Of a stretch of 32,385 bases of DNA, positions 1 through 32,385 are shown one piece after another. The notes beneath the pieces were generated by a model, which worked only from the letters and a program-made list of their open reading frames with translations, did no database searches and was not told the DNA's origin. Numbering within the stretch: the stretch's first letter is position 1; each line of letters starts with the position of its first letter. The position numbers and the translations under genes are program-made. This DNA comes from Bacteroidaceae bacterium (lineage in GTDB: Bacteria > Bacteroidota > Bacteroidia > Bacteroidales > Bacteroidaceae). Location of the stretch: the NCBI GenBank assembly GCA_017503235.1, contig JAFVTL010000033.1, positions 1 through 32,385 of the forward strand. The letters are read 5' to 3'.

Positions 1-226
1 AACGTTTATTGATTTTGATTTTTCTTGGTGTGCTTCAGTAATCTAATCAACTGTATATTATATATTTATATGTATATAAATTATATATATAATTAAAAAT
101 AAAAAAAAGAAGAGCCCCATAGGGTTGCACCTATAGAGAAAGAAAAACACCAGAAAAACAGCAGATACGAAACGCCGAGTTGCAGGTTGCAAGTTGCGCT
201 TTTGAACAATAAGGAATAGACAAGAA
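1..226. other. AT-rich non-coding leader
   Basis: No credible gene is seen here. Bases 48-108 are an almost pure A/T tract rich in TATA steps, ending in a run of A. A short hairpin follows (ATAGG at 119-123 pairs with CCTAT at 130-134, loop GTTGCA). There is no T-run after it, so it is not a clear terminator. Bases 177-197 hold three 7-bp tandem units. The upstream gene lies outside the window. Confidence 0.6.
177..197. repeat. Three tandem 7-bp units (RRGTTGC-type)
   Basis: The units read GAGTTGC, AGGTTGC and AAGTTGC, back to back. The related string GGTTGCA also occurs at 123-129. The layout (heptamer repeats next to an A/T-only tract) resembles the larger element at 18694-19014, though the heptamer sequence differs. 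Confidence 0.55.
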
Positions 227-257
227 TTGGATTATTCCACCAAAAACCATACTTTTG
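227..257 (+). promoter_or_regulatory. Bacteroidetes-type promoter of the pseudouridine synthase gene
   Basis: A TTG -33 element at 227-229 and a perfect TACTTTTG -7 box at 250-257 are separated by 20 nt, the usual Bacteroidetes spacing. The predicted transcription start is near 264, giving a leader of about 16 nt before the ATG at 280. Confidence 0.7.
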
Positions 258-279
258 CAGACATAATAATCAAGATAGA

Positions 280-1938
280 ATGTTCCATCCGTTCACCCAA
301 GACATACACTCCTATTTGCCCGTCGGAAAATTCAACAATCCGTTTCACTACCAACCTCATCCGCTATGCATCATGGCGAGTGAAGCCGTACAAGCATACC
401 TCAAAAGCCGTGCTGATTGGGAAAAAGAATGGCAAAGCGGCAAGATGTTCGGAGTGTTGGTAGTGGAGACTCCTGAAGGGGAAACAGGTTTTCTTGCCGC
501 ATTTTCCGGCATTCTGGCGGGAAACTATCTGCACGACTATTTTGTACCGCCCATCTACAATCTGCAACAACCCGACGGATTCTTCAAGGCGGAAGAAGAG
601 GAAATATCCAAAATCAACAACTCAATACGCGAATTGGAGTCATCAGCCACCTACTTGAGCAAGCTTTCAAAATTGAACGACTTGAAGCGGGAATCCGATG
701 AAGCCTTGGCAAACTTCAAGCAAGCCATGAAGGAAGCCAAGAAAAATAGAGACCTGATACGTGCGGAAAAGACCTTGACGCCCGAAGAAGAGGCGGCGCT
801 AATCAAAGAGAGCCAATATCAGAAAGCGGAATTCAAGCGGCTCGCCAACCAATGGGAGAAGCGTTTGCACGAGCAGGGAATGGAGATTGGGCATCTGAAC
901 CAACAACTTGAAGCATGGAAAGAGGAACGTAAAAAGCGTTCGGCCGAGCTGCAGAAAAGACTATTCAAACAATTCCGTCTGCTTAACGCCAGAGGTGAAA
1001 TTCGGGATGTGCATGAAATCTTCTCCTCCACTCCACAAGCGATTCCCCCTGCCGGCACCGGTGAATGTGCTGCACCCAAATTGCTGCAATATGCCTACCT
1101 TCATCAATTCCGTCCTTTGGCCATCGCCGAATTCTGGTGGGGCAATTCGCCGGCAACCTCCATCAGACACCAAGGGCACTACTACCCATCCTGCAAAAGC
1201 AAATGCAAGCCCATCTTGACACACATGTTGGAAGGACTTGACGTCGAAGGCGAAGAGACATCTTTCAGCCAAACGGCTTCCAAACAGTTGGAAATCGTCT
1301 ACGAAGACGAATACCTCTTGATAGTAAACAAACCATCGGGAATGCTTTCCGTACCGGGAAAATCCAACGCTTTATCCGTTTTCGACATTATAAGCGCCCG
1401 ATATCCAAAAGCCACCGGACCTTTGATTGTACACCGCCTCGACATGGACACATCCGGTTTGTTGATAATCGCCAAGACAAAAGAAGTACACAACCGGCTA
1501 CAACAACAATTCGAAAGTCGGAGTGTCAAAAAACGCTACGTTGCCTTGCTACATGGAAGGCCTTCCGAACGAATAAGCACCAAAGGTTTCATCAAGCTTC
1601 CCCTACGGCCTGATTATGAAAACCGACCCTATCAACTGGTGGATATGACCAACGGGAAACCATCCGTCACCCGATATGAGATACTGGAAACAAAAACGTA
1701 CTGCTTTGCCAATGGAGATAAAGGCGTCTGTACAAGAATCGCGTTTTATCCATTGACCGGACGTACACACCAACTTCGTGTACATGCTGCCCATTCCTTG
1801 GGATTGGGCACTCCCATTATCGGAGACCCACTCTATGGAGTCCCCGACAAAAGGCTATATCTACATGCTGAATACCTTGAATTCAGACATCCCTTGACAG
1901 GGAAAATTATCAAAGCTGAGGTTACCGCTCCTTTCTAA
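280..1938 (+). CDS. RluA-family pseudouridine synthase with long N-terminal extension
   Basis: Predicted to isomerise uridine to pseudouridine in rRNA or tRNA in the cytoplasm. The C-terminal third (about residues 330-552) is the RluA catalytic domain. The signature HRLDMDTSG starts at residue 385, making D388 the likely catalytic aspartate, and the RTHQLRVH motif lies near the end. The N-terminal 330 residues are extra compared with a classical RluA (about 220-320 aa). They include a charged, probably coiled-coil stretch (about 100-215) and a Cys/His cluster just before the catalytic domain (CAAPK, then HYYPSCKSKC). Long family members with this layout are common in Bacteroidales. The ATG at 280 fits the promoter at 227-257. 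The exact RNA target cannot be read from sequence. Confidence 0.9.
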   Translation: MFHPFTQDIHSYLPVGKFNNPFHYQPHPLCIMASEAVQAYLKSRADWEKEWQSGKMFGVLVVETPEGETGFLAAFSGILAGNYLHDYFVPPIYNLQQPDGFFKAEEEEISKINNSIRELESSATYLSKLSKLNDLKRESDEALANFKQAMKEAKKNRDLIRAEKTLTPEEEAALIKESQYQKAEFKRLANQWEKRLHEQGMEIGHLNQQLEAWKEERKKRSAELQKRLFKQFRLLNARGEIRDVHEIFSSTPQAIPPAGTGECAAPKLLQYAYLHQFRPLAIAEFWWGNSPATSIRHQGHYYPSCKSKCKPILTHMLEGLDVEGEETSFSQTASKQLEIVYEDEYLLIVNKPSGMLSVPGKSNALSVFDIISARYPKATGPLIVHRLDMDTSGLLIIAKTKEVHNRLQQQFESRSVKKRYVALLHGRPSERISTKGFIKLPLRPDYENRPYQLVDMTNGKPSVTRYEILETKTYCFANGDKGVCTRIAFYPLTGRTHQLRVHAAHSLGLGTPIIGDPLYGVPDKRLYLHAEYLEFRHPLTGKIIKAEVTAPF

Positions 1939-1948
1939 TCAAAGAAGA

Positions 1949-3013
1949 TTAAACAGGTAAGATCAAAACAAATTCAGAACCTACCCCCAAAGCGGAGCGG
2001 GCAATGACTTCACCTCCCAACAGCTCTGCCAAGTTCTTACAGATACAGAGTCCAAGGCCGGTTCCTTGCTTGGATGACTTGACTTTTTCAAAACGGTCAA
2101 AAACCTTCGGCAAGTCAGCCGCCGAAATTCCGCATCCAGTATCCTTCACATAAATGCGAATATGGTCTTCACCCACCTCCTGCATCCCCAAGATGATTTC
2201 ACCCTGTTCGGTAAACTTAACGGCGTTCGAAAGGAAGTTCAATACGATCTGAGTCAATCGCTTCACATCCGAAACAATGTATTTTGTCTGCGGACAATCC
2301 ACCTTCAGTTGTACACCTGTATTCAACTTAGGCACCATACTCCTACCTAAATGGCGAAGCAAACTACAAAGTTCCATTTCTTCAAACACGACCTCCGTTT
2401 TGCCAGCCTCAATACGCGAAAGGTCCAAAATGTCATTGATCAAATCAAGCAGATGTTCGCTATTCTTCTGAATGACTTTTGCAAATTCCTTACGGTCCTC
2501 TTCATCATAGTCAGGAGATACCATATATTCAGAAAAACCTACAATCGCATTAAGCGGAGAACGGATTTCATGACTGATATTAGCAAGAAATTCGGACTTC
2601 AACCTATCCGATTCTTCAGCCTTCATACGGGCTTCAAGCAACTCCTTCTCCCGTTCTACACGTCGGCAAATGTCCTGAATAAGGACCAATACGTTTTCTG
2701 AATCCCATGGAGTAAAACGGGCTTCATAATGAAACACGCCCTTCTCACCAAAATCCACAGAATACTCCAACATACGCAATTGTCCGTCGCGCAAACAGCC
2801 CTTAATGTTCTTTATAAACATTTCAGAGACTTCAGGCGAGTAAATAATTCGCCCACTTTTACCAATCAATTGGTCACGAGTGTGAAACAAAACCACTTGT
2901 TCCGACTTCATGACATCGGTGAATATGAAATCTTCATTAAAGACAAAAATGAATTCCGGCAAAGCACGGATAATCTTTTTGACCATTTCATTTTGAATGT
3001 ATTCCATGCTCAA
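1949..3013 (-). CDS. Soluble PAS-domain sensor histidine kinase
   Basis: A 354-aa cytoplasmic histidine kinase with no membrane segment or signal peptide. Residues about 10-115 look like a PAS sensor domain, followed by a short coiled coil. The HisKA motif FLANISHEIRSPLNAIVGF has phospho-acceptor H148. The ATP-binding domain has the N box (NFLSNAVKF), DTGCGIS, FDRFEKV and GTGLGLCICKNLAE. No receiver domain is attached and no response regulator is adjacent, so the partner is elsewhere. It converges on the pseudouridine synthase gene with a 10-bp gap, and its promoter lies back to back with that of rfbB. The ligand or redox signal is unknown. Confidence 0.9.
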   Translation of the reverse strand: MSMEYIQNEMVKKIIRALPEFIFVFNEDFIFTDVMKSEQVVLFHTRDQLIGKSGRIIYSPEVSEMFIKNIKGCLRDGQLRMLEYSVDFGEKGVFHYEARFTPWDSENVLVLIQDICRRVEREKELLEARMKAEESDRLKSEFLANISHEIRSPLNAIVGFSEYMVSPDYDEEDRKEFAKVIQKNSEHLLDLINDILDLSRIEAGKTEVVFEEMELCSLLRHLGRSMVPKLNTGVQLKVDCPQTKYIVSDVKRLTQIVLNFLSNAVKFTEQGEIILGMQEVGEDHIRIYVKDTGCGISAADLPKVFDRFEKVKSSKQGTGLGLCICKNLAELLGGEVIARSALGVGSEFVLILPV

Positions 3014-3061
3014 TCAATTGTTTTTAAGTAATAGATATCAAGGTTTAACTAAGTTACACTA

Positions 3062-3069
3062 CAAACTTA
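3062..3069 (-). promoter_or_regulatory. -7 box of the PAS kinase gene
   Basis: Read on the minus strand this is TAAGTTTG, a perfect TAnnTTTG -7 box, 49 nt upstream of the ATG at 3013. No convincing -33 element is seen at the usual spacing. Confidence 0.5.
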
Positions 3070-3110
3070 GAAATTATATTCATAACAAAAAAGTATTTCT
3101 TCAAATAAAC

Positions 3111-3185
3111 TTTGTATTTGAAATGTTAATTACCATCTTTGCATACAAGTTATGTTAACCCAATCAGAAAAAAGTATTACCTTTG
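3111..3185 (+). promoter_or_regulatory. Promoter region of rfbB, two candidate -7 boxes
   Basis: TACCTTTG at 3178-3185 is a perfect -7 box but has only a poor -33 partner. An upstream candidate pairs TTTG (3111-3114) with CATCTTTG (3134-3141) at 19-nt spacing. Both point towards rfbB. The first box ends 45 nt before the ATG at 3231, so the possible upstream TTG start at 3183 overlaps the promoter and is unlikely to be used. Confidence 0.55.
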
Positions 3186-3230
3186 CAACCGGAAAGTGCT
3201 TACTTTAAGCAACTAAAATCAACATTTTAT

Positions 3231-4364
3231 ATGAAGAATATCGTCATCACCGGCGGTGCCGGATTCATCGGAAGCCATGTAGTGCGTCTGTTTGTAAACA
3301 AATATCCCGAGTACAACATCATCTGTATGGACAAGTTGACCTATGCCGGAAACTTGGCAAACTTGAAGGATATTGAAGACAAACCGAACTACAAGTTCGT
3401 AAAGATGGACATCTGCGACTTCGAAGCCTTTTATCAATTGATGCAGGATGAAAAGGTCGATGGAATCATCCATCTAGCAGCCGAAAGTCATGTAGACAGA
3501 AGCATCAAGGACCCGTTTACCTTTGCTCAAACCAACGTAATGGGTACATTGGCTTTGCTTCAAGCCGCCAAGTTGTATTGGGAATCATTACCTGAAAAAT
3601 ATGAAGGCAAACGCTTCTACCACATTTCAACCGATGAAGTATATGGTGCATTGGAACTGACTCACCCTGAAGGTGTTGAGCCTCCGTTCACAACAACCGC
3701 CTCTTCAAGCGAGCATCATTTGGCCTACGGAAAGGATTTCTTCTACGAAGACACCAAATACAATCCACATTCACCCTATTCAGCAGCCAAAGCAAGTAGT
3801 GACCACTTTGTGCGTGCTTATCACGACACATATGGCATGCCGACCATCGTGACCAACTGTTCCAACAACTACGGCCCTTATCAGTTCCCTGAAAAACTGA
3901 TTCCGTTGTTCATCAACAACATCCGTCATCGCAAGCCGTTGCCGGTGTACGGAAAGGGAGAAAACGTACGCGACTGGCTTTATGTGGAAGACCACGCCCG
4001 TGCCATCGACCTTATTTTTCATGAAGGAAAGATAGCGGAAACGTACAACATCGGAGGTTTCAACGAATGGAAGAACATCGACCTTATTAAAGTGATGATC
4101 AAGACCGTTGACCGTATTTTGGGCAATCCGGAAGGTTCATCGTTGGATTTGATAACCTACGTCACCGACCGTGCCGGCCACGATCTCCGTTATGCCATCG
4201 ACTCTACCAAACTTCAGAAGGAACTCGGTTGGGAACCAAGCCTGCAATTCGAAGAAGGCATCGAAAAGACCGTACGTTGGTATTTGGACAACCAGGAATG
4301 GATGGACAATGTTACTTCCGGCGACTATCAGAAGTATTACGAAAACATGTATAGCGGAAGATAA
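3231..4364 (+). CDS. rfbB: dTDP-glucose 4,6-dehydratase
   Basis: Converts dTDP-D-glucose to dTDP-4-keto-6-deoxy-D-glucose, the branch point to dTDP-L-rhamnose and other deoxysugars. It is a 377-aa extended-SDR protein. The NAD-binding Rossmann motif TGGAGFIGSH is at the N-terminus, followed by HLAAESHVDRSI, STDEVYG and the catalytic YSAAK (Y183), then NNYGPYQFPEKLIP and RDWLYVEDH. It is slightly longer than the E. coli enzyme because of an insertion after STDEVYG. The start was set at ATG 3231; an upstream TTG would sit in the promoter. The gene is monocistronic, with its own terminator at 4391-4420. rfbA, rfbC and rfbD are not in the window. Confidence 0.95.
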   Translation: MKNIVITGGAGFIGSHVVRLFVNKYPEYNIICMDKLTYAGNLANLKDIEDKPNYKFVKMDICDFEAFYQLMQDEKVDGIIHLAAESHVDRSIKDPFTFAQTNVMGTLALLQAAKLYWESLPEKYEGKRFYHISTDEVYGALELTHPEGVEPPFTTTASSSEHHLAYGKDFFYEDTKYNPHSPYSAAKASSDHFVRAYHDTYGMPTIVTNCSNNYGPYQFPEKLIPLFINNIRHRKPLPVYGKGENVRDWLYVEDHARAIDLIFHEGKIAETYNIGGFNEWKNIDLIKVMIKTVDRILGNPEGSSLDLITYVTDRAGHDLRYAIDSTKLQKELGWEPSLQFEEGIEKTVRWYLDNQEWMDNVTSGDYQKYYENMYSGR

Positions 4365-4390
4365 AAAGGAAATAAAAATTTAAAAACTAT

Positions 4391-4420
4391 AAAGGTGCGT
4401 TTAAATACGCACCTTTTTTT
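4391..4420 (+). terminator. Rho-independent terminator after rfbB
   Basis: A perfect 10-bp stem (AAAGGTGCGT at 4391-4400 with ACGCACCTTT at 4407-4416) and a 6-nt loop run straight into a T tract. It separates rfbB from the export operon. Confidence 0.9.
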
Positions 4421-4451
4421 ATATAAGAATCGGAAAGTCAAAGATTTTATA

Positions 4452-4459
4452 TATCTTTG
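4452..4459 (+). promoter_or_regulatory. -7 box of the polysaccharide export operon
   Basis: TATCTTTG, a perfect TAnnTTTG box, lies 46 nt upstream of the ATG at 4506. Transcription would start around 4466, which rules out the upstream GTG at 4395 and disfavours the ATG at 4473. No clear -33 element is visible. Confidence 0.6.
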
Positions 4460-4505
4460 CAAGATAATAATAATGCAAATAATAAAAACAACCATTTATA
4501 CAACT

Positions 4506-7070
4506 ATGTTTAAGAAATCATTGATTTTTTGCTGCATGCTGTTATGCCTTTCAGCTAACACTTGGTCACAAGGTAGCGGAATGAGTGACAAGCAAGTAAT
4601 GGAGTATGTAGAGACTGGCATGAAACAAGGTAAAAGCCAGCAACAGATTGCCACCGAATTGGCACGTAGAGGAGTTACTCGTGAACAAGCCGAACGCGTA
4701 AAGAAACTTTATGAGCAGAGCCAAAAGAATGGTAAAGGACTTACAAATGACAAAGGAAACAGCCGAACACGCACAAAGAATAATGAAGATTTAGCATCCG
4801 ATAAAGAATACATCGGAAGTGAATTCAATTTCGACACTGAGAATCAATTAGGTACATCCAAAAGCAAAGTCTACAAATACATCACCACTCAAGAATTAGA
4901 CTTTTCAGAAAAGGATTCCTTCAGTTTTACGTTAGACAAAAATGGCAATCTGGTATCCGAAGATATTACCATCTTCAAAGAAGAACTATCTGAAGAACAA
5001 GTCTTCGGACGTAATATATTCAACAGCAACAACCTCACTTTTGAGCCAAGTAACAATCTTCCGACTCCTGCCAACTATCGCTTGGGAGCAGGTGATGAAG
5101 TCATTATCGACATTTGGGGAGCCAATCAAGTTACCATCCAAGAAACAATTTCTCCAGATGGAAATATCAGTATTGATAGATTAGGACTGATTTATTTAAG
5201 CGGAAAAACCGTTAATCAGGCTACCAGCTATTTAAAAAAGGAACTGAATAAAATTTATGCAGGTTTAGACGATGAAGACCCTTCCTCACTGATTAAAGTA
5301 TCATTAGGAAACACACGAACCATACAAGTCAATGTAATGGGTGAAGTTTACCAACCTGGCACCTATGCCCTATCAGCTTTTTCTACCGTATTCCATGCAC
5401 TTTATAGTGCCGGAGGAGTCAGTGACATCGGTAGTTTAAGAAATGTTCAAGTGGCCAGAAATGGCAAGAAGATTGCCGAAGTGGATGTATACGACTTCAT
5501 CATGCATGGGAAGACAAAAGATGACATCAAATTACAAGAAGGCGACGTTATCATTGTTCCTCCATACGAAGCATTGGTAAAGATTGAAGGCAACGTCAAA
5601 CGCCCTATGAAGTATGAAATGAAAAACGACGAGACAGTTGCTACATTACTGAAATATGCAGGTAATTTTTCCAGTGATGCCTATACACGTTCCATTAAAA
5701 TTATTAGACAAAACGGTAAAGAATATCAGGTGTTTACCGTTGACGATATCGACTATTCCGTATTCAAAATAAAAGACGGGGATATTCTGACAGCAGAAGC
5801 TATATTGAATCGTTTTGAAAATAAGTTGGAAATAAAAGGTGCTGTTTATCGCCCCGGAATTTACCAATATGGCGGAAGTCTCAACACCGTGAAACAGTTA
5901 ATAGAAAAAGCCGATGGAGTTATGGCGGACGCATTCCTTGGACGTGCCGTTCTTCAACGCCAGCGCGAAGATTTAACAAGAGAAATCATTCAAGTCGACC
6001 TTAAAGCCATACTTGGAGGCACCAAACCAGATATTTCACTGCAACGTAATGACGTATTGTATATCCCTAGCATTCATGATTTGCAAGATTTGGGTAACAT
6101 AGAAGTATTTGGAGAAGTTGCACGCCCAGGAAAATACATTTATGCGGACAACATGACTTTGGAAGACTTGATTATCCAAGCTGGTGGCCTGTTGGAATCT
6201 GCTTCTACAGTTAAAGTGGATGTATCACGTCGCATTAAGAATAATAAAAGTACAGAATCTGTATCAACTATTGGCCAAATGTTCTCCTTTGCTTTAAAGG
6301 ACGGATTCATCATTGATGGTGAAGCTGGATTTGTATTGGAACCATATGACCAAGTATATGTACGCCGAAGCCCTGGATACCAAGAACAAGTTAACGTCAG
6401 TGTGGAAGGTGAAATATTGTACGAAGGAACCTATGCCCTCACCAACAAAAGTGAGCGCTTGAGTGATTTGGTATTGAAAGCAGGGAAAGTCACCCCTTAC
6501 GCATATGTAAGAGGAGCAAAGTTGATGAGAAAGGCTAACGAAGAGGAAATTGAGAGAATGAGAGATGTAGTTGAAATGATGCAACGTGAAATGGGAGGAG
6601 CAAGCATGGACTCCTTAAAATTGGAAGACATCAAGACTGAATACTCTGTAGGTATCGATTTGGAAGCTGCCATCAATAACCCAGGAGGTGATGCGGACAT
6701 TGTATTACGTGAAGGCGACAAACTGATTATACCTGAAATGGTAAACACCGTAAAAATCAATGGTGCTGTAATGATGCCAAATACTGTTGCATACAACAAA
6801 AAAATGTCTGTAAAGGATTACATCAGCCAAGCAGGGGGGTACTCTAATGGGGCACGAAAGACTAAAGCGTTTATCATTTACATGAACGGACAAGTAGCAG
6901 AAGTAAAACGCAGCAACAAAAGCGTCGTAGAACCAGGCTGTGAAATCATCGTACCAGTCAAAGATAAGACTAAAGCAGAGAAATGGAATATTCAAACCAT
7001 CTTGGGCATAGCATCATCTCTCGGATCATTAGGTTTGACAGCAGCCTCAGTTGCTAATATTTTAAAATAA
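4506..7070 (+). CDS. Wza-like polysaccharide export protein with multiple SLBB domains
   Basis: Predicted outer-membrane or periplasmic export channel for capsule or exopolysaccharide. About 854 aa. A signal peptide (MFKKSLIFCCMLLCLSANTW) comes first, then a helical region rich in Q, K and E (DKQVMEYVETGMKQGKSQQQ). The Poly_export domain follows (GAGDEVIIDIWGANQ). Several SLBB-type repeats come next; recurring cores are VMGEVYQPGTYAL, IEGNVKRPMKYEM, IKGAVYRPGIYQYGG and VFGEVARPGKYIY. The C-terminus is a short hydrophobic Gly/Ala/Leu stretch. It is far longer than E. coli Wza (about 380 aa), as is usual for Bacteroidetes. It heads a tight operon: 6 nt to the Wzz-like gene, then gmd and fcl. 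Confidence 0.9.
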   Translation: MFKKSLIFCCMLLCLSANTWSQGSGMSDKQVMEYVETGMKQGKSQQQIATELARRGVTREQAERVKKLYEQSQKNGKGLTNDKGNSRTRTKNNEDLASDKEYIGSEFNFDTENQLGTSKSKVYKYITTQELDFSEKDSFSFTLDKNGNLVSEDITIFKEELSEEQVFGRNIFNSNNLTFEPSNNLPTPANYRLGAGDEVIIDIWGANQVTIQETISPDGNISIDRLGLIYLSGKTVNQATSYLKKELNKIYAGLDDEDPSSLIKVSLGNTRTIQVNVMGEVYQPGTYALSAFSTVFHALYSAGGVSDIGSLRNVQVARNGKKIAEVDVYDFIMHGKTKDDIKLQEGDVIIVPPYEALVKIEGNVKRPMKYEMKNDETVATLLKYAGNFSSDAYTRSIKIIRQNGKEYQVFTVDDIDYSVFKIKDGDILTAEAILNRFENKLEIKGAVYRPGIYQYGGSLNTVKQLIEKADGVMADAFLGRAVLQRQREDLTREIIQVDLKAILGGTKPDISLQRNDVLYIPSIHDLQDLGNIEVFGEVARPGKYIYADNMTLEDLIIQAGGLLESASTVKVDVSRRIKNNKSTESVSTIGQMFSFALKDGFIIDGEAGFVLEPYDQVYVRRSPGYQEQVNVSVEGEILYEGTYALTNKSERLSDLVLKAGKVTPYAYVRGAKLMRKANEEEIERMRDVVEMMQREMGGASMDSLKLEDIKTEYSVGIDLEAAINNPGGDADIVLREGDKLIIPEMVNTVKINGAVMMPNTVAYNKKMSVKDYISQAGGYSNGARKTKAFIIYMNGQVAEVKRSNKSVVEPGCEIIVPVKDKTKAEKWNIQTILGIASSLGSLGLTAASVANILK

Positions 7071-7076
7071 CAAGTT

Positions 7077-8219
7077 ATGGCAGAAGATAATAAATATAAC
7101 AATTTTCAAGAAGAGGAAGAGCTGGAAATTGACTTGATGGAATATGCCCGCAAGCTATGGGCATCACGCAAGTTATTGTTAAAAGTTGCTGGAATTGCCG
7201 CAATTGTGGGAGTAATCATTGCATTGGGAACACCTAAAACATATACAGCCAATGTCACACTTGCACCTGAATCAGGAAAATCAGGAGGCGGAGGTTTATA
7301 TGGTATTGCTTCTATGCTTGGAGTAGGTGGCCTCAGTATGAGTTCTGACGCTGATGCATTCAATGTTACTTTGTATCCAGATGTAGTTTCATCGACTCCA
7401 TTCATCATCGATTTGTTGGATACAAAAGTAAAACAATTAGAAAGTGAAAATGACACTACATTGGCTGGATACCTTAAAGAAGGAACAAGCAGTTCGCTAA
7501 TCGGAACAATTGTTTCACTACCATTTAAAGCTATAGGGGCTGTTATGTCAATATTTTCTTCAAACGATGACGAAGAAGACAACAATCGAGGCATCAATCC
7601 ATTCCAATTAACAAAAGAACAAGACAAAATCGTTAATGGGCTTCGTAAATTGGTTGTAGCCAATGTTGATAAAAAAACTGGCGTTACAAGCATTTCTGTT
7701 ACAATGCAAGATCCACTTGTTTGCGCCATTGTTGCAGATACAGTTGTTACGAAATTGCAGGAATTTATTACTGGATATCGAGTAAACAAGGCTCAAGAAG
7801 ACTGCAAATATTGGGAACAATTACATGAAGAACGTAAAAATGACTATTACGAAAAGCAACAGAACTATGCACGTTATACAGATGGGAATCAAGGTATAAG
7901 CCGTGAAAGCGTGAAAATAGAGCAAGCACGTCTGGAAAACGAAATGAATCTTGCCTATCAAGTATATTCACAAGTAGCCACACAGCTTCAAATGGCACGC
8001 GCTAAAGTACAAGAAGCTAAACCGGTATTTGCTGTGGTAGAACCTGCGACTGTTCCTTTAAAGCCATCGGGAACAAGCCGTAAGATGATTCTAATCGGTA
8101 TTGTATTTTTGGCTGTGGCAGGAGCTTCTGCATGGATTTTGTTCGGACAAGATTTGTGGAAAAATCTGAAGGAAGGGCTTAAAGAAGAAAAAACAATTGA
8201 AAAGAAAGAGGAAGACTAA
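7077..8219 (+). CDS. Wzz-like polysaccharide chain-length determinant
   Basis: Inner-membrane protein controlling polymer length and probably coupling synthesis to the export channel. It has 380 aa and the classical two-helix layout. TM1 is at about residues 38-55 (LLLKVAGIAAIVGVII). A large periplasmic part contains a long helical stretch (about 240-310). A Pro-rich GNVR-like segment (VVEPATVPLKPSG) leads into TM2 at about 337-357. A Gly-rich patch (SGKSGGGGLYGIASMLGVGG) after TM1 is typical of Bacteroidales members. The short charged tail has no tyrosine-kinase domain, so this is not a Wzc fusion. It starts 6 nt after the SLBB gene. Confidence 0.9.
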   Translation: MAEDNKYNNFQEEEELEIDLMEYARKLWASRKLLLKVAGIAAIVGVIIALGTPKTYTANVTLAPESGKSGGGGLYGIASMLGVGGLSMSSDADAFNVTLYPDVVSSTPFIIDLLDTKVKQLESENDTTLAGYLKEGTSSSLIGTIVSLPFKAIGAVMSIFSSNDDEEDNNRGINPFQLTKEQDKIVNGLRKLVVANVDKKTGVTSISVTMQDPLVCAIVADTVVTKLQEFITGYRVNKAQEDCKYWEQLHEERKNDYYEKQQNYARYTDGNQGISRESVKIEQARLENEMNLAYQVYSQVATQLQMARAKVQEAKPVFAVVEPATVPLKPSGTSRKMILIGIVFLAVAGASAWILFGQDLWKNLKEGLKEEKTIEKKEED

Positions 8220-8228
8220 AATTTTGAA

Positions 8229-9314
8229 ATGAAAAAAGTAGCACTGATAACCGGTATAACAGGTCAAGATGGTTCTTTTTTAGCGGAATTCTTGATTGAG
8301 AAAGGATATGAAGTACATGGTATTCTCCGTCGATCATCTTCTTTCAATACATCACGTATAGAACATCTATATTTAGATGAATGGGTACGCGACATGAAAA
8401 AAAGCCGTCTTGTCAATCTCCACTGGGGAGATATGACTGATAGCAGTTCGTTGATTCGAATTATCAGTAGCATACGTCCGACAGAAATCTATAACCTTGC
8501 TGCCCAAAGCCATGTAAAGGTCAGTTTTGATGTACCAGAGTATACAGCAGAAGCAGATGCAGTAGGAACACTTCGTCTATTGGAAGCCGTACGGATATGC
8601 GGACTTGAAAAGACATGCCGAATCTACCAAGCTTCTACATCTGAATTATTCGGAAAAGTACAAGAGGTTCCTCAAAAAGAAACAACACCCTTCTATCCGC
8701 GTTCCCCTTATGGTGTTGCAAAACAATATGGTTTCTGGATTACCAAAAACTATCGTGAAAGTTATGGTATGTTTGCCGTAAATGGTATTCTTTTCAACCA
8801 TGAAAGTGAACGACGCGGGGAGACATTTGTCACACGCAAAATTACATTGGCTGCAGCACGTATTGCTCAAGGTCATCAAGACAAACTATACTTAGGAAAT
8901 TTGGATTCCCTTCGCGATTGGGGATATGCCAAAGACTATGTAGAGTGTATGTGGCTGATTCTTCAACATGACACACCGGAAGACTTTGTTATAGCGACAG
9001 GAGAATATCATACCGTAAGAGAATTTGCCACCCTCGCCTTCAAAGAAGTAGGTATCGAGTTATCTTGGGAAGGTCAAGGCGTTGACGAAAAAGGAATTGA
9101 TGTTGCTACAGGTAAAGTGTTAGTAGAAGTAGATCCCAAGTATTTCCGTCCATGTGAAGTAGACCAATTGTTAGGTGATCCAACAAAAGCAAAGACATTG
9201 CTTGGCTGGAACCCTCAAAAGACTTCATTTGAAGAATTGGTTAAGATTATGGTAAAACATGATATGCGCTTCGTAAAAAAACTACACTTAAAGGCACAAT
9301 TGGATAAAGAATAA
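8229..9314 (+). CDS. gmd: GDP-mannose 4,6-dehydratase
   Basis: Converts GDP-D-mannose to GDP-4-keto-6-deoxy-D-mannose, the first step to GDP-L-fucose. It has 361 aa. The nucleotide-binding loop [16 protein letters not shown] is at the N-terminus, then [12 protein letters not shown], the [11 protein letters not shown] segment and the catalytic YGVAK (Y161). [18 protein letters not shown] and [18 protein letters not shown] are diagnostic for Gmd. It lies 9 nt after the Wzz-like gene and 3 nt before fcl, so the two enzymes of the pathway are co-transcribed. Confidence 0.97.
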
Positions 9315-9317
9315 ACC

Positions 9318-10259
9318 ATGCTGAAAGATGCAAAAATTTATGTAGCCGGTCACAAAGGTATGGTGGGTTCTGCCATCGTCCGTGAATTGCAACGCCAAGG
9401 ATACCTTCAAATCATTACACGTACCCACGCAGAACTTGACCTTTGTAGACAAGAAGAAGTAGAACAGTTCTTCGCTGTAGAAAGGCCTGAATATGTATTC
9501 CTTGCAGCAGCAAAGGTTGGTGGAATTGTAGCTAATCAAAGTGCATTGGCGGACTTCATGTATGACAACATGATGTTAGAAATGAATGTCATCCACGCAG
9601 CTTGGAAAAACGATTGCAAAAAACTGCTTTTCTTAGGTTCCAGTTGCATCTATCCACGAATGGCTCCACAACCGATGCCAGAAAGTTGCTTATTGACTGG
9701 TGAATTGGAAAAGACCAATGAAGCCTACGCATTAGCCAAGATATCCGGATTAAAATATTGCGAATACTTGAACAAGCAATATAATACGGATTTTATCAGC
9801 GTAATGCCGACAAATTTATATGGACCGAACGACAACTATCATCCGACACATAGCCATGTATTACCTGCCTTAATACGACGCTTTCACGAAGCAAAAGAAC
9901 ATGGTCTTTCCCATGTAACTTGCTGGGGCGATGGAAGTCCACTGCGTGAATTTCTCTATGTTGACGATTTGGCAAACTTATGTGTTTTCCTTATGAACCA
10001 TTATAGTGGCAATGAAACCATAAATGCTGGTACAGGAAAAGAGCTAAGTATCAAAGAACTGACAGAATTAGTAGCAGAAATCATTGGTTATAAAGGTGAA
10101 ATTCATTGGGACACAAGCAAGCCTAATGGCACACCAAGGAAATTATTGGATGTTAGCAAAGCAACAAAACTTGGGTGGAAATATCGAACTGAATTGAAAG
10201 AAGGTATACGTTTAGCTTATGAAGATTTTCTAAACAATCCAATGAGAGCAGAAAGATAA
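9318..10259 (+). CDS. fcl: GDP-L-fucose synthase (3,5-epimerase/4-reductase)
   Basis: Epimerises and reduces GDP-4-keto-6-deoxymannose to GDP-L-fucose using NADPH. The 313-aa SDR protein has the N-terminal [15 protein letters not shown] loop, [12 protein letters not shown], the [16 protein letters not shown] segment and the catalytic YALAK (Y137), followed by [20 protein letters not shown]. It is the last gene of the export operon and ends in the hairpin at 10258-10290. With gmd it gives a complete de novo GDP-fucose route, which gut Bacteroidales use to fucosylate surface polymers and glycoproteins. Confidence 0.97.
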
Positions 10260-10290
10260 AGAGGATTCCGAAAGGAACCCTCTTTTCTCT
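10258..10290. terminator. Terminator between convergent fcl and TonB receptor genes
   Basis: AAAGAGG-A-TTCC (10258-10269) pairs with GGAA-C-CCTCTTT (10274-10285), with one A-C mismatch and a GAAA tetraloop. A T-rich tail follows on the plus strand and an A-rich flank on the other side, so it may work in both directions. Confidence 0.75.
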
Positions 10291-10292
10291 TA

Positions 10293-12629
10293 TTAATTGA
10301 ATAACTTGATGCCTACGAAATAAGTTCGTGGTTGAGTTGGACCATAGAAATATCCCGAATCACGGAACACTCCCCTATCCAAGTCTTCTTGAAATGCATT
10401 GAAAATATTCTGAACACCACCGTTCAATTGAAGTTTGACATGTTCATTCAATACAAAAGTATAATTCAACTTTACATTAAAATCAAAGAAATCGGGCGTA
10501 TGTACCATTTCATCCTTTACTATATATTGATAAGGTGAATCTGAAGGTATTTCATCAATCGGTGCAAAATGAGGCACATGCATACGTCCTGTATAGACTC
10601 CTGACAAGGAAAAATCGAAATTCTTAGAAGGTGCGGCTGTAAAAGTAAAGTAACCATAGTAATCGGGAGTTCGTGGCATATTACGTGTACCTTCCACAGA
10701 ACTATCCTCACTCCAATAAGTCAACTCCTTATACCGACTCCGTTGAGCAGTAAAACCTACCTGCAACGAAGCATCACGTCCATGAGCAATTTTACCGTCA
10801 ATGTTAATTCCATATACCTCTGCTCCACTTCCATTACGTCGTTCCTGAATCGCATTTCCACTATTGTCTGCACCTACATTCTGAAGATAAAACACATCGT
10901 TCAAAGAAGTATAGAAACCCTCAATCAACAAATTAGTCTGAAAATGTCCAATATTGGCAGTCCAGTCAATAGAGCCACTAAAGCTATTTGACTTCTCAGG
11001 TTTCAAGCCATCAGCCAATCTAATAAGAACTCCTTCACCACCTACTGCAGTAACGTGCAAGTCTTCATCATAGGCTTGTGGAGCACGGAAACCAGTCGAC
11101 CAAGTCAAACGTGCCTGTAATTTATCACTTGGTTTATAAAGCATATTTACACGAGGACTAAAAATCGGATTATCTATCAGATTATGGTCATCCAAGCGGA
11201 AACCAGCCAAAAGACTGAATTTATCCATCTTCCATTCATTTTGAACAAAGGCACTGGCAATACGCACCTCTTGCCTCAAATCGCGATTATAACCAGTCAT
11301 CACATCATGTAAGTCGTCATTCTGGTATTCCAGGCCAGCCGTAAATTGAGCAGGAGCAAAAAGAACCTTTTTGAAATTCCCTGCATACATAGCGCCAGCT
11401 ACCCAAGTCATGTCTTTTGTCTTACCATAAGCATTCATATCCTGTTGGGCGCCATAATAACTATTGCGATCTACATGTTGTGCAGAAGCGAAGAATGAAA
11501 TCTTGTGTTCATAATCCTTCCAAAACAAGTCATAGTTCAAGCCTCCACTATTGATGACATGTTTGGTCTGTTCGGTAATATCCGTTTCGAACGGTTCGTA
11601 ATCAAATTTATTTCCACCACGACGAAATTCATTGGTTGTATGATATTCAATGCTCAAACGACTGGATTTCATGGGTCGATAATAAGCACGCAAACCGAAT
11701 GTATTCATATTCAACTTGCCAAGTTCCGAAAAGCCATCGTCGTCAGCATCATAAGGATTACGATTTCGATAAGATTGATAAACGGCTATCCCATAAACAT
11801 TGTCTTTTGACACCAAAGAGGCATTGGCACCCATGTACTGTTCCCATACTTTTCCGTTCATATTTGACATGGTTGAGGATACTTGGAAAGAATCATTAAC
11901 CGGATCTTTTGTAATGATATTAATGGTACCTCCTACCGCATTAGCACCAAACAAGGCAGAACCGCCTCCACGAACAACTTCAACACGATCTATCATATTT
12001 ACCGGTATCTGTTCAAGGCCATACACCCCTGAAAGCGCACTGATAACCGGACGACTGTTTATCAAGATTTGTGAATAAGGTCCTTCCAAACCATTGATTC
12101 GTACTTGAGGAAAACCACAATTCTGACAATTGTTCTCTACGCGCAAGCCCGACTGGAAATTAAGAGCCTTAGCCAAATCCGTCGAATTGACCGATTCAAA
12201 CAGCTTTACCCCCATTACATTCACTACAACGGGAGCTACTTTACGGCTTACTTCATTACGATTAGCTGATACAACCACTTCATCAGTCATAATTCCCTCC
12301 TCTACCATCGCGAAATGAATGTCGACAGCAAACTCTTTGCTGACCGTAACCTTCTTTTCCTGCGTTCCATAGCCTAACAATTGAGCGCGCAACGTATATA
12401 CCCCTTCGGGGATGTCAGTGAAAATAAAATCACCGTTTTCATCGGATACGGTACCTCTACCAGTTTCTACAATCAAAATAGTAGCATAGGGCAGACTGTT
12501 TTCCGTTCCCTTTTCTATGACATGCCCCGCAATCGTGTTACCCTCCCTTACCGGTTTAACGTCACCGGCATACAATGATAATGTTGCGCTCAAACACATG
12601 AGCACAAACATTATTGAAATATTTTTCAT
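10293..12629 (-). CDS. TonB-dependent outer-membrane receptor with CxxC plug motif
   Basis: Predicted energised uptake of a bound ligand across the outer membrane. It has 778 aa. The signal peptide (to about residue 21) is followed by a carboxypeptidase-regulatory-like domain (about 30-110), a plug (about 115-240) and a 22-strand-type barrel to the C-terminus (RTYFVGIKLFN). The plug carries NCQNCGF with C168 and C171, then QVRINGLEGPYSQILI and VEVVRGGGSALFGANAVGG. No SusD partner is next to it, so a polysaccharide substrate is unlikely. The gene 59 nt upstream encodes a secreted His/Cys-rich protein. That neighbour and the plug CxxC suggest a metal or metal-chelate ligand, but this is inference. 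Confidence 0.93.
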   Translation of the reverse strand: MKNISIMFVLMCLSATLSLYAGDVKPVREGNTIAGHVIEKGTENSLPYATILIVETGRGTVSDENGDFIFTDIPEGVYTLRAQLLGYGTQEKKVTVSKEFAVDIHFAMVEEGIMTDEVVVSANRNEVSRKVAPVVVNVMGVKLFESVNSTDLAKALNFQSGLRVENNCQNCGFPQVRINGLEGPYSQILINSRPVISALSGVYGLEQIPVNMIDRVEVVRGGGSALFGANAVGGTINIITKDPVNDSFQVSSTMSNMNGKVWEQYMGANASLVSKDNVYGIAVYQSYRNRNPYDADDDGFSELGKLNMNTFGLRAYYRPMKSSRLSIEYHTTNEFRRGGNKFDYEPFETDITEQTKHVINSGGLNYDLFWKDYEHKISFFASAQHVDRNSYYGAQQDMNAYGKTKDMTWVAGAMYAGNFKKVLFAPAQFTAGLEYQNDDLHDVMTGYNRDLRQEVRIASAFVQNEWKMDKFSLLAGFRLDDHNLIDNPIFSPRVNMLYKPSDKLQARLTWSTGFRAPQAYDEDLHVTAVGGEGVLIRLADGLKPEKSNSFSGSIDWTANIGHFQTNLLIEGFYTSLNDVFYLQNVGADNSGNAIQERRNGSGAEVYGINIDGKIAHGRDASLQVGFTAQRSRYKELTYWSEDSSVEGTRNMPRTPDYYGYFTFTAAPSKNFDFSLSGVYTGRMHVPHFAPIDEIPSDSPYQYIVKDEMVHTPDFFDFNVKLNYTFVLNEHVKLQLNGGVQNIFNAFQEDLDRGVFRDSGYFYGPTQPRTYFVGIKLFN

Positions 12630-12688
12630 ATGTTTGTTTGATAAAAAATGTCCAATACTAAATCATAATCTCTCCAGATTCTATAAAT

Positions 12689-13027
12689 TCAGCATTGCAC
12701 AGGAGGGGCACGCAAACGAATTTGTGGTGCATCGCATTCACAAATAAAAGATACTTCACCATTGATTTCATACTCACAAACAACATCCCAATGTACAAAA
12801 TCCAACAAATAGGAACAAGGCTCAACCCCGACAAAATTCGCCGTTTGGGCAATGGTCAGAATCTGAGCTTCTGTATGAGTATGGTCTTGATCTTGATTAG
12901 GATGAGAATGGATTATCATGACACCATTGACATAGTGCACATGCGAAAACATGGTCACACTTGCCTGATATGCCAAGAACAAGGTCAACAGGAATATAGG
13001 GAAAAACTTATACCTTTTAATATCCAT
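12689..13027 (-). CDS. Small secreted His/Cys-rich protein, possible metal binder
   Basis: A 112-aa protein of unrecognised family. The start at 13027 follows a good promoter (13056-13086); longer in-frame starts would overlap it. A hydrophobic N-terminus (IFLLTLFLAYQASVTMF) looks like a signal peptide or anchor. Then come clustered histidines at 29, 31, 40, 42, 49 and 51 (HVHYVNG, IIHSHP, DHTHTEA) plus H79. Five cysteines (71, 84, 96, 98, 112) include CEC and a terminal Cys after LRAPPV. The composition suggests binding of zinc, copper or another transition metal in the periplasm. It sits 59 nt upstream of, and probably in an operon with, the CxxC-plug TonB receptor. Confidence 0.75.
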   Translation of the reverse strand: MDIKRYKFFPIFLLTLFLAYQASVTMFSHVHYVNGVMIIHSHPNQDQDHTHTEAQILTIAQTANFVGVEPCSYLLDFVHWDVVCEYEINGEVSFICECDAPQIRLRAPPVQC

Positions 13028-13055
13028 TATCAAACCATCCTTTAATAATCGGATG

Positions 13056-13086
13056 CAAAAATAATATTTTTGAAATACTGAGACAA
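13056..13086 (-). promoter_or_regulatory. Promoter of the His-rich protein/TonB receptor operon
   Basis: On the minus strand, TTG at 13084-13086 (-33) and TATTTTTG at 13056-13063 (-7) are 20 nt apart. The predicted start near 13049 leaves about a 22-nt leader to the ATG at 13027. No terminator separates it from the kinase gene upstream. Confidence 0.7.
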
Positions 13087-13107
13087 TACCTAAACTTAGG
13101 TATTTGA

Positions 13108-15030
13108 TTACAAAGGATGAGTAAAGACAAAGCGGGCACCTTGTGTATATGTGGTGTCTATCCATATCTTGCCGCCCAATTTTTCAACTATCAGGCGAGT
13201 TATGGAAAGTCCTAATCCAGTTCCTTGAACGTATTCATCCAGCTTTTCAAAACGCTCAAATACCTTTTCCGCTTTTTCTTTAGGAATACCACAACCCGTA
13301 TCCGTCACTGAGAAGATTATCATATTTTCCTCCTTGTCCACCTTCATTCCTATTCGTATACTTCCTTCACGAGTAAATTTGGCCGCATTCGTTAACAAGT
13401 TCATAAAAACTTGTTTCAGACGTTGAGCATCCGTTCTTACGACATAGGCTTCTTCGGTTATATCAAGTTCAAAAGCCGCTTTGGTACGATTGGATTGCTC
13501 AACTACCAATAACGATTCTCGAGCTACACTCACAACATCGTAATTCTGGTATACCATCTTAAGATGTCCGGATTCAATACGTGAAATATCCAGAATATCG
13601 TTGATAAGCATCAACAAGGTGTCAGAATTCTTCTTGATGATTTCACAATAGCCCTTCTTCTCGTCTTCCGGGAATTCCCCACTAACCAATACATCCGAAA
13701 ATCCTACAATAGCATTGAGAGGTGTACGAATTTCATGACTCATATTAGCCAAAAAAGAAGACTTCAGACGGTTGGCTTCCTCTGCTTTATCACGTGCTAT
13801 CATCAATTGTCGTTGGGAAATAATCAAAGCATCACGAAGTTTTTTGATACTAAATGCATAGTATGAGATGCCCATAAGCCCTACGGACAAAACTAAAAAG
13901 ACTACAAGCAATATGATGAACACCTTTTGATTGGTTTCATAAAAACTTGGAGTTTCATTAATCAATATCGCATTGTCAGGCCTTTTCAATTCATATAATG
14001 AAAATTCCTTCAACTTTTCTTCATCCAGGCGATAATGATTATCAAGATATTTAATCTGCACTTCATCCCGATAGCCACCATCCAAATAACGATATACCAT
14101 TCCTGCAAGTTCTCCACCAATATTGTGATAATCTGGAAGATAGCCACCGATAGCCCAATTTCCAAGCCCTATGGTAGAAAGGGTAAATGCGGGTATTTGG
14201 GGATTGGCATCGTGAAACATATAAGTAGTATTGCCCACGTAATAGTTTTCGGTACGATCCACCCTCCAATAACCAATCAGTATACACGTATTGGGAGGCA
14301 AATTGCGGATATCTTCACTAATGGACATAAAGGGTTTCATCTTACCGTCCAACAATATCAATTTCAGGTCTGGATACTTACGGATTTCTTTCTTTACCAA
14401 CGCCTGCATCGTTACACCGGTATATGAATTGTCGGAAAGAAAAGCAATATTACGTACTTCCGGATAATAACGGCGAATCAATTCAATATTCTTATCCACA
14501 TCATAGTAGTTACAGATACTTCCAACGATGTTGTGATTCGGATAATCCTTAAAAGCATTGGTACTCATAGGTTTCCATAGATTCAACGGAATGGAATCCT
14601 TCGGAAAATCTACGGCATTGGCACTGACCTGAGCACTCATTACCGGTATACTCTTTACCCATTCGTCATCCATCGAAAGATAGGCAGCCCACACTTCTTG
14701 TCCAATAAGGATTATCATCACCGGTTTTTCATCGTGTTCCATATGCTTTTTAAGCACACTCCTCAAACGACTTTGCCAAGAGTAAAGTTCGGATAAATTC
14801 TGGCTGTTTATCGTTTCCACAACCACATAGTTACGTCCACCCATGATTGTGTATTGCTCGATAAAAGAAGTCAAATGCGGAGAAATAGACTGATTGTCCG
14901 GATTATAAGATGTAATCACCAATATCTTCTGCGAATTATCAGGCACAGGAGCTGCATATAAAAATGCAAACTGCATCAAACAGAAAAGTATCAGAAATAA
15001 GGATTTAAAAAAGTTACATCTATAAGCCAT
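13108..15030 (-). CDS. Membrane sensor histidine kinase with periplasmic binding-protein-like sensor
   Basis: A 640-aa kinase. The signal peptide or anchor is at residues 1-27. A large periplasmic region (about 30-365) opens with KILVITSYNPDNQS and resembles ABC-type substrate-binding proteins. The TM helix is at about 370-393 (VFIILLVVFLVLSVGLMG), then a coiled linker and HisKA FLANMSHEIRTPLNAIVGF with phospho-acceptor H432. The ATPase domain has NLLTNAAKF, DTGCGIPKEKAEKVFERFEK and GTGLGLSITRLIVEKLGG. There is no receiver or DNA-binding domain and no response regulator beside it. It lies directly upstream of and co-oriented with the His-rich protein/TonB receptor pair, which it may regulate. 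The ligand is unknown. Confidence 0.92.
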   Translation of the reverse strand: MAYRCNFFKSLFLILFCLMQFAFLYAAPVPDNSQKILVITSYNPDNQSISPHLTSFIEQYTIMGGRNYVVVETINSQNLSELYSWQSRLRSVLKKHMEHDEKPVMIILIGQEVWAAYLSMDDEWVKSIPVMSAQVSANAVDFPKDSIPLNLWKPMSTNAFKDYPNHNIVGSICNYYDVDKNIELIRRYYPEVRNIAFLSDNSYTGVTMQALVKKEIRKYPDLKLILLDGKMKPFMSISEDIRNLPPNTCILIGYWRVDRTENYYVGNTTYMFHDANPQIPAFTLSTIGLGNWAIGGYLPDYHNIGGELAGMVYRYLDGGYRDEVQIKYLDNHYRLDEEKLKEFSLYELKRPDNAILINETPSFYETNQKVFIILLVVFLVLSVGLMGISYYAFSIKKLRDALIISQRQLMIARDKAEEANRLKSSFLANMSHEIRTPLNAIVGFSDVLVSGEFPEDEKKGYCEIIKKNSDTLLMLINDILDISRIESGHLKMVYQNYDVVSVARESLLVVEQSNRTKAAFELDITEEAYVVRTDAQRLKQVFMNLLTNAAKFTREGSIRIGMKVDKEENMIIFSVTDTGCGIPKEKAEKVFERFEKLDEYVQGTGLGLSITRLIVEKLGGKIWIDTTYTQGARFVFTHPL

Positions 15031-15070
15031 ATTATACCCAGTAAAAGTTACTGTTTCCTAAATTATTATG

Positions 15071-15101
15071 CAAAGGTAATAAAAAAGAGTACATTACACA
15101 A
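15071..15101 (-). promoter_or_regulatory. Promoter of the binding-protein-type sensor kinase
   Basis: On the minus strand, TTG (15099-15101) and the perfect -7 box TACCTTTG (15071-15078) are 20 nt apart, about 40 nt upstream of the ATG at 15030. It overlaps the region that must also drive the divergent J-protein gene. Confidence 0.7.
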
Positions 15102-15158
15102 GCGGTTTGCACATGTATTTTGTTACAAGCCAATATGAACCAACAAAAAAGTGGAAGA

Positions 15159-16052
15159 ATGGCATTCATCGATTATTATAAAATACTTGGCATCAGCAAA
15201 GACGCCACGCAAGAAGACATCAAGAAGGCATACCGTAAACTGGCACGAAAATACCACCCTGACTTGAACAAGAACAATCCCAATGCACAAGAAAAGTTTC
15301 AGGAAATCAACGAAGCCAACGAAGTATTGAGCAATCCGGAAAAACGAAAAAGGTACGATGAATACGGAGAAAATTGGAAATATGCCGAAGAACTGGAAAA
15401 ACAGAAGAAACGACAAACGAAAGAACAATCAGGAACAAGAGAAGGTACGTTCTGGTATTCGGACGATAACACCAGCGGTTTCTCCGACTTCTTTGAAGAA
15501 CTTTTCGGAAACCGGTATCGAAATTACAATCGGGCTATGCGAGGAAAAGATTACGAAAGTGAATTGCACCTCACCCTACGCCAAGCAGCAGAAGAACAAA
15601 AGCAGATATTGAACTTAAACGGCAAAAACATCCGAATAACCATTCCAGCAGGAGTTGCCGATGGCCAAGTCATCAAGCTGCGAGGATATGGAGAGCCAGG
15701 TAAAGGCGATGCGCCTGACGGTGACTTGTACATCACCTTCCGAATCAAGGAAGACCCGACATTCAAGCGTATTGGAAATGACCTCTATACAACCACAACC
15801 ATCGATTTGTACACCGCCGTATTAGGTGGAGAAATCATCCTTGACACATTGAACGGAAAAGTTAAGGTAAAAATCAAAGCAGGCACCCAAAACAACTCTA
15901 AAATAAGACTGAAAGAAAAGGGGTTTCCCATCTACAAACAAAGCGGGAAATACGGCGACCTCATCCTTTCCATTCAAATTGCCATACCCACACTCCTGAC
16001 CGAACGACAAAAAGAGCTGTTCAAACAAATAAAAAATGCTTCAATAGAATAA
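15159..16052 (+). CDS. CbpA-like J-domain co-chaperone
   Basis: Predicted to stimulate DnaK ATPase and deliver clients. It has 297 aa from the ATG at 15159 ([11 protein letters not shown]), the start that places the J domain at the very N-terminus as in the family. The J domain spans about residues 3-68, with HPD at 33-35. A linker rich in charged and aromatic residues follows (about 70-125), then the two-barrel DnaJ C-terminal domain (about 130-290; e.g. [19 protein letters not shown]). There is no Cys-rich zinc finger, so it is CbpA-type rather than DnaJ. A CbpM-like modulator gene, often found beside such genes, is absent. Its promoter is not clear. Confidence 0.9.
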
Positions 16053-16069
16053 GAATTGAAAAATTGCAT

Positions 16070-16077
16070 TATTTTTG
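16070..16077 (+). promoter_or_regulatory. -7 box of the GH94 phosphorylase gene
   Basis: TATTTTTG, a perfect TAnnTTTG box, lies 18 nt after the J-protein stop and 52 nt before the ATG at 16130. No good -33 element is seen. Confidence 0.55.
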
Positions 16078-16129
16078 CACTTATTGAAAATACGACAATC
16101 GGGAGAACGTACAATTAAAACCTTAAATA

Positions 16130-18601
16130 ATGCAAGACAAGATGTTCGGACATTTCGACGACGTGAACCGCGAATATGTCATCACCAATCCACAGACTCC
16201 TTGGCCATGGATCAACTATCTGGGCAACGAGGATTTCTTTTCACTCATCTCGAACACTGCCGGCGGCTACTCGTTCTACAAGGATGCCAAGTTCCGCCGT
16301 ATTACCCGTTACCGCTATAACAATGTGCCCATGGACAATGGCGGGCGCTATTTCTATATCAACGACGGGGGTACCGTATGGTCGCCCGGATGGAAACCCT
16401 GCAAGACTCCGCTCGATTTCTACGAATGCCGCCACGGCATGAGCTATACCCGCATCACCGGTGCCAAGAACGGCATCCGGGCCAGCGTGCTCTTCTTTGT
16501 CCCATTAGGCACCTGGGCCGAAGTGCAGAAGCTCACCCTGACAAACCAAGGCACCGAGGCCAAAACCTTGAAGTTGTACTCGTTTGCCGAATGGTGCCTG
16601 TGGAATGCGGCCACCGATATGGAAAACTTCCAGCGCAACTTCTCCACCGGCGAGGTGGAGGTGGACGGTTCTACCATCTATCACAAGACCGAGTACAAGG
16701 AACGTCGCAACCACTATGCCTTCTATACCGTCAATGCCCCTATACAAGGATTTGACACCGACAGGGAGACCTTTATCGGGCTGTACAACGAGTTCCGCGA
16801 CCCGCAACAGGTGATGCAGGGAACCATCGGAAACAGCATTGCTCACGGATGGAGCCCCATCGCCTCGCACTACATCGAAGTAACCCTGCAACCGGGCGAA
16901 AGCAAGGACTACATCTTCCTGCTGGGCTATGTGGAGAACGAACAGGACCAGAAGTTCGAGCCGGCCACACCGGGATTGCTGCATAGCGGCTCCTCGCCCA
17001 TCGTGAACAAGACCAAGGCCAAGGCCATGATGCAACAGCTGGACACTACCGCGAAGGTGGATGCCGCCTTTGCCCAACTCAAGGCTTACTGGGACGGACT
17101 GCTGGACAGCTATGTGCTCACCAGTCCCGAAGAAAAGCTGGACCGCATGGTGAACATCTGGAACCAGTACCAGTGCATGATTACCTTCAACATGAGCCGC
17201 TCGGCATCGTTCTTCGAAAGCGGCATCGGCCGTGGCATGGGTTTCCGCGACTCCAACCAGGACCTCGTGGGCTTTGTACACCAGATACCGCACCGTGCCC
17301 GCCAGCGTATTATAGACATTGCATCCACCCAATTCCCCGACGGAGGTTGCTACCACCAGTACCAGCCGCTGACCAAGCGCGGTAACAACGACATCGGCGG
17401 CGGATTCAACGACGACCCCATGTGGCTCATCTTCGGCACCGTGGCCTACATCAAGGAAACTGGCGACTTCGGCATTCTGGACGAGGCCGTACCGTTCGAC
17501 AATCAGGAAGGCTCGGAAGTGTCGCTCTTCGAGCACTTGCGCATCTCGTTCAACCACGTTGTCGAGAACCTGGGACCCCACATGCTCCCACTCATCGGCC
17601 GGGCCGACTGGAACGACTGCCTGAACCTGAACTGCTTCTCGTGGGACCCCAACGAATCCTTCCAGACCACCGAAAACAAGACCGAAGGCTCCCAGGCCGA
17701 ATCGCTCATGATAGCCGGCCTGTTTGTGGTGTGCGGACGCGATTACGTGGAACTCTGCCAGCAACTGGGCCGCATGGACGAGGCTGCACGCGCACAGAAG
17801 TTCATCGACAACATGGTACAGGCCGTGAAAGAACACGGATGGGACGGCGAATGGTACCTCCGCGCCTACGATTACTTCGGCCGCAAGGTGGGCTCGAAGG
17901 AAAACGAGGAAGGCCAGATCTTCATCGAATCGCAAGGCTGGTGCACCATGGCAGGCATCGGCCTCGAAGAAGGCATGGTAGAGAAAGCCCTGCACTCCGT
18001 CAAGGAACGTCTGGATTGCGAACACGGCATTGTGCTCAACAACCCGGCATTCACGAAATACGTGGTAGAATACGGCGAAATCTCGTCCTACCCTGCCGGA
18101 TATAAGGAAAATGCGGGCATCTTCTGCCACAACAACCCGTGGGTCATCATCGGCGAAACCGTTTTGGGACGCGGCGACTATGCGTGGGAGTACTTCCGCA
18201 AGATATGCCCCTCGTACACCGAGGAGAACAGCGCCCTGCACAAGGTAGAGCCCTACGTGTACTCGCAGATGATAGCCGGAAAGGATGCCGCACGCCCGGG
18301 CGAGGCCAAGAACAGTTGGCTCACCGGTACCGCCGCCTGGAACTGGTACGCCATCACGCAGTTCATCCTGGGCATCAAACCGGCCTACGACGGCCTCGAA
18401 ATCAACCCCTGCATCTGCCCGGAATGGAAGGAATACCAGGTGAAGCGCAAGTTCCGCGGTGCGGAATACCTCATCACCGTCCTCAACCCCAACGGGGTAT
18501 GCAAGGGCGTGAAGAGCATCGAGGTGGACGGACAGCCCATCGAAGGCTGCATCGTGAAGCACCAACCAGGAAGCCACCAGGTTATAGTAACCTTAGGATA
18601 A
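16130..18601 (+). CDS. GH94 glycoside phosphorylase, cellobiose phosphorylase-like
   Basis: Predicted cytoplasmic phosphorolysis of a beta-linked disaccharide to glucose-1-phosphate (or a relative) plus free sugar. It has 823 aa, the usual size for cellobiose and chitobiose phosphorylases. The N-terminal beta-sandwich domain begins [21 protein letters not shown] linker and an (alpha/alpha)6 barrel follow. [18 protein letters not shown] and the acid motif [10 protein letters not shown] are present; D493 is the likely general acid. [19 protein letters not shown] lies near the end. Sequence alone does not separate cellobiose from other GH94 substrates. The gene is clearly GC-richer than its neighbours, with many CTG, GCC and CGC codons, suggesting transfer or strong codon selection. 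It stands alone, with no transporter or other GH nearby. Confidence 0.88.
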
Positions 18602-18638
18602 CGACTGGCTGAATACAAAACATAGTTTTACACAGCAC

Positions 18639-18680
18639 AAAGCGTTACTTTCTGCATCGGAAAGTAACGCTTTCTATTTT
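18639..18680 (+). terminator. Strong Rho-independent terminator after GH94 gene
   Basis: A perfect 14-bp stem (AAAGCGTTACTTTC at 18639-18652 with GAAAGTAACGCTTT at 18660-18673), a 7-nt loop, and a T-rich tail. Confidence 0.9.
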
Positions 18681-18693
18681 ATCAACACACGGA

Positions 18694-18970
18694 AGGGTAT
18701 TCAAGGTATTCAGTTTTCAGTATTCAGTTTTCAATTGTTTTATTGCAACTGTCAGCAAATCTACACCTTTATTAAATTGTATATATTTATTTAATTTTCT
18801 ATTATATATATTATTATCTATAATTATATATATAATATAATTCATATTATATATATATAAATAAATATTACTATAATAATTATATAAACAGAAAAAATAT
18901 TGATTCTATAACCCATGTACATGCATTTTCAATAAACTGAATACTGAATACTGAATACCTTGAATACCCT
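18694..18970. repeat. 37-bp inverted repeat of heptamer units around an AT-rich core
   Basis: The left arm at 18694-18730 and right arm at 18934-18970 are reverse complements at 36 of 37 positions; the shared core is GGGTATTCAAGGTATTCAG. Both arms contain 7-bp tandem units: ATTCAGT, TTTCAGT, ATTCAGT on the left and three ACTGAAT at 18936-18956 on the right. Roughly 200 bp of mostly A/T sequence with alternating TATA runs lies between. It could form a cruciform or a long RNA hairpin. Confidence 0.8.
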
Positions 18971-18986
18971 AAATATTGGGATATTT

Positions 18987-19014
18987 GAAAACTGAAAACT
19001 GAAAACCGAAAACC
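18987..19014. repeat. Four tandem 7-bp units (GAAAACY)
   Basis: GAAAACT, GAAAACT, GAAAACC, GAAAACC, uninterrupted. On the other strand they read like the TTTCAGT units of the left arm at 18694-18730, so this looks like part of the same mosaic element. Confidence 0.75.
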
Positions 19015-19055
19015 GGACAATGAAGGTACAATGGATACTAATGGTAAAAAAAGAA

Positions 19056-20360
19056 CTATCGCTTATATCGTTTCTTTAATGAAAAGTCAAACCGGAGTCC
19101 TCCATTGGGACGATTCATCACAGTGATTGAGCCCTCGTGAAACTGTACGGCATGCTTGACAATAGCAAGCCCAAGACCTGTACCACCTTTTTGGCGGGAG
19201 CGGCCTTTGTCTACCCGATAAAAACGTTCAAAAAGACGAGGTAATTGTTTATCTTGAACCCCTTTACCGTCATCTTCGAATCGGATGCGGCACATTTCAT
19301 CGTTATTCTCAAGTAAAGTTATATAGATGTTTTTCCCTTCTGAATAGGCAATGGCATTCTCTGTAAGATTGCGAAAGATGGAACCTATCAAGGACAGATT
19401 TCCTTCGACAACGACCTTTTCACTGAAATGAGTATGCAGTGTCAAACGTTCATCGTCGGGCATAACCTCCAGTTCCTTATCCACTTCATTGATTATATCG
19501 TTGATGACAACCGGTTCTTTGCTGATTAGAGCACTTCCATCCTCCATGCGTGTGATGAGCGAGACATCATTCAACAAGCGGCGAAGGCGTTCGTTGTGCA
19601 TGTAACATCGTCCAATCAACTCCTGCCGTTTCTCGTCGCTCAGGCTGATACCTGAAAGCAAGGTTTCAAGACACACTTGAATGGAGGCGACTGGTGTCTT
19701 CAGTTCGTGGTTGATATTGTTGGTGAGCTGTCGTTTGAGGCGACTCTTCTCTTGCTCGGATTCATAACGATTGACACGCTCAATATCTTTACCGAGTTTC
19801 CGAGTGGTAAAATAGGCCAGGATACTCATTACGAGAGTGATTGAAATCATTATAATAAGGAATGTCCAGTCGGCTTCAAGCAAGTCGTTCAGTGTGCTTG
19901 AATACGGGATGGCCGTACGAACAATGGCTCTTTCGCCTCGTGTTGCCGAATAGAAGTATTCGCGTCCGTCGCTTGTAGATTGGCGTCCGATATGATATCC
20001 GGTGCCCTTACGCAATGCTTCTGCTATCTCCGGCCGGTTGCGATGATTGTCCAGCGAATCCAACGAAATGATATTGTCATAGACAACAGCTCCCGAAAGG
20101 GTGATAAGAGATACTCTCAAGTCCTCAAACGGCTTATCGTGCGACTCAATACATTCCTCATAGGATTCTCCATCCTCAATAGCCGTAAGCAGATGGCGAT
20201 TGTATTGTTGCAATTGAGCACTTAGAAACTCTGATTTGTATTCTTTCTCCCGTACATATTGGAAGCCGATAAAACAGCAAACAATCACCCACGAAAACGC
20301 AATGAGTTGCAGAAACAACTGCTTGTGAAATGACAATTTAATCGCGGAAGCCATAACCAA
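19056..20360 (-). CDS. PhoR-like membrane sensor histidine kinase
   Basis: A 434-aa kinase with two membrane helices (about residues 15-36 and 167-186) enclosing a periplasmic domain of about 130 aa. HisKA is NNINHELKTPVASIQV with phospho-acceptor H218. The ATPase domain has NLTENAIAYS, FEDDGKGVQ, LFERFYRVDKGRSRQKGGTG and GLGLAIVKHAVQFH. It overlaps the response-regulator gene by 23 bp, so the two are translationally linked. Divergence from a Na/Pi cotransporter gene and closeness to the pst operon suggest it senses phosphate status. This is context-based, because the kinase domain itself is generic for the PhoR/ResE type. Confidence 0.88.
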   Translation of the reverse strand: MVMASAIKLSFHKQLFLQLIAFSWVIVCCFIGFQYVREKEYKSEFLSAQLQQYNRHLLTAIEDGESYEECIESHDKPFEDLRVSLITLSGAVVYDNIISLDSLDNHRNRPEIAEALRKGTGYHIGRQSTSDGREYFYSATRGERAIVRTAIPYSSTLNDLLEADWTFLIIMISITLVMSILAYFTTRKLGKDIERVNRYESEQEKSRLKRQLTNNINHELKTPVASIQVCLETLLSGISLSDEKRQELIGRCYMHNERLRRLLNDVSLITRMEDGSALISKEPVVINDIINEVDKELEVMPDDERLTLHTHFSEKVVVEGNLSLIGSIFRNLTENAIAYSEGKNIYITLLENNDEMCRIRFEDDGKGVQDKQLPRLFERFYRVDKGRSRQKGGTGLGLAIVKHAVQFHEGSITVMNRPNGGLRFDFSLKKRYKR

Positions 20361-21039
20361 AGCCTGAACGGGTAACTATATAGGAGCCATAAGCTCCAAT
20401 CTTTGAACGCAGACGGGTGATGTTTACATCAATGGTACGATCGAGTACAACCACTTCTTCGCTCCATACGCGATTCAAGATTTGCTCACGCGAACATATC
20501 TTTCCTCGATGTTGTATCAAGTAGGCCAACAACTCGAATTCCTTTCGTGTGAGTTTCACCTCAACATCGTCTATGGTGCAATGCTTAAACTCCAAATCGA
20601 GACACAAGCCATCCACCTTTAGTATATTGGATTTTTCGGCAGACAAGTTGTTGGTATTCTTTTGCAGAGATGTGCGACGCAAAACACTTTTGACACGTGC
20701 AATGACGTTTCTGATGGTATAAGGTTTCACGATGTAATCGTCGGCTCCCAAATTCAAGCCCATTACCATATCATCTTCAGTATCGCGTGCCGTACAGAAA
20801 ATAATAGGAATATCGGCAGTCATTACGTTAGCCTTCAACATCTTTGCCATCTTTATACCACTAATTTCACCCATCATGATATCAAGCAGAATCAGTGAAT
20901 AAGAATGAAGGTCGTAGGTCAATGCCTGCTCCGCACTTAGAGCTACATCCACATCGTAGCCCTCGTTCTCCAGATTGAGTTTCAAGACCTCACATAGAGT
21001 CTCCTCATCGTCCACTATCAATATACGCTTCGCTGCCAT
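20338..21039 (-). CDS. PhoB-like OmpR-family response regulator
   Basis: A 233-aa DNA-binding regulator. The receiver domain has ILIVDDEETL, phospho-acceptor D53 (LILLDIMMGEISG), the conserved T (FCTARDTEDD) and K (ADDYIVKPY). The C-terminal winged helix includes LTRKEFELLAYLIQHRGKICSREQIL and a recognition helix region RTIDVNITRLRSKIG. The start was set at ATG 21039, because an in-frame ATG at 21063 overlaps the -7 box at 21061-21068. It overlaps the kinase gene by 23 bp. It is the obvious candidate to bind the three direct-repeat boxes at 21161, 23096 and 27207. No such box is seen in its own promoter. Confidence 0.9.
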   Translation of the reverse strand: MAAKRILIVDDEETLCEVLKLNLENEGYDVDVALSAEQALTYDLHSYSLILLDIMMGEISGIKMAKMLKANVMTADIPIIFCTARDTEDDMVMGLNLGADDYIVKPYTIRNVIARVKSVLRRTSLQKNTNNLSAEKSNILKVDGLCLDLEFKHCTIDDVEVKLTRKEFELLAYLIQHRGKICSREQILNRVWSEEVVVLDRTIDVNITRLRSKIGAYGSYIVTRSGFGYGFRD

Positions 21040-21060
21040 ATACTTATTATTATTGTCATG

Positions 21061-21068
21061 CAAATTTA
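21061..21068 (-). promoter_or_regulatory. -7 box of the two-component operon
   Basis: On the minus strand it reads TAAATTTG, a perfect TAnnTTTG box, 21 nt upstream of ATG 21039. It decides the start codon, since an ATG at 21063 would lie upstream of the transcript start. Confidence 0.6.
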
Positions 21069-21160
21069 CAGAGATTTTCCAAGCCCTGTTACACCTTTGG
21101 CAAGATTTAATAAAAATGTAATATTTACCCGTCTTCCGCTTTTAATCAAATCCTAATTGT

Positions 21161-21197
21161 TTTGAAACATTTATGAAACAATTTCACAATACTTTTG
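21161..21197 (+). promoter_or_regulatory. Putative Pho box and -7 box, Na/Pi cotransporter gene
   Basis: TTTGAAACATTTATGAAAC (21161-21179) holds two TGAAAC half-sites at 21163 and 21174, exactly 11 bp apart. TACTTTTG at 21190-21197 begins after a 10-nt gap. The box covers the -33 position, as expected for an activator site that replaces that element. The same layout recurs at 23096 and 27207. Confidence 0.8.
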
Positions 21198-21218
21198 TAA
21201 TCGAAAAGTTATATTGTT

Positions 21219-22955
21219 ATGGGTATATTACAAATATTCACATTATTGGGAGCATTGGGTATGTTCCTTTACGGAATGAATCTTATGAGTTCCGGACTGC
21301 AAAAGGCTGCAGGTGAGAGATTAAGAAGTTTCTTGTCGGCTATGACATCCAATCCCTTTAAAGGGGTTATGACCGGATTGGGAATAACGACAATCATACA
21401 GTCTTCATCGGCAACCACGGTAATGGTTGTCAGCTTTGTCAATGCCGGTCTTTTGACCCTTGCACAAGCTATCGGGGTTATCATGGGGGCTAACATTGGT
21501 ACAACGGTTACAGCATGGATGGTTTCATGGCTGGGTTTTAAAGCTGACATCTCAATCCTTGCAGTGCCGTTGATGTTGTTTGGCTTCCTTTTTTCCAACT
21601 CCAAGAAAGACCAGCGCAAGAATATCGGTGAGCTGATAGTAGGTTTTTCACTGTTATTCCTCGGGCTCTCATTTATGAAAGAGTCGGTACCCGACTTAAG
21701 AGAAACTCCACAAGTCTTGGAGTTTGTAAGCACATGGTCGTCACATGGTTTCGGTTCTGTCCTATTATTCCTTGCTTTCGGCACCATACTGACTCTTGTG
21801 TTGCAATCCTCCTCTGCAACCATGGCCATTACACTTATCATGCTGAGCATGGGTTGGATACCGTTCAATATGGCTTGTGCCATGGTACTTGGTGAAAACA
21901 TTGGAACGACCATTACCGCAAACATTGCAGCATCTGTCGGAAACACGCTGGCAAAACGTGCGGCTCTGTCACACACCATATTCAATGTATTCGGTGTCAT
22001 GTGGGCATTGATTCTCTACAAGCCCTTTTTGCAATTGGTCGGAATCATTACTGAGAGTCTGTTCAGCTTGCCCAATCCGGCAGCAGAAGGTTTTGTGGTG
22101 ACGGAATCTACTTCACCCGAAGGAACGGCAGCCCTGTATGGTTTGTCCATGTTGCATACCGTCTTTAACCTGACCAACACCTTGTTGTTGGTTTGGTTTA
22201 CCAAGTGGATTGCTCAAGCTGTAAGCTGGATAATACCCACTCCTAAGAATCAGGAAAAGGAAGTGTTCAGACTTCAATACATATCAGCAGGCCCTCTCTC
22301 GACTCCTGAATTATCTGTAGGACAGGCTTTCGACGAAATCATCCATTTTGCGAAAATTTCAAAGAATGGAGCCATGTATGCACAGAGCGCAATCAACGAA
22401 GCCGATACCGACAAGTTTGAGGAATACAGAGAGAAGCTCGTGAAATATGAAGAGATTTCAGACCGCATAGAGTACGAAATTGCCACATTCCTGAATGGAG
22501 TGTCAACAGAAGAAATCAGCGAAAGCACCTCTATAAAGATAAAGGCCATGTACAAGATTATCGGTGAATTGGAATCATTGGGCGATTCTGGTGAAACCAT
22601 CAGCCGTATTCTGTCAAGAAAGAATATACACAAGAAACAATTCGATTCGGATACCATCAAGAATCTCAATATGATGGCAGATGCCGTAGGCGATGCGTAT
22701 GATGTCATGATTGCTAATTTGACAGCTGCCGGTAAGGGTGAATTGACCGACATTTCAAATGCCTATAATGCCGAAGACCGTCTGAATACGTTGAGAAACA
22801 ATCTTCGGGATGCAGTCATTGAAGATATAGAAAACGACAGCAAGAATTATCAGACAAGTGTGTATTATATGGACATTGTCAATACTTACGAGCACATGGG
22901 TGACTTTATGATTAATGTGTCTCAAGACCTTGAGAGAGGGTTTATACATAGATAA
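21219..22955 (+). CDS. Na+/phosphate cotransporter with C-terminal PhoU-like domain
   Basis: Inner-membrane sodium-driven phosphate carrier of the NptA/YjbB type. It has 578 aa. Two inverted Na_Pi repeats are visible: QSSSATT at residue 61 with GANIGTT, and QSSSATM at residue 196 with GENIGTT. Eight or more hydrophobic helices lie in the first 345 residues. Residues about 365-570 form a helical, charged PhoU-like tail, probably regulatory. It is divergent from the two-component operon, preceded by a putative Pho box, and followed by a strong terminator, so it is a single-gene unit. Induction under phosphate limitation is inferred from the box and context. Confidence 0.93.
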   Translation: MGILQIFTLLGALGMFLYGMNLMSSGLQKAAGERLRSFLSAMTSNPFKGVMTGLGITTIIQSSSATTVMVVSFVNAGLLTLAQAIGVIMGANIGTTVTAWMVSWLGFKADISILAVPLMLFGFLFSNSKKDQRKNIGELIVGFSLLFLGLSFMKESVPDLRETPQVLEFVSTWSSHGFGSVLLFLAFGTILTLVLQSSSATMAITLIMLSMGWIPFNMACAMVLGENIGTTITANIAASVGNTLAKRAALSHTIFNVFGVMWALILYKPFLQLVGIITESLFSLPNPAAEGFVVTESTSPEGTAALYGLSMLHTVFNLTNTLLLVWFTKWIAQAVSWIIPTPKNQEKEVFRLQYISAGPLSTPELSVGQAFDEIIHFAKISKNGAMYAQSAINEADTDKFEEYREKLVKYEEISDRIEYEIATFLNGVSTEEISESTSIKIKAMYKIIGELESLGDSGETISRILSRKNIHKKQFDSDTIKNLNMMADAVGDAYDVMIANLTAAGKGELTDISNAYNAEDRLNTLRNNLRDAVIEDIENDSKNYQTSVYYMDIVNTYEHMGDFMINVSQDLERGFIHR

Positions 22956-22978
22956 CACCTTATTATTACATTTCAGAC

Positions 22979-23018
22979 ATCGTGCCGTTCTTACAATTAA
23001 GAACGGCACGATTTTTTT
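22979..23018 (+). terminator. Rho-independent terminator after Na/Pi cotransporter
   Basis: A perfect 14-bp stem (22979-22992 with 22999-23012), loop ACAATT, and a run of seven T. The stem is GC-rich (CGTGCCGTTCTT). Confidence 0.92.
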
Positions 23019-23095
23019 ATGACTATTATTTGTAATAGTGAATGCAACTCAGAATAATTCCTTTTGAAATAGGTTTTTAATAAATGCTCATTTTT

Positions 23096-23132
23096 TTTGA
23101 AATCTTTATGAAATCATACCGCGATACCTTTG
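23096..23132 (+). promoter_or_regulatory. Putative Pho box and -7 box, TonB receptor/phosphatase operon
   Basis: TTTGAAATCTTTATGAAAT (23096-23114) has TGAAAT half-sites at 23098 and 23109, 11 bp apart, then a 10-nt gap and TACCTTTG at 23125-23132. An isolated extra TTTTGAAAT lies at 23062-23070. The spacing is identical to the boxes at 21161 and 27207. Confidence 0.8.
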
Positions 23133-23165
23133 CGGTGTCAAATTTAAATTTAATAAACGAAAAAA

Positions 23166-26015
23166 ATGAAGACAATGTTGAAAACAATTTTATCATTATT
23201 GTTGATGGTAGGATTTAGTCAAGCAATCTATGCAGAAAACAAAATTCCAGAACCCAAAAACGGAGCCATCAGTGGGCGAGTAATCGACAATGCACAACAA
23301 ACCTTGCCTGGAGCTTCTATCTACATTGAGAAGTTGCATACAGGAGTTATCAGCGACATCGATGGCTTTTACTCATTGCCAAATCTGGAACCCGGCGAGT
23401 ATATTGTTAAAGTGACTTATGTGGGTTATGAACCCATAGAAATGAAACTGACAGTGCCTGAAGGAAAGACCTTGGAATATGATATTGTAATGAACGAAGG
23501 TATCGAACTGCAACAAATAGAAGTAAAAGGAGCCTTCCAAGGACAAAAACGGGCAGTGAATATGCAGAAGAATGCAATGGGGGTAAAAAATGTAGTTTCT
23601 GCCGATCAAGTAGGAAAATTCCCGGATTCTAATATCGGCGATGCCCTTAAACGTATCAATGGTATCAATGTGCAATATGATATGGGTGAGGCCCGCTTCG
23701 GTCAGGTAAGAGGTACCAGTGCCGACTTGACTTCCGTGACCGTGAACGGAAACCGTATACCTTCGGCCGAAGGAGATACGCGTAACGTACAGCTTGACTT
23801 GATACCAGCCGACATGGTACAAACTATCGAAGTGAGCAAAGTGGTTACCAGTGATATGGATGGCGATGCTATTGGGGGAGCCATCAACCTTGTGACAAAG
23901 AATACACCTTATAAAAGAGTGTTGAATGCAACCGCAGGAAGCGGATACAATTGGGTCGCCGATAAGATGCAGCTCAACTTGGGCTTGACATATGGTGACC
24001 GTTATTTCGATGATAAATTAGGTGTGATGTTGGCAGCAAGCTATCAGAATGCACCGGGTGGAGCAGACAATGTGGAGTTTGAATACGATGTGGATGACGA
24101 TGGAAAGGTTTATCTCGACAAGGCCGAAATGCGTCAGTATTATGTCACCCGTGAACGCCAAAGCTATTCGTTGGCTGCCGATTATCAGTTCAATCCCAAT
24201 AATAAGATATCGTTCAAAGGGATGTACAATCGCCGAAGCGATTGGGAGAACCGTTATCGCATCACTTACAAGAAATTGAACGATGCACCTTCCAAGCAAT
24301 CCATCGTATTGCAGACCAAAGGTGGTTTAGACGACAATCGGAATGCTCGTTTGGAATTGCAACAGACAATGGACTTCACCCTCGATGGGGAACACTCCTT
24401 CGGACGATTGAATATGGATTGGGCAGCTTCCTATTCACGAGCTACCGAAGACCGTCCAGACGAACGTTACTTCGGGGTGGCGATGAAGGGAAAGAAGAAT
24501 GAGGACTATTTCAGTGGCTTGCAATTCGTGAACGCCGGTGGACGCAATCCTTATCCGAATAAAGGCATCGGACAATTGAGTGGCTATGACTGGAGCATTG
24601 ACGAACTGACTAATTCTGATCAGGAAATCAGTGAAAATGAATGGAAGTTCCGCTTGAACTTCGAACTCCCTCTTAATCAAGGTCTTTATGCCAATAAACT
24701 TCGTTTCGGTGCCAAATACACCGACAAGTCGAAGGAGAAGGAAGTGCATTGCTTTGACTATATCGAACCCTACGAAGAAACGTACGATGAGGCTTGGATG
24801 AACCAACTGAACGGACAAATCCGTAGCGGATTCATGCCTGAAGGGAATTATCCTATAAATACTTCTTTCGTAACGAAAGAGTATCTGGGAAGTTTGACAA
24901 TGAATCCTACACAAGCAGGTGCATACGAACTTTATGAAGAAGCATCGGGTAACTACAAGGCCAGCGAAAAGATAACCAGTGCTTATTTGCGTTTCGACCA
25001 ACAGTTGGGTAGCAAGTTCGACATGGTGTTTGGCCTTCGCATGGAGCATACGGCACTGAACTATAACGGATTCAATTGGGTGGTAGATGATTTGGAAGAC
25101 GAACAGGGCCGATTGGAAGCCACCGGTGAAAAGAAGAATGATTATACCAACTGGTTGCCGAGCATCCTGATGAAGTACAACGCCACCGACGATTTGAAGT
25201 TCCGTGCTTCGTTCACCAAGACCTTGTCGCGTCCCAAGTATTCGGCGCTTGTGCCTTGCATCCATTACAACATCGCCGAGGAGGAAGCAAGATTCGGTAA
25301 TGCCAATCTAAAACCGACCACGTCCTATAACTTCGACCTCAGTGGTGAATACTATTTCGAGAGCGTGGGATTAGTGAGCCTAGGCTTCTTCTACAAGAAT
25401 GTGAAGGATGTCATTGCCGACGAGAAATGGAAATCGACCAACGACCCGAACATCCCGGCAGGTCTCCTGAACGAAGACGGAGAACCGGTGAAGTACGAAA
25501 TCACCAAGCCCGTCAATGCGTATGATGCCGACCTCTTCGGCTTGGAGTTCGCCTATCAGCGTGACTTCGGTTTCATCGCCCCGGCCTTGAAGTGCATCGG
25601 TTTCTATGGCACTTATACCTATACGCACAGCTCGACCAAGAACCACCGGTTCGAGCATCGCACGGTGGAAGAAGGCGAGGACATCAAGATGACCGGTTCG
25701 CCGGAACATACCGCCAATGCTTCGCTTTATTACGAGAAGAAGGGACTGAACGTGAGACTTTCCTATAACTTCGCATCCGAATTTGTGGATGAGTTCGGTA
25801 CCGTGGCTGCCCTTGACCGATATTATGACAAGGTGAACTACCTGGATGCCAATGCCAGCTATACCTTTGGCGACAAGTTCAAGACCACTTTCTATGTGGA
25901 AGCCAACAACCTCCTCAACCAACCCTTGCGCTATTATCAAGGCACGAAGGACAGAACGATGCAAGCAGAATATTATGGCGTTCGTCTGAATGCCGGAGTA
26001 AAAATTAACTTTTAA
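23166..26015 (+). CDS. TonB-dependent receptor of the phosphate island
   Basis: A 949-aa outer-membrane receptor. The signal peptide is at about residues 1-24 (LSLLLMVGFSQAIYA). A carboxypeptidase-regulatory-like domain covers about 35-115 (GAISGRVIDNAQQTLPGAS). The plug has KFPDSNIGDALKRINGINVQ and DMDGDAIGGAINLVTKNTP, which are typical of large FPDSN-type receptors. The barrel runs to a C-terminal ...YGVRLNAGVKINF. No SusD follows. Instead a secreted metallophosphatase starts 12 nt downstream, and the promoter carries the putative Pho box. The likely cargo is a phosphorylated organic compound or another phosphorus source, but the ligand is inferred only. Confidence 0.93.
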   Translation: MKTMLKTILSLLLMVGFSQAIYAENKIPEPKNGAISGRVIDNAQQTLPGASIYIEKLHTGVISDIDGFYSLPNLEPGEYIVKVTYVGYEPIEMKLTVPEGKTLEYDIVMNEGIELQQIEVKGAFQGQKRAVNMQKNAMGVKNVVSADQVGKFPDSNIGDALKRINGINVQYDMGEARFGQVRGTSADLTSVTVNGNRIPSAEGDTRNVQLDLIPADMVQTIEVSKVVTSDMDGDAIGGAINLVTKNTPYKRVLNATAGSGYNWVADKMQLNLGLTYGDRYFDDKLGVMLAASYQNAPGGADNVEFEYDVDDDGKVYLDKAEMRQYYVTRERQSYSLAADYQFNPNNKISFKGMYNRRSDWENRYRITYKKLNDAPSKQSIVLQTKGGLDDNRNARLELQQTMDFTLDGEHSFGRLNMDWAASYSRATEDRPDERYFGVAMKGKKNEDYFSGLQFVNAGGRNPYPNKGIGQLSGYDWSIDELTNSDQEISENEWKFRLNFELPLNQGLYANKLRFGAKYTDKSKEKEVHCFDYIEPYEETYDEAWMNQLNGQIRSGFMPEGNYPINTSFVTKEYLGSLTMNPTQAGAYELYEEASGNYKASEKITSAYLRFDQQLGSKFDMVFGLRMEHTALNYNGFNWVVDDLEDEQGRLEATGEKKNDYTNWLPSILMKYNATDDLKFRASFTKTLSRPKYSALVPCIHYNIAEEEARFGNANLKPTTSYNFDLSGEYYFESVGLVSLGFFYKNVKDVIADEKWKSTNDPNIPAGLLNEDGEPVKYEITKPVNAYDADLFGLEFAYQRDFGFIAPALKCIGFYGTYTYTHSSTKNHRFEHRTVEEGEDIKMTGSPEHTANASLYYEKKGLNVRLSYNFASEFVDEFGTVAALDRYYDKVNYLDANASYTFGDKFKTTFYVEANNLLNQPLRYYQGTKDRTMQAEYYGVRLNAGVKINF

Positions 26016-26027
26016 AAGAACAGAACA

Positions 26028-26963
26028 ATGAAAAGAATGACAACATGGGCCATCCTGCTGATGGCAACCCTTATCGCTTTTGCCCAAACTCCTGAACAAT
26101 GGGCTACCTTGAAGAAAGACATTAACTTCTTTCTCGCCAACGACCTTGGACGGAACGGATATTATGACCAGAAGCCCATCGCAGAACTGATGGGCGTGAT
26201 GGCCGAAGAAATCGGTCCCGAATGTGTGTTGGCTGCTGGTGACGTGCATCACTTCGATGGTGTGCAGAGCATCCATGATCCGTTGTGGATGACCAACTAT
26301 GAACTTATTTATAGCCATCCAGAACTGATGATCGACTGGCTCCCGATTTTGGGAAATCACGAATATCGGGGAAGTACACAGGCTGTGATGGACTATTCGG
26401 ACGTAAGCCGTCGTTGGGAGATGCCTGCCCGTTACTATACCCGTGTCTATGAAGAAGAAGGTACATCTATTCGTATCGTGATGGTAGATACCACTCCGTT
26501 GATGAGCAAGTATCGCGAAGAAAATCAGAAATACCCCGAAGCTTGTCTTCAAGACAATGAAAAGCAGTTGGCTTGGGTCGATTCTGTCTTGAATGTAGCA
26601 AAGGAAGATTGGGTGATAGTAGTAGGTCATCATCCAATCTTTGCTGAAACATCGAAGGATGAAAGTGAACGTCTGGATATGCAGAACACATTGGATAAGG
26701 TGCTTCGCAAGTATCCGAAAGTGGCGATGTATCTGTGCGGACATATCCACAATTTCCAACACATCCGCGTACCAGGCAGTTCAATAGATTATGTGGTCAA
26801 CTCATCAGCTTCACTCAGTCGTAAAGTCAAACCAATAGAGGGTACGCAGTTCTGTAGCCCCGAAACCGGTTTCTCGGTGATAGCTGCGAATGAGAAGGAA
26901 CTCTGCGTACATATGATAGATAAGAATGGCAATGTATTGCACACGATAAAGAGATGCAAATAA
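26028..26963 (+). CDS. Secreted TRAP-like (acid phosphatase) metallophosphoesterase
   Basis: Predicted periplasmic or surface phosphomonoesterase releasing phosphate. It has 311 aa with a signal peptide ending near FAQ (residue 20). The overall layout follows tartrate-resistant acid phosphatase: block 1 ANDLG (D39), block 2 GDVHHFDGV (D72), block 3 LGNHEY (N110, H111), block 4 VVGHHPIF (H201) and block 5 CGHIHNFQ (H239, H241). In purple acid phosphatases block 2 reads GDxxY, where Tyr binds ferric iron. Here that position is H75, so the metal centre or chemistry may differ. It lies 12 nt after the TonB receptor and is almost certainly co-transcribed with it. Confidence 0.88.
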   Translation: MKRMTTWAILLMATLIAFAQTPEQWATLKKDINFFLANDLGRNGYYDQKPIAELMGVMAEEIGPECVLAAGDVHHFDGVQSIHDPLWMTNYELIYSHPELMIDWLPILGNHEYRGSTQAVMDYSDVSRRWEMPARYYTRVYEEEGTSIRIVMVDTTPLMSKYREENQKYPEACLQDNEKQLAWVDSVLNVAKEDWVIVVGHHPIFAETSKDESERLDMQNTLDKVLRKYPKVAMYLCGHIHNFQHIRVPGSSIDYVVNSSASLSRKVKPIEGTQFCSPETGFSVIAANEKELCVHMIDKNGNVLHTIKRCK

Positions 26964-27206
26964 CTAAGGATTGTTCGGCTTCTATTAATAATATTAAAGC
27001 AGATGGAAAAAAGAAGAACAAAATCTAAGCCGTATTTCATTGAAATATAATGTCAGCGAACATTTGTGAATGAATAGTTGGGCTAAATAATGCTCCTTTT
27101 TTCTAAGATTTCCAATTTGGAGCATTTGATTCCTCTTGTTAGAAGTGATTTCTGACGAGGGGAATCATTTATAAGGGATGTTAGTATTTCACAAAAGCCT
27201 AATTAT
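26964..27206. other. Intergenic region with two imperfect hairpins
   Basis: No credible gene is seen. AATGCTCC (27089-27096) pairs with GGAGCATT (27119-27126) over a 22-nt loop. A second hairpin immediately follows: TGATTCC at 27127-27133 with GGAATCA at 27161-27167, and further partial pairing inside. Neither ends in a clean T-run. They may end the upstream transcript or protect its 3' end. The Pho box of the porin-pst operon follows. Confidence 0.5.
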
Positions 27207-27243
27207 TTTGAAACATTTATGAAACGTTTCCCCGATACTTTTG
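27207..27243 (+). promoter_or_regulatory. Putative Pho box and -7 box, porin-pstSCAB operon
   Basis: TTTGAAACATTTATGAAAC (27207-27225) is identical over 19 bases to the box at 21161. Half-sites start at 27209 and 27220. After a 10-nt gap comes TACTTTTG (27236-27243). The ATG at 27219 lies inside this box and upstream of the -7, so translation must start at 27273. Confidence 0.85.
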
Positions 27244-27272
27244 CAGTGTCTAATTTAAAGAGACAAAAGAAT

Positions 27273-28253
27273 ATGAAAACAAAAGTAATCTTGGCAGGTG
27301 TTTTAGCCTGCATCGGCATCAGCGCACAGGCGCAGAATGTCCAAACAGAGGAGCCTAAAGGCAAAGCGATTGTACAAGTGTTCGGAAACTTCCACACCGG
27401 TTTTGGAGCGGAAAACAATGACCGGGGATTCGAGTTGGAGCGTAGTTATCTCGGTTACGAATACAACTTTGGCAATGGACTCTCCACAAAGGCAGTTATG
27501 GATATCGGCAAATCAAGCGACGTTTCCGATTATCAGCGCATTGCCTACATCAAGAATGCAATGGTATCCTGGAAGAAAGGTGGATTGACGCTCAATGGAG
27601 GACTTATTTCAACTACACAATTCAATTTTCAAGAAAAGTTCTGGGGTTATCGTTATATCATGAAGTCGTTTCAAGATGAATATAAATTCGGTAGCAGTGC
27701 CGATTTGGGCCTGTCAGTAGCCTACAAGTTTGCCGATTGGATTTCAGCGGATGCTATTATCGTCAATGGTGAAGGCTACAAGAAGATTCAGAAGAATGAT
27801 GGTTTGAACTATGGTTTAGGCGTAACGCTTACCCCGATAAAAGGCTTTCAGATTCGCTTCTATGGAGGCTTGAATGAGAGTGGTGAAGAGGGCAAAAAGA
27901 ATATTACCAATATGGCAGCCTTTATGGGTTACAAGAACGAGAAATATACTATCGGCGCTGAATATAACTACATGAAGAACGCATCATACAAAGAAGATGC
28001 AAACCAAAGCGGTTATTCTGTTTTCACTTCAATAAATCTTTCTAAAAGCACTTCCTTGTATGCCCGATTCGACGACTTATATTCTAAAGACGATTGGAAC
28101 CTTTCAAAAGATGAGTCAGCCGCAATTCTCGGTGCTCAATTCAAACTTGGGAAGTATGTGAAGATAGCCCCGACTTTTAGAATGACTATGCCAAAGGCAG
28201 ACGAAGCAAAGAACGGATATTACGCTTATGTAAATTGCTACTTCGGATTCTAA
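27273..28253 (+). CDS. Outer-membrane beta-barrel porin-like protein, probably phosphate-related
   Basis: About 326 aa with a signal peptide (VILAGVLACIGISAQAQN). The rest is alternating polar and aromatic strands (e.g. FELERSYLGYEYNFG, LSVAYKFADWISADA, IRFYGGLNESG) ending in YAYVNCYFGF. The C-terminal Phe is typical of outer-membrane barrels. It resembles the OprO/OprP-type or generic Bacteroidetes porins but is too diverged to assign by eye. It is the first gene after the third Pho box and lies 32 nt before pstS, so it probably lets phosphate cross the outer membrane to PstS. The start was moved to ATG 27273 because the upstream ATG precedes the promoter -7. Confidence 0.82.
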   Translation: MKTKVILAGVLACIGISAQAQNVQTEEPKGKAIVQVFGNFHTGFGAENNDRGFELERSYLGYEYNFGNGLSTKAVMDIGKSSDVSDYQRIAYIKNAMVSWKKGGLTLNGGLISTTQFNFQEKFWGYRYIMKSFQDEYKFGSSADLGLSVAYKFADWISADAIIVNGEGYKKIQKNDGLNYGLGVTLTPIKGFQIRFYGGLNESGEEGKKNITNMAAFMGYKNEKYTIGAEYNYMKNASYKEDANQSGYSVFTSINLSKSTSLYARFDDLYSKDDWNLSKDESAAILGAQFKLGKYVKIAPTFRMTMPKADEAKNGYYAYVNCYFGF

Positions 28254-28285
28254 ACGAAATATAAACATCTAATAATAAACAATCT

Positions 28286-29347
28286 ATGAAAAAGTTTTTT
28301 CAGTCAGTTATGACATTGGTCATTGCAATTGCAATGGTATCGTGTGGTGGTAATTCTAATAAGAATGGTCGTGAAGCCCAAGAACTCTCGGGAGCAGGTG
28401 CTACCTTCCCACTTCCTTTCTATCATGTAGTATTCGAACAGTTTGGACAAGTAAACGGCGACCAAGTCGCATACGGTGGTATCGGTTCGGGCGGTGGTGT
28501 ACGTAATCTGCGTGACAAGATTGTCGATTTTGCAGGTAGCGATGCTTATCTTTCGGATAAGGAGATGGCAGAGATGGCTCCCGTTGTACATATCCCTACT
28601 TGTATGGGTGCTGTGGTTGTTGCCTACAATTTGGATGGTGTAGATGAGTTGAAACTAACCGGCGAACTGGTTGCCGATATTTTTGCGGGAGAAGTGAAAA
28701 TGTGGAACGATGCTCGTTTGGCAGAGTTGAATCCGGATGCAAAACTTCCCAATGAACCTATCATTCCTGTATATCGCTCAGACGGTTCGGGTACCACATT
28801 CGTTTTCACTGATTACCTCACAAAGGTAAGTCCGATGTGGGCAAGCAAATATGGTGCAGGCAAATCCGTGAACTTCTCATTTGGACAGGCCGCCAAGGGT
28901 AACCCCGGTGTAGCAGGCGTAATCAAGCAGACAAAGAATACAATTGGCTATGTGGGTTCGGAGTATGCCTTTGCACAAAACATACCTTATGCAAGCATTC
29001 AGAATCAGCGAGGTGAGTTTGTATTGCCATCATCGGCCACCATCTCGGCAGCAGCTTCAGGCGAAATTCCCGTGGACACTCGTTGCTCGATTACCAACGC
29101 CGATGCCGTTGGTGCATATCCTATTTCCACTTTTACATGGATGATTATCTATAAAGAACAGAACTATTCTGACCGTACAAAAGAACAGGCTATAGCAACA
29201 CTCGATCTCTTGAAATATATTCTTTCGGATGAGGCACAAGGTATTACATCAGAGGTTCATTATGCGCCACTTCCTGCTAAGGCCAAGGAATTGAGTATGA
29301 CCAATTTGAAGGCCGTTACTTATGACGGAGTCTCGATTATGCAATAA
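28286..29347 (+). CDS. pstS: Phosphate ABC transporter substrate-binding lipoprotein
   Basis: Captures phosphate in the periplasm for PstCAB. It has 353 aa. The lipoprotein signal ends IAMVSC, making C20 the lipidated residue, so the protein is membrane-tethered. Family motifs are present: GAGATFPLPFY, GGIGSGGGVRNL, FAGSDAYLS and PVYRSDGSGTTFVFTDYL, with the Ser/Arg/Asp residues that ligate phosphate. It lies 32 nt after the porin gene, without its own promoter box, and 9 nt before pstC. Confidence 0.96.
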   Translation: MKKFFQSVMTLVIAIAMVSCGGNSNKNGREAQELSGAGATFPLPFYHVVFEQFGQVNGDQVAYGGIGSGGGVRNLRDKIVDFAGSDAYLSDKEMAEMAPVVHIPTCMGAVVVAYNLDGVDELKLTGELVADIFAGEVKMWNDARLAELNPDAKLPNEPIIPVYRSDGSGTTFVFTDYLTKVSPMWASKYGAGKSVNFSFGQAAKGNPGVAGVIKQTKNTIGYVGSEYAFAQNIPYASIQNQRGEFVLPSSATISAAASGEIPVDTRCSITNADAVGAYPISTFTWMIIYKEQNYSDRTKEQAIATLDLLKYILSDEAQGITSEVHYAPLPAKAKELSMTNLKAVTYDGVSIMQ

Positions 29348-29356
29348 CAAACTGCC

Positions 29357-30214
29357 ATGAACGATAAAATCTATAAAGTCGTATTGTTCGCGGCAGCATT
29401 GATTATGCCGATAGTGTGCGGGGGTGTAGTGTATGCCCTCGTCACTGACGCATACGAGGCTTTCGAGCATTTTGGATTCTTCGAGTTTCTGACCTCCTCA
29501 GAGTGGAGTTATACAGATGGGGCTGAGCAGTATGGTGCCTTGCCGTTCATTACAGGCACACTGATGACAACCTTGTTGGCGCTTGTGTTTTGCATTCCTT
29601 TCTCTTTGCCCGTCGCACTGTTTGTTGGCGAATACTTCAAAGACACAATGGCAGCATCGGTATTAAGCACCGTAACCGACCTTCTGGCGGGTATTCCTTC
29701 TATCATCTATGGCTTGTGGGGATTCTACACTTTGCGTCCGCTTATAATGGTTCTCAATATCTCACCACAAGGATCAGGCATTCTTACGGCCTCATTGGTG
29801 TTGGCGATTATGATTGTACCATATGCCGCTTCACTGAGTGCCGAGTTCATCAAAATGGTGCCAAATGATTTGAAGGAGGGTGCATACAGCTTGGGAGCAA
29901 CTCGTGCTGAGGTTATTCGTAAGGTGGTATTCCCTGTGGCCGGTTCGGGTGTCTTCTCGTCTTATGTTTTGGCCATTGGTCGTGCATTGGGCGAGACAAT
30001 GACCGTAACGATGCTTATCGGCAACACCAATAACATCCCCGACTCCATCACATCCACAGGAAACTCAATGGCATCCATTATCGCCAACCAGTTTGGAGAA
30101 GCCTCCGATTTACGTTTCTCCTCCTTGATTGCCATTGGTCTTGTGTTATTCTTTATTACGGCATTCATCAATATGATTGGTAAAATGATGATTAAACGCG
30201 CAAGAATATCTTAA
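29357..30214 (+). CDS. pstC: Phosphate ABC transporter permease PstC
   Basis: Inner-membrane permease subunit, 285 aa. About six hydrophobic helices are visible, the first at residues 8-28. The conserved TDLLAGIPSIIYGLWGFY segment precedes the cytoplasmic coupling loop (KEGAYSLGATRAEVIRKVVF). IGRALGETMTVTMLIGN is the typical PstC signature. It lies 9 nt after pstS and 2 nt before pstA in the same operon. Confidence 0.95.
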   Translation: MNDKIYKVVLFAAALIMPIVCGGVVYALVTDAYEAFEHFGFFEFLTSSEWSYTDGAEQYGALPFITGTLMTTLLALVFCIPFSLPVALFVGEYFKDTMAASVLSTVTDLLAGIPSIIYGLWGFYTLRPLIMVLNISPQGSGILTASLVLAIMIVPYAASLSAEFIKMVPNDLKEGAYSLGATRAEVIRKVVFPVAGSGVFSSYVLAIGRALGETMTVTMLIGNTNNIPDSITSTGNSMASIIANQFGEASDLRFSSLIAIGLVLFFITAFINMIGKMMIKRARIS

Positions 30215-30216
30215 TT

Positions 30217-31083
30217 ATGGCAACAATCAAAATAAAGAATCGTTTGGCAAAGGATAAAGCAATGCTTTGGACAGTATGCCTGTTTGCAGCACTCACGGCT
30301 GTGCCTCTATTTGCCATCTTGGGAGAAGTGCTGCTGCGTGGATACGACCAGCTGTCGTGGTCGTTCTTTACCGAACCAACACCTACCGCCTATAAAGCGA
30401 TGAAAGCGATTGAGGCAGGCGAACCTATCCCTGGCGGTATCGCAAATGGTATTATCGGTACTCTGATTATGCTTGGCATGGCTGCTGTCTTTGCCATACC
30501 AACGGGTATCTTGTGTGGCGCATTTCTGGCTGAAAATCCCAAAAGCCGCTTTGCTCAAGTGGTAAGTTATCTCACCGATTTGTTGCAAGGTACCCCCTCT
30601 GTTATTATCGGTATTGTAACTTATATCTGGGTAGTGGTCCCAATGAAAGGTTATTCTGCCATTGCAGGAAGCGTTGCCCTATTTGTCATGATGCTTCCTT
30701 TGATTATCCGTTCAACGGAGGAAACGTTGAAAATCCTACCTGCATCGCTCAAGGAGGCGGGCTTGGCGTTGGGTGGCAATCGTGCCCGTGTGATGTTGAA
30801 AGTACAACTTCCTGCGGCATTCGGAGGAATCTTTACCGGCGTATTGCTTGCCATATCGCGTGTGATTGGCGAAACGGCACCGCTCATGTTTACCGCACTC
30901 GGTTGCTCATTCATCCGCTTTGCGATAGACAAGCCCATATCGGCGGTGCCTCTGCTTATATGGGAGTTCTTCAACGATCCCAACCTCCAAGAACTGATTT
31001 GGGGTGCGTCACTCTTTCTCTTATTATTTGTATTAACATTGAATCTTACAGCTAAGTATCTTGCTAAGAAATGGAATCAGTAA
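30217..31083 (+). CDS. pstA: Phosphate ABC transporter permease PstA
   Basis: Second inner-membrane permease subunit, 288 aa. It has a long first periplasmic loop (YDQLSWSFFTEPTPTAYKAM), then YLTDLLQGTPSVIIGIVTYI and the coupling loop LKEAGLALGGNRARVMLKVQ. ISRVIGETAPLMFTALG is typical of PstA. Its end overlaps the start of pstB by 13 bp. Confidence 0.95.
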   Translation: MATIKIKNRLAKDKAMLWTVCLFAALTAVPLFAILGEVLLRGYDQLSWSFFTEPTPTAYKAMKAIEAGEPIPGGIANGIIGTLIMLGMAAVFAIPTGILCGAFLAENPKSRFAQVVSYLTDLLQGTPSVIIGIVTYIWVVVPMKGYSAIAGSVALFVMMLPLIIRSTEETLKILPASLKEAGLALGGNRARVMLKVQLPAAFGGIFTGVLLAISRVIGETAPLMFTALGCSFIRFAIDKPISAVPLLIWEFFNDPNLQELIWGASLFLLLFVLTLNLTAKYLAKKWNQ

Positions 31084-31838
31084 CACCTATACTTGAATTT
31101 AAGAAGACTTGCGTATCCTATACCAAGCAGACGATGGCCGTAAAATATGTATCGGCCGCCATCGAACGAAACACCATCACCGCTATTATGGGGCCTTCGG
31201 GTTGTGGCAAATCTACCTTATTACGTGCTGTGAATCTGATGCACAATCTCTATCCCAATATCCGTGTGGATGGCGAGATATTATTGAATGGCGAAAACAT
31301 CCTCTCCATGGAGCCTATTGATGTGCGCCGTCGGGTGGGCATGGTCTTTCAGCGCCCTGCACCATTTCCTACCATGAGTATCTACGATAATGTGCTTTCG
31401 GGCTATGCGCTCAATGGCATCCGCTTGTCGAAAACCGAGAAGGATGAAACCGTTGAACGCTGTTTGAAGAGTGTTGCACTATGGGACGAGGTGAAGGATG
31501 TATTGAATAAGAAAGGTACTTTCCTCTCGGGTGGTCAGCAACAACGATTGTGTATCGCCCGTGCTTTGGCCATGAAACCCGATGTATTGCTGATGGACGA
31601 ACCGACCTCTGCACTCGACCCTATAGCGACGGCTCATATCGAAGAATTGATGCAGGAACTTCAAAAGGAAGTGACCATCCTCATCGTTACTCACAATATG
31701 GGACAGGCCATGCGCATATCCTCGAAGTCGATGTTTATGTACTTGGGCGAATTGGTGGAATACGGCGATACGGCTACCATGTTCTCCAATCCATCCGATG
31801 AACGCACCAAGGCTTATCTTACAGGGAAAATGGGATAA
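31071..31838 (+). CDS. pstB: Phosphate ABC transporter ATP-binding protein
   Basis: ATPase subunit, 255 aa. Walker A is GPSGCGKST (residues 41-49). The Q-loop region is VGMVFQRPAPFPTMSIYDNV, characteristic of PstB. The signature is LSGGQ (152-156), Walker B is VLLMDEPTSALDP, and the switch histidine is in VTHNMGQAMR. It starts inside the pstA coding end. phoU, which often follows pstB, is not found in the remaining 547 bases; a palindromic non-coding element lies there instead. Confidence 0.97.
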   Translation: MESVTPILEFKKTCVSYTKQTMAVKYVSAAIERNTITAIMGPSGCGKSTLLRAVNLMHNLYPNIRVDGEILLNGENILSMEPIDVRRRVGMVFQRPAPFPTMSIYDNVLSGYALNGIRLSKTEKDETVERCLKSVALWDEVKDVLNKKGTFLSGGQQQRLCIARALAMKPDVLLMDEPTSALDPIATAHIEELMQELQKEVTILIVTHNMGQAMRISSKSMFMYLGELVEYGDTATMFSNPSDERTKAYLTGKMG

Positions 31839-32123
31839 CTAATAACAGAGTGCTTTTGGGGAGGAAGCATAAAAATTAACTGAACAAAGCCACTGAATTA
31901 GCTATAAAGAGCCGTTATATTAGCTTCAAGACGATGGAATATTCGCTTTTCCACATATGTGGAAAATATCTTCCACATTATGTGGAGAACTTCTTCCACA
32001 AAATGTGGAAGAGAAATTCCACAGCATGTGGAAGAGCGAATTACTCGGCACTTTACCGCTAATTATAGGTCTGTTTATAGCTAATTTCTCCTTTATCGGG
32101 AGTTAAACACAAATGAAAAGACG
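31839..32123. other. Non-coding region after pstB, filled by nested palindromes
   Basis: No credible gene is seen. Apart from a weak TGCTT/AAGCA hairpin (31851-31869), the region is taken up by the large dyad element at 31876-32106. Confidence 0.65.
31876..32106. repeat. About 230-bp nested imperfect palindrome with four regularly spaced palindromes
   Basis: The outer arms are TTAACT (31876) with AGTTAA (32101-32106), and GAATTAGCTATAAA (31895-31908) with TTTATAGCTAATTTC (32074-32088). Inner arms are ATTCGCTTTTCCACA (31941-31955) with TGTGGAAGAGCGAAT (32027-32041), one mismatch. Inside are four copies of the TTCCACA...TGTGGAA palindrome: 31947-31966 (perfect, 20 bp), 31972-31986, 31992-32012 and 32017-32033. 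Left half-sites start at 31949, 31971, 31994 and 32017, periods of 22, 23 and 23 bp. It could be a multi-site operator, a MITE-like element, or a structured RNA. Confidence 0.85.
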
Positions 32124-32385
32124 ATGGATGAGAAACTTGAAAGACTATTGACCTTTATCTCCCCAGAAGCGAAGCAACATCTCCCTTTAACTTCTTTATC
32201 TACACGAAAGTTGAGCTTGTGAAACTTAAATATTTTATCTTTTTTTTGGGAATATTGCCAGTTGCTTCTTGATAATCTGACGGAAGGAAATGATTATTTT
32301 GGAGTGAGAGAGACCTATGGGATTCAGCTTCTCGTGAATGATAGCAAGCAAATGGTCGTTATTATGGGCATGGACTTTAATGAAG
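32124..32385 (+). pseudogene. Possible broken reading frame, running off the window
   Basis: From ATG 32124 one frame reads MDEKLERLLTFISPEAKQHL and on to a TGA at 32220-32222. It then stays open in the same frame to the window end (including FFWEYCQLLLDNLTEGNDYF and VNDSKQMVVIMGMDFNE). The sequence after the stop looks protein-like. This could be a gene interrupted by a stop codon, or two unrelated short frames. The family is not recognised and the 3' end is missing. An 8-T run at 32240-32247 lies just after the stop. Confidence 0.35.

Follow-up and report, generated by a model that had tools for sequence, protein, structure and literature searches.

The PHO box of Escherichia coli is made of direct repeats with an 11-nt unit, bound head-to-tail, and its most conserved unit is CTGTCAT (PMC4415409). 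The PhoB ChIP-seq sites listed for this species include TGTAACCCGTATGTAACA, TGTAATACGGTTGAAACG and TTTCATAAATCTGTCATA, and sites with TGTAAC or TGAAAC halves are among those listed; two sites are reported in the region before phoB, and the PHO box is expected to keep a strict spacing from the core promoter (PMC10294691). For Bacteroides fragilis, PhoB is reported to bind a pstC promoter fragment of 512 bp, pstC was expressed at trace level in a phoB mutant, and the genes described as PhoB-dependent include pst, the permease BF3715, the polyphosphate kinase BF2645 and the porin BF0375, with 585 genes affected by PhoB (PMC3547664, Wakimoto et al., 2013). Binding is described there at the level of the fragment, and the main text of that paper mentions a "Pho box" once, as background, while the terms "motif", "consensus" and "binding site" are absent from it. 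In another Bacteroidota lineage, PhoP of Riemerella anatipestifer is, like PhoB, a phosphate-linked response regulator, and its reported DAP-seq motif has TTTAACA as the most conserved part and is said to resemble that of ArcA (PMC9603813). Sigma-ABfr promoters of Bacteroides possess a -7 box, TAnnTTTG, and a TTTG near -33 (PMC7366714). In searches of an open-access library I did not find a mapped PhoB site for the Bacteroidaceae, nor a description of the motif reported below, for which the initial annotation of this DNA also knew of none.

The window (the whole stretch of DNA analysed, 32,385 nucleotides) comes from a 2.6-Mb assembly of a Bacteroidaceae bacterium, a family that is among the commonest bacterial groups in the gut. 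On its reverse strand, the gene at 20338–21039 encodes an OmpR/PhoB-type response regulator with Response_reg and Trans_reg_C domains. It scores 341.8 bits against the NCBIfam model NF053854 (two-component response regulator PhoB, Bacteroides; cut-off 270), which bears out the earlier assignment of a PhoB-like regulator alongside the motif, and a search of solved structures returned whole-length relatives of its family. The neighbouring gene on the same strand (19056–20345) encodes a sensor histidine kinase (HisKA and HATPase_c). Its top NCBIfam model is NF053855, PhoR of Bacteroides, at 432.6 bits, under the cut-off of 500; the protein has 429 residues, compared to 583 profile positions, and the best stretch covers positions 352–583, the kinase half. 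From these matches it is classed as a PhoR-like kinase adjoining phoB, and not certified as PhoR.

Three transcription units follow on the forward strand. The first is a Na/Pi cotransporter with a PhoU-like C-terminal domain (21219–22955; Na_Pi_cotrans 209.5 bits, PhoU 31.3 bits, TIGR00704 above cut-off). The second encodes a TonB-dependent receptor (23166–26015; TonB_dep_Rec_b-barrel and Plug, with TIGR01782 at 504.4 bits, above cut-off) and, starting 12 nt past it, a calcineurin-like phosphoesterase (26028–26963; Metallophos, 54.8 bits). The third consists of a porin-like outer-membrane protein gene (27273–28253) followed by pstS (28286–29347; TIGR00975, 326.3 bits, cut-off 205), pstC (29357–30214; TIGR02138, 283.3 bits, cut-off 196.45), pstA (30217–31083; TIGR00974, 238.7 bits, cut-off 193.45) and pstB (31071–31838; TIGR00972, 343.6 bits, cut-off 343.2). 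The porin-like protein has no match of its own in Pfam and NCBIfam searches; a homologue gives weak BBP2 and Porin_4 matches, below cut-offs, and the gene occupies the same place before pstS in many relatives. Its mechanical open reading frame begins at 27219, within the third of the arrays described next. This arrangement differs from B. fragilis, where pstS and pstCAB are divergent (PMC3547664).

Each of these units is preceded, on the forward strand, by an array of hexameric half-sites with an 11-bp period. Putative Pho operator 1 (21141–21179) consists of TTTAAT at 21141, CCTAAT at 21152 (a half-site found also in operator 3), TGAAAC at 21163 and TGAAAC at 21174, the two upstream half-sites being degenerate; a -7 box, TACTTTTG, lies 10 nt past the last of them, at 21190–21197. 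Putative operator 2 (23065–23114) possesses TGAAAT at 23065, TTTAAT at 23076, CTCATT at 23087, and TGAAAT at both 23098 and 23109, with those at 23076 and 23087 degenerate, and has the -7 box TACCTTTG downstream (23125–23132). In putative operator 3 (27187–27225), TTTCAC at 27187 and CCTAAT at 27198 are degenerate and are followed by TGAAAC at 27209 and 27220, with the -7 box TACTTTTG downstream at 27236–27243. The initial annotation had located this motif correctly, in position, strand and the genes that it precedes: the pattern TGAAAY-N5-TGAAAY-N10-TAnnTTTG is matched with 0 mismatches at 21163–21197, 23098–23132 and 27209–27243. It had described two half-sites on an 11-bp period, of which the period stands but the operators hold four to five half-sites; and copies 1 and 3 have 20 bases in common, not 19. 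The 20 bases and the CCTAAT half-site might suggest a recent promoter duplication inside the locus, leaving three functionless look-alikes; the three promoters, however, agree little outside the half-sites and the -7 box, and the pattern is conserved across other genera while the spacers vary, so that I consider a duplication extremely improbable. By eye, no clear array was seen on the strand of the window's own phoB.

The operators are like the E. coli PHO box in being direct repeats with an 11-bp period at a fixed distance from the core promoter, but differ from it in three respects: the half-site is TGAAAY in the window and TGTAAY in the family, and not CTGTCAT; there are four to six half-sites per array; and the Bacteroidota -7 box, TAnnTTTG, takes the place of a sigma-70 -10 as core element. 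All three promoters share this -7 box with those of Sigma-ABfr, but where the latter have TTTG near -33, half-sites here fill the stretch 17–23 nt before the -7 box. As for the R. anatipestifer PhoP motif, TTTAAY is present here only as a distal half-site.

I propose that each promoter carries a PhoB operator, through which three phosphate operons are co-activated when phosphate is short, and I hold this to be very probably correct. The operator would comprise four half-sites (five before the TonB receptor gene), one every 11 bp and on one face of the DNA, with the strongest pair, TGAAAY-N5-TGAAAY, adjoining the core promoter. At low phosphate, PhoR would phosphorylate PhoB, which would then bind the repeats head-to-tail; the last bound PhoB, 10 nt from the -7 box, may recruit the RNA polymerase that carries the primary sigma factor of Bacteroidota, its position there replacing the -33 element. 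Expression of the Na/Pi symporter, of the TonB receptor with its phosphoesterase and of porin-pstSCAB would then be turned on together. A defined operator would make the direct phosphate regulon predictable in Bacteroidaceae genomes, and a map of such operators could tell which of the 585 genes affected by PhoB in B. fragilis are direct targets. Such an operator also hints at the way in which an activator may substitute for the -33 element at Bacteroidota sigma promoters, at one fixed distance from the -7 box.

The motif is rare in its own genome. Three exact matches are found in the assembly, all within the window, although additional copies may be missing since the assembly is 83.66% complete; read backwards, the pattern gives 0 matches. 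All three strong matches stand before phosphate-acquisition genes. Chance is ruled out as their origin, with a mean of 0.01 matches in 100 dinucleotide shuffles of the window and none with three, and a second shuffle control yielded 0 matches in 200. A 13-site model, which was built with the three window sites included, scores these at 53.9, 48.6 and 45.6 bits and the next-best place in the genome at 16.5. A motif equally frequent before unrelated genes, which the initial annotation had named as the outcome that would count against it, is not what this genome holds: a longer form of the motif, with up to three mismatches, finds nothing beyond the same three sites, and no other place exceeds 16.5 bits.

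It could be argued that the shared sequence is no more than the general core promoter of Bacteroidota, with its -7 and -33 elements, in AT-rich DNA, as TAnnTTTG is a general -7 box (PMC7366714) and belongs to the motif, and some weak model matches lie mainly over this part. However, the window carries 35 TAnnTTTG over its two strands, and a TGWAAY that ends 10 nt before the box is present at just 3, all of which also have the second half-site; at none of the three promoters is a TTTG present 17–23 nt upstream of the -7 box. In 60 selected pstC upstream regions of relatives (14 of 74 were excluded, 13 of those being without a pair), TGWAAY pairs are spaced by 11 bp in 124 cases and by 22 bp in 50, and no other spacing between 7 and 39 occurs more than once. 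Together with the genome scores, the pair spacing and the TAnnTTTG count exclude the core promoter as the full explanation, and I regard this alternative as highly improbable.

Relatives support the reading as a Pho box. TGWAAY pairs with an 11-bp period occur within 600 bp upstream of pstC, on either strand, in 61 of 74 loci, versus 7 of 1480 shuffles; in the 13 loci without a pair, the upstream DNA reads, by eye, as pstS coding sequence. Upstream of phoB, 21 of the 29 loci have them, as against 3 of 1450 shuffles, and 8 lack them; the arrays, in 20 distinct rows, follow TGTAAY-TGTAAY-TTTCAY-NGWAAY-N10-nAnnTTTG. When 9–11 nt were permitted between half-site and -7 box, the gap was 10 nt in 18/18 and 9/9 matches; in one family search, 12 of 20 stretches had no full match. 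The pstS upstream regions from other Bacteroidota classes were uninformative, and several of them lie directly behind another gene. The pst promoters of two other B. fragilis strains also carry the array, with TGTAAC-N5-TGTAAC-N5-TGAAAC before pstC and TGAAAC-N5-TGTAAT on the opposite strand at both loci. The PhoRB system reported for that species has the same regulator function, and its PhoB-dependent gene types match the types that are boxed here (PMC3547664).

The repeat might instead belong to another OmpR-family or second regulator of phosphate genes, with PhoB merely a neighbour. Direct repeats are common binding sites for regulators of this family, a minority of matches precede non-phosphate genes, and PhoB binding at the window sites is what I infer. 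Against this, the repeat precedes phoB itself in the 21 loci above, phoB adjoins the sites in window-type loci that have phoBR, the repeat is found before pstC at both loci of B. fragilis, a species in which, for another strain, binding of PhoB to a pst promoter fragment is reported (PMC3547664), and the same TGTAAC repeat is among the listed E. coli PhoB sites (PMC10294691). I consider another regulator very unlikely.

The check for enrichment before phosphate genes that the initial annotation had proposed was made in 61 genus genomes, using a 22-site model at E <= 1e-3 with the sites of the model held out: 20 of 36 matches precede porin, Pit, Na/Pi, pstS or phoB genes, 6 are plausible and 10 unexplained. 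The clear matches include 12 pst-type porin genes and hence derive mostly from the same operon as the model's sites; the new gene types among them are Pit (2), Porin_O_P (2), phoB (1) and pstS (1). The plausible ones lie before TonB receptors of unknown substrate (4) or ∼400 nt from a phosphoesterase (2), and the unexplained ones, at genes without a clear link to phosphate, lie before a 296-residue unnamed protein (3), a GH92 gene (1) or a CN hydrolase gene 328 nt away (1), or are of a palindromic type (5). A column-permuted control of the model gave none at E <= 1e-3 (best E 0.0119); as permutation destroys the -7 box too, this control cannot tell the box and the core promoter apart, which the pair-spacing and TAnnTTTG counts do instead.

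The half-site had also been described as Bacteroidetes-specific, a claim that I reject in its strong form: the family-wide TGTAAY is one base from the E. coli TGTCAY, and the E. coli PhoB sites listed include the same repeat, TGTAACCCGTATGTAACA (PMC10294691). TGAAAY is two bases from TGTCAY, and TTTCAY is present in phoB arrays. An exact TGAAAY is rare, occurring in 5 of 60 genomes with the window's own among them, and is a local variant, mainly alongside a diverged PhoB lineage. Tentatively, two Pho-box dialects may have diverged with two PhoB lineages, the window's reading TGAAAY-HTTTA-TGAAAY and the common one preferring TGTAAY, with one lineage replacing the other together with its boxes, but I consider this rather doubtful. 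A strict specificity switch is not accepted, because common-lineage phoB promoters have NGAAAY beside the -7 box, because locus L156 (genome G087) has TGAAAT/TGAAAT and yet its PhoB (L373) is not window-type, because the only PhoB found in G009 (79% complete), a genome with window-type boxes, is of the common lineage, and because lineage cannot be disentangled from descent. Acquisition of the locus by horizontal transfer was also considered. The window-lineage PhoB has Ser212, Ser219, Ser225 and Gly230, where 35 common-lineage proteins have Lys, Lys/Gln, Leu and Cys, and three near-complete genomes that belong to other genera and have a window-type locus (G108, G095 and G239) yielded no PhoB other than the window type.

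The initial annotation described three promoter sites in which two TGAAAY half-sites on an 11-bp period are followed, after 10 nt, by a -7 box (TAnnTTTG, the Bacteroidota core promoter). All are present as described, with TGAAAYN5TGAAAYN10TANNTTTG matched at 0 mismatches on the + strand at 21163–21197, 23098–23132 and 27209–27243. The chance expectation is a mean of 0.01 per shuffled window, and never three, and the pattern is absent from 200 further shuffles of the window. The 2.6-Mb own assembly (83.66% complete) contains 3 exact matches, all within the window, and none to the pattern read backwards; a longer form, with up to 3 mismatches allowed, still yields just these three sites. I also modelled 13 window-type sites from sequence alone (R1, from alignment A1), and this model scored the window sites at 45.6–53.9 bits. 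Because these were in the model, the informative number is the gap to the next-best place in the genome, at 16.5 bits.

The regulator encoded alongside (20338–21039), annotated as PhoB-like, is PhoB according to the NCBI Bacteroides model (341.8 bits, cut-off 270), while the kinase beside it best matches the PhoR model, at 432.6 bits and under the cut-off of 500. On the 3' side of the three sites lie, respectively, a Na/Pi symporter (21219–22955) with a PhoU-like domain at its C-terminus, a TonB receptor with a calcineurin-like phosphoesterase behind it, and pstSCAB together with a porin-like gene. After pstB (31838–32385), no ORF of at least 60 aa was found in the window. By sequence, geometry, rarity elsewhere, conservation and regulator identity, the window sites are most probably a specific PhoB-type operator.

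Two side observations concern phoBR. The PhoR-like kinase (19056–20345, 429 aa) has homologues with longer aligned stretches at 64–66% identity (L042, L089 and L140), and others at 81% identity with no extra length (L139 and L141), so the sensor part seems to vary. The window's own phoB promoter (21040–21140, - strand) carries a TAnnTTTG box (TAAATTTG) and a single TGTAAC, and no clear 11-bp array was seen there, unlike in many common-lineage phoB promoters, i.e. those with the usual family PhoB.

Of 149 family genomes, 75 have pstC by a family-model search, and among 20 stretches around this gene, 19 have at least one TGWAAY pair (W covering TGAAAY and TGTAAY) and 10 have TGTAAY-N5-TGTAAY-N5-TGAAAY on the pstC strand. 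A scan of named genomes gave 78 pstC loci, of which 74 were used (L274–L348 minus L305, whose upstream region is too short; L349–L351 are not Bacteroidota). At 61 of these, the 600 bp upstream of the pstC match contain a TGWAAY pair on one strand or the other, versus 7 of 1480 shuffled copies. The 13 remaining loci (L330–L341 and L348) come from MAGs with the labels Bacteroidales, Coprenecus, Cryptobacteroides or uncultured bacterium; by eye, the DNA before pstC there looks like pstS coding sequence, and they are therefore uninformative on the pstC promoter box. In 60 upstream regions (these 13 and L343 left out), TGWAAY units are spaced by 11 bp 124 times and by 22 bp 50 times, with any other spacing from 7 to 39 occurring at most once. 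Of 29 genus loci, drawn from the best 30 of 59 PhoB matches, 21 have the repeat in the promoter of phoB itself, versus 3 of 1450 shuffles.

This repeat can be related to PhoB through Bacteroides fragilis. In strain YCH46, recombinant PhoB bound pstC promoter DNA on a 512-bp fragment and left a control fragment unbound, a phoB mutant retained a trace of pstC expression, and the PhoB-dependent genes in Table 2 of that study include pstSCAB, polyphosphate kinase BF2645, permease BF3715 and porin BF0375 (PMC3547664). The repeats were read in different strains, Q1F2 (L284) and S82 (L286), where TGTAAC-N5-TGTAAC-N5-TGAAAC precedes pstC, with TGAAAC-N5-TGTAAT on the opposite strand. At the window sites, PhoB would be expected to bind, with a response to phosphate and contact with polymerase.

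The exact pattern occurs in only 5 of 60 genomes, own included, and one of these (G048) has a T-rich match in a different family. This rarity reflects the use of variant half-sites in orthologous promoters: in close relatives TGAAAYN5TGAAAY precedes Na/Pi, porin, TonB or pstS genes, and the porin-pst promoter of several other genus members has TGAAAC or TGTAAC, then TGTAAY 11 bp on. I scanned 41 stretches (the window and two sets of 20; 675,594 bases) for TGWAAYN5TGWAAY followed by nAnnTTTG with 9–11 nt allowed between. The gap is 10 nt in all 18 matches, as it is in 9/9 matches from 8 of 20 further family stretches; the other 12 further stretches lack any match, and the reversed pattern has none in the 41. 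PstC of the window is 71–73% identical to that of matched own-genus genomes, 91–96% to that of G006, G009 and G029, three own-genus relatives of lower completeness, and 87–92% to that of other genera (G108, G239 twice, G095 and G120). The phoBR-pst locus may have been passed between genera or may persist from an older lineage.

The pair of half-sites stands, but the operator is larger than the two units first annotated, with additional upstream half-sites in 11-bp steps at all three promoters (+ strand): TTTAAT at 21141 and CCTAAT at 21152 in the first, TGAAAT at 23065, TTTAAT at 23076 and CTCATT at 23087 in the second, and TTTCAC at 27187 and CCTAAT at 27198 in the third. Aligning 18 window-type promoters in these steps points to two extra half-sites, TTTMAY at -22 and YCTAAT at -11, with six-column information of ~7.4 and ~6.7 bits versus ~1.9 at -33; the aligned rows are related to one another, and individual ones such as L042:7793 deviate. 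The phoB promoters of the common lineage follow TGTAAY-TGTAAY-TTTCAY-NGWAAY-N10-nAnnTTTG in 20 distinct rows; for pstC, the 25 distinct promoters of sufficient length yield a six-unit consensus whose last unit lies 10 nt before TTTCTTTG. B. fragilis promoters have been described with a -33 element (PMC7366714). No TTTG was found 17–23 nt upstream of the -7 box in any of the three window promoters, and the operator thus fills the place of this element.

In E. coli, the Pho box lies ~10 bp upstream of the -10. By definition a PHO box consists of two direct repeats of an 11-nt unit, and its consensus differs between species (PMC4415409). The half-site had been considered Bacteroidetes-specific, which does not hold in a strong sense: the E. 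coli PhoB sites listed in a ChIP-seq table include TGTAACCCGTATGTAACA, TGTAATACGGTTGAAACG and TTTCATAAATCTGTCATA (PMC10294691), and their range takes in the Bacteroidaceae units TGTAAY, TGAAAY and TTTCAY. New here are the operator definition for Bacteroidaceae, the promoter setting of that operator and the TGAAAY form found locally. I found no description of a Bacteroidaceae Pho box in open-licence PubMed Central papers, a set without subscription papers and preprints; by term counts, "PhoB" and "pst" are absent from the main text of a Bacteroides regulon reconstruction (PMC3878776), and PMC11253607, in the passages covered, uses PhoB only to name a subfamily or within cited references.

Several positions of the DNA-binding domain, including Ser212, Ser219, Ser225 and Gly230, set nine window-type PhoB proteins apart from 35 others; a group of five more diverged proteins, kept out of the 35, is mixed (L144 with Ser225 and Gly230, L387 and L090 with Ser225). 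Of 21 TGWAAY pairs in 12 window-type stretches, 20 are TGAAAY/TGAAAY; the exception is L144, whose PhoB is 67% identical. Among 13 other porin promoters, 12 (10 plus L148 and L151; exception L156) have TGTAAY as the second unit, and phoB pairs are TGTAAY/TGTAAY at 32/32 loci that have a forward pair, with some genomes counted twice. The near-complete genomes G108, G095 and G239 have window-type PhoB only, and G120 has a second, different PhoB besides. A clean specificity switch between the two lineages was considered and not adopted: L156 (G087) combines TGAAAT/TGAAAT with a PhoB that is not of the window type, the last unit of common-lineage phoB arrays is NGAAAY or NGTAAY, G009 has window-type boxes and only a common-lineage PhoB was found in it, and descent and specificity are confounded in the comparison.

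Enrichment before phosphate genes, which the initial annotation proposed to check, was examined with a model of 22 sites (R2, alignment A2) run on 61 genus genomes, under stricter filters that may lose weak matches. Among 51 matches listed at E ≤ 1e-3, 15 were in the model and 36 held-out, one of the latter (G015) letter-identical to a model site. Twenty of the 36 belong to 12 pst-type porins, 2 Porin_O_P, 2 Pit (PHO4), 2 Na/Pi, 1 pstS and 1 phoB. As the porin matches are mostly the same operon as in the model, the new types (Pit, Porin_O_P, phoB and pstS) weigh more. Six others lie before TonB receptors (4) or ~400 nt from phosphoesterases (2), and the last 10 comprise 3 before a 296-aa protein, 1 GH92, 1 CN hydrolase (328 nt away) and 5 of a palindromic type (3 before a protein of ~216 aa, 2 with no gene found nearby). 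A weaker set of 26 chosen matches (E 0.001–0.012, part of the list, cluster members labelled by the scanned protein) includes 4 polyphosphate kinases, 3 porins, 2 Porin_O_P, 1 pstS, 1 Na/Pi, 1 GDPD, 2 phosphoesterases (one 380 nt away), 2 TonB receptors and 10 others. A column-permuted model of the same 22 rows (R3, alignment A3) had no match in these genomes at E ≤ 0.01 (best 0.0119), and 44/61 genomes had any match at E ≤ 1, versus 61/61 for R2; since permutation also breaks the -7 box, this control alone cannot tell the box apart from the core promoter.

Three further elements were observed. In two order-level relatives (L057 and L058), TTAAC-type direct repeats in 11-bp steps are visible by eye upstream of a porin-like gene; these resemble the TTTAACA motif of Riemerella PhoP, and are possibly another Pho half-site in the phylum. 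In three genomes (L206, L231 and L232), a TGAAAY-TGTAAC box stands at the standard distance before the 296-aa protein (one scanned, no Pfam match), a possible new Pho gene. Finally, the palindromic element seen in promoters (AATAGGGATGTAACAT-TGCATCCCTATTTTTG type) recurs in the genus (L209, L213, L228, L233, L241, L248, L253 and L259) and in 6 of these 8 precedes the ~216-aa protein (one scanned, no Pfam match); though Pho-box-like, it looks like a different element.
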